Shown here: positions 1 to 64,000 of the stretch, one piece after another
Layout of the letters: every line of letters begins with the position of its first letter
Numbering within the stretch: position 1 is the first letter of the stretch
Assembly: GCA_019186825.1 (NCBI GenBank)
Contig: JABARP010000010.1
Location: forward strand, 111,037-175,036
DNA length: 64,000 nt
DNA from: Pyrinomonadaceae bacterium
GTDB lineage: Bacteria > Acidobacteriota > Blastocatellia > Pyrinomonadales > Pyrinomonadaceae
Direction: 5' to 3'
Made by a program: the position numbers and the translations under genes
The notes under the pieces: model-generated
The model's input: only the letters and a program-made list of their open reading frames with translations
The model's database searches: none
Told to the model about the DNA's origin: nothing

Positions 1-1231
1 AATAGAGAGCAGCAAAAAAGGCAGCTAGCATTATCGCGGATGCCGTCCAGAAAGTCCTTTGGATCGTCATATCGTCCACCTTCCCGACCGCATTATCCAA
101 TAAGAACCCGGCGGCCACAGGGGCGATCGCCCGAGCGAGGCTTGCTCCGGATTGCATTATCCCGAGAGCTTTGCCCTGTTCGTGTTCCGGAGCATTCTTG
201 GAGGCAAGGCTCGTGAGCGCCGGCGATGCTATCGAGTTACCGATAGAGAAGAATGTTATGCCAACAAGTAGGCCGATGAGGCCGCCGGACGCGGGCCCGA
301 CGAACGGGACAGCGAAAAGGCTGACGGTCAAGAGCACGGTTCCGGCGACCGCAAGATTCGGCTCGCCGAACTGTTTTGCGAGGCGCGCGAATATCCCACC
401 CTGAAGACCGACAGCAAGAGCGCCGATGAAAAGAAAAAGCCAGCCGTTCGCATGCGCGTCGTAACCGAAACGGGCCTCGGTATAGAGGACAAATGCGGTT
501 GTCATCACCGTAAAGCCGACGGTTATTAGGAAATAGATGATCGTAATTCCGCGAAAGCTTACTTCCTTAAGAGAATGGAAAATAACCGCGAAGCGATTGA
601 GTTCGCGCGGCTGACTTCGAGCCTTTGCAAGGTCGAGCGATTCGGGCAGGAAAAGATAAACCGCGATCGCATTTACCAGAGCCATCCCGGCCGCGAAAAG
701 GAAAGGGACGTGCGGCCCGAATGTTGACAAGATGCCGCCGAGCGCCGGTCCGAGCACGAATCCGATGCCGAATGCCGCACCGATAAGGCCCATTCCGCGA
801 GCGCGATTCTCACGCGAGGTAACGTCCGCGATGTAGGCTTGTGCAGTTGATATGTTGCCGCCCGTTATGCCATCGAGGATGCGGCCCGCGTAAACCATCC
901 ACAGCGCGGTCGCAAGCCCAACGATGACGAACCCAAGCGCCGTCCCAAGCAGGCTCACGAACAAGATCATTCTCCGCCCGTATCGATCGGAGACCGCACC
1001 GAAGATCGGCGCGAAAAAGAACTGCATTATCGAATACGAGGCGACGATCAGGCCGTAATCGACAGGCGTTCCCTTAAAGAGGTCGCTGTCAACGTAATAG
1101 GGCAGAACGGGAATGACTATGCCAAACCCGATGAGATCGACCACAACCGTTAGGAAGATGATCAGGATCGGTTTTGTGAGGAATTTTTCGGACTCGGCCT
1201 CTTCTGTTTCAGTCCGCAGGTCTTGTGTCAT
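1..1231 (-). CDS. MFS transporter, TetA-like (3' end beyond window)
   Basis: Multipass inner-membrane exporter of the major facilitator superfamily, resembling TetA-type drug/H+ antiporters. Reading the minus strand from the ATG at 1231 gives a short acidic N-terminus, then a first helix ending in DLIGFGIVIPVLPYY. The signature motif A follows as GAVSDRYGRRMI in the loop after helix 2, and a Gly/Pro-rich helix 5 reads FVLGPALGG. About 410 residues are visible, near full family length, so only the extreme C-terminus lies beyond the window. It diverges from the M61 peptidase gene across 121 bp. The substrate cannot be told; tetracycline is only the nearest familiar example. The start rests on the first in-frame ATG and has no clear ribosome site. 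Confidence 0.9.
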   Translation of the reverse strand, partial: MTQDLRTETEEAESEKFLTKPILIIFLTVVVDLIGFGIVIPVLPYYVDSDLFKGTPVDYGLIVASYSIMQFFFAPIFGAVSDRYGRRMILFVSLLGTALGFVIVGLATALWMVYAGRILDGITGGNISTAQAYIADVTSRENRARGMGLIGAAFGIGFVLGPALGGILSTFGPHVPFLFAAGMALVNAIAVYLFLPESLDLAKARSQPRELNRFAVIFHSLKEVSFRGITIIYFLITVGFTVMTTAFVLYTEARFGYDAHANGWLFLFIGALAVGLQGGIFARLAKQFGEPNLAVAGTVLLTVSLFAVPFVGPASGGLIGLLVGITFFSIGNSIASPALTSLASKNAPEHEQGKALGIMQSGASLARAIAPVAAGFLLDNAVGKVDDMTIQRTFWTASAIMLAAFFAALY

Positions 1232-1352
1232 TTGAGAAGTGCTTCGCCCTTTGTATCCCGCAAAACCTTATACCGGCAAGCTGACCATTTCGGACGGATT
1301 ATTGTAAACTACACAAATTACATTAGCACTCAAAACGGATCTTAGAAGAATC

Positions 1353-3212
1353 ATGGCGCAAAAATTAAAACGAGCAACTTTCGCGATCATCGCACTTTCG
1401 CTAGCCTTTCTCTTTATGCAGCAAGACGTACACGCACAGAAAAAGCGGAAAAAAGGACAGGAAAAACCTGAAGCCACGTTGGCGGCCGCGCCTCCTGAGA
1501 TAGCCTTCACGGTCGGCATGTCGAAGCCCTGGACGCATTTGCTCGAAGTGCAGGTAAGCGTCAAATGGGATCAAATGCCCGAAGCTCTCGACCTCAAGAT
1601 GCCTGTCTGGACGCCGGGAAGCTATCTGATCCGCGAATATGCACGTCACGTGCAGGATTTTGCCGTGAAGAATTCCGCAGGTGCAGACCTTGCGTGGCAA
1701 AAAACTTCGAAGAATACCTGGACGGTGAAGACCGGCGGTGCAAAGGAGATCAAGGCCAGCTATCAGGTCTATGCGAACGAGCTTACCGTCCGTACGAATG
1801 AGGTGAACAGCGAGCATGCATTTTGGAACAATGCGGCGACGCTGATGTTCGTAAAAGGCCAGCTTTCGGCGCCATCGACCATTACGGTAAATCCGTACGG
1901 AAACTGGAAGATCGCGACCGGCCTGCCGCAAGTTGCCGGCTCGGCGAATACGTTCAAGGCACCGAACTTCGACGTCCTTTTTGATTCACCTTTTGAGGTG
2001 AGCAATTTCACCGAATTCGACTTTGTGGTCGAAGGTAAGCCGCACCGGCTTGTTTTCAGCGGCGAAGGCAACTACGACGGCCCGGAGATCGCGGCGGATG
2101 TAACGAAGATCGTCGAGGAGGCATACAAGATCTTTGGCGAGCTTCCGTACGACAATTACACGTTCATCGTGAATTTACGCGGCGGCGGCGGCCTTGAGCA
2201 TCTGAATTCGACCGCCCTGCAATTCTACCGTTGGGGATTCAAACCGCAGGCGAGGCTGACGGGCTTTCTCGGGCTTGTTGCACACGAATATTTCCATGCG
2301 TTCAACGTTAAGCGGATCCGGCCTGATGCACTTGGGCCTTTCGATTACGAAAATGAGAATTACACGCGCTTGCTTTGGGTCGCCGAAGGCGGCACGGAGT
2401 ATTACTCCGGATTGCTTTTGCTAAGGGCCGGACTAATTTCGCCGCAGGAATACCTCGCCGGAAAGGCAGATGCGATCCGACGGCTCGATGCACTTCCGGG
2501 ACGTCTTGAGCAGAGCCTTGAGGAATCAAGCTTTGATGCCTGGATCAAATATTATCGTCAGGACGAGAATTCGATGAACACACAGATCTCGTACTACGAC
2601 AAGGGCGAGCTCGTGAATATGCTCATCGACCTGAAGATCCGCGAAGCAAGTAAGGGCACGAAGTCGCTCGATGACGTTATGCGTGCTCTCTATAACGACT
2701 TCTACAAAAAGGGCAAGAACTACACGCCGGCCGATTATCAACGCCTGGCAGAAGCCGCCGCGGGCGTGTCGCTCGATGACCTTTTCTCGAAATATGTTCG
2801 CGGAACCGCCGAGGTCGATTGGAACGCGTTCCTGAACGGGATCGGGCTCGAGATCATTACGAGCGGCGGCGGCAAACCTTACCTTGGTGCAGAGTTGACC
2901 GAGGCGAACGGCAATTTGACCGTTAGGGCTATCCCTGCAGGTTCGCCCGCATACGAACAAGGCCTGAACACGGGCGATCAGATCGTTGCCGTTGACGGGT
3001 ACCGAGCGACGAATTCTTTCCTCTCGACGTGGATCGCGAACAAGAAGGTCGGCGATAAGATCAAGCTTACGATCTTCCGCTTCGACAAGATGCGCGATAT
3101 CGAGATCACGCTCGGCGCGGATCCGCGAAAGATGTACAGCATTTCTGCCGTTCCGACACCGACCGCCGAGCAGCAAGCGCTCGAGAAACAATACTTGAAT
3201 GCGGACCAGTAA
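1353..3212 (+). CDS. M61 family glycyl aminopeptidase with PDZ domain
   Basis: Exported zinc metallopeptidase of family M61. A hydrophobic signal peptide (about residues 8-28, ending VHAQ) is followed by a Lys-rich stretch. The zinc site HEYFH is at residues 311-315, and a further acidic ligand sits in AEGGTEYY about 30 residues later. A PDZ domain at about 505-590 (GSPAYEQGLNTGDQIVAVDG) probably binds substrate C-termini. The 619-residue length is normal for the family. Its last bases overlap the start of the next lipoprotein gene by 14 bp, suggesting co-translation. Family members cleave N-terminal Gly or Ala; the physiological substrate is unknown. A role in periplasmic peptide turnover is inference. 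Confidence 0.93.
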   Translation: MAQKLKRATFAIIALSLAFLFMQQDVHAQKKRKKGQEKPEATLAAAPPEIAFTVGMSKPWTHLLEVQVSVKWDQMPEALDLKMPVWTPGSYLIREYARHVQDFAVKNSAGADLAWQKTSKNTWTVKTGGAKEIKASYQVYANELTVRTNEVNSEHAFWNNAATLMFVKGQLSAPSTITVNPYGNWKIATGLPQVAGSANTFKAPNFDVLFDSPFEVSNFTEFDFVVEGKPHRLVFSGEGNYDGPEIAADVTKIVEEAYKIFGELPYDNYTFIVNLRGGGGLEHLNSTALQFYRWGFKPQARLTGFLGLVAHEYFHAFNVKRIRPDALGPFDYENENYTRLLWVAEGGTEYYSGLLLLRAGLISPQEYLAGKADAIRRLDALPGRLEQSLEESSFDAWIKYYRQDENSMNTQISYYDKGELVNMLIDLKIREASKGTKSLDDVMRALYNDFYKKGKNYTPADYQRLAEAAAGVSLDDLFSKYVRGTAEVDWNAFLNGIGLEIITSGGGKPYLGAELTEANGNLTVRAIPAGSPAYEQGLNTGDQIVAVDGYRATNSFLSTWIANKKVGDKIKLTIFRFDKMRDIEITLGADPRKMYSISAVPTPTAEQQALEKQYLNADQ

Positions 3213-4530
3213 TTTCCGGGCTTTCAGAAACAAGGCTCTTGCGGCATTCGTAGGCCTGTCCGCGCTCGCGGCCGGATGCGGAGGCCCGGCGAAGACCGAC
3301 CAGGCTGCGGTGTCGATCGCTGATGTTCCGGCGGTGCGTCTGAACTATCGCTATGAAGCAGACGTTCCGGCTCCGCAGGTGCCTGTAAGTGCCGCCGAAG
3401 AAAAGAATGCGGCGGTTCAGGCAGATTTCGATCAGAACCGACCGCAGGAATTTCTTGACAGGACGATAACCTCGCCCGATAAGAAATACGTTCTCGCCGT
3501 CTATCGAGCCGGGGAAGATCGAGCGTCCGAATATCGCCTCGATGTTTATTCGCCGGAGGGCAAGCTAGTGCGCAAGGTCTCGTCGGATTCGATGGCGGTG
3601 CATTTTCCGGATTCGATCACCTGGTCGCCAAACTCGCTGAAGTTCGCGTTCTCGGCAATGACCCGCGGCGTTGCGCCGACACCGACGCCTTCACCCGGAG
3701 CGTCGCCGACCTCCAGCAGATCGCCGCATCCTGAAGCATCGCCAACGGCTTCTCCGGCAGATCAGCCTGCAGAGGCGACACCGTCGCCCGAAGCACAACC
3801 CGTCGCGGGGACGACACCCGAAGCCCCGAAAGGCATTCTTACCTTCGGCACTGAGCAGATCTACATCAGCGAGAACGATGGGACCGGCGTCAAGCCCATA
3901 ACGCAAACCGAGGGCCTGATCTATTTCTACTACGCATGGGCGCCTGACAGCTCGATGCTCGCAGCGCTCGCGATCACGTCGCGGGAATGGGAATATTTTG
4001 ACGGTATGGCGGCATTGAAGGGCGAATCGTGGACGCCGGTCGGCCGACTTCGTACGGTCGAGACAAATGGCCGCGAACGCCGGCTTGATGACAATTTGAC
4101 GGCCGTGCGGCCGGTCTTCTCGCTTGATTCAACAAAGGTTGCGACGGCGTTCGACACGCAGATCCGCATCTATGATGCGGTCGGCACGTCGCCAACACAG
4201 GCGGCCATTCCGTTAAGGAATCAGCTCCTCCTTTCGTCGCAAGCATTTGATCGCGAACAGCAGCTAAAGCTCCAGGGCCAGGACACGAACACGAATGCGA
4301 ATGCCGCTCCGACGCCGACGCCCGATCTTTCCGCAACCACTCTACCCGACCCAAAAACGCTCGTCTCATTTAACCCGATCGTTCAAGTTGAGTGGCCGCA
4401 GCCGGAGCTTGTTTACTTTCGTACAGCATTTGTGAAAAGAATGCAGAATGAGGCCGACAGCGTTACGAGCTTTGCCAGATGGCATCGGCTCGTACTTTCG
4501 GGGCAGCCCACAGCCACACAGCAAAAATGA
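3199..4530 (+). CDS. lipoprotein with PD40/WD40-like beta-propeller repeats
   Basis: Predicted lipoprotein of 443 residues. The N-terminus has basic residues, a hydrophobic stretch and the lipobox LAAGC (Cys at about residue 27). Several propeller-like strands are visible: SPDKKYVLAVYRAGED, WSPNSLKFAFSAM, WAPDSSMLAALA and FSLDSTKVATAF. These recall the TolB/PD40 family. A Pro/Thr/Ser-rich linker (about 155-205) and a shorter Asn/Ala-Pro/Thr linker near residue 360 interrupt the propeller. The ATG lies inside the end of the M61 gene in another frame, so the two are probably one operon. The function is not known; a periplasmic binding or scaffold role is inference. Confidence 0.8.
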   Translation: MRTSNFRAFRNKALAAFVGLSALAAGCGGPAKTDQAAVSIADVPAVRLNYRYEADVPAPQVPVSAAEEKNAAVQADFDQNRPQEFLDRTITSPDKKYVLAVYRAGEDRASEYRLDVYSPEGKLVRKVSSDSMAVHFPDSITWSPNSLKFAFSAMTRGVAPTPTPSPGASPTSSRSPHPEASPTASPADQPAEATPSPEAQPVAGTTPEAPKGILTFGTEQIYISENDGTGVKPITQTEGLIYFYYAWAPDSSMLAALAITSREWEYFDGMAALKGESWTPVGRLRTVETNGRERRLDDNLTAVRPVFSLDSTKVATAFDTQIRIYDAVGTSPTQAAIPLRNQLLLSSQAFDREQQLKLQGQDTNTNANAAPTPTPDLSATTLPDPKTLVSFNPIVQVEWPQPELVYFRTAFVKRMQNEADSVTSFARWHRLVLSGQPTATQQK

Positions 4531-4548
4531 TCCGTTAGGTGCGAGCAA

Positions 4549-5082
4549 ATGGAATATCGATCGATAGCTGAAATAATTTCGGAAGGTGAAACGGTGCGCG
4601 CGGCAACCCGCGAATTCACCTCAGGAATCACGGTTGCAGAGTCCGAACGGCTTGCTGACGGCGAGAAATGGACGCTCCGTGAGCTTTTTGAACACGTATC
4701 GCTTGTTGATTCGAGTCTGCTCAAGCTTATTCAGATGCTTGCGGCGAAGTCCGGGCCTTCTGAAACGGCCTCCAATTCGGTCGCAGGGGAATTCATCGAA
4801 AGAATGAACGGCGTTTACACAAAGAAGCTTGAGGCTCCGGACCGCGTACGGCCGACCGGCAATGTTGCGATGAGCGAAAGCCTTCAGTCGATAGAGGAAA
4901 GCTTCGCTGCGCTAAAAGCAATGGCTGAGACGCTTGAGGGAACAGACCTTATGGGCTTGAAGTACCCGCACCCGTATTTTGGCGAGATGACCGCGCCTGA
5001 ATGGATGGTGCTTAGGAATGCCCACGAGACCCGCCATGTGGAACAGGCGAAAGGAATCCTCGCAAAGGTGCGCGCTCAATAA
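4549..5082 (+). CDS. DinB-like four-helix protein
   Basis: A 177-residue soluble protein resembling the DinB/YfiT superfamily of metal-binding four-helix bundles. Histidines suited to metal binding appear in LFEHVSLVD (about residue 49) and in the C-terminal NAHETRHVEQ (about 160-168), the usual DinB pattern. It starts 18 bp after the lipoprotein gene and ends before a hairpin. Members act as thiol-dependent transferases or are uncharacterised stress proteins; nothing here fixes the reaction. Confidence 0.75.
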   Translation: MEYRSIAEIISEGETVRAATREFTSGITVAESERLADGEKWTLRELFEHVSLVDSSLLKLIQMLAAKSGPSETASNSVAGEFIERMNGVYTKKLEAPDRVRPTGNVAMSESLQSIEESFAALKAMAETLEGTDLMGLKYPHPYFGEMTAPEWMVLRNAHETRHVEQAKGILAKVRAQ

Positions 5083-5096
5083 AAGAAAAGAAAAAT

Positions 5097-5123
5097 CCGG
5101 CGGGTAGGAGGGTAACCCGCCGG
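5097..5123 (-). terminator. 9-bp stem hairpin, terminator-like on minus strand
   Basis: CCGGCGGGT and ACCCGCCGG form a perfect 9-bp stem with a 9-nt loop. The A-rich run just before it on the plus strand (5081-5095) is a T-tract when read on the minus strand, so the signal faces left. No T-tract follows on the plus strand. It lies just after the DinB-like gene, where a plus-strand terminator would be expected, so the direction is puzzling. Confidence 0.45.
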
Positions 5124-5280
5124 TGTGAGTGGTTCGGGCGATACAGGTCAAAGCTAACCAAACTATTGACGTTCCCTGAACCTGATAATTAGATGTTTAG
5201 GGTTGAGACGGCGTTTGTCTCAAAAGCTGCTGAATTCCCCGTGAAAAATACGACGGCTCGCATCAAATATCGCCGTACTT

Positions 5281-5310
5281 TTGATAACTTATTTTGCTAA
5301 TACGTATAAG
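5281..5310 (+). promoter_or_regulatory. candidate sigma-70-type promoter of murA
   Basis: TTGATA at 5281-5286 and TATAAG at 5305-5310 are separated by 18 bp in an AT-rich stretch, about 20 bp before the murA ATG at 5331. The predicted leader is very short, and no good Shine-Dalgarno sequence is visible, so translation may start on a near-leaderless message. Confidence 0.45.
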
Positions 5311-5330
5311 AATATCTTAGAGTTTATCGA

Positions 5331-6623
5331 ATGGATAAGTTTTTGATTCGCGGCGGCATCCCGCTCCGAGGAAAGGTCGAGATCAGCGGAGCAAAGAACT
5401 CCGCATTGCCATGCCTGGCGGCGGCTCTGCTGACCGCAGACACCGTTACGCTTCACAACGTGCCGTACGTCAAGGACCTGATCACGCAGAGGCGTCTGCT
5501 CGAAGATCTGGGAGCCACCGTACTTACGCCGGAACTGCGTACGCATAAGGTGAATGCCGCGAACGTCGATATTTTCGAAGCTCCGTATGAGCTTGTGAAG
5601 ACTATGCGCGCGAGCGTTTTGGCCCTCGGTCCGCTGCTTGCGCGATTTGGCCGCGCAAAGGTGAGTTTGCCGGGCGGCTGCGCTATCGGGACGCGGCCGA
5701 TCGACCTGCATCTGAAGGCTTTCGAGCAGCTCGGTGCCGATGTCTCGCTTGAATCGGGCGATGTCGTTGCGACGGCACCTCAAGGCCGTTTAAAGGGAGC
5801 TGTCATTGATTTCGAAAAAGTGACCGTTACCGGCACCGAAAATGTGATGATGGCGGCTTCGCTTGCCGAGGGCCGCACGATCATCAAGAATGCAGCGCGC
5901 GAACCGGAGATCGACGATCTTGCCGACCTTTTGAACAAGATGGGAGCAAGGATACGCGGAGCTGGGACGAGCGAGCTCGAGATCGACGGCGTCGAGACGC
6001 TCAACGGTGCCGAGCACACGATCATTGCAGATAGGATCGAGACCGGCACATTCATCGTCGCGGCCGCTATCACAAATGGCGAACTCGAGATTCGCGGCTG
6101 CCGGCCGGATCATCTCGCCGCGGTCATCGAGAAGCTGCGTGAAGCGGGCGTCGAGATCGAGGAGATCAATCCGACGACCCTGCGAGTAAGGCGGTCGGGA
6201 ACGGGCCTTCGAGCGGTGAATGTTACAACCGAGCCGCATCCAAATTTTCCGACAGATATGCAGGCTCAGGTGATGGCCCTGATGACGCAGGCGACAGGCG
6301 AATCCGAGATCGTCGAGACGATCTTCGAGAACCGATTTATGCACGCCTCGGAGCTTATCAGGATGGGCGCCGATATCACGATCTCAGGACATACGGCGAT
6401 CGTAAAAGGGCCGACGAAATTGATGGGGGCAAAGATCCTTGCCTCCGACCTGCGCGCAAGCGCGTCGCTTGTTCTCGCGGCATTATGTGCGGAGGGCGAG
6501 ACGTTGATCGACCGCGTTTATCACATCGACCGCGGTTATGAGACGATCGTGAGAAAGCTAAGTTCTTTGGGTGCGAATATCAAGCGGATCACAGGTTCGT
6601 CGGCAGATGCCGAAGCGGCTTGA
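5331..6623 (+). CDS. murA: UDP-N-acetylglucosamine 1-carboxyvinyltransferase
   Basis: Cytosolic enzyme transferring enolpyruvate from PEP to UDP-GlcNAc, the first committed step of peptidoglycan synthesis. The 430 residues match MurA length. The conserved SGAKNSAL near the N-terminus carries the catalytic-site Lys22. The PEP-binding cysteine is present as Cys117 in LPGGCAIGTRPIDLH, so a fosfomycin-sensitive type is expected rather than the Asp variant. The alternating inside-out alpha/beta pattern runs to the C-terminus. It has its own candidate promoter and is followed 53 bp later by a HIT hydrolase gene. Confidence 0.97.
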   Translation: MDKFLIRGGIPLRGKVEISGAKNSALPCLAAALLTADTVTLHNVPYVKDLITQRRLLEDLGATVLTPELRTHKVNAANVDIFEAPYELVKTMRASVLALGPLLARFGRAKVSLPGGCAIGTRPIDLHLKAFEQLGADVSLESGDVVATAPQGRLKGAVIDFEKVTVTGTENVMMAASLAEGRTIIKNAAREPEIDDLADLLNKMGARIRGAGTSELEIDGVETLNGAEHTIIADRIETGTFIVAAAITNGELEIRGCRPDHLAAVIEKLREAGVEIEEINPTTLRVRRSGTGLRAVNVTTEPHPNFPTDMQAQVMALMTQATGESEIVETIFENRFMHASELIRMGADITISGHTAIVKGPTKLMGAKILASDLRASASLVLAALCAEGETLIDRVYHIDRGYETIVRKLSSLGANIKRITGSSADAEAA

Positions 6624-6676
6624 ATTTTTTGGCGACCCGTTTGCGGATCTGTCGCATCAAAATGGGAGTTTTTTAG

Positions 6677-7018
6677 ATGGACTGTCTGTTTTGCAAGATC
6701 ATCGCCGGCGAGATCCCGGCGACAAAGCTCTATGAGGATGACGATTGCGTCATAATTCGCGACATCGAGCCGCAGGCTCCGACGCATGTGCTCGTTCTGC
6801 CGCGAACGCATGTCGACTCGCTCGATAAGGCGTCGCCGTCAGACGAACGCCTGCTTGGGAAGCTTTTGCTCGAAGCGGCAAATTTCGCTCGACGAGAGGG
6901 TTTTGCCGAAGACGGTTACCGCGTCGTGGTCAACACTAACGCTGACGGCGGGCAGACGGTCTTTCATCTTCATGTGCATTTGCTTGCGGGACGGCCGTTC
7001 ATTTTTCCTCCCGGCTAG
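6677..7018 (+). CDS. HIT family (histidine triad) nucleotide hydrolase
   Basis: Small 113-residue HINT-type protein. The C-terminal histidine triad reads HLHVHLLAGR, and the N-terminus MDCLFCKIIAGEIPA is typical of bacterial HinT. Family members hydrolyse AMP-linked phosphoramidates. Two cysteines in CLFC may form part of a metal site, as in many homologues. The length is complete for the family. The next gene begins 5 bp after its stop, so the two are likely co-transcribed. Confidence 0.93.
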   Translation: MDCLFCKIIAGEIPATKLYEDDDCVIIRDIEPQAPTHVLVLPRTHVDSLDKASPSDERLLGKLLLEAANFARREGFAEDGYRVVVNTNADGGQTVFHLHVHLLAGRPFIFPPG

Positions 7019-7022
7019 TTTT

Positions 7023-7922
7023 ATGAGAAGAGTTTTTTGGTCACTGATCCTATTTGCTTTTTGCTTTGCGCTGTCGAACTGCAGCGGCAAGCCCGGCGCC
7101 GATGCTAACGGTGCCAACGCGAACGCTGTCCAACTGCGGTCGTTTGCGGACATTACCGACCCGGCGGCGGCGCTTGCCGAAGGCAACAAACTGCTCGACG
7201 AGAATGATACCGAGAACGCGATCGAGGCATACAAACGTGCCGTCGAGCTTGACCCGAAACTCGGCGAGGCCTACTTCAAGATGGGCGTAGCCTATTCGCT
7301 GCTTGAGATCGAGGCTAAACACAGCGGTACGAGTGAGCGTTTGCCCGGCGACCCGATCCCGAAAGAAGAAGCAAAGGAGAAATCGAACTCCGTGAAGATG
7401 TTCGAGAAGGCGGTTGAGATCTACAAGGAGCAGATCGCTGCTTCGCCCGACGATGCTGCCGCGTATTACACACTCGGACGTGCCTACAACAAGCTGAATA
7501 AGGATAAAGAAAGCGAGGACGCCCTGGAAAAGGCCGTAAAGCTTAAGCCGGATGACAGCGATTACCAGACGGAGCTAGGGTCGATCCGTATCAAACTCGC
7601 GAAATATCACGAAGCGATCACGGCATTGAAAAAAGCCGTCGAACTCGATGCCGACAACGCCGAGGCTGCCGAACTGCTCGAGGATGCAGAGGCCGGCGCA
7701 AAACGGGTGGATTACGTCTCGAAGCCGGACAATACCAAGGCAAATGCCAATGCAAACGCAAACGCCAACGCCAACGTTGATGCGGCAAATTCCAATTCTG
7801 CTACATCCACGGACACAAAGAAGACGCCGTCAAACTCAAAAACATCGGAACCCGGCGACCGTCCGCGCATTGTCAAGGATGAGAAAAACTCTCCACCCCC
7901 TGCGCCGAAACGGCATCAATGA
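7023..7922 (+). CDS. TPR-repeat lipoprotein with Asn-Ala rich tail
   Basis: A 299-residue lipoprotein. The ATG at 7023 gives MRRVFWSLILFAFCFALSNC, a signal peptide ending in a lipobox Cys. An in-frame upstream start would overlap the HIT gene and lacks a signal peptide. After an Asn/Ala-rich spacer come tetratricopeptide repeats (about 55-225; units such as AIEAYKRAVELDPKLGEAYFKMG). The C-terminus is low-complexity Asn/Ala/Ser/Lys. It is probably a membrane-anchored scaffold for protein contacts; partners are unknown. No catalytic motif is visible. Confidence 0.85.
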   Translation: MRRVFWSLILFAFCFALSNCSGKPGADANGANANAVQLRSFADITDPAAALAEGNKLLDENDTENAIEAYKRAVELDPKLGEAYFKMGVAYSLLEIEAKHSGTSERLPGDPIPKEEAKEKSNSVKMFEKAVEIYKEQIAASPDDAAAYYTLGRAYNKLNKDKESEDALEKAVKLKPDDSDYQTELGSIRIKLAKYHEAITALKKAVELDADNAEAAELLEDAEAGAKRVDYVSKPDNTKANANANANANANVDAANSNSATSTDTKKTPSNSKTSEPGDRPRIVKDEKNSPPPAPKRHQ

Positions 7923-7998
7923 GCCAATATTACACAGATTAGCTTCTGATCGGTGTGTCAACTTGACATTTCGCCGGTCGGCGTCAAACTAGGCTTTG

Positions 7999-10080
7999 AT
8001 GTCTGAATCAAGCGGAACGTCATCTTTAAGCAGCGAGCGGCGGAGCAAGATGCTCGGCGCTCGCGACGGCATTATCGAGCGGCTCGCTCACGACCTTCCA
8101 ACAAAGATCGACCTTGAACGCTTCTTGAACGTTGTCGTCTCAGAGATCGGGCGGATGACGGACGCCGACCGCTGCGACCTTATCCAGCTCGACGGCGACA
8201 AGCAGCTTGCGATCAGCCACGAATGGAGGCGCGACCCGCGTGTGCCGCGGAGCGAGGGCCTAACGCTGCCGATCGACGCTGCAAAGCTCGCAGAACGGAT
8301 CGATATCCGCAAACCGATCCGCATCAACGACACTTCAAAGACAAAAGAGCCGGGCGTAAAAATGCTCGCGGCCGCCCTGAACACACGATCCCTTCTGATC
8401 ATTCCGGTGATCCGCGGTGACGAGGTTCTCGGCCTGCTGGGACTTCATGATACGAAGAATCCGCGCGTGTGGCTCGATGACGAGGTCGAACTCATCGAGT
8501 CGATCGCACGACAGCTTGCGATCGGCTATCAATACACGAGCCTTTTTGCCGCGCAAGAGAAGGAAGCTCATCGGACGAACGCACTTCTCGAGATCGCGAA
8601 CACGCTGAATCGTCACTCGGATTTTAAGGAAGTTGCGGCGGACGTGCTTGAAAGGGCGATCGCTCTTGTCGGTGCGGACTACGGCGCGTTGGGCGTGCTT
8701 GACGCGTCGGAAACACGTATTTCGCTCGCATCATTCAAATCCGCACAGGGTATAAAGCTCGGCAAGGTTTTGAAGATGATCGAGCAGCACGACAAATCTC
8801 TGAGCGTCGATAATTTCAAGGCGATCGGCGAGATCATACGCGACGGGAAAACGGTGAAGCTCGTTGATTCGCAGATGCCGTTTGCGATCCGGTTGTTCTT
8901 CAACACGCAGCTGCACGGAAAAGCCGCACTTGTTGCGCCGGTGCGCGTCGGAGGCCGAGTATTTGGTCTGCTAGGTTTTGTGTGGAGCGCCGGAAGTGCT
9001 TTCGCCGAGCACGACATCGCTCTTGTCGAAGGCATTGCCGACCAGATCGGCACGGCCCTCGAACGCGATCAGCTCTCGGCGGAAGTTCTGCGGTTAAAAA
9101 GCGAACTCCATCAAAAGCATGGCGAGATCATCGGGCAAGCACCCGAGATCCGGCGTGCGATCGAACTCGCTCTGAACGTCGCCGATGCGTCAACCACGGT
9201 GCTCATCAGCGGCGAATCGGGAACCGGAAAGGAGCTGATCGCCAACCTGATCCACTACAGTTCGGGCCGCGAAGAGAAGCCGTTCGTTAAGATCAACTGC
9301 GGTGCAATTCCCGAAACGCTGCTCGAAAGCGAGCTTTTCGGCCATGAGAAGGGTGCGTTCACGGATGCTCGGACGCAGCGGATCGGACGTTTTGAAGAAG
9401 CGGACGGCGGCACGCTTTTCCTCGACGAGATCGGCGAGATGGCGCCGCAGGCTCAGGTGCGGCTTTTGCGTGTGCTGCAGGACGGCGAATTCACACGGCT
9501 CGGCGGACACCGGGTGGTGAAAACCGATGTCCGCGTGATTGCCGCAACGAATGTCGATCTTGAGAAGGCAGTAGCTACCGGCGAATTTCGCCGCGATCTT
9601 TTCTTCCGCCTGTCGGTATTTCCGATCGTTCTGCCACCGCTACGCGAACGCCGCGAGGACATTCCGCTGCTCGTAACCCATTTCCTTGAGACCTACAAGA
9701 AGAAAAGCGGGCGCTATATCTCCGGGATCTCGCGTGCAGCCCTTGCGGCATTCTCCGCACACGATTGGCCCGGCAACATTCGCGAACTTGAGAATGCGAT
9801 CGAGCGTGCCGTGATCATCGCCTCGGGCCGAAGGATCGAGCTGGAGGACCTGCCGGCGTCGATCGGTGCTGCGACGGAAGGCAGTTCGTTCCAAAAGACT
9901 GCAGGCTCGCGGATCTCATTCGTACTGCCTGCAACGCTGTCTGAGGTCGAACGAGAGTTGATCGAGGCAACACTTGAACTGACGGGCGGTGACAAATCCG
10001 CGGCGGCCCGTGCTCTCGACATTGGGCGTAAAACGCTCTATCGACGCCTCGAAGAATACGACGAAGGATCTCTACCCTGA
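7999..10080 (+). CDS. sigma-54-dependent transcriptional activator with two GAF domains
   Basis: A 693-residue bacterial enhancer-binding protein. Two GAF sensor domains (about 25-165 and 195-355) precede an AAA+ sigma-54 interaction domain. Walker A is GESGTGKE (405-412), and Walker B with its acidic residue is LFLDEIGE. The C-terminus carries a Fis-type helix-turn-helix ([18 protein letters not shown]). The sigma-54 contact loop reads GAFTDA (452-457) instead of GAFTGA. There is no receiver domain, so a small ligand or redox signal at the GAF domains is likelier than phosphorylation. An adjacent TTG at 7996 is an alternative start. Its TGA overlaps the SelB ATG, so the two are translationally coupled. 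Target genes are unknown. Confidence 0.93.
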
Positions 10081-11975
10081 TGAGCGTTGTGATCGGGACC
10101 GCTGGCCACATCGACCACGGGAAAACAACTCTTGTAAAGGCCCTGACCGGCGTTGACACGGATCGTCTGCCGGACGAAAAACGTCGAGGGATCACGATCG
10201 ACATCGGGTTTGCGGAAATGCGGTTGGGCGAGAGAAGCATCTCGTTCATCGACGTGCCGGGGCACGAGCGTTTCGTGCGGAATATGCTCGCGGGTGCTTC
10301 AGGCATCGACGCCGTGATGCTTGTAGTAGCCGCGGACGACGGCGTGATGCCGCAGACGCGTGAACACTTCGAGATATGCCGTTTGTTGGGCGTTGAAGAC
10401 GGCGTGATCGTCATCACAAAGGCGTCGCTTGCTGACGGCGATATGATCGACCTTGTCCGCGATGATGTTGCCGACTTGGTGAAGAATTCGTTCCTTGCGA
10501 ATGCTCGTGTTTTTATGACCGATGCCCGAGATGCGCGCGGCATTGACGATCTTCGCGCGCACTTGTTCACATTCGCTCGCGATCGTGATGCGAGCGCGAA
10601 CAAGGCGTTTCGCCTGCCGATCGATCGCGTCTTCAGCCGGAAGGGATTTGGCACGATCGTGACCGGCACGCTTGCGGCGGGCGAGATAAATGACGGCGAC
10701 GAGGTCGAGATCTTCCCGCTTGATAGAACGGCGCGCGTACGCGGGCTGCAAACTCACGACCGCGGAATCGCGAAAGCATTTGCAGGGATGCGTGTTGCGG
10801 TGAATCTCGCGGGCGTTGAGCGACGCGAACTTGAGCGCGGGCTTATAGCGGGAGCCGTCGGCGCGTTCCGCCCGGCAAAGGTTTTTGACGCGACGGTCGA
10901 AGTTTGCCGAGATGCACCGCCGCTCAAGGACCGGCAGAGAGTTCGCGTTCACGTCGGAACGAAGGAGTTGATGGCGCGCGCGTCGCTCTTCGGCTCGGAA
11001 AAAGAGATCGCCGCCGGCCAGAAGGGGTTTGCAAGATTCCGCCTCGAAGGAAAGACGGTGTTGTTCGCCGGCGAGCGATTCATCGTTCGCTCTTACTCGC
11101 CGATGCTCACGATCGCGGGCGGCACGGTGCTCGACCCACAGTGTTCGAAGCGGCATTTGAAGGGGACAGTTGAGTTCCTATTGGCGATCGAACGAGATCT
11201 TTTCGATACGCCGGGCCGCCTGAAGACGCTGATCGCATCGACAGATGATCGCGGAGCGGGACTCAGCGAACTCTCGAGCTTTTCGGGTGATAGACGTTCA
11301 AGGATCGAGGCCGAACTCGATCCGCTCGTCCGCAGCGGTGAGGTCGTAAGGTGCGGTGAGTTGTTTGCTAGCGCTGATGTCGTGGGCAAGCTCGAGGAGA
11401 GCATCTTGACGCGGCTTGGAGAGTTACACGCGGCCGAACCGCTTGCTTCGGGGTTTCGCGTCGATGATCTGAAGAATGCTGCGGCACCTCGCGCATCGGC
11501 GGAGATCTATCGCGAGAGCCTTTCGCGGCTTGCCGCAAAAGGCAAGGTCGCAGTCGAAGGCGAGATGCTTCGCCTTGCTGCAACAGGTGTCTCGATGTCG
11601 GAAGCAGAACAGCGATTTACCGAGGCGTATCTTCACAGGCTCGAATCGGCTGGCCTCGAGGTGCCGCGGCAGAATGAGCTTCTTTCTGAGATCGCGTCGC
11701 AGGAGAAAGTCTCCTTGCAGGCTGCGGAAAAATTGGTTCGCCTGCTCCTGTCCGATCGCCGCGTGCTAAAGGTCTCGGATGAATTCTATTTTTCGCGAAA
11801 TGCGATCGACGCCCTTGTCGCGAAAGTTCGTGCTCTTGCAGGGCATGAGATCGACGTGCCGAAATTCAAAGACGTTGCGGGTGTCTCGCGAAAATACGCG
11901 ATCCCGCTTTTAGAATATTTCGACCGCGAGAAAATCACCGCACGAAGAAAGGACGGGAGTCGCGTCGTGCTTTAG
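10080..11975 (+). CDS. selB: selenocysteine-specific translation elongation factor
   Basis: GTPase that brings Sec-tRNA to the ribosome at UGA codons marked by a SECIS hairpin. The N-terminal G domain shows [23 protein letters not shown] and DVPGHE. The G4 motif is TKAS rather than NKxD, a relaxed form. Beta-barrel domains follow, and the C-terminal third resembles the winged-helix repeats that bind SECIS RNA. At 631 residues it matches SelB and is far longer than EF-Tu. Its ATG overlaps the preceding regulator's TGA. selA, selC and selD are not visible here, and no in-frame UGA gene was found nearby, so selenoproteins must lie elsewhere. Confidence 0.94.
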
Positions 11976-11992
11976 TTAGCACAAAGAACGAT

Positions 11993-12697
11993 ATGCAAAA
12001 ATTCCTTACAGCCGAATGGCGCGATCTTTTGATGGCGAATTACGCCGTCGATCCGGCATTGCTGCGGCCGCTCGTTCCGGCCGGCTGCGAACTCGACCTT
12101 TTCGAGGGAAAATGCTTCGTTAGTCTCGTCGGGTTTATGTTTCTGAACACCCGTGTGCTGGGGATCCCTGTGCCGTTCCACGTTAATTTTGAAGAGATCA
12201 ATTTGCGGTTCTATGTTCGACGCGAGACCGCCGGCGAGGTTCGCCGCGGTGTTGTTTTCATCAAAGAGATCGTGCCGCGTTGGGCGATCGCGTTCGTTGC
12301 CAGGACACTCTATGGCGAGCCATACGAGGCGTGGGAGATGGGCCACGCGCGGAATGCGAACGAAGTTGGATACTTCTGGGCATCGCGACGCTGCAAGAAT
12401 TCGATCGAGGTCGAGGTGAGCGAGAACATCGGTGTACCAACCGCCGGATCGCACGGCGAATTCATCATCGAACATTATTGGGGCTACACACGCCGGGGCG
12501 AGAACCGAACGGACGAATACAAGGTCGAGCATCCGAAATGGGAGCTTTTCTCGACGCGAAATGAGAGAATAAGCGTCGACTTCGCAGAGACTTACGGCGA
12601 ACGGTTCGCCTTTCTGAACGACGCGGATCCGCACTCGATCCTTCTCGCAAAAGGTTCTGAGATCTCAGTTTTTAAGGGGCAAAGTATCTCGTTATGA
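11993..12697 (+). CDS. DUF2071 (YqjF-like) family protein
   Basis: A 234-residue soluble protein matching the DUF2071/YqjF pattern: an N-terminal W-R-D-L segment, then PALLRPLVPAGCELD and CFVSLVGFMF. Later aromatic-rich strands resemble the acetoacetate decarboxylase-like fold. The biochemical role of the family is unknown. It begins 17 bp after selB and overlaps folA by 4 bp (ATGA), so it sits in a tight operon. Confidence 0.85.
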   Translation: MQKFLTAEWRDLLMANYAVDPALLRPLVPAGCELDLFEGKCFVSLVGFMFLNTRVLGIPVPFHVNFEEINLRFYVRRETAGEVRRGVVFIKEIVPRWAIAFVARTLYGEPYEAWEMGHARNANEVGYFWASRRCKNSIEVEVSENIGVPTAGSHGEFIIEHYWGYTRRGENRTDEYKVEHPKWELFSTRNERISVDFAETYGERFAFLNDADPHSILLAKGSEISVFKGQSISL

Positions 12698-13179
12698 TCA
12701 TCGGGATCGTGGCAGTTGCAAGGAATGGAGCGATCGGCAAGGACAACAAATTGCCGTGGCATTACAGCGCCGACCTGAAATTCTTCAAGCGGACGACAAT
12801 GGGGAATGCCGTCGTCATGGGTTCGCGCACGTGGGAATCGATCAAGCGGCCGCTGCCCGACAGGCTGAATATCGTCCTGAGCCGTTCGGGTGATGTGACG
12901 CTGCCGCCGGAAGTTCGTCTAATTCGCAGCCGTGAAGAACTCATTGAGCTTGCCGACGAACTCCGTTCGGACGTTTTTGTGATCGGCGGTGCAAGCGTGT
13001 TTTCGAGCCTGAAGGATGTGATCGAAAAATGGCTCGTCACATACATTCCCGAGAACGTGGACGATGCCGATACGTTTCTGCCCGACGGGCTTTTCGACGG
13101 ATTTACGGTGACCGACGAGCTTGACCTCGGGGACGATCTGCTTGTTCGCGTGTTTGAAAGGCAGAATCGGGCGAGCTGA
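12694..13179 (+). CDS. folA: dihydrofolate reductase
   Basis: Reduces dihydrofolate to tetrahydrofolate with NADPH. The 161-residue length and hallmarks fit: N-terminal IVAVARNGAIGKDNKLPWH, the acidic substrate-binding residue in ADLKFFKRTT, and VMGSRTWESI followed by RLNIVLSR for cofactor binding. A Gly-Gly turn in FVIGGASVF is also present. It overlaps the DUF2071 gene by 4 bp. No thyA lies beside it in the window. Confidence 0.96.
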   Translation: MIIGIVAVARNGAIGKDNKLPWHYSADLKFFKRTTMGNAVVMGSRTWESIKRPLPDRLNIVLSRSGDVTLPPEVRLIRSREELIELADELRSDVFVIGGASVFSSLKDVIEKWLVTYIPENVDDADTFLPDGLFDGFTVTDELDLGDDLLVRVFERQNRAS

Positions 13180-13245
13180 ATAAGGTTTTGGCTCGTCTTT
13201 TGCGCCCATTCGGTGTATAACGTCAGTATCAGGAGAAAAAAAGCT

Positions 13246-13542
13246 ATGATGGGCGGCCGAAGCTGGGACGACTGGATCGAGGAATATCAGAAGGCGCACG
13301 AGCATCCTGTGAACCGCCTGACACACACGTTCGGCATACCGATGATCGCGATCGCGATCATACTTCTACCGATCGGCTTCTTTGTGAAATACGTCTGGCT
13401 TGCGGCGGCTATTCTTTTTGTCGTCGGCTGGATACTGCAATTCGTCGGGCATTATTACGAGGGCAAGCCGCCCGAATTTATGCGCGATTACCGCTTCCTT
13501 TTCGTCGGCCTCCGCTGGTGGCTCAAAAAGACCTTCGGTTGA
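13246..13542 (+). CDS. Mpo1-like (DUF962) membrane protein
   Basis: A 98-residue membrane protein of the Mpo1/YGL010w family. The N-terminal WIEEYQKAHEHPVNRLTH carries conserved histidines, two hydrophobic helices follow (about 35-75), and the C-terminal GHYYEGKPPEFM holds another. The yeast homologue is an iron-dependent dioxygenase of 2-hydroxy fatty acids; whether this short bacterial form is active is unknown. The start was chosen because AGGAG at 13231-13235 is well placed for the ATG at 13246. Confidence 0.85.
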   Translation: MMGGRSWDDWIEEYQKAHEHPVNRLTHTFGIPMIAIAIILLPIGFFVKYVWLAAAILFVVGWILQFVGHYYEGKPPEFMRDYRFLFVGLRWWLKKTFG

Positions 13543-13552
13543 ATCTTTCCTT

Positions 13553-14896
13553 TTGCGCGCAGACGAGAATCCACTCATTTTAGCTATCGACAACGGCTCA
13601 TCGAGCGTTCGCGCGGGCCTCTTTGACGCGACGGGCCGCGAGGCCTGCGAGATCGTCAAGATCAAACGCGCTTTCCAAACGGGCTCGAACGGTGAATCGG
13701 AGCTTGATCCTTTGGCGGCGATAGCTCAGACCGGAAACGCGATCGACCGCCTCTTTGCGTCTGATAAAGCTGCGTTTGTGCAAAATGTATCAATTTGTGC
13801 ATTTTGGCACAGTTTGTGCGGAATGGACTCGAATTCTGAACCGACAACGCCGATACTAGGATGGGCGGACACGAGAGCCCGCGAGTATTCGACGCTGCTA
13901 AAGCAGAGTTTCAATGAAAAGGAGATCCACGAGCGAACAGGTGCACATTTTCATTCGAGCTTTTGGCCGGCAAAGCTCCTTTGGATCCGCGAACAACGGC
14001 CCGACATATGGAAGCGGACAACGCATTGGGTCTCCTTCTCAGACCTCTGCCAACTGAGGCTTTTCGGCGACGCACGGACGAGCGTTTCGATGGCATCCGC
14101 GACGGGAATGTTCGATCAGGCGACGCTCGCATGGGATACGGAGCTGTTGGATTTCATCGGCCTCGATCAGAACCAAATGCCTGAGATCGCTGGGAGCGGC
14201 AGCACGATCCATCCGTCCCTAGAAGCGTTGACGCGTTGGCCGCAGCTATCGAATGCCGACATTCTGCCGGCGATCGGCGATGGTGCCGCGGACACGCTCG
14301 GTGCCGGTTGCAGCCGGTTGGGCGAAGCCGTCCTGATGGTTGGAACCTCGGCGAGTATGCGGATGATGTACGAGGGCGAACCGCCGCGAAATCTGCCCGA
14401 AGGCCTTTGGTCATATCGCCTTGATGAACGGCGCGTTGTCGTCGGCGGAGCACTTTCGGACGGCGGCAATCTGATCTCGATGCTCCGTAGAAAGTTCGGC
14501 GTAAAGGGCAATATTACGCAAGAGCTGCGGTCGAGAACGCACGATCGGAGCTTACGCGTCGAGCCGTATTATTTCGGCGAGCGAAGTACGGGCTATCGCG
14601 AGGACGCAAAGGGCGAGATCATCGGGCTCGACGCTCGGCATGACGGCATCGATGTAATTCACTCTGCGATGCACGCGATTGCCGACAGGCTCGCGGATAT
14701 CGCCGAAAGGCTTGAGCGGACCGCTCCGATCGAGTCAATTCAGGCGTCCGGCGGAACGCTTCGTGAATATCCGGTCTGGCGCGAGATCATCGAAGAGAAA
14801 CTTGGGCGGCGGATCATGCCGTCGAATACGCGTGAATCATCCCTGAAAGGCACTGTTTTGCGTGCGGCCGAAAGACTTGGCAATATAGAAGTTTAA
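13553..14896 (+). CDS. FGGY family carbohydrate kinase, gluconokinase-like
   Basis: ATP-dependent sugar kinase of about 447 residues. The N-terminal phosphate-binding motif [24 protein letters not shown], and the C-terminal ATP-site segments [21 protein letters not shown] and [11 protein letters not shown] fit the FGGY fold. The GDGAA segment is closest to bacterial gluconokinases. The reading frame stays open upstream into the Mpo1-like gene, but coding character begins about 13562. A TTG at 13553, 11 bp after the previous stop, is the best start, and no ATG is available nearby. Next to transketolase it suggests feeding the pentose phosphate pathway; the substrate is inference. Confidence 0.85.
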
Positions 14897-14952
14897 CGCA
14901 CTCTCATAAACGCGAGCCTTTTGGCAATCAATTGAAAAACATCTATCGAATA

Positions 14953-16980
14953 ATGGCTAACAAAACCTCCAATAACCTCGACCAGCTTTGCATTAACACC
15001 ATCCGCACGCTTTCGCTTGATGCGATACAGAAGGCGAATTCCGGCCATCCGGGCCTGCCCTTGGGCATGGCGCCGACAGCGTATGTCATCTGGACAAAGT
15101 TCCTGCGGCACAACCCGAAGAACCCGAAGTGGTTCGGCCGCGACCGCTTTTTGCTCTCGGCCGGCCATGGCTCGATGCTGCTTTACAGCCTGCTGCATCT
15201 GACGGGTTATGACCTTTCGATGGAAGACATCAAGCAGTTTCGCCAGCTTCATTCGAAGACGCCGGGACACCCGGAGAATACGCGGACTCCGGGCGTCGAG
15301 CTGACGACCGGGCCGCTCGGCCAGGGATTTGCGAATGGCGTCGGTATGGCAATTGCCGAAAGGCATCTCGCCGCACAATTCAACAAACGCGGCTTTCCGG
15401 TCGTTGATAACTGGATCTACGGCATCGTTTCGGATGGCGACCTGATGGAGGGCGTTTCTTATGAGGCGGCGTCGCTCGCCGGGCACCTACAGCTCTCAAA
15501 TCTGATCTATCTATACGACGACAATCAGGTTACGATCGACGGCTCGACCGACCTTGCTTTCACCGAAGACCGAACGAAGCGTTTTGAGGCCGCGGGTTGG
15601 TACGTTGACGAGGTGCAGGATGGCAACGATATCAAAGCCATCGAGCAGGCGATCCGCCGTGCGCAGAAGGTCAAGGACAAGCCGAAGCTCATCCGCGTGC
15701 ATACGATCATCGGCTTCGGAATGCCCGCGCAAGGCACTCACAAAGCACACTCCGACGCTCCCGGCGACGCGGCCGTTCGCGAGACGAAGCGTAACCTCGG
15801 CTGGCCTGAGAACAAAAAGTTCTTTGTGCCGAAAGAGGTGCTTGCGCACTTTCGCAAGGCTGTAAAAGACGGTGCGAAGCGTGAAAAGGATTGGAACGCG
15901 CTCGTTTCGCGATACGAGAAGGAACACAAGGATCTTGGCGCAGCATTTCGTGCGATCCGCTCGAGTGTGCTGCCCGACGGTTGGGAAAGTGCCCTGCCGG
16001 CGTTTGCGGATGTTGAGGCAAAGGCGACGCGTGCATACTCGGGCGAGGTCATTAACGCGATCGCTGATAAGATCCCGGCAATGCTCGGCGGTTCGGGCGA
16101 TCTTACGCCATCGAACAACACTTACATCAAATCGTCGAAGAATTTCGAGCCGGGGAATTATGCGAACCGCAACCTCCATTACGGCATACGCGAACACGGG
16201 ATGTCGGCCGTGATGAACGGCATCGCGCTCTTTGGCAGCACGATCCCTTTCGGCGGAACATTCCTGACGTTCTCCGATTACGCACGGCCTGCCGTTCGGC
16301 TTGCGGCCCTTTCGGAGCTACAAACGATCTTCGTCTTTACGCACGATTCGATCGGGCTTGGCGAAGACGGCCCGACCCATCAATCGGTCGAACATATCGC
16401 CGCATTGCGTGCCATTCCTGATCTTGCCGTAATACGCCCGTGCGACGCTCACGAGGTGCGAGAGGCATGGCGTGCGGCGCTGAAGAATACGGTTGGGCCG
16501 ACCGCGTTCGCACTCTCGCGGCAGAAGGTTGCGGTCATCGACCGAAAGAGATTCGCGGATGCAAAGGGCTTGCACAAGGGTGCGTACATCCTAGCGGAAG
16601 CACAAACAAAATCGGGCAAAGCGACCACGCCGAAGCTCATCCTGATCGCAACGGGCTCCGAGGTCGGGCTCGCAATGGAAGCACGCGAAAGGCTGCAGGC
16701 GGAAGGCGTCGCAACGCGAGTTGTCTCGATGCCTTGCTGGGAATTTTTTGACGCACAGCCGCAGAAGTATCGCGACGAGGTCCTGCCGCCGCGTGTTACC
16801 GCACGTCTCTCGATCGAGGCCGGTGTTTCGCTCGGCTGGGCGAAATACGTCGGCGACAAAGGCGCTTCGCTCGCGGTCGATCGCTTCGGCGAATCCGCAC
16901 CCGGCGACGAGGTCTTCCGTGACTACGGATTTACGGTCGAGAATGTCGTAAGACTTGCGGAGAAAGTTACTGGGAAATAG
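14953..16980 (+). CDS. tkt: transketolase
   Basis: Thiamine diphosphate enzyme moving two-carbon units in the pentose phosphate and Calvin-type pathways; about 675 residues, full length. The ThDP motif [19 protein letters not shown] leads to [14 protein letters not shown]. Substrate-binding histidines are seen in SGHPGLPLG and [11 protein letters not shown]. The pyrimidine domain holds [16 protein letters not shown], the classic transketolase signature. An earlier in-frame TTG at 14932 would add seven residues; the ATG at 14953 gives the usual N-terminus. It follows the FGGY kinase by 56 bp. Confidence 0.96.
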
Positions 16981-17399
16981 GGGTATCTACAGAACGCGCG
17001 CCTAGATGCGTCTAGCCTTTCGATCGTGCTGGTCAGGGGACTTGAATTTGCCGCAAGCTGACTCGCTTTTTGGAAAGGCGTTGGAGTGGCTTGTTAACGC
17101 GTCCAAAAAAAAATCTAGCGGCAGACTGTTCGCGTGGCTCCAATTGCCGCTGTCCAAACTGTCATACCGCCCACCAAGAAGAGTAGGCTTTATCGGCGAT
17201 CGTGTCAATCGGAAAATGCCAGCATTCGGACCGTATAAGGCGCGCTTGGATCAAACATTTAAGATCGGAAATTTCAGATATAAAGTTCAAATTTAGATCT
17301 CAAAACATAAGATCTGAGATCTGAGGTTTTATATTTCAGATCTAAAATGCTCACAATTTAAGATCTCAAATCCCAAATTTGAAATCACCGTAGGGCCAG
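16981..17399 (+). other. gene-free stretch between tkt and a minus-strand HVA1 gene
   Basis: A 419-bp interval with no recognisable gene. The first 280 bp are of ordinary composition and contain open frames on both strands (such as 17006-17296) that resemble no family and have no ribosome site. A small inverted repeat CTAGA-TGCG-TCTAG sits just after tkt. The last 130 bp turn strongly AT-rich and hold the AGATCT cluster listed separately. Confidence 0.6.
17295..17366. repeat. cluster of five AGATCT palindromes in AT-rich DNA
   Basis: AGATCT occurs at 17295, 17310, 17317, 17338 and 17361. The first and fourth copies sit in a perfect 9-bp inverted repeat, TTTAGATCT (17292-17300) and AGATCTAAA (17338-17346). 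Related words such as ATTTCAGAT and GATCTCAAA recur on either side. It looks like a decayed short-period repeat between the convergent tkt and HVA1 genes. Confidence 0.75.
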
Positions 17400-17615
17400 T
17401 CAATCGATCTTTGTGAGGGCGGTGCCTTTGTGGGCGGCGATGTGGTCGGTCTTGTCGCTCTTGATCTCGTATTGTGGATGTTCGGGGTCGGCGCGGTGTG
17501 GATGGCCCTTGTAGTCAAAATCCGCGTCGTGGATCTTGATGATATGACCGGATACGTATCCTGCCTCGGAGTTCCATTTTACGTGATCGCCTACCTTGAA
17601 TTCCTCGTCTGACAT
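17400..17615 (-). CDS. HVA1/DUF2945 family small protein
   Basis: A 71-residue protein starting MSDEEFKVGDHVKWNSEAG. It matches the DUF2945 (HVA1, Tudor-like) family: a small beta-barrel with VKWNS, GHIIKIHDADFDYKG and HPQYEIKSDKTDHIAAHKG. Members are short stand-alone proteins of unknown function. It is convergent with tkt. Confidence 0.85.
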   Translation of the reverse strand: MSDEEFKVGDHVKWNSEAGYVSGHIIKIHDADFDYKGHPHRADPEHPQYEIKSDKTDHIAAHKGTALTKID

Positions 17616-17665
17616 TTCTCCATCTTACCGTGCGCGGGCAGCACTGAGCCATCGCGAGCGAGCCG

Positions 17666-18856
17666 TCAGAAGAGTTTCGTGACTGCTCGCCTGAACTTGT
17701 CGTAAACGCTCGGCTTGCCCTCGGGAGCGATCACATTCGTGTTGAAGACGATGATCGACGCCTCACCCTTGTCAGGGTCAAGATCGAGATAGCTGATGAA
17801 GCCGTTCTGATCGCCGCCATGGCCGATGTGCCGCGGGGCGAGCTTTCTATCGATGAAGAATATCAGGCCGATGTCGGTCGTAAAACCGCTGTTGCCGTTC
17901 GCATCGACGGTCGTAGGCAATTGCGCTTTCCACATTTCTTCGAGCGACGAGCGCTTGAGAACAGTGTCATAGCGCGTCAGATCTTTCTGTCCGCCCGCCG
18001 CGGGCGGTCCCGAAACACCAAGCAAGAAGTTCAGATATTTCACCATGTCCGAGAGCGGAGAATTTAGCCCGCTGTTCGAGACGGTTATGCCCGTGTTCGC
18101 ATCAAAGCGTGCTTCCGTACGCTTGGGGTTCTCGATGTAATACGAATGCGGGCGGAATTTGAGCAGATGCGGCGGCGTCGCGTCGAAATATGTGTGAAAC
18201 ATTCCGAGCGGCCGCAAGATATTCTTGTCAACATAAACCTCGTAATCTTCGCCCGAAAGTTTTTCGATGATGCGGCCGAGGAAAATTATTCCCGGATTGG
18301 AATAGCTGAATTTCGAGCCGGGTTTGAAGAGTATCTCGGTGAAAGGCAGCATCGCCACAAGCTGCGAATATTCGGTCGGTTCGAATGGCTCCCAAGGTTC
18401 GCCTTTGTCCCACGGCCATGTCGGATTTCTGAATCCGGCCGAGTGCGTCATCAGTTGCCGGATCGTGATCTCGTCCATCGAACCGTATGGGTTGTGAACC
18501 TTTCGCAGTTCGGGCAGATACTTTGTCACCGGATCGTCCAATTTCAACAGCCCTCGATCACGCAGCTGCATTATCGCGATACCAGTGAACGGTTTTGTGT
18601 TCGACGCCCAATGATAGATCGTATCGCGCGTAACGGGCTCATTTTTCCCGGCTTGCATTACGCCGAAATGTTCCTCAGCGGCGATCCGGCCATCGCTCAA
18701 AAAAATAAAGCTCGCCCCGACAATTCCGGCATCGCGACATTCTTTTTGAAAATCAGCAATGAAGGACGCGTACTTCGCGGCTTGCTTTTCGGATTGGGCC
18801 GACATAGTTGAGGAAAGCAGGATGCCGAGCATGAGAAGAACGACGAGTTTCATCAT
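17666..18856 (-). CDS. serine hydrolase, class C beta-lactamase/esterase family
   Basis: Exported 396-residue serine hydrolase. A signal peptide (about 1-20, ending SAQ) is followed by the catalytic SxxK tetrad SNTK in YHWASNTKPFTG. The YxN motif is YSN in SYSNPGIIFLG, and a C-terminal HGGDQNG takes the place of KTG. These features fit the AmpC-like fold shared by D-aminopeptidases, esterases and penicillin-binding proteins. True beta-lactamase activity cannot be claimed, because the His-Gly-Gly form is more usual in the peptidase/esterase branch. Peptidoglycan or small-ester substrates are plausible. Confidence 0.88.
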   Translation of the reverse strand: MMKLVVLLMLGILLSSTMSAQSEKQAAKYASFIADFQKECRDAGIVGASFIFLSDGRIAAEEHFGVMQAGKNEPVTRDTIYHWASNTKPFTGIAIMQLRDRGLLKLDDPVTKYLPELRKVHNPYGSMDEITIRQLMTHSAGFRNPTWPWDKGEPWEPFEPTEYSQLVAMLPFTEILFKPGSKFSYSNPGIIFLGRIIEKLSGEDYEVYVDKNILRPLGMFHTYFDATPPHLLKFRPHSYYIENPKRTEARFDANTGITVSNSGLNSPLSDMVKYLNFLLGVSGPPAAGGQKDLTRYDTVLKRSSLEEMWKAQLPTTVDANGNSGFTTDIGLIFFIDRKLAPRHIGHGGDQNGFISYLDLDPDKGEASIIVFNTNVIAPEGKPSVYDKFRRAVTKLF

Positions 18857-18972
18857 AGGTCGAGGACGATTGTAACACGAGAATCAGACGGCCCATGCCG
18901 CTGCATAATTGACCGTTGAATCTGCCTCCCGATCTTGAAAGCCGTTCGGTACTACAGTTTGTCGCAGCAAAA

Positions 18973-19515
18973 CTATGTGGATCTTGGGCGATAGCTGACC
19001 GTATCGCCGAGGACGGTTGCTGCCGATGTGAATGGATGTTCCTTTACGCTCGTCTCGCTCAAGATGTGCAGGACGGTCGCACCTTTTGCCTTTAGGTAGT
19101 CGGCGACGAGCGAGCGATGGCAACGCCACCAGACGGCCTCGGCGCACATAATGGCGGTGCGTTTCCGTCTCGCCAGCGAGATGAGTTCTGCGATGCCGTG
19201 GGTGAATTCGGCCGTCTCCATATAGTCGGCGTACGCGCGGAACGATGCATTTCTCCACGCGGTATTGTGTGAATCCGGGTGCGCTTTGCGGCGGCCGCCG
19301 AGTGACTCGATGCGAGTGTATTCGATCCCCGCTGTGGCGAGCGAGGCACGCAAAGGTTCGGGGTTGAATTGCGGATACTTTCGCGAACCCGCGTGACGGC
19401 GGATATCGACGAGCAGTTCGATGCGGTCTTTCGCGAGAAGCGCGATGAATTCCTCGATCGTGCGGGTCGAATGCCCGATGGTCCAGACGGTGATGTTGTT
19501 GCTGCCTGTGAGCAT
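18973..19515 (-). CDS. DUF488 family protein
   Basis: A 180-residue protein of the DUF488 family. It has the N-terminal TIGHSTRTIEEFIALL, VDIRRHAGSRKYPQFN, and a C-terminal CAEAVWWRCHRSLVADYL with conserved Cys and His. The function is unknown; family genes are widespread and often single. It is divergent from the AlaRS-like gene across 120 bp. Confidence 0.88.
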   Translation of the reverse strand: MLTGSNNITVWTIGHSTRTIEEFIALLAKDRIELLVDIRRHAGSRKYPQFNPEPLRASLATAGIEYTRIESLGGRRKAHPDSHNTAWRNASFRAYADYMETAEFTHGIAELISLARRKRTAIMCAEAVWWRCHRSLVADYLKAKGATVLHILSETSVKEHPFTSAATVLGDTVSYRPRST

Positions 19516-19612
19516 CCTGACCTTACATTATCGCCCGCTTGCCGGCGTCTCAAATCGTTTTGCAATTGGTCGATTGGCAGCGGACGCCGACTTTATACAA
19601 CATCTGGCGGAC

Positions 19613-19618
19613 TATAAT
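19613..19618 (+). promoter_or_regulatory. candidate -10 box upstream of the truncated alaS
   Basis: A consensus TATAAT lies 17 bp before the ATG at 19636, in an AT-rich pocket. No good -35 is seen at 17 bp spacing; GACTTT at 18 bp is the nearest. The predicted leader is very short. If used, it shows the truncated synthetase gene is transcribed by itself. Confidence 0.35.
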
Positions 19619-19635
19619 ACAATATAGCTTTTATT

Positions 19636-21525
19636 ATGTCGGCTTACGAAGGACTTTCAGAATCGAAGCAGTTTGCGTGTCGTGTAATCGCGGATCACGC
19701 GCGTGCGACGGCGTTTGCCATTGCGGACGGTATTTTGCCGGGCAACGAGGGCCGCAATTACGTGCTGCGCAAGATAATGCGGCGTGCGATCTATCATGGC
19801 CGCGAGCATCTCGGGCAAAAAGAGCCGTTCTTTTACAAGGTCTGTGACCTCGTCGTCGAGAACTTCGCGGCGGCTTATCCGGAACTCGAAACGCAACGCG
19901 ATTTCATCGGCAAAATGGTGCGGCTCGAGGAAGAGCGTTTTGGAAACACGGTGACGGTAGGTTTGGGAAAACTTAGCGAGCTCGATCTTTCGAAAGCAAA
20001 GGCGGACGACGGCGAACTCTTTATCTCGGTTGCAAAACTTTACGACACTTTCGGAACGCCGCGAGATCTGATCCGCGTTTTTCTTGAACAGAGTGGGATC
20101 GCTTTTGAAGAAGATGATTTCAACGAGCGTTTCGATGCGGCGTTGACCGAGCTGCAGAAGGAATCGGGTATTGGCAAGACCGAGCGCAAGAGCGAGATTT
20201 CGCCCGTATATGCCGAAGTGCTCGAAGCGGTAGGGAAGAACGTTTTCCACGGTTACGAAACGACCGAGCTCGACAACGCAAAGGTTGTCGCGATCATCGA
20301 CGGCGATAAGCGGTTCGATGCCGTGAAAGAAGGCGAGCAGGCGGGCATCGTCCTCGACAACACGCCATTCTACGCAGAATCCGGAGGACAGGTTGGCGAT
20401 CAGGGTGTGCTGATCGCAGCCGATGGGAGTTTCCGGGCAAACGTATCCGATACGTATTCGCCGGTCGCGGGATTGACCATTCACAAGGTTACGGTCGAGA
20501 AAGGTTCGATGAAGGTTGGCGACGTGATCTCTGCGTTCGTCGATGTTGCCAAACGCGACGCGGCGAGACGGAACCATACGGCGACCCACCTTCTACATGC
20601 CGCGCTCAAAGAGGTTTTGGGTACGCACGTAAAGCAGGCAGGCTCGGTCGTTGCGCCGAATTATTTGAGGTTCGATTTTTCTCATTACCAACCGATGACC
20701 GCGGAGGAGATCGCAGAGGTTGAGGACCTTGTGAACCGCTATGTCCTTCAGAATGAACCGGTTACGACAGATATAATGGCGATCGAGGACGCGATGCGTT
20801 CGGGTGCGGTCGCGATGTTCGGCGAGAAATACGGCGCCGAGGTCCGCGTATTGAGCGTCGGCAATGGCGAATTCTCACGCGAACTTTGCGGCGGTACGCA
20901 CGTTCGTGCGACCGGCGATATCGGCTCATTCAAGATCACATCGGACGAAGCGATCGCCTCGGGCGTTCGCCGTATCCGTGCGATCACGGGGTTTGATGCA
21001 TTCAACAGATTCAGGGAAGACGAACGGCTCATAGACGCCTCGCTTGGCGTCTTAAAGACGCAGCGTGACAACCTCGCGAATGCGATCGAACGTCTTCAAG
21101 AAGATCTCAAGCGTTCGCGAAAAGAGATCGATGAACTTCGGCTGAAGATCGCGACGGGCGGTGCCGCAGGCGACGCCGGTGACGACCCGCGAGACATCGC
21201 AGGCGTGAAGGTTGTGGCAAAGGTCGTCGATGGCATCGACGGTAACGGAATGCGCCAGCTTTCGGACACGCTGCTCGCTCGCCTTAAGTCAGGCATCGTC
21301 GTGCTCGGACGTCGCGACGAGGCGAAGGCCGGCCTGATCGTACGTGTTTCCGCGGACCTGACCAACCGCATAAAGGCGGGCGACGTGATCCGCGAGATCG
21401 TCGGCCACGTCGGCGGCAAAGGCGGCGGACGTCCCGACATGGCCGAAGGCGGTGGCAATATGCCGGAAAAACTAGAGGACGCTATAGATGCCGCTTACGT
21501 TTATGCTGAAAGGATACTGAGTTAA
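19636..21525 (+). CDS. alanyl-tRNA synthetase-like protein lacking the aminoacylation domain
   Basis: Intact 629-residue reading frame matching AlaRS from the tRNA-recognition helices onward. The familiar RVIADHARATAFAIADG begins at residue 16; in full-length bacterial AlaRS (about 870 residues) this lies near residue 300. The class II catalytic domain with motifs 1-3 is therefore absent. An in-frame TAA at 19615 rules out an upstream extension. The editing site is complete: H314 and H318 in HTATHLLH, with C418 and H422 in CGGTH. The C-Ala domain with GGKGGGRPDMAEGGG is present. It is either a trans-editing factor removing Ser/Gly from tRNA-Ala, half of a split AlaRS, or a truncated relic. 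The open frame and full editing site favour function. Confidence 0.85.
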   Translation: MSAYEGLSESKQFACRVIADHARATAFAIADGILPGNEGRNYVLRKIMRRAIYHGREHLGQKEPFFYKVCDLVVENFAAAYPELETQRDFIGKMVRLEEERFGNTVTVGLGKLSELDLSKAKADDGELFISVAKLYDTFGTPRDLIRVFLEQSGIAFEEDDFNERFDAALTELQKESGIGKTERKSEISPVYAEVLEAVGKNVFHGYETTELDNAKVVAIIDGDKRFDAVKEGEQAGIVLDNTPFYAESGGQVGDQGVLIAADGSFRANVSDTYSPVAGLTIHKVTVEKGSMKVGDVISAFVDVAKRDAARRNHTATHLLHAALKEVLGTHVKQAGSVVAPNYLRFDFSHYQPMTAEEIAEVEDLVNRYVLQNEPVTTDIMAIEDAMRSGAVAMFGEKYGAEVRVLSVGNGEFSRELCGGTHVRATGDIGSFKITSDEAIASGVRRIRAITGFDAFNRFREDERLIDASLGVLKTQRDNLANAIERLQEDLKRSRKEIDELRLKIATGGAAGDAGDDPRDIAGVKVVAKVVDGIDGNGMRQLSDTLLARLKSGIVVLGRRDEAKAGLIVRVSADLTNRIKAGDVIREIVGHVGGKGGGRPDMAEGGGNMPEKLEDAIDAAYVYAERILS

Positions 21526-21606
21526 ATTCCAAGTGTGACAACCTCCCTCCGAATAATGCAAACTGCGCGGGATCAAAGGTTCGCAAGCGATCAAGAACGA
21601 ACTTCG

Positions 21607-23340
21607 ATGAAATATACCTTTTGTTTAATATTCATTTGTTCATTTCTAACAATTTCCGTGTTTGCTCAGACAAAAGACATCGACAAGATGTCAGAGGATG
21701 AGATATACGCTTTGTCCTCGAATAGAGAGGCGATTGAGAAGTTGTCTAACGCAGATGCGATAAGACTTCAGACAAGGCTCGTCGATCTGGCGAAAAAGGC
21801 GGAGCAGACTTTTAAGGATGGCAGAGAGCTTTACAACAAAGGCGATTACAACACCGCGCTCACGAAATTCAATTACGCCGTTAAATTCGGCAGCGACAAA
21901 GATGAGCCGCGATACTTTGCGTTCCTTGCGTTCACAGATCTAAGACTCGGAAAACCGGCGGATGCGGCGGCGGCTGTCAGCGTGGCAAGGCAAATGGAAA
22001 TAGCTAATGACGAAGATACGGTGTTCGTATATCTTGCCCAGTGCCGCGTAGATGCGGCCGAAAAAAAATATTCGGATGCGATAGCTGCGTGCTCCGTTGC
22101 GAATATCTCCGCAGGAACTTTGGATACGGTAACAAAGACGACCGTCTTGAACGACCGTGCCGCGGTTTACGAAGCCTCGGGCGACCACGCGAAGGCGATT
22201 GCAGACTATTCGCGCGTTATCGACCTCCGGCCGAGCGCCAGATCGTATTATGACCGGGCGGCGATCTACTATGTCACGAAAGACTATGCAAGAACGGTCG
22301 CCGATCTCGACGAGTCCATAAAGCTCGCTCCCAATGCATCCTCATCTTACATCGTGCGCGGAATATCCTATCTTTTGTTGCACGACTACGATAAAGCATT
22401 TGCGGATGGCAGCAAGGCGATAAAACTAAAGCCGACCGATTGGCGAGGATTTTATATCCGAGCCAGATCTTACGAGGAGCGAGGCAAAAACGAGCTCGCC
22501 ATTGCCGACTGGCAAAAGGTTTTGTCGTTGGACCCGCAGAACGAATCGGCAAAGGCCGCACTCAAGAAATTGAATGCCGCCTCGACGGATGAGGCAAAAA
22601 AGGACGAGACGAAAAAGCTGCTCGCCGGCATCATCGGAAAAGACCAAACACTAACGGCCGAGACTTTCAAAGGGCTTAAGACGGCTACAGATCCTTCTGC
22701 AACTTCGCCAAGATACAAAGATGCGAATGAGGCTTTCGAAACGGGACGGACTTTGGCCGCGAAACAGGACATCGACGGCGCTCTGGCCGCATTTGAAGCC
22801 GCTCTCGCAATGGATCCAAAGCTTAGCGGAGCGGCCAACAATATCGGCGCAATGTATGTAAAAAAGAACGCGCTGGAGAAGGCACTGCATGCCTACCTCG
22901 TGGCGCTCAGCATCGACCCTAGCTTTACAATGGCTCAGGAAAATCTCGATGCGATATCGCTCCGAATAAGGGACGCGCGAAGGAATGCGACAGTTTCGCT
23001 TTCAAAACAGGGCCTTACCGACTATTACCGTGCGCGGGTGTCATTCTATCGCCGGCAGATAACGAGCGGGAACGATGCCGTCAGCGCAGAGATACATAGA
23101 AGGTCGTCCCGGCTGGATTGTTCGGTACTGCAGCGCGCATATCAGAACCAATATAACTTCAACAGCCTTCTTCGCGACCTGAAGAGTGATCTCGACCGTG
23201 GTGAATTAACGTTCTCACCCGCAGAAGCGAGTGATATTCCTGCAGCTACATCATCGAACTGGAAGGCTGCTACCGCGCGGTTCGACGCAATGCACAGATA
23301 CGGCTGCATTGTGCGAGCTTTTGATTCGATGGACTATTAG
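21607..23340 (+). CDS. exported TPR-repeat protein
   Basis: About 577 residues. The ATG at 21607 gives MKYTFCLIFICSFLTISVFAQ, a good signal peptide; upstream in-frame starts add an implausible leader. Tetratricopeptide repeats fill about residues 55-330 (for example AIADYSRVIDLRPSARSYYDRA) and again about 390-480 (AFEAALAMDPKLSGAANNIGAMY). The C-terminal 120 residues are not recognised. It is likely a periplasmic scaffold. It begins 81 bp after the AlaRS-like gene and may share its transcript. Confidence 0.82.
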   Translation: MKYTFCLIFICSFLTISVFAQTKDIDKMSEDEIYALSSNREAIEKLSNADAIRLQTRLVDLAKKAEQTFKDGRELYNKGDYNTALTKFNYAVKFGSDKDEPRYFAFLAFTDLRLGKPADAAAAVSVARQMEIANDEDTVFVYLAQCRVDAAEKKYSDAIAACSVANISAGTLDTVTKTTVLNDRAAVYEASGDHAKAIADYSRVIDLRPSARSYYDRAAIYYVTKDYARTVADLDESIKLAPNASSSYIVRGISYLLLHDYDKAFADGSKAIKLKPTDWRGFYIRARSYEERGKNELAIADWQKVLSLDPQNESAKAALKKLNAASTDEAKKDETKKLLAGIIGKDQTLTAETFKGLKTATDPSATSPRYKDANEAFETGRTLAAKQDIDGALAAFEAALAMDPKLSGAANNIGAMYVKKNALEKALHAYLVALSIDPSFTMAQENLDAISLRIRDARRNATVSLSKQGLTDYYRARVSFYRRQITSGNDAVSAEIHRRSSRLDCSVLQRAYQNQYNFNSLLRDLKSDLDRGELTFSPAEASDIPAATSSNWKAATARFDAMHRYGCIVRAFDSMDY

Positions 23341-23469
23341 TCTGCAAACGCCAAAGCGACGAGAAACACACAAGCCAATGGCAGGAATTCTCGTTTGTTC
23401 GGCGGATACTTACGCCGACGCGTCCGTCGCGCTTATCGAAAAAACTGTATCGTAAAGCCAAGCTCGCCG

Positions 23470-23856
23470 TCACTTTTCCGACGGTTGTCGCAAGATCTTT
23501 TCCATTTTGCGGCCCTTTGCTAATTCGTCCACGAGCTTGTCGAGATAGCGTGCCTGTTTGGTGAGCGGGTTGTCGATCTCTTCGATCCGGTAGCCGCAGA
23601 TGGTACCGGTGATGAGACGTGCGTTCGGATTTAGTTTTGCCCGCTTGAAAAACGTCTCGAAGGTCACTTTCTCATCGATCAGGCTTTTGAGCTTTTTTTC
23701 GTCGAACCCCGTCAGCCATTCGATGACCTGTCGAAGCTCCTTTTCCGTCCGGCCTTTGCTCTCGACCTTTGCGACGTAATGCGGATACACCGATCCGAAG
23801 ACCATCTTTGCGATCCGTGCGTTGTGTTCAGCGGTCGGCTGCATACTATCCTTCAA
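23470..23856 (-). CDS. DUF2200 family protein
   Basis: A 128-residue protein of the DUF2200 family. It is recognised by HNARIAKMVFGSVYPHYVAKVESKGRTEKE, given here as positions 11-40, then VIEWLTGFD, FETFFKRAKLNPN and the C-terminal ARYLDKLVDELAKGRKMEKILR. The family has no known function. Its start overlaps the DUF1801 gene's end by 11 bp, so the two are an operon. Confidence 0.85.
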   Translation of the reverse strand: MKDSMQPTAEHNARIAKMVFGSVYPHYVAKVESKGRTEKELRQVIEWLTGFDEKKLKSLIDEKVTFETFFKRAKLNPNARLITGTICGYRIEEIDNPLTKQARYLDKLVDELAKGRKMEKILRQPSEK

Positions 23857-24247
23857 CGTTCAGACGTTCGAGCTTTCCACGCCGTTTTATGAGGTTCTTG
23901 TAGTCCCACTGGATCTCCCTGGCCTTGGTGAGCCAGCGTTTCAGATCCTTTGCTTTTATGTGATCGACAGAGGTGTAGAAGATGGACGCGTCCTTGAACT
24001 TTTTGCCGACGACGTTAAGCGACGGTTCGTCAAAGTCGGCCCCGCTCCAGAACATCAGGCGCCAGCCGGGCTTCTGCTTGCTGTAACCGACGATCGGATT
24101 GCCATCGAGGAACCAAACCGGGTGAGCATGCCAGATCTTGCTCTCGGCTTCTTTGAGTGCGCTGTCGATCGTCTTTGCAAGTAATTCGCAGATCGGCCTG
24201 TCCGCATCCGTCTGCCGTGCGTTATATTCCGCGATGGTTTGATCCAT
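23846..24247 (-). CDS. DUF1801 (YdhG-like) family protein
   Basis: A 133-residue protein. The core IWHAHPVWFLDGNPIVGYSK and LMFWSGADFDEPSL match DUF1801, whose fold is related to frataxin-like iron chaperones. The ATG at 24247 is preferred because an earlier in-frame start would lie within the preceding terminator hairpin. It precedes the DUF2200 gene with an 11-bp overlap. The role is unknown. Confidence 0.82.
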   Translation of the reverse strand: MDQTIAEYNARQTDADRPICELLAKTIDSALKEAESKIWHAHPVWFLDGNPIVGYSKQKPGWRLMFWSGADFDEPSLNVVGKKFKDASIFYTSVDHIKAKDLKRWLTKAREIQWDYKNLIKRRGKLERLNVEG

Positions 24248-24288
24248 ACCCCAGAGATAATAGCACCAAGACATCCGCTTTGTGCGCG

Positions 24289-24335
24289 AAAAAAAGAGCC
24301 CCTGCCGTTCGTTGAGCAAACGATGACAGGAGCTC
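24289..24335 (-). terminator. rho-independent terminator after the EamA exporter
   Basis: Read on the minus strand, GAGCTCCTG pairs with CAGGGGCTC, with further pairing inside (CATCGTTTG with CGAACG), and a run of seven T follows. It stands 21 bp beyond the stop of the minus-strand EamA gene and before the DUF1801/DUF2200 pair. Confidence 0.75.
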
Positions 24336-24355
24336 AGATATTGGAGCGGTGATTT

Positions 24356-25372
24356 TTAGGCGGAAGCGGCCTGCGTGCATTCGTGATTCTGCGAGGCGGC
24401 AAACACCATTGGCGGCGCAAGCGTGATCGGTTCCTCGATGTTCGGATCATCGCTCTTCTCTCGCGAAGTAATGAGAGCGACAGAGCCGACAACGATCGCG
24501 GCTCCGATGAGCATCGTCGTGGTCAGCGTTTCGCCTGCGATGAACCACCCGAGCAGCACCGCGATCAGCGGATTCACATACGCGTAGGTTGCGACCATCT
24601 CGGGCTTCGCATTCTTCAAAAGCCAGCTATAAGCCGTATAGCCGATGATCGCACCAAAGACGATCAAGTAAGCGAGGCCGTATAGCGAGGCGGCGGAAAC
24701 CTGCGACACATCGAAATTTGCAGCTTCTCCACGGAGCGTCCCGACGACACCGAGGACGGCACCGCCCGCAAGCATCTGCATTCCCGCGGTCAGGACAGTT
24801 GACTTCGGTACGGGAGCTTTCAAGCCATAGATCGAGCCGACCGCCCACGAGATCGATGCCGCGATAAGCAGCAGCATCGCGAGGAATTCGGTTCCCGAGC
24901 CACCGCCAACGGTCTGGAAATTACCGCCGATGAGAAGTGCGACGCCGATAAAGCCGACGACAAGGCCGACGATCATTCGCAGATTCGGCCGTGCGTTCTT
25001 GAGCCACAGCCAGCTGAGCAGAACGACCCAGAAAGGCTCCGACGCAACAAGCAATGCCGCAACGCTCGACGAAACATACTTCTCCGCAAGCACGACGCCG
25101 CCGTTACCGCCGAGCAGCAAAAGCGTGCCGACGATAAAGCTCGTCCGCCAATGCTTTGCGGTCGGGCGTTCGTAGTCGCAGCTAAAACGCGCAATGGCAA
25201 AAAGGATCGCACCGGAGATCAGGAATCGCGTACTCGCCATAAGAAGCGGCGGTAGCGTCTCGATCGCATAACGGATCGCGAGATAGGTCGAGCCCCACAA
25301 AATATAAACAGCGGCAAATGCTGAAACTAAAAGGGCCGTGCGGCGGCCCATTCCGGTGATCATCTTTGTCAT
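24356..25372 (-). CDS. EamA/DMT family exporter, YedA-like
   Basis: A 338-residue inner-membrane protein with about ten hydrophobic helices in two repeated EamA halves. The first half begins AAVYILWGSTYLAIRYAIETLPP, given here as residues 19-41. The second half holds IVFGAIIGYTAYSWLLKN and AYVNPLIAVLLGWFIAGE. These motifs are typical of the drug/metabolite transporter superfamily near YedA/RhaT. A Lrp-type regulator gene lies 25 bp upstream on the same strand, which suggests export of an amino acid or related metabolite. The substrate is inference. Confidence 0.9.
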   Translation of the reverse strand: MTKMITGMGRRTALLVSAFAAVYILWGSTYLAIRYAIETLPPLLMASTRFLISGAILFAIARFSCDYERPTAKHWRTSFIVGTLLLLGGNGGVVLAEKYVSSSVAALLVASEPFWVVLLSWLWLKNARPNLRMIVGLVVGFIGVALLIGGNFQTVGGGSGTEFLAMLLLIAASISWAVGSIYGLKAPVPKSTVLTAGMQMLAGGAVLGVVGTLRGEAANFDVSQVSAASLYGLAYLIVFGAIIGYTAYSWLLKNAKPEMVATYAYVNPLIAVLLGWFIAGETLTTTMLIGAAIVVGSVALITSREKSDDPNIEEPITLAPPMVFAASQNHECTQAASA

Positions 25373-25397
25373 GGTCGCACTCCGTCAATTCAAGCAA

Positions 25398-25892
25398 TCA
25401 TTTCTTCTTCGCCTTTTCGCCACGCCCTGTTTTCTTCGGCTGAGGGCGGTCGATCGGCGGCATCATTCTTTCCTTGACCGTCTCTATGACGATCGTCGTT
25501 CGTGTCCCGCGAACGGTCGGCACTGATTTGATACTCTCGCGAATGATGCGTCCGAGGTCTTCGGTATCCTTTGCGCGGATCTTCAGCAAATAATCGTCTT
25601 CACCCGCAAGGTCGTGGACCTCGATTATCTCCGGCACATCGGCAAACAGGTCCTCGCAGATCCAATCGGTCGTCCGCACGGCGACAAAGGCCGTAAGGCC
25701 GAGATCGAGCGGCCGCGGTGCGATGTCTGCGTGATAGCCGCGGATAATGCCTCGTTCCTCTAGCTTCCGAATGCGTTCGAGTACCGCCGACGGTGCAAGC
25801 CCGACCGTACGGGCGATCTCTGCGTTCGAGATCCGGGCGTTGTCCTGAACTATCGTCAGAATCTGCTTGTCAATATCGTCAATCATACGCAA
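25398..25892 (-). CDS. Lrp/AsnC family transcriptional regulator
   Basis: A 164-residue regulator. An N-terminal helix-turn-helix (DIDKQILTIVQDNARISNAE, then APSAVLERIRKLEERGIIRG) is followed by the RAM ligand-binding domain (VHDLAGEDDYLLKIRAKD). The C-terminus is Lys-rich. The protein may start at 25886 (MIDDIDKQ). It precedes the EamA exporter gene and probably controls it in response to an amino acid; that link is inferred from position. Confidence 0.92.
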   Translation of the reverse strand: MRMIDDIDKQILTIVQDNARISNAEIARTVGLAPSAVLERIRKLEERGIIRGYHADIAPRPLDLGLTAFVAVRTTDWICEDLFADVPEIIEVHDLAGEDDYLLKIRAKDTEDLGRIIRESIKSVPTVRGTRTTIVIETVKERMMPPIDRPQPKKTGRGEKAKKK

Positions 25893-25953
25893 AATATCAA
25901 CAAGGACAGAATAAATGACGGTCTAGGGCTTGTCAAGCACTATTTCCGTCGTA

Positions 25954-25967
25954 ATTTCAGCTGAAAT
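25954..25967. promoter_or_regulatory. 14-bp perfect palindrome between lrp-like gene and divergent gene
   Basis: ATTTCAGCTGAAAT is a perfect palindrome in the 127-bp gap between the divergent Lrp-type gene (start 25892 or 25886) and the small gene at 26020. The position suits an operator for autoregulation. Lrp-family sites vary, so the assignment is tentative. Confidence 0.35.
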
Positions 25968-26019
25968 GCCGAATTTCCGTTGCCTCCGGCCCTCGACCGG
26001 ACGTATCATCATTCAAACT

Positions 26020-26256
26020 ATGGACGTTACTGAATGGCGCGTCGGACACGTCGGACGCGATATGATGTACTATGAAGAGTTTTGCGACGGCGGGTGGCGA
26101 CGTATGCCGATCGACGGTGAGATGCTTACCGGGCGTGCCCACCACGTTATTTACCTTTCGTGGCTGACCTTTCCGGATTGGGCAAAGGGCCGCGAGACCA
26201 AGATCGTCGAACGCATCAAACGTGAATTTCACGAACCGGATTACGAATATCAATAG
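26020..26256 (+). CDS. hypothetical small protein
   Basis: A 78-residue protein with many aromatic and charged residues (GRDMMYYEEFCDGGWRRM, VIYLSWLTFPDWAKG). No family was recognised. The ATG at 26020 is preferred over an in-frame start at 25930, because the codons between look non-coding and cross the palindrome. Its TAG directly abuts the ATG of the aldehyde dehydrogenase gene, which suggests coupling. Confidence 0.65.
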   Translation: MDVTEWRVGHVGRDMMYYEEFCDGGWRRMPIDGEMLTGRAHHVIYLSWLTFPDWAKGRETKIVERIKREFHEPDYEYQ

Positions 26257-27846
26257 ATGACGTCAAAGAGTTCAATGGCTATGACGGCGAAGGAGCTGAT
26301 ATCGACAAACCCCGCCACGGGCGAGGAACTCGGCCGTGTCCCCATCACATCTTCCGAAGATGTTGCGACGGCGGTTGCAAACGCACGCGAAGCATCGCGG
26401 ATGTGGGCTTTGACGCATTTTGAGGAACGAGCGCAGCTTGTGATGCATGCGCGCGAGATCATCCTGTCCGAAATGGATGAGATCGCAAAGTTGATATCCG
26501 CCGAAACGGGCAAGCCCGTGAGCGAGGCGATCTCGATGGAGATCGTGCCGGTGCTCGACCTGATGCAGTTCTTCGCACGCAAGGCGAAAAAGATCTTGCG
26601 TCCGCGTCGTGTCGGCATCGGGCTTTACAGTTTGCTTGGCCGACGCTCGAAGATCATCTATAAGCCGTGGGGCGTTGTCGGGATAATTCCCGCGTGGAAT
26701 TATCCGTTTTCGATACCGCTGGGCGAAGCGGCGATGGCGTTGATGGCGGGGAACACCGTTGTCATAAAGCCCGCCGAATCGACGTCGCTTACGGGCCTGA
26801 AGATCGGCGAGATCTTCGCCAAAGCGGCCTTTCCGGAAGACGTCGTGACCATTGTTACGGGTGCGGGCGAAACGGGTGCGGCCCTTGTCGCGGCGGCGCC
26901 GGACAAGATAATGTTCACGGGTTCGGTCGCAACCGGCAAAAAGATCGCCGAAGGATCCGCAAAGCACCTGACCTCGACGGTTCTTGAACTCGGCGGGAAA
27001 GATCCGATGGTCGTCTTCGCCGATGCGAATCTCGGGCTTGCCGCGAAGGCCGCGGTCTGGGGTGCGTTCTGCAACGCGGGGCAATCGTGCTCTTCGGTCG
27101 AGCGTCTATACGTCGAATCTTCCGCCGCCGAAAAGCTCACCAAACTGATCGTCTCGGAAACAAAACAGCTAAAACAGGGCATTGGTACCGATGACGACGT
27201 CTCTGTCGGCGCAATGTCCTCCGAGCGGCAGATAAGAATCGTTGAAGATCACGTCGAGGACTTTCGCCGAGCCGGTGCAAAGATCGAGACCGGCGGACGA
27301 CGAAACGCAGACGCGGGCGTCCGCGCTCCGTTATTCTACGAACCGACGGTGATCACGGGTGCGACCAACGAGATGCGCGGGATGCGCGAGGAAACGTTCG
27401 GGCCGACGCTGCCGATCGCGGTTTTTGAGACTGAAGAACAGGCGATCGAGCTTGCCAACGATAGCGAGTTCGGCCTGACGGCGAGCGTCTGGAGCGGTGA
27501 CCGAGCAAAGGCACGGCGTGTTGCCGCACACATTCACGCTGGTACGGTCACAATCAACGAAGTTCTCTATACGCACGGCATAGGGCAAACGCCTTGGGGC
27601 GGCTTTAAGAATTCGGGCCGCGGGCGAACGCACGGCATCGAGGGCCTTTTCGAGCTTGTCCAGCCGCAGCACATTCACGAGAACCTTCTGCCGCTCGCAC
27701 CCGATGCGTGGTGGATGCCGTATTCGAAGAACGCGGGACAGACCTTCCGCAAGTTCGCACACACCTTTGCCAGCGGTTCGGTCCTGAAAACGATCGCGTT
27801 GGTCCCGACGCTGTTAAAACGTATCAAAGAACTTATAAGAGAATGA
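26257..27846 (+). CDS. NAD(P)-dependent aldehyde dehydrogenase
   Basis: A 529-residue member of the ALDH superfamily that oxidises aldehydes to acids. The catalytic general base is Glu244 in VLELGGKDP and the nucleophile Cys278 in NAGQSCSSVE. Cofactor-binding PWGVVGIIPAWNYPF and the GSVATGK loop are present. An extra C-terminal stretch of about 40 residues ends in a hydrophobic/basic segment (SVLKTIALVPTLLKRIKELI) that could anchor to membranes, as in fatty aldehyde dehydrogenases. Substrate preference is not determinable. It abuts the small upstream gene, and the hairpin array follows it. Confidence 0.92.
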   Translation: MTSKSSMAMTAKELISTNPATGEELGRVPITSSEDVATAVANAREASRMWALTHFEERAQLVMHAREIILSEMDEIAKLISAETGKPVSEAISMEIVPVLDLMQFFARKAKKILRPRRVGIGLYSLLGRRSKIIYKPWGVVGIIPAWNYPFSIPLGEAAMALMAGNTVVIKPAESTSLTGLKIGEIFAKAAFPEDVVTIVTGAGETGAALVAAAPDKIMFTGSVATGKKIAEGSAKHLTSTVLELGGKDPMVVFADANLGLAAKAAVWGAFCNAGQSCSSVERLYVESSAAEKLTKLIVSETKQLKQGIGTDDDVSVGAMSSERQIRIVEDHVEDFRRAGAKIETGGRRNADAGVRAPLFYEPTVITGATNEMRGMREETFGPTLPIAVFETEEQAIELANDSEFGLTASVWSGDRAKARRVAAHIHAGTVTINEVLYTHGIGQTPWGGFKNSGRGRTHGIEGLFELVQPQHIHENLLPLAPDAWWMPYSKNAGQTFRKFAHTFASGSVLKTIALVPTLLKRIKELIRE

Positions 27847-27850
27847 CAGA

Positions 27851-28069
27851 GCCCGCGAAGTGGGCATAAGCGTGTAGCCCGGTGCGTGAGCAGCACCGGA
27901 AACAGATCGAACAAAGGTGTCTAAGCCCATACAATGGGCAATAGGTGATCTGGACGATCATTGTGTCAACGCTCACTGCTGTCGCCGTCTTCGACGGCTC
28001 GGCCGATGTTTTTCGTCTCTTTCCCATGCCTTACGGCATGGGCTATATGCTTATGCCGTCTTCGACGGC
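27851..28069. repeat. array of six short palindromic hairpins
   Basis: Six tight inverted repeats in 219 bp: 27851-27865 (GCCCGC/GTGGGC), 27879-27899 (CCGGTGC/GCACCGG), 27925-27939 (GCCCAT/ATGGGC), 27984-27998 (GCCGTC/GACGGC), 28023-28042 (CCCATGCC/GGCATGGG) and 28055-28069 (identical to the fourth). Loops are 3-7 nt. It lies between the ends of the convergent aldehyde dehydrogenase and DUF454 genes. Short open frames across it look non-coding. It resembles REP-like intergenic palindrome arrays. Confidence 0.85.
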
Positions 28070-28088
28070 TGACAGCGGCCTGGCGGAC

Positions 28089-28502
28089 CTAGGCGAGCTT
28101 GGGCGTATCCTGAATGGTTTCTGCCTCGGTTTCGGGCCGGTAGGTCTTCAACCAGAAGACGTGCGTCGTTACGCCGATGGCGACCGCGAGTAGCAGCAAC
28201 GTCACCCAAAATCTCGTTCCTATCATCCAAATGCTGAATCCGATCGACGCCCAGAGGACGACCGTTGTCGAGATCTTCTGCCGCATTGAGATGCCGCGGC
28301 CCGATTTGTAATTCGAGATGTATTTGCCGCAAAGGCGATTCGTGAGGAGCCAGGTATGGAACTTCTCGGAGCTTTTTGAGTAGCAGTACGCCGCAAGCAG
28401 CAGAAAGACCGTCGTCGGCATGAGCGGCAGGAACATTCCCAACACGCCGAGCGCTACGCAGACCGTGCCCAAGAAGATCAAAACTGCTTTGCGAACGTCC
28501 AT
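28089..28502 (-). CDS. DUF454 (YbaN) family inner-membrane protein
   Basis: A 137-residue membrane protein with about three or four hydrophobic helices. The family signature is FLPLMPTTVFLLLAAYCYSKSS, given here as residues 24-45, followed by FHTWLLTNRLCGKYI. The function of YbaN is unknown. It stands 60 bp from the exonuclease gene on the same strand. Confidence 0.9.
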   Translation of the reverse strand: MDVRKAVLIFLGTVCVALGVLGMFLPLMPTTVFLLLAAYCYSKSSEKFHTWLLTNRLCGKYISNYKSGRGISMRQKISTTVVLWASIGFSIWMIGTRFWVTLLLLAVAIGVTTHVFWLKTYRPETEAETIQDTPKLA

Positions 28503-28562
28503 AACCTAGTCGTTAACCCTATATTCTACGGGCGCACGAAGGTAGATGTCCAATTTTTCGAT

Positions 28563-29339
28563 TCAGATGATGAAGTCCGCGATAACAGGTGCATGATCGG
28601 ACGGATCTTGCCAGCCGCGCGGTTCACGGTCGACCCAGCAATCGGTGCAGTTTTCGGCAAGCGAGGGCGACGCCCAAATGTGGTCGATCCGCAGTCCGCG
28701 ATTCTTTGCGAACGAGCTCTCACGAAAGTTATCCCACCAGGTGAATTCGCCAGCCTCGTCGGTCATCTGCCGCAGGCAATCGACAAAGCCCCATTTCTTG
28801 AGCTCGAAGAGCGCGTCGCGTTCGATCTTTGTGAAGTGGATCTTGCCGTTCCAGAGCCGCGGGTTCCATACGTCGGTTTCGTGCGGGGCGATGTTCAGAT
28901 CGCCGCAGAGTACGACCGCGTCGCGGGTCGTGAAATTCTCGTCAAAATAGGTACGCAGACGCTTGATCCAGTCGAGCTTGAACGCGAATTTCTCCGAGCC
29001 GAGCTTTGTGCCGTGCGGTACGTAAACATTCACGACGCGAACGCCGCCCGCGGTCGCCGCAATGAGGCGACGCGGCGCGTCCGCACTCGCCTCCGGAAAA
29101 TTTCGCTCGACGTCGTCGAGCGGTGTTTTTGAAAGAATGGCGACGCCGTTGTAAGCCTTTTCACCGAAATGCTCGATGTATTCGAACCCCGCCACACGCA
29201 GCTTCTGCACTGGAAACTTCGCATCAACACATTTTGTCTCCTGCAGGCAAAGCACGTCCGGACGCACGGCGAGCGACCACTTGACGACGTGATCGAGCCG
29301 CGAGTTGATGCCGTTGATGTTCCACGTTGCGATCTTCAC
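28563..29339 (-). CDS. xth: exodeoxyribonuclease III (paralogue 1)
   Basis: A 258-residue AP endonuclease/3'-5' exonuclease of the ExoIII family in base excision repair. Catalytic signatures: MKIATWNINGINSR (metal-binding Asn), LCLQETK (Glu), VVNVYVPHG (Tyr), CGDLNIAP (Asp/Asn), LRIDHIWAS and the C-terminal SDHAPVIADF (Asp-His). It has a close relative 700 bp upstream at 30053, with a toxin-antitoxin pair between them. It starts 3 bp after the PIN-domain gene. Confidence 0.93.
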   Translation of the reverse strand: MKIATWNINGINSRLDHVVKWSLAVRPDVLCLQETKCVDAKFPVQKLRVAGFEYIEHFGEKAYNGVAILSKTPLDDVERNFPEASADAPRRLIAATAGGVRVVNVYVPHGTKLGSEKFAFKLDWIKRLRTYFDENFTTRDAVVLCGDLNIAPHETDVWNPRLWNGKIHFTKIERDALFELKKWGFVDCLRQMTDEAGEFTWWDNFRESSFAKNRGLRIDHIWASPSLAENCTDCWVDREPRGWQDPSDHAPVIADFII

Positions 29340-29342
29340 AGG

Positions 29343-29744
29343 TCATTCAGCAAACGCCGACAGCGGCACGGCAGTATCGCCGAATGCGGCCAGCAGTTTC
29401 TTGTCTGAGGTGATGAGCGGCACGTCCAGACTTTTTGCGAGAGCAACGAACTCACAATCATACCCCGTGCATCCCGAAGCATTGGCCAGCTCAAGCACAC
29501 GGCCGGTATCGACATTGTATTCGTTCCCGGCGATGGTCGTTTCAGCTCGGTGGAACAGGCGTTTTGCGTCGGCGACGCTCATTTCTCCGCGCCGCAGATA
29601 GAGCGAGAGCAAGTTTCGCATTTCGGATCGCCAGAGCATTGGAGCGGCCCATTCGGGGTCGAACAAAAGGACGCGTTCCGCAAAGACAGTTTGGGTGCCC
29701 GGGATCACAAGATATGCAATGACGTTCGTGTCGACGACGATCAC
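29343..29744 (-). CDS. PIN-domain ribonuclease, VapC/FitB-like toxin
   Basis: A 133-residue PIN protein. Acidic residues for two metal ions are in place: Asp5 (MIVVDTNVIAYL), Glu in WRSEMRNLL, and Asp in GYDCEFVALA and LITSDKKLL. Such toxins cut tRNA or rRNA when freed from the antitoxin. It overlaps the ribbon-helix-helix gene by 4 bp (ATGA), the usual type II order. It is placed between two exonuclease III genes. Confidence 0.9.
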   Translation of the reverse strand: MIVVDTNVIAYLVIPGTQTVFAERVLLFDPEWAAPMLWRSEMRNLLSLYLRRGEMSVADAKRLFHRAETTIAGNEYNVDTGRVLELANASGCTGYDCEFVALAKSLDVPLITSDKKLLAAFGDTAVPLSAFAE

Positions 29745-29986
29745 ACTCGGTGGCGTTTGCCTTCGGCAAGGAGCTTATCGGTAAGGTGAACTCCTTTTGC
29801 GGCGAGCTTATTGCGGTCCCTTCTGATCTGCGCAAGTAGGGCCGTTGCATCCAGCTCGCTTCGCTTCAGGCCTTGCTCCAACTGAACGATGGCCTCGCCG
29901 TTGATACTTCGACGGTTGCGCTTTGCCACCGCGCTCAACGCGGCGTAGATCTCATCGGGTAAATTTTTTATAGTTAGGGTCGCCAT
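29741..29986 (-). CDS. FitA-like ribbon-helix-helix antitoxin
   Basis: An 81-residue protein. The N-terminal MATLTIKNLPDEIYAALSAV and RNRRSINGEAIVQLE form the ribbon-helix-helix DNA-binding fold of FitA/Arc antitoxins. The C-terminal half should wrap the PIN toxin. It is encoded just upstream of and overlapping the toxin. Repeated half-sites upstream (29996-30038) suit autorepression by the complex. Confidence 0.9.
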   Translation of the reverse strand: MATLTIKNLPDEIYAALSAVAKRNRRSINGEAIVQLEQGLKRSELDATALLAQIRRDRNKLAAKGVHLTDKLLAEGKRHRV

Positions 29987-29995
29987 TTCACACTT

Positions 29996-30038
29996 GCGGA
30001 TGTATTATGCATCCATATTGGAAGCGTAACGCATCCGC
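29996..30038 (-). promoter_or_regulatory. operator-like repeats upstream of the antitoxin gene
   Basis: GCGGATG (29996-30002) and CATCCGC (30032-30038) form an inverted pair. Between them, GGATG-TATTATG-CATCC (29998-30014) is a second inverted repeat with a 7-bp spacer. Read toward the gene, the inner repeat includes CATAAT, a possible -10 box. The repeats start 10 bp before the antitoxin ATG, the usual place for toxin-antitoxin autoregulation. Confidence 0.55.
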
Positions 30039-30052
30039 GTAGAAGAAATCAA

Positions 30053-30820
30053 CTAGTTAAATTCTGCGATGACGGGAGCGTGGTCGCTCGGTTTATCGAG
30101 CGTTCGTGTTGAGCGGTCAATGCGGCAGGCAGCTGCGCGCGATGTCAGCTTTTGCGAGGTCCAGATATGGTCTATGCGGAGGCCGTGGTCGTGCTGAAAG
30201 GCTCCGGCGCGATAGTCCCACCAGGAGAATTCGCGTACATCACCATTCAGCTCGCGAAAGAGGTCTCGGAAACCCCATTGTTTGACGAACGTGATCGCGG
30301 CGCGTTCCGGTTTTGAGAAATGGATCTTGCCTTCCCAGGCTGCCGGGTTCCAAACGTCAGCGGGCTCGATCGCAACGTTAAAATCGCCGCAGAGCAGAAC
30401 ATCGTTTTCTTTCGAACATGTCGCGTCAAAAAAACGGCGGAGGCGCATGAGCCAGTCGAGCTTGAAAGCGTACTTGTCCGAGCCAAGCTCTGAGCCGTTC
30501 GGGATGTATGTGTTTACGATGCGGATGCCGTCTATGGTCGCGGCGATCAGTCGCTTTTGCGACTCGGCATCGTCGTCGGGAAGATTTAGCTGGACGTCCT
30601 CGATAGGCAGACGCGACAGGATCGCGACGCCGTTGTAAGATTTTTGGCCGGTAAAGGCAGAATCATAGCCGGCGGCTTTGAGTTCCAATTCGGGGAAGTT
30701 CGCATCGACGACCTTCGTTTCCTGCAGGCAAACGATGTCCGGCTTCGCAGCGTCGAGCCACGCAAGAAGCTGCGGCATACGCACGTTGATCGAGTTGACG
30801 TTCCAGGTTGCGATCTTCAT
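30053..30820 (-). CDS. xth: exodeoxyribonuclease III (paralogue 2)
   Basis: A 255-residue ExoIII-family enzyme with the same signatures as its neighbour: MKIATWNVNSINVR, VCLQETK, VVNTYIPNG-like IVNTYIPNG, CGDFNVAI, RIDHIWTS and the C-terminal SDHAPVIAEF. The two are clearly related but differ at many positions, so this is not a recent duplication. It lies 21 bp after nadA on the same strand and may be co-transcribed with it. Confidence 0.93.
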   Translation of the reverse strand: MKIATWNVNSINVRMPQLLAWLDAAKPDIVCLQETKVVDANFPELELKAAGYDSAFTGQKSYNGVAILSRLPIEDVQLNLPDDDAESQKRLIAATIDGIRIVNTYIPNGSELGSDKYAFKLDWLMRLRRFFDATCSKENDVLLCGDFNVAIEPADVWNPAAWEGKIHFSKPERAAITFVKQWGFRDLFRELNGDVREFSWWDYRAGAFQHDHGLRIDHIWTSQKLTSRAAACRIDRSTRTLDKPSDHAPVIAEFN

Positions 30821-30841
30821 TAGAATGTGACGCGGCCGGCT

Positions 30842-31948
30842 TTATTTCTCGGTGAGATCGATCATCCGGCGAAGAGCGACGTTCGCCCACTTTTTCGTTT
30901 CGGGCTCGACGACGATCTCGTTCACGACGTTGCCGGCGGCAAGGTTTTCGATCGCCCAAGCAAGATTCTGCGGTGCGATGCGGAACATCGTTGCGCACAT
31001 ACAGAGGTCCGGTGCGAGCAAGCGAATGTGCTTGTCGGGGAATCGCTTTTCGAGGCGATTGACAAGGTTCACCTCAGTGCCGATCGCCCATGCAGAGCCG
31101 GCAGGCGATTCTTCGACCGTCTTTATGATGAAGCTCGTTGAGCCGTCGAGATCGCTTTTTGCAACGACCTCACGCGGACATTCGGGATGGACGAGCACCT
31201 TCATCCCGGGATATTCTTCGCGGATCTTATCGACCTGCCAATCCTTGAAACGCCCGTGCACGGAGCAGTGGCCGCGCCAGACGATGAGTTTCGCATCGAG
31301 GAGTTCTTCAGGAGTGTTGCCGCCGAGCTCCTTGTGCGGGTCCCAAAGGACGATCTTCTCAAGTGGGATGCCGAATTTCGCACCCGTATTACGACCTAAA
31401 TGCTGATCGGGGAAGAAGAACATCTTGTCGAAATTCTTTAGGTAGATATCAAAGAGCGGTATCGCGTTCGACGAGGTGCAGACTACGCCTTCGTTCCGGC
31501 CGCAGAAGGCCTTGATCGCAGCGCTCGAATTCATATACGTGATCGGTGCGACCTTCTGATCGAGAACGCCGATCTCCTCAAGCTGTTCCCACGCGTCCTC
31601 GACCTGATCGATCGACGCCATATCCGCCATCGAACAGCCTGCGCCCATATCGGGCAGGATCACGCGTTGAGTTTCGCGGCCGAGAATATCGGCGGATTCT
31701 GCCATAAAGTGGACGCCGCAAAAGATGATGAATTCAGCCTCAGCTTTGGAGGCCATTACGGAGAGTTGGTACGAATCGCCCGTGAGATCGGCGTGTGCGA
31801 CAACATCGTCACGCTGGTAATGATGGCCTAGAATGACGACGCGGGGACCGAGTTCGCGGCGAGCGGCCTCGATCCGCTCGGAGATCTCCGTCTCCGGCAT
31901 TGCCAGGTAGTGATCGAGTGGGATAACGTCTTCGAGTACGGCCGACAT
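30842..31948 (-). CDS. nadA: quinolinate synthase
   Basis: 4Fe-4S enzyme condensing iminoaspartate with dihydroxyacetone phosphate in de novo NAD synthesis. The 368-residue protein has LGHHYQRDDVVAHAD, FIIFCGVHFMAESA, the cluster-binding Cys candidates GAGCSMAD, VVCTSSNA and LCMCATM, and HPECPREV. The length is right for NadA. nadB and nadC are not in the window. A 7-8-7 inverted repeat lies just upstream. Confidence 0.96.
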   Translation of the reverse strand: MSAVLEDVIPLDHYLAMPETEISERIEAARRELGPRVVILGHHYQRDDVVAHADLTGDSYQLSVMASKAEAEFIIFCGVHFMAESADILGRETQRVILPDMGAGCSMADMASIDQVEDAWEQLEEIGVLDQKVAPITYMNSSAAIKAFCGRNEGVVCTSSNAIPLFDIYLKNFDKMFFFPDQHLGRNTGAKFGIPLEKIVLWDPHKELGGNTPEELLDAKLIVWRGHCSVHGRFKDWQVDKIREEYPGMKVLVHPECPREVVAKSDLDGSTSFIIKTVEESPAGSAWAIGTEVNLVNRLEKRFPDKHIRLLAPDLCMCATMFRIAPQNLAWAIENLAAGNVVNEIVVEPETKKWANVALRRMIDLTEK

Positions 31949-31969
31949 TGCAATGATCTCCTATTCGTT

Positions 31970-31991
31970 TTGATGCACAAATTCGCATCAA
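31970..31991 (-). promoter_or_regulatory. inverted repeat upstream of nadA
   Basis: TTGATGC (31970-31976) and GCATCAA (31985-31991) are perfect 7-bp arms around an 8-bp AT-rich spacer, 22 bp before the nadA ATG. AGGAG (read on the minus strand, about 31957-31963) lies between. The position fits a repressor site; the repressor is unknown, and no NAD-regulator gene is adjacent. Confidence 0.45.
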
Positions 31992-32066
31992 GCTAAAAGA
32001 AAATCATTGCACTTTTGCAGGGCACAAGCAAGACTCGGCCGAGCTTACAAAAAAGGCCGAACGCTT

Positions 32067-33158
32067 CTATTTTGCGGCGTAATATCCGACGCCGAGAAGT
32101 CTCTCGATCAAGAGGATCAGGAAGTAGCAGATCGTCGATATCACGCCAGCTGCCGGAATGGTCAAGATCCAAGCCCACACGATGCGGCCGGCTGCGTCCC
32201 ATTTGACTGCGGAAAAACGCTTTGCCGATCCTGCTCCGGCGATCGACCCGGTAATTGTGTGTGTCGTCGACACCGGAATACCGAAAAACGTCGCGACGAA
32301 TAAGGTCAATGCACCTGAACTCTCCGCACAGAAACCCTGGACCGGCTGCAGCTTGGCGATCTTTGAACCCATCGTCTTTACGATGCGCCAGCCGCCGGAG
32401 AGAGTGCCGAGAGCAATGGCGGTATGTGCGGCAAGTATCACCCAGAGCTCCGGTGTCGGCAGCTTGCCGGAAGGTTCCATTTGAGCAAAGCCGCCGGCTA
32501 CCAAGGCGATGGTGATGATACCCATCGTTTTTTGAGCGTCGTTGCCGCCGTGCCCAAGCGAAAAGGCGGCAGCCGAAAGCAGTTGCCCAACGCGAAAAAC
32601 CTTGTCAACTTTTCCTACCGAGACCCGTCGGAATATCCAATAAACGGAAACCATCAGCACGAAGCCGAGAGCCATTCCGATCATGGGTGAGAGGACAATA
32701 AAACTCAAGGTCTTGATCCAGCCGGAAGCGATAAGGACGGTCTGAACGTTGCCGGGCCCAAAATGCCATACGTAGGATGAGATGGCACCACCGGCATAAG
32801 CTCCGACAAGGGCGTGAGAGCTCGACGTAGGAAGGCCCAGATACCAAGTGATCAGGTTCCAGCCTATAGCTCCGAGCACGCCCGCCAGCAGAACAAATAG
32901 TTGATCATTTCCAGGTATGACGGCAATGTTGACCATATCGCCGCCGATGGTCTTGGCGACGGCCGTGCCGAATATCAAAAAGGCAATGAAGTTAAAGAAG
33001 GCCGCCCAGGCAACAGCAACACCCGGCGAAAGCACGCGTGTCGCTACGACGGTCGCGATGGAGTTCGCGGCATCGTGAAAGCCGTTCGTATAGTCGAAGA
33101 CGAGCGCGATCACAATTATCAAGATCACGAGGCCGACAGTTGCGGTTTGTGCGTCCAT
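32067..33158 (-). CDS. pit: inorganic phosphate transporter, Pit family
   Basis: A 363-residue multipass carrier for metal-phosphate/H+ symport. Two Pit repeats are visible: the N-terminal FDYTNGFHDAANSIATVVATR, given here as residues 22-42, and the C-terminal FGIPVSTTHTITGSIAGAG. AFSLGHGGNDAQKTMG sits in the middle. It forms a same-strand cluster with DUF47 and PhoU-like genes. It gives low-affinity phosphate uptake. Confidence 0.95.
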   Translation of the reverse strand: MDAQTATVGLVILIIVIALVFDYTNGFHDAANSIATVVATRVLSPGVAVAWAAFFNFIAFLIFGTAVAKTIGGDMVNIAVIPGNDQLFVLLAGVLGAIGWNLITWYLGLPTSSSHALVGAYAGGAISSYVWHFGPGNVQTVLIASGWIKTLSFIVLSPMIGMALGFVLMVSVYWIFRRVSVGKVDKVFRVGQLLSAAAFSLGHGGNDAQKTMGIITIALVAGGFAQMEPSGKLPTPELWVILAAHTAIALGTLSGGWRIVKTMGSKIAKLQPVQGFCAESSGALTLFVATFFGIPVSTTHTITGSIAGAGSAKRFSAVKWDAAGRIVWAWILTIPAAGVISTICYFLILLIERLLGVGYYAAK

Positions 33159-33177
33159 AATAGGTTGTTTGTCTGCT

Positions 33178-33798
33178 CTAGGTGTGCTTCAGGACGATGC
33201 TCTCGATGATATTTCCGACCGCTTCGCATTTATCGGTGGCGTTTTCGAGGATCTCGTAAACCTCTTTCCACTTAATGATGTCGATCGGGTCTTTGGCATT
33301 AGAAAATAGCTCGCCCATTGCCCGGTAATAGACTTCGTCGGCGTCATTCTCGAGTCGTTGGATCTCAAGGAGATGCTGTTCAAGGCCTTTGGATTTCTTT
33401 AGGTGGTCAGTTGCCGAATGTATCGAGTCGGTAAGCTTGTCGATTATGTGCGCAAGCTTGATCGCGTTCTTGTCACTGTCTTTGACGTTGTACATCACGA
33501 CGGCGCGTGCAGCCGCGTCGATATAATCGCAGACATCGTCGAGCCCGACAGCGAGTGTATAAATGTCTTCGCGGTCGAATGGCGTAATGAACGATGTGTT
33601 CAGCTTTCGCGTTACATTGTGGGCGATCTCGTCGCATTCGTGCTCCACGCTCTTGATCTTCTTTGAGAGCGAATCGTATTCGCTCGGATCGCCCTCGAGC
33701 ATCTCGACCAAGATCGACGATGCCTCTTTCAGCTTTGCGCTTATCTTCTTAAAAAGCGCGAAATACTCCGTTTCTTTCGGCAGCAAGCTAAATCCCAT
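33178..33798 (-). CDS. DUF47 (PhoU-like) Pit accessory protein
   Basis: A 206-residue all-helical protein of the DUF47/YkaA family, distantly related to PhoU. It shows FALFKKISAKLKEASSILVEM, given here as residues 13-33, then EHECDEIAHNVTRKLNTSFITPFDREDIY, here about 55-83, the usual DUF47 signature. DUF47 genes habitually precede pit genes and modulate phosphate uptake. The start at 33798 (MGFSLLPKE) gives the family's normal N-terminus; an in-frame start at 33825 adds nine residues. Confidence 0.9.
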   Translation of the reverse strand: MGFSLLPKETEYFALFKKISAKLKEASSILVEMLEGDPSEYDSLSKKIKSVEHECDEIAHNVTRKLNTSFITPFDREDIYTLAVGLDDVCDYIDAAARAVVMYNVKDSDKNAIKLAHIIDKLTDSIHSATDHLKKSKGLEQHLLEIQRLENDADEVYYRAMGELFSNAKDPIDIIKWKEVYEILENATDKCEAVGNIIESIVLKHT

Positions 33799-33834
33799 TA
33801 GTTTAGTTCTCCATTCGGGCCCCAAATTCCGGCG

Positions 33835-34500
33835 TCAAGCCGGCTGGCTATGTTTAATGAATACTGCTTCGGTCAAATAAACGTTAAGTTCGCAAATGTC
33901 CTTTACATAGTCGCCGATGCGTTCGAAATGTTTTGCGACAAAGAGCAATTTTGCGGCGCCGCTTGATTCCGTTGGCCTCTCGCCCATACGGCGAAGAAGC
34001 TGATCGTAAACCCGCGCGTAGCGCGAATCGAGTTCTGCGTCGCGGGCGATTATTCTCCGCGAAGCGTCGGAATTCTCGGCGGTGAATGCGTCAAGCGCTT
34101 CGCGTAGCATTCCGGAGGCAATGCCCGCCATTTGCGAAAAATCAAAGTAGTTGTCGATCTCGGGTTCGTTATTAAGTGCGATGGCCGCCTCGGCGATGCT
34201 TGCCGCGTGGTCGGCAATGCGTTCGAGGATCGGCGTGATCTTTGCAACCGAGACGACCATGCGAAGGTCGTGCGGCTCAAGCTTTTGTTTTGCAAGGATC
34301 TCGACGCTTAACTGATCGATCTGAAGCTCCATTTGATCGATAAGGCGATCGGCCTCGCAGACGCTCGTCGCAAGCTCGCTGTCGCGGGTCGTAAGTGCAC
34401 GAACCGCACGGCTTACGGCCTCTTCCGTCTTGCCGCCGAGCAGCAAAACACAGTCACGAAGTCTGTCGATCTCTGCTGGCGCTGTCGGATTAACGGTCAT
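33835..34500 (-). CDS. phoU: PhoU family phosphate regulator
   Basis: About 221 residues forming two three-helix PhoU repeats. Metal-binding acidic motifs are seen as CEADRLIDQMELQID, KITPILERIADHA and KHFERIGDYVKDI. It restrains phosphate uptake and Pho signalling, and here it heads a PhoU-DUF47-Pit cluster instead of the usual Pst set. The ATG at 34500 is preferred; an upstream TTG at 34566 would extend over a Cys-rich, unlikely leader. A consensus -10 (TATAAT on the minus strand, 34578-34583) lies upstream. Confidence 0.9.
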   Translation of the reverse strand: MTVNPTAPAEIDRLRDCVLLLGGKTEEAVSRAVRALTTRDSELATSVCEADRLIDQMELQIDQLSVEILAKQKLEPHDLRMVVSVAKITPILERIADHAASIAEAAIALNNEPEIDNYFDFSQMAGIASGMLREALDAFTAENSDASRRIIARDAELDSRYARVYDQLLRRMGERPTESSGAAKLLFVAKHFERIGDYVKDICELNVYLTEAVFIKHSQPA

Positions 34501-34646
34501 AATTCGGAGCCTGCTACATTTCCCTCCGGCAGCAATGCACGCTGCCATACAGAAGCTATGTTGCAAGTTCTGGTAAAATTATACTTATCGCTCCGGACAA
34601 GATAGATTTATCGTTAGGTACGCGTAACACTTTTGTAACACAGGAC

Positions 34647-34718
34647 GGGCGAAGCCTAAAAACGGTGTATGGATCTTTAGGGTCAACCCGAATGGGCTTC
34701 GGCTCATCGCAAACACCG
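34647..34718 (+). ncRNA. structured 5' leader of the M48 peptidase gene
   Basis: The leader can fold in competing ways. CGGTGT (34663-34668) pairs with ACACCG (34713-34718), enclosing a hairpin ATGGGC-TTCG-GCTCAT (34692-34707) with a UUCG tetraloop and a small GGG/CCC hairpin (34680-34689). Alternatively CGAAGCC (34650-34656) pairs with GGCTTCG (34695-34701), breaking the tetraloop hairpin and forming a pseudoknot with the outer stem. No known riboswitch class was recognised. It ends 24 nt before the ATG. Confidence 0.4.
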
Positions 34719-34742
34719 GGCATCGAGAAAAGAGAGACAGCT

Positions 34743-36134
34743 ATGAAAAGAACGGTAAGACAACATTTGGCGGCATATCTTGCGATCTTTGCGATCGCGG
34801 CGGCACCCTTTACGGCATTTGCTCAGACACGTGTTGAGCGGCCGAAGAATAAATATAAAGTTTCCGACGATGTAAAACTCGGCGACGAGAACGCCCGAAA
34901 GATCGAGCAGCAGTTCCCTATACTTCGCGACCGCGAGGCGACGCGATATGTCTCGCAAGTCGGTGAGAGGCTCGTTGCGGCGATACCGCCGCAATTCCGC
35001 GAACCATCGTTCGATTATCGTTTCGAGATCGTGAATGCGAGCGATATCAACGCTTTTGCTCTGCCGGGAGGCCCGATGTTCGTTAATCGCGGGATGATCG
35101 AGGCGGCACGCAATGAAGGCGAAATGGCCGGTGTTATGGCTCACGAGATCTCGCACGTTGCCCTTCGCCACGCAACAGCTCAGGCGACGAAGCAAGGCAG
35201 CGTCGGGAATCAGCTCGGTATCATCGGATTGATCCTTGGCGGTGCGATCCTTGGCGGCCAGGCCGGCGCACAGCTTGGCGCGCTCGGAGCGGCGGCGTGG
35301 ATGACGAAATACAGCCGCGAATACGAGACGCAGGCAGATACTCTCGGAGCCCAGATAATGGCACGGGCGGGCTACGATCCGCGTGATCTTGCGAATATGT
35401 TCCGTACGATCCAGGCCCAGAATAAGGGCGGCGGTGCACCCGAATGGCTCAGCAGCCATCCCGATCCGGGCAATCGATACGAGAAGATAATGCGTGAGGC
35501 ACAGATGCTGAATGTAGATCCGCGGCCGACGAATGAACGGGAGTTCCGACGCGTGCAGGAACGCCTGCGTGCCCTTCCTCCGGCGCGAACGATGGCCGAG
35601 ATCGAAAAGGGGATCCAGAGCGGCCAGACAGGGACGAACCCGACCGCGAACGGCATCTATTCAAGACGCGTTGCGTATCCATCGCGCGCAACACAGAATT
35701 ACAGCGGTATCGTTGAGGTAAGGATCCCGACGAACTGGAGGACCTTCGAGAGCGGAAATTCGGTTCAGTTCGCTCCGCAAGGTGCATACGGCAAAGACGG
35801 CATCACGCGTGGTGCGATGGTCGGCGTTATGCAGGGCAGCGGCAACCTCTCGCGTGACGCGCAGGCATATATAAATCAGGTCCTGGACGGCAACAACTAC
35901 CTTCGGCAGCAGTCGCGGTTCGGAAATGCGTATCTTGGTGACTACAGAGGCTATATGACGACGCTATCGGGACAGTCACCGATAACGGGAATGACGGAAG
36001 TTGCGACGGTCTATATGGCCTACGACGATTACAACAACTTCGTATATCTTGTAACTGTCGTTCCGGCGAACGAATCTTCGCGGTATTCGGCGGCATTCAA
36101 CCGAATGCTGACGAGCTTCCGAACGAACAGGTAA
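34743..36134 (+). CDS. M48 family metalloprotease
   Basis: Exported zinc protease of about 463 residues. The ATG at 34743, preceded by GAGAG, gives a signal peptide ending AFAQ. The zinc site HEISH is at 134-138, followed by a hydrophobic loop rich in Gly/Ala and then SREYETQADTLGAQIM with the third ligand. This layout matches BepA/LoiP-like periplasmic proteases for outer-membrane protein quality control. The C-terminal 200 residues form a separate beta-rich domain with no TPR repeats, unlike BepA. The structured leader may regulate it. Confidence 0.9.
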   Translation: MKRTVRQHLAAYLAIFAIAAAPFTAFAQTRVERPKNKYKVSDDVKLGDENARKIEQQFPILRDREATRYVSQVGERLVAAIPPQFREPSFDYRFEIVNASDINAFALPGGPMFVNRGMIEAARNEGEMAGVMAHEISHVALRHATAQATKQGSVGNQLGIIGLILGGAILGGQAGAQLGALGAAAWMTKYSREYETQADTLGAQIMARAGYDPRDLANMFRTIQAQNKGGGAPEWLSSHPDPGNRYEKIMREAQMLNVDPRPTNEREFRRVQERLRALPPARTMAEIEKGIQSGQTGTNPTANGIYSRRVAYPSRATQNYSGIVEVRIPTNWRTFESGNSVQFAPQGAYGKDGITRGAMVGVMQGSGNLSRDAQAYINQVLDGNNYLRQQSRFGNAYLGDYRGYMTTLSGQSPITGMTEVATVYMAYDDYNNFVYLVTVVPANESSRYSAAFNRMLTSFRTNR

Positions 36135-36159
36135 AACGGGTTGCCGAACGTGTCAGAAT

Positions 36160-36196
36160 GTGCGGATGGCCGCGGCTAGATGCTGCGGCTCCGCAC
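36160..36196 (+). terminator. GC-rich hairpin after the M48 gene
   Basis: GTGCGG pairs with CCGCAC, and inside that CCGCGGC pairs with GCTGCGG (one G-T), with a 5-nt loop. It lies 26 bp past the M48 stop. No T-tract follows, so intrinsic termination is doubtful; it may protect the 3' end of the message. Confidence 0.4.
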
Positions 36197-36273
36197 GTTC
36201 TTGAGGAAAAAAGACGTTTACAATGCCGTTTCATTGTGTTAGGTTTCGAGGGACGGCATAGATCGCTAAAGTT

Positions 36274-36555
36274 ATGCGTATTCAGGAGATGCGTTCCGGC
36301 CTTGTCCACTTCCCAAAGCGAACGGACGAGATCGACATCGACGAGATTTTTAGAAGAGTTATGGCCGATCCGCGCCAAACTGAACTAGTGGCTCTCTCGG
36401 ATCTTGAAGAACCGCGCTGGTCTGTTGTCTCGTTCTCGGGGCTGGAGGCAGGCGGGCTTACGTATGATCAAGCGACGGCCCTGATCGACGAGCTTGAGAA
36501 GCACAACATCTCCGGCCTCTGTGTAGTTACGGACGAAGCGGCCCGACGCGAATAG
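36274..36555 (+). CDS. hypothetical small protein
   Basis: A 93-residue protein, acidic and mixed alpha/beta in look (DIDEIFRRVMADPRQTELVAL, given here as residues 21-41, then SDLEEPRWSVVSFSGLEAGG and ALIDELEKHNISGLCVVTDEA). It matches no family I recognise. There is no strong ribosome site. It ends 3 bp from the convergent quinone oxidoreductase gene. Amino-acid composition supports a real gene. Confidence 0.6.
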   Translation: MRIQEMRSGLVHFPKRTDEIDIDEIFRRVMADPRQTELVALSDLEEPRWSVVSFSGLEAGGLTYDQATALIDELEKHNISGLCVVTDEAARRE

Positions 36556-36558
36556 ATC

Positions 36559-37539
36559 TCAGATCTCCAACACGACCTTTCCAACACTTTCATTTGAAGC
36601 TAGATATTGGTAAGCCTCTCGGACATCTTCGATCGGGAACACGCGCTCGATGTGCGGCTTCGCTGCGCCGGAATCAAGAAGAGGGACGACCTCGCGGATG
36701 AAATGCTCAGTCGCGGCGGCTTTCTCTTCCAGAGAACGCGCCCGCAGGAACGTCCCACGGATCGATGCGCGCTTTCTCAAGACGGCTCCAAGGTCGATCT
36801 CAGCTTTTGTGCCGCTTGTTAATCCAACGACGCTTAGACGGCCTTTCTGCGCCAGCGACGCGATATTCTCCGCGAAGTAGCCGGCGCCGACGAGGTCGAG
36901 TATTACGTCTGCACCGCGGCCTTCGGTCAGGGCAAGCACTTGTTTGGAGAATTTACCGTCGGCGCCCACGATGCCGTTCTCGAGGCCGCATCCGGCAAGC
37001 CTTGCGATCTTCTCTGCCGTACGAGACGTCCCGATGACGTGTGCTCCCGCGGCGAGTGCAAGGTCCAGTGCGGCAAGGCCCACGCCGGATGCGACGGCGT
37101 GAATAAGCAGCGTCTCACCGTGCTTGAGTTCACTCTGCGTAAAAACGGCATCGTGCGCCGTTATGTAAACCTCAGGAATTCCGCCGGCTTCTGTATAAGA
37201 AAGATTTTCGGGGATCGCGGCGAGCAGCGAAGTGTGCGAGACGAGATATTCTGCCTGGCCATGTCCGGCAGTAATGCCGAATACGCGGTCGCCGACCGCA
37301 AATCCGCAAGCGCCTTCGCCAAGCTCGGCGATCTCTCCCGCGAACTCAAGCCCCGGCATATTCGGTGAGTATCCCACAGGCGGCGGATAGCGTCCGGCCG
37401 CCTGAAGCAGGTCGGCACGATTTACGCCGGCGGCCCGAACACGCACGAGGGCCTCGTTGCGTCCCGGCCGGGGAGTATCAACGTCCATGACGCCGACGTC
37501 ATCGACACCACTGAATTCGCCTATCCAGACGGCCTTCAT
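36559..37539 (-). CDS. NAD(P)H:quinone oxidoreductase, zinc-less MDR (PIG3-like)
   Basis: A 326-residue medium-chain reductase without the zinc ligands of alcohol dehydrogenase. It has AGVNRADLLQAAGRYPPP, PGLEFAGEIAELG, a nucleotide-binding GxGxxA-type segment in AVASGVGLAALDLA, and the C-terminal GKVVLEI. This closely follows the PIG3/QorA type that reduces quinones. It overlaps the TolC gene's start region by 4 bp at the end of an efflux operon, so it may detoxify compounds the pump handles; that is inference. Confidence 0.92.
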   Translation of the reverse strand: MKAVWIGEFSGVDDVGVMDVDTPRPGRNEALVRVRAAGVNRADLLQAAGRYPPPVGYSPNMPGLEFAGEIAELGEGACGFAVGDRVFGITAGHGQAEYLVSHTSLLAAIPENLSYTEAGGIPEVYITAHDAVFTQSELKHGETLLIHAVASGVGLAALDLALAAGAHVIGTSRTAEKIARLAGCGLENGIVGADGKFSKQVLALTEGRGADVILDLVGAGYFAENIASLAQKGRLSVVGLTSGTKAEIDLGAVLRKRASIRGTFLRARSLEEKAAATEHFIREVVPLLDSGAAKPHIERVFPIEDVREAYQYLASNESVGKVVLEI

Positions 37540-39251
37540 TTTGACGGAGTGATGTTGTTCGCCTTAAGTGAATTGCCCGTTGCACGCCGCAGATCGACGA
37601 TCGCCTTATTCAAGTCTGTCCGCGCCTTGAGCTCAACGCTTTTTGCGGCAATGAATGCCGTCTGGCGTTCGAGAACTCGGTAAATATCCGACTGGCCTTC
37701 ATCGAGCTTTCGCTGTTCGGATGCGTATTGCTTTTCGGAATTCTCTCGAGCGATCGCTGCGGCACGAAGCCTCGCCTCGCCGCTCCTTACGGCCTGCATC
37801 GCATTCCGTACTTCGACCTGGATCGCTTGTTCGATCTGTTCACGCTGCGTCTCCAAACGCTCGGCATCGACCTTCGTTTTACCGAGAAGGGCACCCTCTG
37901 TCTTGTTGCCAAAGAGCGGGATGCTGAAGCTTATTCCGACGTGGTAGGTCGGATAGCGATTGTTAAATATGCCCCTGAACGGATTGCCTGTCAGTAGAGC
38001 GAGATTCGCCTGCTGTTGTGCACACGCCGGGCTGGTTGGATCGATGTTGCACGCGGTCGGAAACGATGTGCTGAAGTTCGGATTCTGACTGCCGCCTACG
38101 CCAGCCGTACCGTAGCTTGCGATGAGATCGACCTGCGGTTTTTTGAGTTCGCGATGATAACGCTGGTCGATCTTGTTGATGGCAAGCTGGGTGCCGATGA
38201 TCGCAAGTTCCGGACGATCCTTCAGTGCGGAATCGATCGCGTCGGTAAGCGTTGTGCCGGGTACGGTCTGTTCCACCGATTCGATCGGCAGGATCGCCTC
38301 GCCCCAGATCGCGTCCGTACGCGTCGGAGCGATGAGATTCTTCAACACATTCTCAGAGACGTTCACGGCGTTCAGTGCGTCGTAAACCGCCTGTTCAAAA
38401 TTTGCGACCTGTGTTTCCGCGGCAACAATATCTATCGGCGCAAGCTGTCCTTCGTTGACAAGCCTCTTGTTATGCTCGTACTGCGCTTTTGCGATACGTA
38501 CGCCATCGCGCTGCACTTGGAGATTTCTCAATGCAAACATCAGGTCCCAATACGCCTTTTCGACACTCGTTATAGTGTCGATCGTGCGCGAAAGGAATTG
38601 CGTATCGGTGAGCTCGACGTTTCGTTTCGCGATCTCGATACCGCGACGCTGTGCGTCGAACCGAAGGCCACGGAGCAGCGGCTGCGTTACGCTGAAATTT
38701 AGGCTCGACATATACTGCGGACTCAAAATGCTGATCGGATTGTCCGTAGTAACGCGCGAATTGTTGAACGTTCCGGAAAGCATCGTACCGAAGCTTGGTA
38801 TAAAGCCGGTGATACCCGCATTTGCGACGATCGTGCCCTGCGTGGTCTTGGGATTATTGCTGAAGATGCTAACGTTCGGTGCTGTTGAACGTTCGTAATA
38901 TGTTTGCCCCGCGAGCTTTGGTTCATAGACGCCGCGTGCCGCTTTCAGGTCGAACTCCGCCATCGAAGAGGTCTTGCGCGCGATCTCAATATCCTTGCTG
39001 TTGTCGAGCGCCATTCGCAGAGCTTCTGCGAGCGTGAGCGGATGCTCCTTTGTAACGTCCACGCCGACGCGCCCGAGGTCGGGAAGCGTCATATCGTGGC
39101 TTTTGAAATCAGGCGCGACATCAGGAACACCCTTCAGATCGTCGGGAAGTACTACTTGGCCAGCAGGTGTCGGTGTCGGCGTGGGAGTTTGGCCGAAGGC
39201 CGCAACGCCGCACACGGACAGTATAAAAAATAAGAGTAAAAGCCGCCTCAT
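37536..39251 (-). CDS. TolC family outer-membrane efflux protein
   Basis: An outer-membrane channel subunit of about 571 residues. The start at 39251 gives a signal peptide (MRRLLLLFFILSVCGVAAFG) followed by a TPTPTPTP linker. Two long helical OEP repeats follow (about 70-290 and 330-560), with heptad-rich stretches such as RTDLNKAIVDLRRATG. It follows the RND pump gene by 23 bp and overlaps the reductase gene. It completes the tripartite pump. Confidence 0.92.
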   Translation of the reverse strand: MRRLLLLFFILSVCGVAAFGQTPTPTPTPAGQVVLPDDLKGVPDVAPDFKSHDMTLPDLGRVGVDVTKEHPLTLAEALRMALDNSKDIEIARKTSSMAEFDLKAARGVYEPKLAGQTYYERSTAPNVSIFSNNPKTTQGTIVANAGITGFIPSFGTMLSGTFNNSRVTTDNPISILSPQYMSSLNFSVTQPLLRGLRFDAQRRGIEIAKRNVELTDTQFLSRTIDTITSVEKAYWDLMFALRNLQVQRDGVRIAKAQYEHNKRLVNEGQLAPIDIVAAETQVANFEQAVYDALNAVNVSENVLKNLIAPTRTDAIWGEAILPIESVEQTVPGTTLTDAIDSALKDRPELAIIGTQLAINKIDQRYHRELKKPQVDLIASYGTAGVGGSQNPNFSTSFPTACNIDPTSPACAQQQANLALLTGNPFRGIFNNRYPTYHVGISFSIPLFGNKTEGALLGKTKVDAERLETQREQIEQAIQVEVRNAMQAVRSGEARLRAAAIARENSEKQYASEQRKLDEGQSDIYRVLERQTAFIAAKSVELKARTDLNKAIVDLRRATGNSLKANNITPSK

Positions 39252-39274
39252 AAAAATATTTGCGTGAGCCTGCA

Positions 39275-42200
39275 CTAAAGCTTGCCGAGGAGCGAGCTGG
39301 TCGCCGTCGAGAATTTCCGTTTTGCTCCGCCAAAAAGTCGAGTTGCTATACGATTTATCCGGCTGAAGATCTTGAACTCGGAAATATCGTCAAAAATTGA
39401 ATAAAAGACCGGAACCGCTAACAGCGTCAGCAGCAAACAGAGCGATTGTCCGCCAACGACGAGCACACCGATCGAACGGTTCGTTCCAGATCCGGGCCCT
39501 GAGCTGATAACCAGCGGCAGCATACCCGCGACGAGCGCGATCGTCGTCATCAGGATCGGACGGAGACGGTCTCGGTTCGCCTGTATGATCGCGTCGTAGC
39601 GCGACATTCCTTGCGAACGCAGGTGATTCGTATGGTCTATCTGCAGGATCGCGTTCTTCTTTACGACGCCAAAGAGCAGCAGCAAGCCGAGGCCGGAGAA
39701 GATGTTCACGGTCTGCCCGGCGATAAGCAAGCTGAAGATACCGAACGGTATCGAGAGCGGCAGCGTCAGCAGGATCGTGATCGGGTGGATGAACGATTCG
39801 AACTGCGCGGCCAGCACGATGTACATAAAGATGAACGACAGGGCGAATGCAAGGATGAAGTAAAATCCCGCCTTGCCCATCTCTTTCGATTGGCCTACAT
39901 AGCCGGTCCGATACCCGCTTGGCAGATCGAGCTGTTTTACGTAGTTATCGATAGCAGAGGTGATGCTTGCCGCCGAACCGCCGGGTTTTGTATTCGCAAG
40001 CAGAGTTACCTGCCTCTGACGGTTCGTTCTATCGATCGCGCTTGGGCCTGTACCGGGCACGATCTTTACGACGCGATCAAGCGTTACAAGCCCGATCTTT
40101 GAGGACGGAACGACAACGCGCTTCAAGCCCTCGACGCTCGTTCTGAAAGGATTTATCGCACGGACACGAACTTCATATTGGTCGGTGCCTTCGTTATAGG
40201 TCGTAGCTTCCTGTCCGGCGATCAGTGTGTTCAATGCTTGAGAAACATCGCCAACACGGACGCCGAGTTCAGCGGCGACGGGCCGGTCGACCTCGAGCTG
40301 CACTTCGGGTTTGCCCGAGATGAGCGTCGAGTCCACATCGACGGCGTCAGGTATCGACTTCATTTTTTCGAGGATCTTTGCAGAATATTCCTCGAGCTTT
40401 TTCATATCCGGGCCGGAGATAAGGAACTGTACGTTCGCATTCCGGAAACCGCCGCCGGAGAATGCCTGCACCGGCTGTACGCCGAAGCGAAGGTTCGGCG
40501 GAAACTTGTTCGTGATCAGATCGCGCGTGTCCGTCATCAGCTGCTCTTGTGACTTCGCGCGTTTATTGATATCCGTGAGCTTTACGTAGATCGTACCGGC
40601 GTTGACGACCTGTGCCTGGCCGCCGCCAACGGTCGTCAGCGTGTCCGTAACGCCAGGCAATTTCCGTATCTCGGCTGCGATCCTTTCGAACTCCAGCGAA
40701 GAGGCCGAAAGACTTGTGCCCTCGGGAACACGCAGGGTCACCTCGAACTGCGACTGGTCATCGACTGGTAGGAAGTTCTTGCCGACGAACCAAAAGAGCG
40801 GAATGATGCTCAAGAACACGAGCAGCACGAGCCCGATGATCGCCCAGCGGTGAGCCATCGAGAACCGAAGCATTGCCGCATACACCCTATCAACGTGACG
40901 GAACCATCCGGTGTGCTTCGTGTCGTGTGATTCGAGCGTCTCGATCATCCCGTCGCCCTTTAGCCCTTCGATCACCTTTTCGGTATCAAGGGACCGACGC
41001 TTGATGAGACGGGCCGCAAGCATCGGCGTGAGAGTGAAAGAAACGAGCAAACTGACGGCAACCGCGAATGCCGCCGTCAAACCGAACGACGACATAAATT
41101 TGCCGACGATGCCCTGCATAAAGCCGATCGGCACGAAAACGGCCATAAGGCTCAGCGAAGTGGCGAGCACGGCGAGGCCGATCTCGCGCGTTCCTTCGAT
41201 CGCTGCCTGGAATGGGTTCATCCCTTTTTCATCGACAAACCGATAGATGTTCTCGAGCACGACGATGGCGTCGTCGATCACGATACCGACCATCAGCGTG
41301 AGCGAGAGCATCGTGATGACGTTGAGCGTATAGCCCATCGCGTACATCAAGGCGAAGGTCGAAATGATCGATGTCGGGATAGCAAGACCCGCGATGAATG
41401 TCGATCTGAAGCTCCAAAGGAACAGGAACACGACGATGGCAGCAAGGATCGACCCGACGATCAAGTGCTCTTCGATCGAATGGAGCGAACTTTCAATAAA
41501 AACAGAGTTGTCGCCGATGATGCGGACCGTATAATCCTTCGGCAGCGTCGGAAGGATCTCGGCAAGCTTTGCCTTGACGCCTTCGGCGGTCGCGACCGTG
41601 TTCTGGCCCGATTGTTTTGCGACGATCAGGGTAACGGCCGGCTGGCCGTTCAATCGAGCTTCACTGCGAAGCTCTTCGGCTCCGTCCTCAACATATCCGA
41701 GGTCCCTGATCTTGACCGGATAACCGCCACGCGTTGCGACAACGACGTTCTCGAATTGCTCAGGTTTTTGGACCTTACCGATCGTGCGGACACTCGTTTC
41801 CTTCTGGCCTTCGTCGAGACGGCCGGAAGGGAATTCCATGTTCTGGACCTTGAGCCCGGCCGATACCTCGGCCGGCGTTACGCCGTAGGAACGCATTTTG
41901 TCCGGGTCGACCCAAACGTTGATCTGCCGCTCCTGGCCGCCGATCATCGAGATCTGGCCGACGCCGCTAACAGATTCCATCGGCTGCTTGATCTGATCCT
42001 TTGCGAGCTCGGTGACCTCACGAAGCGATTTTGGTGCAGAGACAGTGATACGCAGAACAGGAGCAGCGTCGGTATCGAGTTTTTGGACCGTTGGCTGCTC
42101 GGCCGTATCCGGTAGATTCGGGATAACGGTCTGGACGCGGTTCTCGACCTCTTGCGCCGCGACGTTCACATCCTTTTCAAGGACGAACTGAACGAAAACC

Positions 42201-42472
42201 TGCGAGATACCTTCGATGGATGTCGAACGCAGTTCGTCGATGCCGCTGATCGTATTGACGGATTCTTCGATCTTGTCGGTGATCTCGGTCTCGATCTCCT
42301 GCGGCGACGCGCCCGGATTTACGACCGTGACCGTGATCGTCGGAAAATCGATCTTCGGAAAAAGATCCACGCCCAAACTTAAAAACGAAAAGGCGCCGAC
42401 GACCACGAGCGACATGATCAACATCGTCGCAAAGACGGGCCGTTTAACACATATTTCAGCTAACCACTGCAT
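39275..42472 (-). CDS. RND efflux pump, HAE1/AcrB-like
   Basis: A 1065-residue inner-membrane proton-driven pump with the standard twelve helices and two large periplasmic loops. The N-terminal VKRPVFATMLIMSLVVVGAF, here residues 9-28, begins helix 1. The proton-relay segment GIVIDDAIVVLENIYR in helix 4 holds paired Asp residues. The second half carries LLLLFGVVKKNAILQIDHTN, given here as residues about 945-964. It sits between adaptor and TolC genes. The substrate range is unknown. Confidence 0.95.
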   Translation of the reverse strand: MQWLAEICVKRPVFATMLIMSLVVVGAFSFLSLGVDLFPKIDFPTITVTVVNPGASPQEIETEITDKIEESVNTISGIDELRSTSIEGISQVFVQFVLEKDVNVAAQEVENRVQTVIPNLPDTAEQPTVQKLDTDAAPVLRITVSAPKSLREVTELAKDQIKQPMESVSGVGQISMIGGQERQINVWVDPDKMRSYGVTPAEVSAGLKVQNMEFPSGRLDEGQKETSVRTIGKVQKPEQFENVVVATRGGYPVKIRDLGYVEDGAEELRSEARLNGQPAVTLIVAKQSGQNTVATAEGVKAKLAEILPTLPKDYTVRIIGDNSVFIESSLHSIEEHLIVGSILAAIVVFLFLWSFRSTFIAGLAIPTSIISTFALMYAMGYTLNVITMLSLTLMVGIVIDDAIVVLENIYRFVDEKGMNPFQAAIEGTREIGLAVLATSLSLMAVFVPIGFMQGIVGKFMSSFGLTAAFAVAVSLLVSFTLTPMLAARLIKRRSLDTEKVIEGLKGDGMIETLESHDTKHTGWFRHVDRVYAAMLRFSMAHRWAIIGLVLLVFLSIIPLFWFVGKNFLPVDDQSQFEVTLRVPEGTSLSASSLEFERIAAEIRKLPGVTDTLTTVGGGQAQVVNAGTIYVKLTDINKRAKSQEQLMTDTRDLITNKFPPNLRFGVQPVQAFSGGGFRNANVQFLISGPDMKKLEEYSAKILEKMKSIPDAVDVDSTLISGKPEVQLEVDRPVAAELGVRVGDVSQALNTLIAGQEATTYNEGTDQYEVRVRAINPFRTSVEGLKRVVVPSSKIGLVTLDRVVKIVPGTGPSAIDRTNRQRQVTLLANTKPGGSAASITSAIDNYVKQLDLPSGYRTGYVGQSKEMGKAGFYFILAFALSFIFMYIVLAAQFESFIHPITILLTLPLSIPFGIFSLLIAGQTVNIFSGLGLLLLFGVVKKNAILQIDHTNHLRSQGMSRYDAIIQANRDRLRPILMTTIALVAGMLPLVISSGPGSGTNRSIGVLVVGGQSLCLLLTLLAVPVFYSIFDDISEFKIFSRINRIATRLFGGAKRKFSTATSSLLGKL

Positions 42473-42564
42473 AAGCTAGTCCAGAGTCCGGAGCGTGGAT
42501 GCGTGTCCTCTATTCGCATCAGCCCAGGCCGTTCAAATTCTTAAAAAGGCCGAAACTTCGTACC

Positions 42565-43869
42565 TCATTGATTCACGCGGACACCGTCGAACAGTGCTCC
42601 GAGGTTGTTCGTTGCGATGACGTCGTTCTCGGCGAGGCCATTCTTGACCTGGATCAGATCGTTCTCAAGCAAGCCGAGCTGAACGATCACCTCACGTGCA
42701 ACCCCATCCTTTACGACAAAAACCTTATTGACATCGCCGTCGGCACGAACGGCCGCGGTCGGGATCATCACGGCGTTCTCCGGCTGAGACTTTGTGATGC
42801 GAACCGTTGCGAACTGTCCGGGCTTCAACGCTCCGTCGGGGTTCGGTACGTCGGCCTCGACCGTCAACGTTCGTGCCGTCGCGTTCAAACTCGGTGAGAT
42901 ACGCACGACCGTGCCGATGAAATTGCGATCGGGATAAGCGCTTGTTTGGAGCGATATCGACTGTCCGGACTTGACGAGCTCGATCGATTGCTCCGGCACC
43001 TCGATCTTCATGCGAAGCGTCGAGGTCCGCATTATTGTGGCGATCTTCGGATTCGGCACGCTTGGGCTTACATACTCGCCCGGGTCGGCGGTCCTTTCGG
43101 AAACAAAACCGCTGATCGGGGCAAGAATTGCCGTGTCATTCACCGCTTTCTTTGCCTGATCCACCTGTGCTTCGGCAGATGCGACAGCCGCCCTTGCTGC
43201 GGCTTCCTGGGCTTGAGCGGACGCGATCGCCTTTTCGGCGACCTGTGCATTTGCGCGTGCGTCGGCAAGCTGGCCGGCAAGCGAATCGCGGGTTGCACGC
43301 CGCTGATCGAGGATCGAGCGTGAGATGTCGCCTGTCTTGAAAAGATTCTCGGCACGGGTCAGTTCTTTTTCAGCGAGCAGGAGATTCGCTTTGAGGCTGC
43401 GAACCTGCGGAAACTCTTCGACCGAGAAGTGCGAGCCGACCGGGACGCCAAGCTTTGCCTGTGCCTGACGCACGGCGGCCGCCGCGGTATCGACGCCTTT
43501 TCGGGCCTGTTCCGCGCTAGCCTGAGCCTGTTCGAGGCGAAGCCGCGCATCCCTCGCATCGAGGCGGACGAGCACGCTGCCTTTCGCCACGTAAGAGCCG
43601 ACATCAAAATTCACCTCGACCACCTTGCCCGGTATCGTCGGTGCGACGTCGGTCGATTCATCGCTGGCGAGGCTGCCGGTCGCTTCAAAATACGAAGGAA
43701 TTTGGTGAACAACTGCCTGCGCGGTCGTAACCTCGACCACCTGCGGCTGTGCATTGGCATTTGCATTCGCATCCGCCGACGAACGGCCACAGGCTGCGGA
43801 GAAAAGAATCACCGATACGGTTCCGCATAGTAGTAATGCAGGCACAAAACGCCTAGTTTTAAGAAACAT
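42565..43869 (-). CDS. RND periplasmic adaptor (membrane fusion) lipoprotein
   Basis: A 434-residue HlyD/AcrA-type adaptor. A signal peptide with lipobox (FSAAC, Cys at about residue 27) is followed by an Ala-Asn repeat linker. Then come a lipoyl half-motif (EVNFDVGSYVAKGSVLVRLDARD, given here as residues 90-112), a long coiled-coil hairpin (about 115-235), the second lipoyl half (ILAPISGFVSERTADPGEYV, about 245-264) and a C-terminal beta-barrel. It links the inner-membrane pump to the TolC channel. Confidence 0.94.
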   Translation of the reverse strand: MFLKTRRFVPALLLCGTVSVILFSAACGRSSADANANANAQPQVVEVTTAQAVVHQIPSYFEATGSLASDESTDVAPTIPGKVVEVNFDVGSYVAKGSVLVRLDARDARLRLEQAQASAEQARKGVDTAAAAVRQAQAKLGVPVGSHFSVEEFPQVRSLKANLLLAEKELTRAENLFKTGDISRSILDQRRATRDSLAGQLADARANAQVAEKAIASAQAQEAAARAAVASAEAQVDQAKKAVNDTAILAPISGFVSERTADPGEYVSPSVPNPKIATIMRTSTLRMKIEVPEQSIELVKSGQSISLQTSAYPDRNFIGTVVRISPSLNATARTLTVEADVPNPDGALKPGQFATVRITKSQPENAVMIPTAAVRADGDVNKVFVVKDGVAREVIVQLGLLENDLIQVKNGLAENDVIATNNLGALFDGVRVNQ

Positions 43870-43879
43870 TTGGTAAAAT

Positions 43880-44503
43880 TTACGCCTCTTTGGCGTTCAA
43901 TCCATTTAGTAAAATATCGGCAAACCCTTTTGCCGCCTCATCGTTCGAGATCTTGAGCAATACCCCGCTCTTATCCCACAAGATATTGTTCAGCGAATGA
44001 TGGAGCAGCATCCCAAGGAGAGCCCGAACCGCCAGCCGCGGCTTCACTTTTCGAAATGCTCCATCCTTCTGCCGCTTTGCAATATATCCGCCGATGAACT
44101 CATAAACTCGCTCGACGAACTCATGAAAGAATCGCTCGGCAAGATCATGCTCTTCCAGGGCCGAGTAAAGCAGGAGCCGCATGAACGGGACGTTCGACTG
44201 CTGCTTTTCGAGAATCGTAAAGCCCAATCGATAAAAGACAGCAGCATCATCCTTTTCCGCAATAGCCTTTATCAAGGCCTCGTCGTTGTCCCAGGCGAAT
44301 TTTGTCGCGCTTTCGCGACAGCCTTTCGTTTCGATGATCGCCTCGTAAAGAGCGTCCTTATTTTCAAAATGCCGGAAAAGCATTGCTTCCGAAACGCCCG
44401 AAGCCTTTGCTATCTCCTTGGTCGTTGCCCCCTTGAACCCGTGTTGGGAAAAGAGTTCGACCGCCGCCTGAAGTATCACACGTCGACGTTCATCGCCCGA
44501 CAT
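43880..44503 (-). CDS. TetR family repressor of the RND operon
   Basis: About 207 residues. The N-terminal helix-turn-helix ILQAAVELFSQHGFKGATTK, here residues 9-28, then SGVSEAMLFRHFENKDALYE is typical of TetR/AcrR. The rest is a helical ligand domain. An in-frame TTG at 44542 would add 13 residues; the ATG at 44503 gives the normal family start. The adaptor gene follows 10 bp after its stop. A 16-bp palindrome 53 bp upstream of the start is the likely autoregulatory operator. Confidence 0.92.
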   Translation of the reverse strand: MSGDERRRVILQAAVELFSQHGFKGATTKEIAKASGVSEAMLFRHFENKDALYEAIIETKGCRESATKFAWDNDEALIKAIAEKDDAAVFYRLGFTILEKQQSNVPFMRLLLYSALEEHDLAERFFHEFVERVYEFIGGYIAKRQKDGAFRKVKPRLAVRALLGMLLHHSLNNILWDKSGVLLKISNDEAAKGFADILLNGLNAKEA

Positions 44504-44555
44504 TCGGGCACTTGGGTCGCAATTAAAAAAACTTTCGATCAATGTATCCTCGCAT

Positions 44556-44571
44556 AAGTAAGTGCTTACTT
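44556..44571. promoter_or_regulatory. TetR-type operator palindrome
   Basis: AAGTAAG (44556-44562) and CTTACTT (44565-44571) are perfect 7-bp arms with a 2-bp centre, a size and symmetry typical of TetR-family operators. It stands upstream of the tetR-headed efflux operon. Confidence 0.7.
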
Positions 44572-44770
44572 ACCGAAGTAGTTTGCATTTTCCGAAACTT
44601 GTTGTCAACCTTGAATCATCGTCTTGAACCAAACTATCCGGGAACAAAGATCCGCGTAATTTCGTTACAACGCTTATAGGCCGTTTGGAATCTGATGCCC
44701 GACGGTTCGGAAAGGTTTTACGACCGAGACGATCATTTGGTTCGATCATTTTGTGGGAGGAGTTTTTGCG

Positions 44771-45130
44771 ATGTCGGAATTTGAGAAAGAGGTTAAGAAA
44801 GCAGAAAAGGAGCTTGAACAAAGCCTTATGCCGCTGGATGCGGAGGCAGGGTATACGGGGCATCAGAGCGATGAGTTTTTAGGAGAAATAAAGATGCAGG
44901 CACAGGAATACGGGAAAAAGGTACAGGATGCCGCGGGCAAAGCGTATGACTACGCTAGGGAAAACGTTGCGCAGGTCGGTGATAAATTCAAAGAGCTGAC
45001 GGCGAAGGACCCGAAGGAATTGATCGAGGATGCGAAGGAATTCGCTCGGCAAAAGCCGGGCCAGACCATCCTGATCTCCGCGGCGATCGGCGTCGTGCTC
45101 GGCCTGTTGTTACGCGGCGGCCGCAGATAG
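44771..45130 (+). CDS. DUF883 (YqjD/ElaB-like) membrane-anchored protein
   Basis: A 119-residue protein. A long amphipathic helical body (KVQDAAGKAYDYARENVAQV, about 50-69, and FKELTAKDPKELIEDAKEFA) ends in the C-terminal anchor GQTILISAAIGVVLGLLLRGGRR, given here as the last 23 residues. This is the DUF883 pattern; YqjD and ElaB bind ribosomes to the membrane in stationary phase. GGAGG at about 44756-44760 supports the ATG at 44771. A strong terminator follows. Confidence 0.85.
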   Translation: MSEFEKEVKKAEKELEQSLMPLDAEAGYTGHQSDEFLGEIKMQAQEYGKKVQDAAGKAYDYARENVAQVGDKFKELTAKDPKELIEDAKEFARQKPGQTILISAAIGVVLGLLLRGGRR

Positions 45131-45165
45131 ATCGCCTTTTCGGTCATTGGTTTGTCTCCAAATTG

Positions 45166-45200
45166 TGGACGGTTCGCACATTGCGGATCGTCCATTTTTT
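45166..45200 (+). terminator. rho-independent terminator after the DUF883 gene
   Basis: TGGACG pairs with CGTCCA, and TTCGCA with TGCGGA, around a 3-nt loop with one unpaired base on each side. A run of six T follows at 45195-45200. It lies 35 bp after the DUF883 stop and just before the convergent minus-strand gene's end. Confidence 0.85.
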
Positions 45201-45201
45201 G

Positions 45202-45453
45202 TCAGCGTTCGCGCGTTGAACGGCTTTTTGTTGCGGGCTTTGCGGGTGTCTTGAGAAACGAGTAAAGAGCGAGGCTTCCGGATGCCGCGACCGCGAGGAT
45301 CACAAGCACGACCAAGAGTCGAACTGCAATTTTTGCCGACCGTTTCAGAAGCCTGAAAGCAACGTACGCCACGAGGCAAAAGACAATGAAGAAAGCTCCG
45401 GCGATAGCAATACCGCCGAATTCGGACAAGAACGCCGCTGTTATCAGCGTCAT
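45202..45453 (-). CDS. small membrane protein of unknown function
   Basis: An 83-residue protein starting MTLITAAFLSEFGGIAIAGA with two hydrophobic helices (about 11-33 and 41-65) and a basic C-terminal tail. No family was recognised. Its ATG overlaps the yacG stop by 4 bp, so it is probably translated in an operon with yacG. Longer in-frame starts upstream lie inside yacG and read as Arg-rich shadow. Confidence 0.65.
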   Translation of the reverse strand: MTLITAAFLSEFGGIAIAGAFFIVFCLVAYVAFRLLKRSAKIAVRLLVVLVILAVAASGSLALYSFLKTPAKPATKSRSTRER

Positions 45454-45653
45454 TCGTCCTTCTTCTCCAAGGCTGCCTCGAGCTGGGCGAGATCTTCGGA
45501 CGACAGGCTGGTAACGTCGCCCGGGACCGCGTAATCGCCATCGGCCCACGAACCGAGGTCGAGGAGTTTGCAGCGTTCAGAACAGAACGGACGAAACTCG
45601 TTCCCGGTAAATTCAGTTTCCTTGCCGCATTGCGGGCATTTTACCTTTGGCAT
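45450..45653 (-). CDS. yacG: YacG-like zinc-binding protein (DNA gyrase inhibitor family)
   Basis: A 67-residue protein with a four-Cys zinc site: CPQCGKE at the N-terminus and FCSERCKLLDLGSWADG. The last segment is the YacG signature. E. coli YacG binds GyrB and inhibits gyrase. It overlaps the following small membrane protein gene by 4 bp and diverges from the gene at 45749. Confidence 0.92.
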   Translation of the reverse strand: MPKVKCPQCGKETEFTGNEFRPFCSERCKLLDLGSWADGDYAVPGDVTSLSSEDLAQLEAALEKKDE

Positions 45654-45748
45654 CGCTTCTTCGAGAAAATTCTACCATCTCCGGCCGTGAACATTCGATG
45701 CCGGAAAATCGTATTCGAGACAGGGCGAATTGTGATAAAACTAGCTAT

Positions 45749-46729
45749 ATGAGCGAAGGCAAACAGATATTTGAGCGTTGGCAGAAAAAAGCCGCAGAAA
45801 CCTTGGACGAGATCGACGAGAAGCTCGGCATCAAGGAAAAGATCGAGAGCGGTGCCCGCGCGGTTGTTGATACAGCGCAAAAAGGTGCATCCGCGGTGAA
45901 GACACAGGCGGAAAAGACGGATATCGGCCGAAAAGCCGTCACGATCGTTGAAGACGTCGCGAGCACGGCCGGCGATGCTGCGAAGACAGCGTGGAATGTC
46001 AGCGAACCGCTGCGGGACGCCGCTGTCGAGGTCGGGACAAAGGCCGGTGAGGCGGTCGCGGACATAGCCGGAAAAGCTAGCGATACTTTGGGCGATACGG
46101 CATCGTCGATCGGCACTAACGCAAAACGCGTGACGAAAGTCGTCGGCTTCGGAGCGTCCCTTACATCAACAACGAATACGATATTGAACGCGCTTAAGAA
46201 CGCCGCCTCGTCCGCAAAAGAGGATCCTGCAAGGGCGGCGGTTACAGGTGCGTCGATGATGGTCGGAGCGGGTCTGGGCATTGTTTTTACCGGCATCAAT
46301 TCGCACTGGCTGATGAACTCCGCGATACCTGCTTGGTCTGTTAAGAAGCTCGCCGATAGTTTTGACGGCTATCTGAAACGTCGTGAAACATTGATCGAGA
46401 AAGGCCGTCTTAATGATGCCGAACGCGAAAGGATCGAGTTCGAGCGTGATATCGCAAAGCGTGTCGGAGCTCCGATGTTGGGCGCATTCGCGTTCGCCTC
46501 GGGAGCGGTGATGATGACAAAGGTCTTCAACCCGACAGAGGTTACGGGCTTTCCGATAGGCACGATCCTTGGCGGCAACCCGATCCTCGAGGGCGTATGG
46601 TTCTTTGGTAACGGTGTGGTCTGTTTTAAGACGAGCTACGACTTTTTTATGATCGCGCTAGAAGGCAACGACGAAGCCGAGCGTGTTGTGAGCGAGATCA
46701 AAGGCCTTTTGCCCAATATCGCTTCGTGA
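45749..46729 (+). CDS. hypothetical protein with amphipathic helical repeats and C-terminal membrane segments
   Basis: About 326 residues, no recognised family. The first half is Ala/Lys/Glu/Thr-rich amphipathic helix with short repeating units such as KAGEAVADIAGKASDTLGD, recalling LEA- or apolipoprotein-like proteins. The second half has hydrophobic glycine-rich stretches (AAVTGASMMVGAGLGIVFTG, about 180-200; PMLGAFAFASGAVMM, about 245-260; FPIGTILGGNP). A membrane-associated envelope role is a guess. The ATG at 45749 is chosen because codons upstream look non-coding. It converges on the M50 gene. Confidence 0.7.
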   Translation: MSEGKQIFERWQKKAAETLDEIDEKLGIKEKIESGARAVVDTAQKGASAVKTQAEKTDIGRKAVTIVEDVASTAGDAAKTAWNVSEPLRDAAVEVGTKAGEAVADIAGKASDTLGDTASSIGTNAKRVTKVVGFGASLTSTTNTILNALKNAASSAKEDPARAAVTGASMMVGAGLGIVFTGINSHWLMNSAIPAWSVKKLADSFDGYLKRRETLIEKGRLNDAERERIEFERDIAKRVGAPMLGAFAFASGAVMMTKVFNPTEVTGFPIGTILGGNPILEGVWFFGNGVVCFKTSYDFFMIALEGNDEAERVVSEIKGLLPNIAS

Positions 46730-46732
46730 ACT

Positions 46733-47761
46733 TTAGGTGAGTTTCACGGGGAACGGTAAGAATGTGAGAATGAAGATCAGCAGTGTCAGCAATGCCACTG
46801 CTTTTCTTTTCGCATCGAGCGGCGTTTGGTCAAAAGGCCGCGGGTGGCCGACCCGGAGCATTATTCCCAAAATGATCGCGATCAAAAAGCCGCTCGGGCT
46901 GCTGTAAAAATACGCACCAAGCACCGAGAGGATCGCCATAGCACCGAACGCGAGCCTGCCTGTCCAATAATGAGCACGCTCTCCGAGCGCTGCGTAAATA
47001 GCATGTCCGCCATCCAATTGGCCCGAAGGAATGAGGTTTATCGTCGTGACGAGCGCTCCGATCCAGGCAGCGTAATAGAATGCATTCCCAACGCCGAAGC
47101 TTAAATTCTTACCGAAAAGCGAGGCGATGCCCTGCATGATCAACGGATCTGAAAATACGAGTTGACCGCTTTGCGGAATCGTCGCCGGGCTCACCATTTC
47201 CATCTGTGCGATCCCGATGATAGCGATCGGCAGCATCGCAATGAATCCAGCGATCGGCCCGGAAACACCGATATCAAAGACCGCCCGCCGTGACGGCATC
47301 GGCGTCTTGATCCGAATAAATGCTCCAAAAGTACCGGCCGGGCCGATCATCGGCGGCGTCGGGATAAAGAACGGCAGCGTCGAATCGACCTTGTAAATAC
47401 GGCAAGCGACGTAGTGACCCATCTCGTGCGAGACAAGGATGAAGAGCAGCGAGAGAGAGAACTTGAGGCCGTAGGTCAGTACGTATGAATTCGTGAAAAG
47501 GAGCTCGATCGAGTGCCCGATAATCGCGAGGTAACGTGCCGGAAGCTGCAGAATGAAGGCGATCAGCTCATCGGTCGTTTGCGGGTCGCTGCCGACGACA
47601 AAATCATTGATGGGCCCGAAGGGATAAAGCGTGCCCGCGATGGTCGCGGTACAAAACGTAACGGCGAGCAACAGCAGATGCCTCGCGTACACCAGGACTG
47701 AAGGACGCGGCAACTCTTCGCCATAAAAGAATTCGTAATTTACCGGCTCGGCTTCTTGCAC
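46733..47761 (-). CDS. site-2 protease family (M50) intramembrane metalloprotease
   Basis: A 342-residue multipass membrane protease. The zinc motif is SHEMGHYVACR with His112 and His116, and the distal metal ligand lies in the LDG motif QLDGGHAIYA. About six or seven helices are visible. There is no PDZ domain, unlike RseP. It probably releases a membrane-bound regulator, but none is adjacent. Confidence 0.9.
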   Translation of the reverse strand: MQEAEPVNYEFFYGEELPRPSVLVYARHLLLLAVTFCTATIAGTLYPFGPINDFVVGSDPQTTDELIAFILQLPARYLAIIGHSIELLFTNSYVLTYGLKFSLSLLFILVSHEMGHYVACRIYKVDSTLPFFIPTPPMIGPAGTFGAFIRIKTPMPSRRAVFDIGVSGPIAGFIAMLPIAIIGIAQMEMVSPATIPQSGQLVFSDPLIMQGIASLFGKNLSFGVGNAFYYAAWIGALVTTINLIPSGQLDGGHAIYAALGERAHYWTGRLAFGAMAILSVLGAYFYSSPSGFLIAIILGIMLRVGHPRPFDQTPLDAKRKAVALLTLLIFILTFLPFPVKLT

Positions 47762-47779
47762 TATAAACGGACAATAAAA

Positions 47780-47838
47780 ACAGAAAAAACCGCAGACTCC
47801 CGCGTTGTTACAGCATTGGACTCGCGGAAGTCTGCGGT
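47780..47838 (-). terminator. rho-independent terminator after the HU gene
   Basis: ACCGCAGACT-CCCGCG (47789-47804) pairs with CGCGGAAGTCTGCGGT (47823-47838) with a single mismatch. On the minus strand the stem is followed by a run of six T and further T-rich sequence. It begins 33 bp after the HU stop. Confidence 0.85.
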
Positions 47839-47870
47839 ATTTTCTATCTTATAACGAACTTGTTCTCGAG

Positions 47871-48143
47871 TTAAACAGATCTTGCCGAAAGCTCTTTGCC
47901 CGGTTTGAATCGAATGGTCTTGCCTGCCGGTATCGGCACCTCTGCACCGGTTCGCGGATTGCGGCCGACGCCGCGTTTTCGTGCTTTGACGACGAACACG
48001 CCGAAGCCGCGCAGCTCGATCCTCTTGCCTTTTGCGAGAGCTTGCTTCATCGCTTCAAAAAGCGAGTCGACAACCTGCTCCGCCTTTTGTTTCGGCACTC
48101 CCGTCCTGTCGGCAACGAGGTTGACGATATCCAATTTGATCAT
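47871..48143 (-). CDS. hup: HU/IHF family DNA-binding protein
   Basis: A 90-residue histone-like protein that bends DNA. It has the N-terminal MIKLDIVNLVADRTGV, the beta-arm segment RIELRGFGVFVVKARKRGVG, given here as residues 41-60, and the arm-tip GRNPRTGAEVPIPAGKT with its intercalating Pro. It is closer to HU than IHF in overall pattern, though the family split is not certain. It has a strong promoter and terminator of its own, as expected for an abundant protein. Confidence 0.95.
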   Translation of the reverse strand: MIKLDIVNLVADRTGVPKQKAEQVVDSLFEAMKQALAKGKRIELRGFGVFVVKARKRGVGRNPRTGAEVPIPAGKTIRFKPGKELSARSV

Positions 48144-48203
48144 TTTTCCTCCAAGTAATGTGGAAACGAAGGAGATTCAAGACGACATCGGTAATGCCAA
48201 GAA

Positions 48204-48233
48204 AGAATACCTAAGAAGAGCCCCGTCTGTCAA
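48204..48233 (-). promoter_or_regulatory. sigma-70-type promoter of the HU gene
   Basis: On the minus strand a consensus TTGACA (48228-48233) and TATTCT (48204-48209) are separated by 18 bp. The predicted leader is about 55 nt and includes a GGAGG ribosome site (48148-48152) just before the ATG. Confidence 0.7.
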
Positions 48234-48279
48234 GCATTTTTGGGGAGCTAACTTATGCAAGCAATAGCTTTGCACGAGC

Positions 48280-48316
48280 GACTGGCTGCGGATCACCTCT
48301 CTCTCGGCAGCCAGTC
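48280..48316. repeat. 10-bp perfect inverted repeat upstream of ypfJ-like gene
   Basis: GACTGGCTGC (48280-48289) and GCAGCCAGTC (48307-48316) enclose a 17-nt loop. It is located between the HU promoter and the divergent peptidase gene. Weak T-richness follows on the plus strand. It may be a terminator remnant or a leader hairpin. Confidence 0.5.
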
Positions 48317-48352
48317 TCTTGCCTTTTCGCCGTTTCTAATTAGAATTTCAGT

Positions 48353-49186
48353 ATGCGCTGGCAAGACCTTAGACAGAGTTCGAATGTAGAGGATCGTCGT
48401 GGCATCTCAGGCCGAGGTATCGCCATTGGCGGTGGCGGATTGGGAGTGATCATCATTGCCCTTGCAGTTCTGCTCTGCGGCGGCGACCCGAGTACCTTGT
48501 TCCAAAGCGGCGGCCCGATAGACAGCCAACAAGTGCAATCACCGGCGGCAAACTCGGCCGCACCGGCTCAGCCGGACGAGAATTCGCGATTTGCGCGAGC
48601 GATCATGGGCAGTCTTGAAGACGGCTGGAAACAGATCCTTCCGCAGCAGACACGCGTGCGATATCAAGATCCGAAGCTCGTCCTTTACACGGGCCAGGTT
48701 CGGTCTGCATGCGGGCTCGGTGATGCGGCGATGGGGCCGTTCTATTGTCCGGGCGATATGAACCTGTACCTCGATTTCGCGTTTTTCGACGAACTGAGGC
48801 GGGAGTTCAAGGCGCCGGGTGATTTTGCCCAGGCATATGTGATCGCTCACGAATTCGGCCATCACATACAAAACCTTATGGGTACGATGGATCGCCTCCA
48901 GGCGTCGAATGCCGGGAATAAGGGCTCGGTGGCCCTTGAGCTGCAGGCAGACTGCTATGCGGGCATCTGGGCGAATTTCGCGGCTAAGCAAGGCCGTCTC
49001 GACGCGAGCGATCCGGAAGAAGCGATCCGAGCTGCAAGCTCCGTCGGCGATGATATGATCCAAAGACGTACACAAGGCTACGTCGTTCCCGATTCATTCA
49101 CCCACGGCAGCTCGCAACAGCGTGTGGAATGGTTCATGCGCGGAATGAAGAGCGGCAATATGACAAATTGCCAAACCTTCCGTTAG
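48353..49186 (+). CDS. neutral zinc metallopeptidase, YpfJ family
   Basis: A 277-residue protein with one N-terminal membrane helix (about 20-44, Gly-rich then GVIIIALAVLLCGG) and a periplasmic catalytic domain. The zinc site is HEFGHHIQNLMG, with His166 and His170. CGLGDAAMGPFYCPGD holds two family cysteines, and LELQADCYAGIWA supplies the third ligand. This is the conserved YpfJ layout; substrates are unknown. Its last 4 bp overlap the convergent hypothetical gene. Confidence 0.92.
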   Translation: MRWQDLRQSSNVEDRRGISGRGIAIGGGGLGVIIIALAVLLCGGDPSTLFQSGGPIDSQQVQSPAANSAAPAQPDENSRFARAIMGSLEDGWKQILPQQTRVRYQDPKLVLYTGQVRSACGLGDAAMGPFYCPGDMNLYLDFAFFDELRREFKAPGDFAQAYVIAHEFGHHIQNLMGTMDRLQASNAGNKGSVALELQADCYAGIWANFAAKQGRLDASDPEEAIRAASSVGDDMIQRRTQGYVVPDSFTHGSSQQRVEWFMRGMKSGNMTNCQTFR

Positions 49187-49710
49187 GGTTCGAACGGCTT
49201 GCCGTAAAGATCCTGATAGACCCAGCCGAGCACACGTGCCTCGGCAGTACATAAAAGCTCAAGCCAGCAGCACGAAAGGTACAGACGCTGCTCGACCTTG
49301 CTTGGCAGCTTTTCTGCCTTTACGAGCGGAAATGCTTCCTCATCCGCATCAAGGTTGTAGCTGCTGGTCAACTCACCTTTTGTCTCGCGCGCTCGGCCGA
49401 GCGCCTCGATGATGTCCGTTATCCAGAGCTTAAGAAGTTCTTCGTTGTTATTCTCCGCGACCGCTTGGATCACGCCGATCGCGAACCGAGCCTCGGCATT
49501 CTCGAACGGATAGATGCTGACGCCATTCGCGGAGTCATCTTCCTGTTTCCACGTGAAAAGCTCGTCCGCGACTGGATGCCGAACTCGCGCCACACGCTCA
49601 TCACGAGCGATGAACCATTCGACAAGGTCGGCGAGCGATGCGGTGTCTGGCACGCCAGCCTCAAGGATCTTCAATGCGGGCGGTGCCTCGTTTATTGCTG
49701 CTTCTGCCAT
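49183..49710 (-). CDS. hypothetical protein
   Basis: A 175-residue soluble acidic protein with no recognised family. Helical segments such as DLVEWFIARDERVARVRHP, AIGVIQAVAENNNEELLKLW and VEQRLYLSCCWLELLCTAEA are seen. Its end overlaps the convergent peptidase gene by 4 bp. Composition and length support a real gene. Confidence 0.65.
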   Translation of the reverse strand: MAEAAINEAPPALKILEAGVPDTASLADLVEWFIARDERVARVRHPVADELFTWKQEDDSANGVSIYPFENAEARFAIGVIQAVAENNNEELLKLWITDIIEALGRARETKGELTSSYNLDADEEAFPLVKAEKLPSKVEQRLYLSCCWLELLCTAEARVLGWVYQDLYGKPFEP

Positions 49711-49851
49711 AGGGTCAAAGATGAGATTATTTCACGCCGCAAAATACTTTTACAATCCGCTTCGACGATAGATATACTTTTCGCCGGAGGAGCAAACAGC
49801 CGTGGCGGAAGAAGCGTTTAGACGGAGGACGTTGATCGATCACGCCGCTAG

Positions 49852-50061
49852 TCGGAAGAATACCTGACCACAGATTCAGAATTGCTTATACTATTAACAG
49901 GTATCGACGAGACGTTTGCGCAGAGTGTGCACACGCGTTCTTCCTACAAACCGGAGGAGATCCTTTGCGGGCAGAAATTCGTGAATATCTACAATGATGT
50001 CGCAGACGGGGAACCGATCTCGATCGATATTCGTAAGCTTTCAAAGACGGAGCCGGCTTAA
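49852..50061 (+). pseudogene. C-terminal remnant of an inward-rectifier K+ channel (Kir-like)
   Basis: An open stretch of 69 codons without ATG, bounded upstream by TAG at 49849. Its translation contains ELLILLTGIDETFAQSVHTR, then SSYKPEEILCGQKF, then a short acidic tail ending KTEPA. The order LLTG-DETF-Q-V-R-SY-EI-G-F matches the end of the cytosolic IRK domain of bacterial Kir channels; the usual Trp before Gly is Cys here. Pore and N-terminal parts are missing. The rest of the gap back to 49711 holds only short traces in other frames (for example TPLVG) and no gene. It is probably a decayed gene. Homology is from memory of the family. Confidence 0.6.
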
Positions 50062-50065
50062 TACT

Positions 50066-50458
50066 ATGCAGACACAATATGTAACTTGTCCTAATTGTCA
50101 CTCTCAAAATGTCGCGGGCGGCGGGCTTTGTTCGAGTTGCGGCGCGATGCTCCCTGCTTACAACGCCGGCCCGATCCAACCGGGAAGCCGTCCTGCGGCT
50201 CCCGGGGCAGATAAAAAGGTACTCGCGGGCATACTGGGCATCGTCCTCGGCGGCCTGGGTATCCATAAGTTCATCCTCGGCTATAACACCGAAGGCATAA
50301 TTATGCTCGGGGTTTGGGTTGTCGGTGCGGTATTTCTGTGCGGGATCCCGTCGCTGGTAATGGCGGTCATCGGAATTATTGAGGGCATTATGTATCTCAC
50401 CAAGTCTGATGAAGAATTCGTTCATACATACATAATGAACAAGAAACCCTGGTTCTAG
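50066..50458 (+). CDS. TM2 domain protein with N-terminal zinc ribbon
   Basis: A 130-residue membrane protein. The N-terminus has a double CxxC zinc ribbon (CPNCHS and CSSCGAM, about residues 10-31). A Pro-rich linker leads to the TM2 domain: LAGILGIVLGGLGIHKFILG, here about 52-71, then a second hydrophobic helix ending near residue 112. TM2 proteins are of unknown function. The ATG at 50066 fits the ribbon; codons upstream belong to the channel remnant. Confidence 0.85.
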   Translation: MQTQYVTCPNCHSQNVAGGGLCSSCGAMLPAYNAGPIQPGSRPAAPGADKKVLAGILGIVLGGLGIHKFILGYNTEGIIMLGVWVVGAVFLCGIPSLVMAVIGIIEGIMYLTKSDEEFVHTYIMNKKPWF

Positions 50459-50474
50459 GCAATTTTAACCGCAC

Positions 50475-51074
50475 ATGTTCACAGGATTGATCGAAGAGCT
50501 TGGCGTGATCGAGCAGGTCGAAAGACGCGAGGCCGGTGCGGTTTTTCGCATCGGGGCTTCTCGTGTTACGGCTGACATCGCTAACGGAGATTCGGTCGCG
50601 GTGAACGGCGTGTGCCTGACGGCTTTGGACGTCGGAAGCAACGGCTTCTCCGCCGATGTCTCTCCGGAGACTCTCGCTCGAACGACGCTTGACCGCCTCG
50701 CGGTCGGCACGCGTGTAAATCTCGAACGAGCCCTCCTGCCAACGCAGCGCATGGGCGGCCACATCGTCCAGGGACACGTCGACGCGACCGGTACCTTCGT
50801 CCGCGCTCGCGACGAAGGAGATTTTCGCACCGTTACGATCGGATTTGATCCCGAGTTTGCAAAGTATCTCGTCTTTAAAGGTTCGGTCGCGGTCGAAGGC
50901 ATCAGTTTGACGGTCGCGGCTTTGAGGGAAAATGAATTCGACATAGCCGTGATCCCAAAGACATGGGAGATGACGGATCTCTCGACGCTTTCGCCGGGCG
51001 ACGCCGTCAACCTCGAAGCCGACGTGATAGCCAAATACGTCGAGCGAATGCTCTCTCAAAGAAATTTCGAGTAG
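50475..51074 (+). CDS. ribE: riboflavin synthase alpha subunit
   Basis: Dismutates two 6,7-dimethyl-8-ribityllumazines to riboflavin. The 199-residue protein has the N-terminal MFTGLIEELG and two lumazine-binding barrels: VNGVCLTALDV with QGHVDATG, and VEGISLTVAAL. The C-terminal helix VIAKYVERML is for trimerisation. There is no room for an FMN riboswitch in the 16-bp upstream gap, and no other rib gene is adjacent. Confidence 0.96.
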   Translation: MFTGLIEELGVIEQVERREAGAVFRIGASRVTADIANGDSVAVNGVCLTALDVGSNGFSADVSPETLARTTLDRLAVGTRVNLERALLPTQRMGGHIVQGHVDATGTFVRARDEGDFRTVTIGFDPEFAKYLVFKGSVAVEGISLTVAALRENEFDIAVIPKTWEMTDLSTLSPGDAVNLEADVIAKYVERMLSQRNFE

Positions 51075-51092
51075 TATTAGCATTGAACTGAT

Positions 51093-53018
51093 ATGCTCGC
51101 TGCCCTCATAGTGCTCGCTGTTTTTCTATTTGGCGGGCTTTGTTTTACATATCTATTCTTCGACGGAGAGCGGCTTTTGTGGCGGCTTGCGGCGGGGAGT
51201 ATTGTCTCGTGCGCGATCGCCGGTGTTGCCGGGTTCGTAATAACGAACTTCTTCGGGCTGAGCGAATTTACGGCTGCCATTTCCGTATTAACCGCGCTTG
51301 TTCCGGCCGTGGTCCTTTTCAGGCCGGACATCAGGCAGAGCCTAGCACGGGACTGGCAGCGCGCCCGCTCGAACTTGCAACACGGCAATAAACGCATTGG
51401 CGGGCTCGCGTTTTACACATTCTTTTTCATCCTCTTTTGTCTGTTCTTTTCGCAGGCGATCTATCAGACACCGGATGGCGTCTTTACGGGCGGTTCTCAG
51501 AATCTTGGCGATCTTCCCTTCCATCTCGGTGCGATCCTCGGCTTTACGGACGGTGCGAATTTCCCGCCGATGAATCCGTCGTTCGCAGGTGTGAAATTCG
51601 CATACCCATTTGTCGCGGATCTCCTCACCGCGATCACGATGAAGCTTGGCGGCACGCTACGTTGGGCGATGGTCATTGAAGATATTGCGTGGGCATTCTC
51701 GCTGCTCGTCGTGCTCGAACGCTTTACGGTTCGCGTGACGGCGAGCAAGCTTGCGGGCCGCATCGCGCCGTTCCTGCTCTTCTTTAGCGGCGGCTTGGGC
51801 TTTCTATTTTTTGCAAAGGATTTTTGGGGCCAGCAAAAGGGCTTCTTCGATTTTCTGTCAGCACTGCCGAGCGACTATACGATCACGAATCTTTTCCGTT
51901 GGGGCAATTCGATGGTCGTCCTCTTTATTACGCAGCGAAGCCTTCTGCTCGGAATGCCGCTCGCGATAATGGCGATCGATCGTCTCTGGGCTACATTCTC
52001 GGGCCAGGACAGCGAGGACGGTCATCCGCAATTCGTACCGCCTTTTGTTCTGGGCACGCTTGTCGGAACGCTGCCACTCGTGCATCTGCATAGCCTGCTG
52101 GTGGTCTTTATCGTTGCTGCCGTCTGCCTTCTTCTCTACATCCGGCGATGGAAGGAATGGTTCACATTCGCCGTGGGCGTGTCGATCGTAGCCGTGCCGA
52201 TACTTGCATGGCTTACGACCGGCGAAGCATCTGACGCATCGAAGTTCATCGGGTGGAACTTCGGCTGGGACAAAGGTGATAACAATTTCTTCTATTTTTG
52301 GCTTTTGAATACGGGCCTTGTGATCCCGTTGATCGCCGCAGGCGTTTACCTGGCGTGGAAAAAGGGTTCGAAAGGGGAGCACAGCCAACTTCGCTGTGCA
52401 GCTCTTTTTTACATACCGTTCGCGCTCATCTTTGTTATCGCGAATGTCGTAAAGCTGGCTCCATGGGAATGGGACAATATCAAGATCCTGATCTATTGGT
52501 TCGTAGGTTCGATACCATTCATCGCGCTTGCGATCGTGTGGGCTTGGGAGAAAAAGACGGTTTGGTTCAAGGCCGCTGCTGCGGTCGTGTTCCTTTCGCT
52601 TATCGCGTCAGGTGCGTTGGATGTATACCGAACGGCGAGCGGGCAGAATGTCGTAAAGGTGTTCGACGCGGATGGCGTAAAGATCGCCGAGGCGATCAAG
52701 GCAAAGACGCCTGCGCACGCCCTTATCCTGAACGCACCGACATACAACTCCGCCGTAGTCCTTTCCGGCCGTCAATCGCTGATGCGTTATACAGGTCACT
52801 TGTCTTCGCATGGGATCGATTTTGAAGGCCGCGAAAAGGACGTAAAGACCATATATCTCGGCGGCGGCGTCGCCGACCTTTTGCTAAAGGAGTACGGCAT
52901 CGACTACGTCCTTGTCTCGCCCGTCGAGCGAAACGATCTAAAGGCGAACGATGAATATTTTTCGAAGTTCCCGCTCGTTGCGGAAAGCGGACAGTATCGC
53001 CTTTATAAAGTAAAATAG
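51093..53018 (+). CDS. multipass membrane protein, GT-C-like
   Basis: 641 residues with about 12 hydrophobic helices and a soluble C-terminal part (from about 510). An acidic loop after the third helix, QNLGDLPFHLGAILGF, resembles the first periplasmic loop of GT-C glycosyltransferases, where an Asp is catalytic. The C-terminal SGRQSLMRYTGHLSSHG and GIDYVLVSPVERND resemble the ends of large polyprenyl-linked sugar transferases. The gene leads an operon with the Agl23-like gene 19 bp downstream. Glycosyltransferase activity is inferred, not proven. Confidence 0.7.
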   Translation: MLAALIVLAVFLFGGLCFTYLFFDGERLLWRLAAGSIVSCAIAGVAGFVITNFFGLSEFTAAISVLTALVPAVVLFRPDIRQSLARDWQRARSNLQHGNKRIGGLAFYTFFFILFCLFFSQAIYQTPDGVFTGGSQNLGDLPFHLGAILGFTDGANFPPMNPSFAGVKFAYPFVADLLTAITMKLGGTLRWAMVIEDIAWAFSLLVVLERFTVRVTASKLAGRIAPFLLFFSGGLGFLFFAKDFWGQQKGFFDFLSALPSDYTITNLFRWGNSMVVLFITQRSLLLGMPLAIMAIDRLWATFSGQDSEDGHPQFVPPFVLGTLVGTLPLVHLHSLLVVFIVAAVCLLLYIRRWKEWFTFAVGVSIVAVPILAWLTTGEASDASKFIGWNFGWDKGDNNFFYFWLLNTGLVIPLIAAGVYLAWKKGSKGEHSQLRCAALFYIPFALIFVIANVVKLAPWEWDNIKILIYWFVGSIPFIALAIVWAWEKKTVWFKAAAAVVFLSLIASGALDVYRTASGQNVVKVFDADGVKIAEAIKAKTPAHALILNAPTYNSAVVLSGRQSLMRYTGHLSSHGIDFEGREKDVKTIYLGGGVADLLLKEYGIDYVLVSPVERNDLKANDEYFSKFPLVAESGQYRLYKVK

Positions 53019-53036
53019 CCTGCAACACCGTTTTCG

Positions 53037-55049
53037 ATGCCTGAGACTGAGATCACCGAACAAGACCAAACTCGAACGAGGCCTGACCTTCTTTGGCTTT
53101 GCTCGTCTGCGATCATAACGCTGGCTGCGTTCGCGTTTCGCTTCTACGATCTAACGCTCAAGCCGCTACACCACGATGAGGGCGTCAACGGATTTTTCTT
53201 GACTACGCTCTACCGCACCGGCGTCTATAAGTACGACCCGGCAAACTACCACGGCCCGACGCTCTATTACATCTCGCTTTTCTTCTCGAAGATCTTCGGC
53301 TTGAATACATTTGCCGTGCGGGCAAGCGTTGCGATATTCGGTGTTTTGACGGTAGTGCTTGCTCTATACCTGAGGCGCTATCTCGGCAAGATCGGCAGCC
53401 TTTCGGCAGCGCTTTTCCTTGCGCTATCGCCGGGAATGGTCTACATCTCGCGCTATTTCATTCACGAGACTTTCTTTACCTTTTGCAGCCTCGCGATCGT
53501 CGTCTCGATAGTACTTTTCATCGAGCGAAAGACGGCCGGGTTTTTCGCGAAGGTGTGGCTTGCGATCCTGCTTGCGGCTTGCTTCATACCGCCGGGGCTG
53601 AATATTGCTACGTACTTTTCTGACGGCAACACGACGGCGCTGTGGGCTTTCCGCATTGCGATGGTCATCGTTGAGCTGGTTCTGATCTATTTCGTGCTCA
53701 AGAGCCTGCTCGAGTGGCGGGACGGAAGGCCGATCTATCTGATCCTTGCTGCGGCGTCCGCAGCTCTGCTTTTTGCGACAAAAGAAACGGCATTCATCAC
53801 GATCGGCACGATGCTGATCGCGACGGTTGCGACCCGAATTTGGCAGAAGAATGTTGGTTCAGAACCGAGCCGGGCAAAATGGTACACGCTCGGATTCGTG
53901 CATTTTGCGGTCCTGGCCGCGGCAGCGTTCTTCTACCGCTACACGCTTGATGCTCTGCGTTGGGTGCATACATATTACCTCGGCGAGAACAGCGTGAAAG
54001 AGCCTTTTGCGTTCTATACGCTGTGTTTTCTCACGGCTGCGGTCATCGCTGCGTGGGCTGCGTATCTTTTCGCGTATCGGAGCGGTGGGCTTGCGGAGAT
54101 CGATGAGCCCGAACTCACTTACCGGCAGTTCCGTTTTGGGTTTGGCGAAAGAGCAGACAGGCTCTTACTGGTCTCGGCATCGGCGTTGACATTCGTATTT
54201 GTGCTCGCGGTATTTTTTTCGTCGTATTTCTCGTATCCCGAAGGCCTTTCGCGTGCCGTCGAGGCATATATGCTCTGGACGAAAACCGGTACGAAAGACC
54301 ACACGCAAAACGGCGTTCTCGCTTACGTGAAATGGGGAATGAAAGTGGAATCTCCTCTGCTTCTGCTTTCTGCCCTCGGAGGCGCGATCGCATTTCTAAG
54401 ACCGAAGGATCGTTTTGCCGTGTTCTCGGCTTTTTGGGGTTTCGGGATGTTTGCGGCCTACACGATCATCCCGTACAAGACGCCGTGGCTTGCGCTTAGC
54501 TTTTATCTCCCGATGTGCCTTGTCGCAGGCTATGGCGTGAACGTGATCTTATCGTCGCGGTTCGTTGCCGCCCGCCTTACGGGCGCGCTGACGTTGATCC
54601 TGGCTGTAACGCTCCTTGCCTATCAGGCATACGACCTTTCCTTTGTTCGTTACGACGATGAGGAAATGGGATATGTGTATGCGCACACAAAACGCGGAAT
54701 GCTCGATCTCGTTCGAGAGATAGAACACTATGCCGAAAAAAGCGGCAAAGGCCGCGACGCAACGATCGAGATCGTTTCGCCTGATTATTGGCCGCTTACC
54801 TGGTACCTGAACGATTTTCCGCATGCGAATTTCTTCGGCAGTCTTGTCGATGCGAATACCTCAGAGATGATCGTCGCAAAGAAGAACGATCAAGACGTTT
54901 CGGTTGTTGATAAGTATTCGGCGCATTACAAATTCGTCGGCGTGTATCCGCTCCGTCCCGGAGTGGATCTGATGCTGTTGGTCCGACGCGATCTTGCCGA
55001 ACCGCAAGACCAGGACCTCTACAAGATCTACGAATACGAGTCGAAATAG
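53037..55049 (+). CDS. Agl23-like (TIGR03663) membrane glycosyltransferase
   Basis: 670 residues and about 12 helices. The first loop LKPLHHDEGVNGFFLTTLYR, given here as residues 41-60, carries the paired acidic residues expected at a GT-C active site. It is followed by YDPANYHGPTLYYIS and later FIHETFFTFC. This matches the TIGR03663 'flippase activity-associated Agl23' type. It follows the related membrane gene at 51093, and a LolA-like gene comes next. A role in protein or cell-surface glycosylation is inference. Confidence 0.82.
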   Translation: MPETEITEQDQTRTRPDLLWLCSSAIITLAAFAFRFYDLTLKPLHHDEGVNGFFLTTLYRTGVYKYDPANYHGPTLYYISLFFSKIFGLNTFAVRASVAIFGVLTVVLALYLRRYLGKIGSLSAALFLALSPGMVYISRYFIHETFFTFCSLAIVVSIVLFIERKTAGFFAKVWLAILLAACFIPPGLNIATYFSDGNTTALWAFRIAMVIVELVLIYFVLKSLLEWRDGRPIYLILAAASAALLFATKETAFITIGTMLIATVATRIWQKNVGSEPSRAKWYTLGFVHFAVLAAAAFFYRYTLDALRWVHTYYLGENSVKEPFAFYTLCFLTAAVIAAWAAYLFAYRSGGLAEIDEPELTYRQFRFGFGERADRLLLVSASALTFVFVLAVFFSSYFSYPEGLSRAVEAYMLWTKTGTKDHTQNGVLAYVKWGMKVESPLLLLSALGGAIAFLRPKDRFAVFSAFWGFGMFAAYTIIPYKTPWLALSFYLPMCLVAGYGVNVILSSRFVAARLTGALTLILAVTLLAYQAYDLSFVRYDDEEMGYVYAHTKRGMLDLVREIEHYAEKSGKGRDATIEIVSPDYWPLTWYLNDFPHANFFGSLVDANTSEMIVAKKNDQDVSVVDKYSAHYKFVGVYPLRPGVDLMLLVRRDLAEPQDQDLYKIYEYESK

Positions 55050-55126
55050 TCGTATTCTTCTTAAACAAATCAGCCACATTCATCGTAAAAGAAGCCAGCG
55101 AATTCACTTTCTAAGGAGTTTTAAGA

Positions 55127-55882
55127 ATGAAATATATTTGTGCCTTCGGGCTGACGATGATGCTTGCCGCATCTGTTTTTGCAGGCGAGATCAAGAACGG
55201 GAACGACCTCATTGCCGCGATGTATGGAAAATATGCGGGCAAATGGTACAAGACGCTGACATTCGAGCAGAAGACGACGAATTTTGCGCCGGACGGCACC
55301 GCGACAGTTGCAACTTGGTACGAGGCGATGAAGGTACCCGGCTGCCTCCGCATCGATATCGCTCCGACGGAGAAAGGCGACGGCATTCTTTTCAAAGACG
55401 GCAAGGTATTCTCATTTAAGGACGGTGCGACAAAGGGCGGACGTGACTTTGTACACCCGCTCTTAGTTGTCGGCTTTGATGTTTATGGGCAGCCTGTTGA
55501 GACGACCATTGAACAGGTCAAGAAGATGGGCATCGATCTTTCGATCCTGCACACAGAGAAATGGCAAGGCCGGAGCGTTTACGTTCTTGGTGCCGAGAAG
55601 GGAGATCTGCGCTCACCTCAGCTTTGGGTTGATAAGAAACGGCTTGTCTTCGTCCGGCTGATCCAACAAGCCGGCAAGGACAAAAAGAGCGTTGCCGAAA
55701 CGCAGTTCAACAAATACGTGAGAGCAGGCGGCGGATGGGTGGCGGCTGAAGTTCTATTCTACGTCGATGGCAAAAAAACGACGTCCGAAGACTACACACG
55801 GATCAAGGCGGACGTAAAACTCAATGACGATCTTTGGGATCCTGAGAAATGGATGAGCGTGGATAAGAGCTATTGGAAATAG
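55127..55882 (+). CDS. exported LolA-like outer-membrane lipoprotein-sorting protein
   Basis: A 251-residue secreted protein. A signal peptide (MKYICAFGLTMMLAASVFAG) is followed by repeated beta-strands in a LolA-like half-barrel pattern: TLTFEQKTTNFAPDGT, LRIDIAPTEKGDGILFKDGK, given here as residues 74-93, and SPQLWVDKKRLVFVRL. It probably binds a lipid or lipoprotein in the periplasm. AAGGAG is placed before the ATG. A strong terminator follows. Confidence 0.75.
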   Translation: MKYICAFGLTMMLAASVFAGEIKNGNDLIAAMYGKYAGKWYKTLTFEQKTTNFAPDGTATVATWYEAMKVPGCLRIDIAPTEKGDGILFKDGKVFSFKDGATKGGRDFVHPLLVVGFDVYGQPVETTIEQVKKMGIDLSILHTEKWQGRSVYVLGAEKGDLRSPQLWVDKKRLVFVRLIQQAGKDKKSVAETQFNKYVRAGGGWVAAEVLFYVDGKKTTSEDYTRIKADVKLNDDLWDPEKWMSVDKSYWK

Positions 55883-55909
55883 CTGATAAAAATGAACCTT
55901 GAAGAGATC

Positions 55910-55954
55910 CGCTCGGAGCTGCACGCCTCTTTTGCGCGCAGCTCCGAGCGTTTT
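55910..55954 (+). terminator. rho-independent terminator after the LolA-like gene
   Basis: CGCTCGGAGCTGC (55910-55922) and GCAGCTCCGAGCG (55938-55950) form a perfect 13-bp stem with a 15-nt loop, followed by TTTT. It begins 27 bp past the stop and separates the gene from convergent dps. Confidence 0.85.
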
Positions 55955-55969
55955 GTGTGGAACAAAAGA

Positions 55970-56446
55970 TTAGCTTTGCTGGTGCGCTTCGACGAACCAA
56001 AGGAGTTTGTCGATCTCGCCGGAAATATTTGTAAATAGGTCGGCTGTCACGGCGTCACCAAGCTTGTCTGTCTTCTCGATATCAGCACGGACCCGACGTC
56101 CGAATTCAGCGAGCGCGGTCGAGAGAGCATCTACGTGATCCGGGCCGTCGCTGATCTCAAGCGGATACTCAGGCAGCTCCGAATTCTGAGCCGCAACCCG
56201 CACGGTTCCGAGTGCGGTGCCGCCGAGCGATGTTACGCGCTCTGCGATGTCATCCGACATTGGCGTAACCTCGGTCGCAACCCGATCAAAAAGCTCGTGC
56301 AGGGCGATGAAGCTCATTCCCTTCACGTTCCAGTGTGCTTGCTTTGCCTGTGCCTTCAGGTCGACAGAGTCGGCGAGCCGCTGATTAAGTATTGCGATTA
56401 GTTTTTCTCTAGCGTCTTTTGGGATATCGATCTTTGTGTTATGCAT
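55970..56446 (-). CDS. dps: Dps family ferritin-like DNA-protection protein
   Basis: A 158-residue Dps monomer. The ferroxidase ligands between subunits are recognisable: QAHWNVKG (His), HELFDRVATEV (Asp/Glu) and DDIAERVTSLGG (Glu). Dodecameric Dps oxidises Fe(II) with peroxide and shields DNA. A strong ribosome site GGAGGAG precedes the ATG. The promoter carries a PerR-like box on its -10, consistent with peroxide-induced expression. Confidence 0.95.
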   Translation of the reverse strand: MHNTKIDIPKDAREKLIAILNQRLADSVDLKAQAKQAHWNVKGMSFIALHELFDRVATEVTPMSDDIAERVTSLGGTALGTVRVAAQNSELPEYPLEISDGPDHVDALSTALAEFGRRVRADIEKTDKLGDAVTADLFTNISGEIDKLLWFVEAHQQS

Positions 56447-56465
56447 ATCTACTCCTCCTTTAGAG

Positions 56466-56480
56466 TTAGAATAATTCTAA
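56466..56480. promoter_or_regulatory. PerR-like operator at the dps promoter
   Basis: TTAGAAT-A-ATTCTAA is a perfect 7-1-7 palindrome. It differs from the Bacillus PerR consensus (TTATAAT-N-ATTATAA) at one base per arm. It covers the dps -10 hexamer, so a bound repressor would block transcription. Confidence 0.7.
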
Positions 56481-56502
56481 ATTACTACATCCGGAATGTC
56501 AA
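56474..56502 (-). promoter_or_regulatory. sigma-70-type promoter of dps
   Basis: On the minus strand a consensus TTGACA (56497-56502) is followed after exactly 17 bp by TAGAAT (56474-56479). The leader is about 20 nt and contains the ribosome site. Confidence 0.8.
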
Positions 56503-56540
56503 GGACGTATGCAATATCAATTATGAACCTTGCCGGGGTG

Positions 56541-57251
56541 TTAGTCGATCGCGATGTTCGTAGCAGGTCGAACGTTTGCCGCCGCGTTCATGTTCCGGCC
56601 GGGCTGTACGGATACGCCTGTGCCGCGGAATAAGGGCGTGAATATCCATCTTGAATGATTCTCAAGTCCGTAATAGGCAACGATCGATTTTCCTCGGTCC
56701 TGGCTGGCAACGCCGATGAACGGCGTGTTCTCGGTGAGAACTTCAAGTTCCTCGTCAACAGGCGTTGCCTTATCGGCTTCAGTTTCGGTATTCAGAGAGT
56801 TGACGATGACGATCGCCCAGCGGTCAAAGACTTGGCTCGGGTTCGAGGGAAGCAGCCCGCCATTATACGCCTGGACGGCCTTTGCAAAGGGTGCAAGCGA
56901 CTTGCCGTCCGCTTGAACGAGGCGCCATTTGCCATCCTTGCTCAACGGGTCTATCGCTGCAGAAGGCCGCAGGATCTGGCGGGTGCGCGTGCCTTCCGGC
57001 AGGCCTTCGAGAAGATCGTCGATTGAGGTCGGGAGTTTTGCTCCGCGGTAAAATTCGACGTATTGGCGGATCGCCTCGGCGACTTCCTCGCCGCGAGCGA
57101 TAGCCTCAAGCTCGCGTTCGCGTTGGACCTCTGTGGCGATAGTTGGAGCGACCGCGAGTAAGGCGACTGCGAAGATCGCCATCACCGCCATAACGGCGAT
57201 CAGTGTCATGCCGCTCTCCTGCCGGCGGTTACTGATCGTTGTCGTCCACAT
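56541..57251 (-). CDS. minor pseudopilin-like protein (GspK/type IV pilin family)
   Basis: About 236 residues. After 14 leader residues a prepilin-like cleavage site reads QESG-MTLIAVMAVMAIFAVALLAV, given here as the site plus helix at about 11-35. Ala replaces the usual Glu at position +5, as in minor pseudopilins of the GspK type. A soluble C-terminal domain follows (KDGKWRLVQADGKSLAPFAK). Its start overlaps the preceding gene's end by 23 bp. Longer in-frame starts read as Arg-rich shadow. It closes a PilN/PilO/PilP-like cluster. Confidence 0.8.
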   Translation of the reverse strand: MWTTTISNRRQESGMTLIAVMAVMAIFAVALLAVAPTIATEVQRERELEAIARGEEVAEAIRQYVEFYRGAKLPTSIDDLLEGLPEGTRTRQILRPSAAIDPLSKDGKWRLVQADGKSLAPFAKAVQAYNGGLLPSNPSQVFDRWAIVIVNSLNTETEADKATPVDEELEVLTENTPFIGVASQDRGKSIVAYYGLENHSRWIFTPLFRGTGVSVQPGRNMNAAANVRPATNIAID

Positions 57252-58338
57252 CGTCCTTGGTCTCTTTCTGGCCGTTATTCGGATTCGGCGGAGGTATCGG
57301 CGGCGTATTCGCACGGCGAATATTGTTGCACGGAATTCCGGGCGGGCAGCTGTTCGGATCGATCTGCTGCTGTTGTGGCTGCTGATAATTCGGGTAAGGC
57401 TGACTCATCTGCGGATAACCGCCGCGTCTCGGCGGTCCCATCGGCAGGCTTTGCGCGGGCACGTCTGCGGGCTGCGCGATCGGGATCCGATGCTTGAATC
57501 CAAGCGAGGTGTCCTCGAACATCGCTTCGCCGGGTGTAAGTTTGATCAGCCTGAATCTTCCGCCGACAACGTCGTTGATCCGTACGTCGATCGGTGTCGA
57601 GTCAGATTTCGCGCTGTCCAGGAAGAAGCCCGTGTCGTTATTGAACCGCTTACGGCCGATCATCCCCAGATATGTGTAGGCCGGTTTCGGCGGAGCCTGC
57701 ACGGTCAGCATGAACTGCGTCGAATATTTCTTGCCGTCAGGTGATTGGACGATGATCTGCCGCGAGCCTTCGCTCGTCAGCAGATTCGCAGGAATGTTCG
57801 CAACAAGCTTCTGCGGACTTATGAACTGCGTCGGAAACTCCGTCTGGTTGAAATAAATATGTGAATTCGGTTCGAAGCGGTCGCCCGTGACTTCGAGCCG
57901 GATCCCATTAGTTCCCGCATAGACGGACGGCGGATTGATCGCCGTCATTTCATACGCGGGCGTAGGTGTCGGCGTCGGTGTCGGGGGCGTCGAGATGACA
58001 ACAGGTGTCGGGCTGTACGGCGTTGGCTTCGGCGGTTCGTAGAACGCGAAGATATTTCTTCCCGGATCCGGCGCAGGAATATTTGCGGGCATTACGACGG
58101 GAGTTGTCGTGTCGTTAAAATTTTGTTCGTCAGCGGTCGGGAGCGTGAACGCGCCCGGAGCCGCGGGTGACGGCTTTGGCGTCGGCGTTGTCTTTGCAGC
58201 GGTGCTCGGAGAGGCCGAGGTGGCAAAAAGTCCGCGCCCGAACGCAAAAAAGAGGGCCACAACAGCGAGCACGCCGAGGACGATCGCCGCGATCAGCTTC
58301 TTGCGTTCATTCGGATCATTGACGGCACGAGCTACCAT
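57229..58338 (-). CDS. IPT/TIG-domain protein, PilP/GspC-like
   Basis: 369 residues: one N-terminal membrane helix (about 13-35), a Pro/Thr-rich linker (about 40-125), an IPT/TIG immunoglobulin-like domain (about 128-215; INPPSVYAGTNGIRLEVTGD), a PilP/GspC-like HR domain (about 220-295; TYLGMIGRKRFN, then INDVVGGRFRLIKLTPGEAM), and a Gln/Pro/Asn-rich tail. The order suggests the link between inner-membrane PilN/O and an outer-membrane secretin. An IPT domain in this position is unusual. It overlaps pilO by 1 bp. Confidence 0.72.
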   Translation of the reverse strand: MVARAVNDPNERKKLIAAIVLGVLAVVALFFAFGRGLFATSASPSTAAKTTPTPKPSPAAPGAFTLPTADEQNFNDTTTPVVMPANIPAPDPGRNIFAFYEPPKPTPYSPTPVVISTPPTPTPTPTPAYEMTAINPPSVYAGTNGIRLEVTGDRFEPNSHIYFNQTEFPTQFISPQKLVANIPANLLTSEGSRQIIVQSPDGKKYSTQFMLTVQAPPKPAYTYLGMIGRKRFNNDTGFFLDSAKSDSTPIDVRINDVVGGRFRLIKLTPGEAMFEDTSLGFKHRIPIAQPADVPAQSLPMGPPRRGGYPQMSQPYPNYQQPQQQQIDPNSCPPGIPCNNIRRANTPPIPPPNPNNGQKETKDDVDDNDQ

Positions 58339-59210
58339 TATTGCGTCGCACCTCCATTCACGAGCGGCGGTGCAAAATCGGGCCTGCGGAAATACGCCGC
58401 CATCTCGATCCGAAGCGACACGATCTCACCATGCGTCTTCCCCTTGGACCTCTGCGGCTGAGCTTGCTCATTCGGGTTAGATGCAAGCGGGAATCCGTTC
58501 GAATCGACGGCGGTCGGCATTCCGGGATTCTGTGCCGGAGGTTTTGTCGGATCGGCCTTTTGCTGCGTGTCGGACGGTGCAAGTTCGATCGCGCTGATCA
58601 CGACGAATTCACCGCCCGTTTCGATATCGCGGATGAACCGCCGAAGATTCTGATAAGAACCTTCGACCGTGGTCGTTACATACACGCCGGGGAAGAAACT
58701 GCGGAACCGTTCGCGTCCGCGTTCTTCCTGTGATTGATTGTTCGAGGTGCCTTCGGTTATCGGCTCAAGCGGCTGATAGTCCGGCCCGTTCGTATTTACA
58801 AGGCCGTATGCGGCGATAAGGCCGTTTATCCGCTGATACAAGGCACTGCGGCCGTTATCTGCAGCGGGAAGATAGCGAAGCTCGAAATTGTCGGCGCTGT
58901 CCAGCAATTTTGCGACCTGGGCTTCGGTCGTCGTGATCTCGCCGTATTTTGACTGGGCGGTGATCTTTTCGGCTTCGAGACGGTCAGCTTCAGAGCGGTT
59001 CTTTACGACCTCATTATCCGAAGGAACGACAAAAAGCGCGTAGAGTAGGATCGCTGCGAGAAGTACAAACCCGCCCGCCGCGACCACACCGATCTCAAGC
59101 GGGCCCCACATACCGCCGTAAACCTTTTGCGGGCGGCGCGAATAAAGCGTCGGGTCCTGGGTCATTGGCTCCGGTGCAGTGGTTTCGGTTTGGCTTTCGA
59201 TATCGGCCAT
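58338..59210 (-). CDS. PilO-like type IV pilus inner-membrane protein
   Basis: 290 residues with one N-terminal membrane helix (about 37-62), a coiled coil (VVKNRSEADRLEAEKITAQS) and a ferredoxin-like periplasmic domain (VTTTVEGSYQNLRRFIRDIE, here about 175-194). This is the PilO/GspM plan. The C-terminus adds a Pro/Gln-rich stretch. It starts at the last base of the pilN-like gene. PilN and PilO form the inner-membrane alignment complex. Confidence 0.82.
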   Translation of the reverse strand: MADIESQTETTAPEPMTQDPTLYSRRPQKVYGGMWGPLEIGVVAAGGFVLLAAILLYALFVVPSDNEVVKNRSEADRLEAEKITAQSKYGEITTTEAQVAKLLDSADNFELRYLPAADNGRSALYQRINGLIAAYGLVNTNGPDYQPLEPITEGTSNNQSQEERGRERFRSFFPGVYVTTTVEGSYQNLRRFIRDIETGGEFVVISAIELAPSDTQQKADPTKPPAQNPGMPTAVDSNGFPLASNPNEQAQPQRSKGKTHGEIVSLRIEMAAYFRRPDFAPPLVNGGATQ

Positions 59211-59875
59211 TATTCGCCACCTCCCGAAGTATTTTGTGCGATGTCCGGTGCCTGTGGCGCCGCGTAAGAGTAGCCCGGCGAATAGACGACGCGAAGCGTA
59301 TATTCCGTGTAAACAGAAAGATCGGTCTTTTGGAGATCCTGCCCTCGAAGTTCCGCAAGGAAGAGCCCCGAATTCTGCATATTCTGGATCATCTGCTGGA
59401 CGCCCGCGAAATCACGGCTTATAACGCCAAGCTCAAGCTCGGCACGCACCTTTGCTCCGTCCGTGTAGATGTGCTGCACAGAAATTCGCGAAGCAGACAC
59501 ACTACCGGGCAGGACGCCCTCGAGGTCGGCGAAGAGCCTGGACCAACCGAAAGCTTTATTCGCAACGAGACGATGTGCGGCGCTCAAAACGGTGCGTTGT
59601 TCGGGTGTGAGCTGCTGGCGGACCTTCTCGCCCTCGCCTTTGAGCCGTGAGATCTCGGCCTTGGAGGCTTCGATGCGGGTCGCGAGGATCTTGTTCGTAT
59701 CGGAATTTTGCTTCAGCTTTGCGAGGCAATAGATGCCGAGTATGCCCGCCGCAAAAAGGAGCGCCGTCGCTGCCAGATAAGGCAGGACGCGATTGCGGAA
59801 TGGCTTTGTGGCCAGATTTAGATCGGAAATGCGAGACAATCCAGTACCCTTTTTTGATAACTTTCGCCCGTTCAT
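59210..59875 (-). CDS. PilN-like type IV pilus assembly protein
   Basis: 221 residues. A conserved cytoplasmic N-terminus (ISDLNLATKPFRNR, the PilN/GspL segment that binds PilM) is followed by one membrane helix (about 31-52), a coiled coil and a ferredoxin-like domain (VRAELELGVISRDFAGVQQM, about 142-161). The gene heads the PilN-PilO-PilP-like-pseudopilin set. The PilM gene that normally precedes it is absent; a VWA gene stands there. Confidence 0.84.
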   Translation of the reverse strand: MNGRKLSKKGTGLSRISDLNLATKPFRNRVLPYLAATALLFAAGILGIYCLAKLKQNSDTNKILATRIEASKAEISRLKGEGEKVRQQLTPEQRTVLSAAHRLVANKAFGWSRLFADLEGVLPGSVSASRISVQHIYTDGAKVRAELELGVISRDFAGVQQMIQNMQNSGLFLAELRGQDLQKTDLSVYTEYTLRVVYSPGYSYAAPQAPDIAQNTSGGGE

Positions 59876-59983
59876 TCTGTAAAACCTGCTGAGGCCGGGC
59901 GAAGCGTGCAGTTTAGCACGAAAAACCGGGCAATGTCTTTCACGCGTCGCGGTTACGAGTTGTTGCGAAATCTTTCCTTATGC

Positions 59984-61126
59984 TCAGGGTTTTGGCGCTT
60001 TGGGTTCGATAAGCAGCACATTGCGCTTTGCCTGCACGACGAGGCCGGAACGCTTCGATGTGACCTCGATATGCCTTTCGGCAACACCATGTTCGGCGGT
60101 GACCGGCATTTTCGGGACGTAAGTTACAACATAGGACGAATCGATCATACGCCCGACAAGGCTGGTCTTGTCCTCCATCTCGTCGATCGACATCGAGCCG
60201 ATAAACTCGCCGTTCGTGTCTTCAGAGAGCTTTTCGAGCTGTTTTTCTGACGCGATCAGGTCGGTCTCGCGAGCTTTTAGCTTCTTTAAGAATGGGCGGT
60301 CGACGACGAACGTCTTTGCTTTTGGGGCCTTGGCGACATCGCGCGCGCCGTTGGGAAGGTCATTCGCGATCTGGTCGGGCATCGCCTTCGGCGGCGGAGA
60401 ATTCGTTACGCCCTTCGTACGCGGTTCGATATCGGCCGCCTCCATCGCGGCGTAACTTAGCACATGCACCGTAATATTCGCGGCCCGCAGGCGGTCGAAT
60501 GCAGCGGTCTTTTGTGCCGCGGTAGCCGTACTGTCCGTACCGTCGGTGATAAGTACGAGCTGAGCATTGTCGTTTTCGGTGCGGGTCAACATCGTCGCTG
60601 CCATATCCAACGCCGCAACGAACGCGGACCGCGTGCCGAAATTCGAACTGTTTACGGCCGCTCGGCTTGTCGCCCGGTCGAGCGTCCAGCTTGAGAGTAT
60701 CTGCGGCTTATTCGCATACGCCATCACGGCAACCTTGTCGTCCGGGCGCAGCGAATTGATAAGAGCAAGGGCAATTTTCCGCGTTCTGTCTAGCGTTTTG
60801 ACGGCACGCATCTCACCGCCCGTGTCCATAACGATCAGTACATTCGCCGGAATGTACCGAACGCTTGCGGGCTGATGAAGGATATTGTCTTCGCGGATCA
60901 CAAGGTCGTTAGGCGTTACGTCCTTGAAAAAATCGCCCTTCTCATCAAACGCGAGGACATTCAGCTTTATTTCCTGCGTCGATATTTTGAGCTCCGGTTC
61001 CGGTGTTGGCGTCGGCACGGGCGTAGGCGAAACGCGGCCCGACTGGCCGAAGGCGGCGGCAGAGGCAAGCAGGAGAATCGCGGGCAAAAGCCCAAAAAAG
61101 CGGTATTTCCTTGGGTTATATAGCAT
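59984..61126 (-). CDS. exported VWA-domain protein (Acidobacteria-type)
   Basis: About 380 residues. A signal peptide ending AFGQ and a Pro/Thr linker precede a domain beginning LKISTQEIKLNVLAFDEKGD, given here as residues 38-57, then VTPNDLVIRED and the VWA core (VLIVMDTGGEMR, LVLITDGTDST). This matches the VWFA-related proteins common in Acidobacteriota. The MIDAS motif DxSxS is degenerate (DTGGE). The ATG at 61126 gives the clean signal peptide. It precedes the pilN-like gene on the same strand by 108 bp. The function is unknown. Confidence 0.82.
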   Translation of the reverse strand: MLYNPRKYRFFGLLPAILLLASAAAFGQSGRVSPTPVPTPTPEPELKISTQEIKLNVLAFDEKGDFFKDVTPNDLVIREDNILHQPASVRYIPANVLIVMDTGGEMRAVKTLDRTRKIALALINSLRPDDKVAVMAYANKPQILSSWTLDRATSRAAVNSSNFGTRSAFVAALDMAATMLTRTENDNAQLVLITDGTDSTATAAQKTAAFDRLRAANITVHVLSYAAMEAADIEPRTKGVTNSPPPKAMPDQIANDLPNGARDVAKAPKAKTFVVDRPFLKKLKARETDLIASEKQLEKLSEDTNGEFIGSMSIDEMEDKTSLVGRMIDSSYVVTYVPKMPVTAEHGVAERHIEVTSKRSGLVVQAKRNVLLIEPKAPKP

Positions 61127-61186
61127 CGTCACAAAAAATCTTTGATGCAAACGCACGGCTTTTCTTTGCACACTCTGAAGATTGTG

Positions 61187-62353
61187 CTAAAGCTCAGGAT
61201 TCTCCTCGACGAAGTCGATCAGGTTCTCGACGTACGAGCTAAAACGCGGGCATTCGATCCCGTGCTTTTTGAGGAGCTTGCTTGCCTCGGCCGTGTCGTA
61301 TTCCTGTTCGATAAAGAAATACGGCACGCCGTAATGCGGCAGCCCCGTGATCACGGGCGAGATCGAGGTATTCAGGAACCATTTCGTGAGTGCGACGGAT
61401 GGGGCGAACTCCGACTTTCTACCCGTCAACGCAACGGCGATCGAATCGAACAGTTCTGCCGTCGTGAGCGGATCAGGGTCGGCGATAGCGAGCGTCTTTC
61501 CGGTGGCTTCTTCATCGTCAGAAAGGGCGGCGAGCGAATCGACCACAAAATCCACCGGTACGAGATTCAGCCTAACGCGTTTATTTCCAACGTTTAGGAC
61601 GCGAAGTATGATCGGTGCCTTCCGCAGATACTGGATCAAATAATAGATGCCGTCGTACTTTGCGGTCTCGCCGCTTTTTGAATCGCCCACGACGACCGAC
61701 GGGCGAAATATCGTGATCGGCAGTTTATTTTTGAGGCGCTCGACCTCGAGTTCGGCAAGATATTTGCTCTCTTCGTAAAAATTTTTGAATCCGGCGGAAT
61801 GTTCCAGTTCGGTTTCGAGAATACGGCCTTGACGTTCGCCTGCGACATAGCAGGTCGATATGTAGTTATACCGACGCAGATTCGCGATCTCGCCGACAAG
61901 TTCGTTCACATTGCGGGTTCCTTCGAGATTGACGCTCAAGGCGGTTTCCTTATCGATACCGAGATCGTAGACTGCGGCAAAGTGAAAAACAGTTGTAACT
62001 TCGCGGCGGATCGCCTCCAGGTCTTCTTCGCTCGCTCCCAGATGCGGTTCGCGAATATCGCCCTCGATGATCGAGAAACATTCAAGCGGCGTGGCCGTCT
62101 CTTCTGAGATCGATTCGACCATTGCCATGGATTGCTCGACAAATTGCGGCTGGACAAGCAGGAAGAACTGCACTTCGGAACGCGCAAGCTTTTCTACAAG
62201 GCGCGACGCAATGAAGCCCGGAAAGCCAGTAACAAAGATCGTTTCACGAAAAAGCACGGTATCTATAGTAGCAAGTCCTGCAAGAGTTTTGGCAGTTGAG
62301 CCGTTTTTGAGTCTATTAGAAACAATCTTGTCTTTTTGTCGCATTGCGAACAC
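61187..62353 (-). CDS. extended SDR, male-sterility/acyl-CoA reductase-like
   Basis: 388 residues. The nucleotide-binding motif GFPGFIAS follows an approximately 35-residue N-terminus whose start is uncertain. The catalytic YxxxK is YEESK, and NYISTCYVAGERQG and LPITIFRPSVVVGDSKSGE, given here as single blocks, match the NAD_binding_4 family that includes fatty acyl-CoA reductases and thioester reductases. No carrier-protein domain is present. It lies 60 bp upstream of the VWA gene on the same strand and diverges from the CBS gene. Confidence 0.82.
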   Translation of the reverse strand: MFAMRQKDKIVSNRLKNGSTAKTLAGLATIDTVLFRETIFVTGFPGFIASRLVEKLARSEVQFFLLVQPQFVEQSMAMVESISEETATPLECFSIIEGDIREPHLGASEEDLEAIRREVTTVFHFAAVYDLGIDKETALSVNLEGTRNVNELVGEIANLRRYNYISTCYVAGERQGRILETELEHSAGFKNFYEESKYLAELEVERLKNKLPITIFRPSVVVGDSKSGETAKYDGIYYLIQYLRKAPIILRVLNVGNKRVRLNLVPVDFVVDSLAALSDDEEATGKTLAIADPDPLTTAELFDSIAVALTGRKSEFAPSVALTKWFLNTSISPVITGLPHYGVPYFFIEQEYDTAEASKLLKKHGIECPRFSSYVENLIDFVEENPEL

Positions 62354-62375
62354 AATAGAGACAAGGAGATACGCG

Positions 62376-62843
62376 ATGACGAATGAAGAAAGGGCGGCCT
62401 ACGCGCGCAAGAAATGCCGAGAAATTATGACGGTGAACGTAAAGACCGCCGCGCGTACAACGTCGCTGAAAGAAGCCGCGTTGATGATGCTTAACGGCGA
62501 TATGGGAGCGGTTCCGGTCGTCGAGGACGGTAAGATCGTCGGGATCGTGACGGATCGAGACATCGTCGTTCGCGGCGTTGCGGATGGAGTCGGGCCGGAC
62601 ACGAACCTTGGCGACGTGATGACGACCGAACTTTTCACCATCGGGCCGGACAGCTATGTTTTCGAAGCGGTGAGGCTCATGGGCGAAAGAAAGGTGAGGC
62701 GAGTCCCTGTCGTCGATCAGGACGGTACACTTGCCGGTATTATCGCGATGGCCGATATCGCGCTTGAGACCGAAGATGAGCAGGCGATCGCCGAAACTCT
62801 AGAAGAGATCTCATCCGGTGCAGGATTTTGGCAGAATAAATAG
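62376..62843 (+). CDS. CBS-domain pair protein
   Basis: 155 residues made of two CBS motifs (about 15-75 and 80-140; GAVPVVEDGKIVGIVTDRDI, given here as residues 44-63, and RRVPVVDQDGTLAGIIAMAD). Together they form a Bateman domain that senses adenine nucleotides. AAGGAG at about 62363 supports the ATG at 62376; the frame is open far upstream but reads as shadow of the SDR gene. It precedes hsp20 and lon, so it belongs to a stress set. Confidence 0.9.
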   Translation: MTNEERAAYARKKCREIMTVNVKTAARTTSLKEAALMMLNGDMGAVPVVEDGKIVGIVTDRDIVVRGVADGVGPDTNLGDVMTTELFTIGPDSYVFEAVRLMGERKVRRVPVVDQDGTLAGIIAMADIALETEDEQAIAETLEEISSGAGFWQNK

Positions 62844-62864
62844 CTGCTTCTTACTCTTCCTAGT

Positions 62865-63230
62865 ATGGCAAAGTCCATAAATCGTCGTTTCCAGTTCATC
62901 GCGTCCTCTCGCAACGTCCGTTCGGGGAATCTTTGGTATCCGGCCGCAGATGTTTATCAAACGAACGAAGGCTGGATCGTCAAGGTGGAGCTTGCGGGCG
63001 TGTCCCCTGAAGACATAGTGATCGAGGTGCACGGCAAGACGCTCTACATAACCGGAACGCGGCGTGACCGGTCGTGCGGCGTTGGCGCGAATTACCATCA
63101 AATGGAGATCACGTATAGCAACTTTGAAAAAACTTTGAATTTCCCGGCTTCGATAGAGGGTGCTCGCGTCGAACACAATTTTGACAACGGCCTTCTAATG
63201 ATCCACTTAAGGAAAGGTGCAAATGGCTGA
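62865..63230 (+). CDS. Hsp20/alpha-crystallin family small heat-shock protein
   Basis: 121 residues. The alpha-crystallin core is visible: YPAADVYQTNEGWIVKVELA, given here as residues 25-44, DIVIEVHGKTLYITGTR, and FEKTLNFPASIEG. The C-terminal motif is near MIHLRK. It acts as an ATP-independent holdase. It lies 21 bp after the CBS gene, and its stop overlaps the lon start by 8 bp, linking a holdase with a degrading protease. Confidence 0.92.
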   Translation: MAKSINRRFQFIASSRNVRSGNLWYPAADVYQTNEGWIVKVELAGVSPEDIVIEVHGKTLYITGTRRDRSCGVGANYHQMEITYSNFEKTLNFPASIEGARVEHNFDNGLLMIHLRKGANG

Positions 63231-64000
63231 TAACATCCCTACGGACGAGAACGAAAAGAAGGCCGAAGGATCATCTTCGGAATTGCCGTCGGAGCTGGAG
63301 ATCCCGGTTCTGCCGCTGCAGAATACGACGCTCTTTCCCGAGACGGTTGTCCCGCTTGCTGTCGGTCGCGAACGTTCCACGCGTGCTGTCGAAGCTGCGC
63401 TTGCCACCGAAGAAAAGCTCATCGCCTGCGTTACGACCAAGACCGAGAACGTAACCGGCGATGACGCTGCCCCGAAAGACCTTTACCAGATCGGTACCAT
63501 CGTCAACATCAAGCGAATGATGCGCAACGAGGGCGTAATGCAGCTCATCGTTCAGGGAATGGAGCGCTTCGAGGTCGTTGAGTGGATCAGTGAACAGCCG
63601 TATATGCGTGCGAAGGTTCGCGTTCAATCGGCTTTGCGGGTCGTCGATACCGAAGAGGTCGAGGCTCTGAAACGCAACATTCAGGGAATGATCCAGCAGG
63701 CGCTCGCTCTGCTTCCTAACGTTCCGCCCGAGATCCGTATGGCGATAATGTCGCAGCAGGATCCGGTCCAGCTTGCATATTTTCTTGCGTCGGTCCTTGA
63801 TCTCGGGACCGAGACCGAACAAAAAATGCTGGAATCGAGCACGGTTGACGGCCTGCTGACGCTGACCCACGCCGCGCTTGCGCGTGAGCTTGAGATCATG
63901 GAGATCCGCTCAAAGATCGCAACAGAAGCTCAGCACGAGATGGACAAATCCCAGCGCGATTACGTCCTGCGTCAGCAGATGAAGGCGATCCAGAAAGAGC
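63223..64000 (+). CDS. lon: Lon protease, N-terminal part (cut by window edge)
   Basis: ATP-dependent protease degrading damaged proteins. The visible 259 residues cover an acidic start, the LonN substrate-binding domain (IPVLPLQNTTLFPETVVPLA, about 26-45; VNIKRMMRNEGVMQLIVQGM) and the helical linker ending SQRDYVLRQQMKAIQKE, the signature before the AAA+ domain. The ATPase and Ser-Lys protease domains lie beyond the window. The ATG overlaps the hsp20 stop. Confidence 0.95.
   Translation, partial: MADNIPTDENEKKAEGSSSELPSELEIPVLPLQNTTLFPETVVPLAVGRERSTRAVEAALATEEKLIACVTTKTENVTGDDAAPKDLYQIGTIVNIKRMMRNEGVMQLIVQGMERFEVVEWISEQPYMRAKVRVQSALRVVDTEEVEALKRNIQGMIQQALALLPNVPPEIRMAIMSQQDPVQLAYFLASVLDLGTETEQKMLESSTVDGLLTLTHAALARELEIMEIRSKIATEAQHEMDKSQRDYVLRQQMKAIQKE

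What the first reader, a model, noticed from the sequence alone, without database searches (positions are those of the whole stretch)
19636..21525. Alanyl-tRNA synthetase without its aminoacylation domain
The sequence shows an intact 629-codon gene that begins just before RVIADHARATAF and keeps all four editing-site residues (H314, H318, C418, H422) and the C-Ala glycine motif, with an in-frame stop just upstream. In known AlaRS the missing first ~290 residues hold class II motifs 1-3. Stand-alone AlaX editors exist, but they normally lack these tRNA-recognition helices. This layout could be a large trans-editing factor or one half of a split AlaRS. A TATAAT 17 bp before the ATG hints at its own promoter.
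Basis: partly seen in the sequence, partly recalled or inferred. Interest (0 to 1): 0.7.

Follow-up and report, generated by a model that had tools for sequence, protein, structure and literature searches.

The report
Alanyl-tRNA synthetase split into two genes
In this acidobacterial genus the essential enzyme that loads alanine onto its tRNA is made from two separate genes, and relatives show the break at the same codon, often with a toxin-antitoxin or transposase gene lodged in it, which suggests how an essential gene was cut in two without being lost.

Summary
The 629-codon gene (19636-21525, +) is AlaRS without its catalytic domain. The missing half exists: a 272-codon gene with the class II catalytic core lies on another contig (G000:C1:26561-27379, -). 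The genome has no full-length alaS and no AlaX. Of 41 genomes of the genus (OLB17, Pyrinomonadaceae), none has a full-length gene and 39 show both halves. Best reading: a two-gene AlaRS whose products pair without a covalent link. [quoted passage not shown] All this is inferred from sequence; nothing was assayed.

Support: 189 of 191 columns invariant in fused AlaRS are kept; dN/dS is 0.015-0.05 (N) and 0.06-0.18 (C) within the genus; a -10 box sits just before the C-half ATG in 28 of 29 genomes. The N-half still sits by truB and the C-half by EamA-Lrp-ALDH, the flanks of intact alaS in relatives.

Unexpected: in other genera of the family the same break recurs. There 0.55-1.07 kb inserts with toxin-antitoxin or transposase genes separate the halves. 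The first ~15 codons of the C-half follow the insert, not the species tree. The only split AlaRS I found described is that of Nanoarchaeum equitans, cut elsewhere. This appears to be the first bacterial one.

The parts
19636..21525 (+). [quoted passage not shown]
   Evidence: single complementary N-half at G000:C1:26561-27379
19613..19623 (+). -10-like element TATAATACAAT before the C-half; TATAAT-like hexamer conserved 6-19 nt upstream of the ATG in 28 of 29 genus members, Shine-Dalgarno-like in 2 of 29
19636..19680 (+). junction codons 1-15 (MSAYEGLSESKQFAC), the stretch shared by split C-halves across genera and different from fused sisters
19660..20544 (+). PF01411 C-terminal part (tRNA-recognition helices onward), including N37 and D137, aligned to the G3:U70-reading Asn/Asp
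   Evidence: residue roles from PMC10036535
20575..20589 (+). editing-site HTATH (H314, H318)
20842..20976 (+). tRNA_SAD domain PF07973 with CGGTH (C418, H422)
21205..21495 (+). DHHA1 / C-Ala domain with GGKGGGR (593-599)
24356..27846 (.). EamA (24356-25372 -), Lrp/AsnC (25398-25892 -), ALDH (26257-27846 +): genes that follow intact or adjacent-split alaS in relatives, marking this as the ancestral alaS 3' flank
13400..18856 (.). FGGY kinase, transketolase and serine hydrolase: right-hand part of the ~18 kb interval that separates the halves in G020 and G031

Best explanation
This is the beta subunit gene of a two-gene alanyl-tRNA synthetase. The alpha subunit (272 aa, on another contig) holds class II motifs 1-3 and should make alanyl-adenylate. 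The beta subunit (this gene) holds the helices that read G3:U70, the editing site and C-Ala. The two polypeptides are expected to dock without a covalent link and to act as a normal AlaRS. Shown: both halves exist, nothing else can replace them, they are conserved across the genus, and both keep their catalytic and recognition residues. Also shown: the break lies at one site in the linker between catalytic and tRNA-recognition domains, and the two loci keep the two flanks of the ancestral gene. Inferred: physical association, activity, and the path of evolution, namely a small insert with its own genes that gave the N-half a stop and the C-half a start, grew to about 18 kb, and was then broken by rearrangement.
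For: The own genome has exactly two PF01411 matches, 1-259 and 265-549, on different contigs. 39 of 41 genus genomes show both halves (two of them with one half partial) and none shows a full-length gene, including assemblies of 2, 7 and 8 contigs. N-halves end and C-halves start at the same place. 189 of 191 columns invariant in fused AlaRS are kept, all 77 in the N-half. dN/dS is 0.015-0.05 (N) and 0.06-0.18 (C) within the genus. The only other SAD-domain protein is a 670-aa ORF, taken to be ThrRS. tRNA-Ala(GGC) has G3:U70. The C-half has its own conserved -10 element. Synteny: N-half by truB, C-half by EamA-Lrp-ALDH, both on one contig 15-19 kb apart in G011, G020 and G031. The N. equitans alpha and beta AlaRS subunits, cut at a different place, restore activity and G3:U70 specificity when mixed (PMC10036535).
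Against: No experiment shows that the halves bind or are active. In the genus the C-half evolves faster relative to the N-half (C/N distance ratio 2.19) than in fused relatives (1.48), so some relaxation or adaptation cannot be excluded. The AF2 model of the C-half is only moderate (mean pLDDT 64.9, pTM 0.31), and no complex could be modelled.
Confidence: 0.9

Rival explanations
1. The C-half is mainly a large trans-editing factor, and the 272-aa N-half charges tRNA-Ala alone as a minimal synthetase.
For: The editing site is fully conserved. The N. equitans alpha subunit has weak G3:U70-independent activity alone (PMC10036535).
Against: The N-half lacks every tRNA-recognition helix, and the C-half keeps N37 and D137. 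E. coli N461, which is longer than this N-half, already binds tRNA-Ala poorly and fails to rescue yeast (PMC10036535).
Confidence: 0.06
2. Pseudogene, assembly break or MAG chimera.
For: Many of the genomes are metagenome-assembled (those named all are).
Against: The same two ends are found in 39 genomes and 8 further ones of other genera, on contigs up to 1-2 Mb, with flanks conserved and dN/dS far below 1.
Confidence: 0.01
3. The two halves are rejoined by trans-splicing of RNA or by a split intein.
For: N. equitans has other genes broken in two and joins tRNA halves (PMC3655853).
Against: The N-half ends within a few residues of the break and the C-half starts at a conserved ATG with no intein-like extension. 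No Rfam intron in the inserts, the N-half locus or the window.
Confidence: 0.02
4. Evolutionary rival, about the path and not the enzyme: the break arose independently in each lineage, and the shared start MSxYExFDEQKxFAC is convergence (an extra helix turn needed once the linker is cut).
For: Split and fused forms are mixed in the AlaRS tree; a single split clade is rejected (p-AU 5e-83) with at least 5 changes forced by starred branches. The signature also occurs in fused genes with long linkers. AF2 puts it at the start of helix 9-30.
Against: Insert DNA is homologous across genera, and the first 45 nt of the C-half are near-identical between several genera.
Confidence: 0.35

Closest known systems
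Nanoarchaeum equitans split AlaRS (NEQ547/NEQ211, alpha + beta)
   Same: Two separate genes; the alpha part catalytic, the beta part with editing and C-Ala domains.
   Different: Archaeal symbiont; [quoted passage not shown] AlaRS is not split in Nst1 (PMC3655853). Here the organism is a bacterium with a 3.2 Mb genome and the split is genus-wide with intermediates.
Standard bacterial AlaRS (TIGR00344)
   Same: All domains and invariant residues; fused relatives in the same family and class.
   Different: One polypeptide of about 900 aa; here 272 + 629 aa from two loci.
AlaX trans-editing proteins
   Same: Shares the editing domain; NF040865 AlaXM matches residues 228-448 weakly.
   Different: 113 bits against a cut-off of 300; this protein has tRNA-recognition helices and C-Ala, and is the only AlaRS C-part of the genome.
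Tupanvirus mini-AlaRS
   Same: A natural departure from the usual AlaRS architecture.
   Different: [quoted passage not shown] here nothing is lost, only divided.

Membership tests
Alanyl-tRNA synthetase (as a two-gene enzyme) | class II motifs 1-3 present in the genome | tested here: met
   N-half
Alanyl-tRNA synthetase (as a two-gene enzyme) | tRNA-recognition helices with the G3:U70-reading Asn and Asp | tested here: met
   N37 and D137 conserved by alignment, (assignment to E. coli N303/D400 inferred from the alignment and PMC10036535); tRNA-Ala has G3:U70
Alanyl-tRNA synthetase (as a two-gene enzyme) | editing HxxxH and CxxxH, C-Ala glycine motif | tested here: met
Alanyl-tRNA synthetase (as a two-gene enzyme) | charges tRNA-Ala | not testable with these tools
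   needs purified alpha + beta
Split AlaRS of the N. equitans kind | two genes, catalytic N-part and editing/C-Ala C-part | tested here: met
Split AlaRS of the N. equitans kind | break inside the tRNA-recognition domain | tested here: not met
   break lies before the domain, between aligned residues 252 and 264 of A. aeolicus AlaRS
AlaX | stand-alone editing domain beside a complete alaS | tested here: not met
   no complete alaS; below the AlaXM cut-off

The most novel reading that the evidence does not exclude
One codon region of alaS is a landing site for small toxin-antitoxin or transposase cassettes in this family. The cassette carries a stop for the N-half and a new start plus about 15 codons for the C-half, so it cuts an essential gene without killing the cell and spreads between genera by recombination at alaS. 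In OLB17 this became a permanent two-gene enzyme, and in genera g21 and g31 it may have been re-fused.
Probability: 0.35. Interest if true: 0.87.

Novelty: new variant of a known kind. Interest (0 to 1): 0.72.

Why it matters
AlaRS has been called the only aaRS that keeps one prototype architecture throughout biology, with N. equitans as the exception (PMC10036535). A bacterial genus with a genus-wide two-gene AlaRS is a second exception, in genomes of ordinary size and not in a reduced symbiont. The family also holds intact, long-linker, adjacent-split and dispersed forms side by side, so how an essential multidomain enzyme becomes two subunits can be studied step by step. It also gives natural alpha/beta pairs for testing domain communication in charging and editing, and is a warning for annotation: 'truncated alaS' here is not a fragment.

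Tried and rejected
Pseudogene or assembly break: rejected by genus-wide conservation, long contigs, dN/dS. Intron or intein joining: no Rfam intron, no intein extension. A hidden full-length copy: none. AlaX elsewhere in the genome: none; the only other SAD-domain ORF (670 aa) is taken as ThrRS. Single origin of the split: AU test rejects a split clade, though the count cannot tell gain from loss. PADLOC search of insert proteins: nothing. Single-sequence AF2 of the C-half was poor (pLDDT 43.8); the 10-sequence model is moderate, so no fold search was run. The key N. equitans paper (PMC11392972) is not held; its content is taken from PMC10036535. No paper on OLB17 with 'tRNA synthetase' is held, but subscription journals are mostly missing.

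Full report
Window 19636-21525 (+) is a 629-codon ORF with stops just upstream. It covers PF01411 from position 266, the tRNA_SAD editing domain and DHHA1/C-Ala, and TIGR00344 alaS from 265 to the end. H314, H318, C418, H422 and the GGKGGGR motif are intact.

The missing half is elsewhere in the genome. A PF01411 search of the 3.2 Mb genome gives two matches only: positions 1-259 at C1:26561-27367 (-) and 265-549 in the window. The first is a 272-aa ORF (L001:1501-2319, -) that aligns with E. coli AlaRS 6-268 and contains motifs 1-3. There is no full-length alaS. The only other tRNA_SAD match is in a 670-aa ORF taken to be ThrRS, so there is no AlaX. tRNA-Ala(GGC) keeps G3:U70.

The split is genus-wide. 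The genus is OLB17, by a named genome that shares a contig length with G002 and by papers that place OLB17 in Pyrinomonadaceae, Blastocatellia. Of 41 genomes, none has a full-length match; both halves are seen in 39, one of them partial in G005 and in G017. G030 shows only the N-half and G104 neither. N-halves end and C-halves begin (M[SA]xYExLxExQQFACRVIADHAR) at the same place. Class-level relatives have full-length genes, and in a phylum sample no lone N-half outside the family appears among the listed rows, apart from one that runs to a contig end (the list is cut).

Both halves are under selection. Of 191 columns invariant in 30 fused AlaRS, 189 are kept in 32 split ones, including all 77 of the N-half. 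dN/dS within the genus is 0.015-0.05 for N and 0.06-0.18 for C; it is higher in two pairs of other genera, which are also split (0.08-0.11 and 0.26-0.29). The C/N distance ratio is larger in the genus (2.19) than in fused relatives (1.48).

The C-half has its own promoter-like element. A TATAAT-like hexamer lies 6-19 nt before the ATG in 28 of 29 genus members, against 0-2 at other offsets and at most 14 in shuffles; Shine-Dalgarno-like sequence is seen in 2 of 29. This fits a near-leaderless mRNA (inference).

The gene was cut in place. In relatives with intact or adjacent-split alaS, truB lies on the 5' side and/or EamA-Lrp-ALDH on the 3' side. Here the N-half sits by truB, and the C-half is followed by EamA (24356), Lrp (25398) and ALDH (26257). 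In G020 and G031 both halves are on one contig, 17-19 kb apart in the same orientation; in G011 15 kb apart in opposite orientation. The genes on either side of our break match the two ends of the G020/G031 interval, so a later rearrangement inside that interval separated the halves here.

Elsewhere in the family the same break recurs. G092, G135, G139, G070, G068, G075 and G101 carry a stop after the N-half, then 0.55-1.07 kb, then the C-half; G067 has the N-half only. The inserts hold BrnT (PF04365), PemK/MazF (PF02452), a Y1 transposase (PF01797) or a weakly matched nucleotidyltransferase. Insert DNA is homologous between genera: 80% over 646 bp for G068/G075, 70% over 483 bp for G135/G075, 73% over 243 bp for G139/G070, 74% over 455 bp for G070/G101. 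Congeners G138, G140, G141, G069, G072 and G074 are fused. An AlaRS tree without the junction rejects one split clade (p-AU 5e-83) and starred branches force at least 5 changes. Yet residues C1-12 of four split genes match other splits at 58-75% and their fused sisters at 0-27%, while the flanking regions follow the species. Four fused genes with long linkers (G061, G062, G065, G088) share the split-type signature, which may mean re-fusion. Whether this is horizontal spread of a cassette or repeated breakage with convergence is not settled.

Comparison. The only split AlaRS found in the literature held is that of N. [quoted passage not shown] it is not split in Nst1 (PMC3655853). The present case is cut before that domain and is bacterial. 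I therefore call it a new variant of a known kind.

Noticed in passing
L033:1442-2253, L035:2822-3374, L036:1364-2323, L041:2589-3423: BrnT, PemK/MazF-like, AbrB-like and Y1 (REP-type) transposase genes lie between the two AlaRS halves in other genera of the family.
   Followed up: partly
L034:2856-3471, L039:1348-2420, L040:1322-2022: A nucleotidyltransferase-like gene (weak PF10706/PF14907/PF19502), in two of them followed by a small MSPEAVTxRLKxMEQLW protein, homologous in three genera; looks like an undescribed toxin-antitoxin-like pair.
   Followed up: partly
L038, L037, L130, L139: Fused AlaRS with long linkers at the split site that still carry the split-type signature (YDxFDxxKKFACRV); possible re-fusions.
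   Followed up: partly
L001:861-1481 and orthologues: A LuxR-type response regulator follows the AlaRS N-half in most genus members, often within about 100 nt; possible co-transcription.
   Followed up: no
L043 (G131): AlaRS match inside a 1796-aa open frame with about 60 profile positions missing; fusion or assembly fault.
   Followed up: no
L034:4379-4427 (-): Acido-Lenti-1 RNA (RF01687) just upstream of the AlaRS N-half in G135.
   Followed up: no
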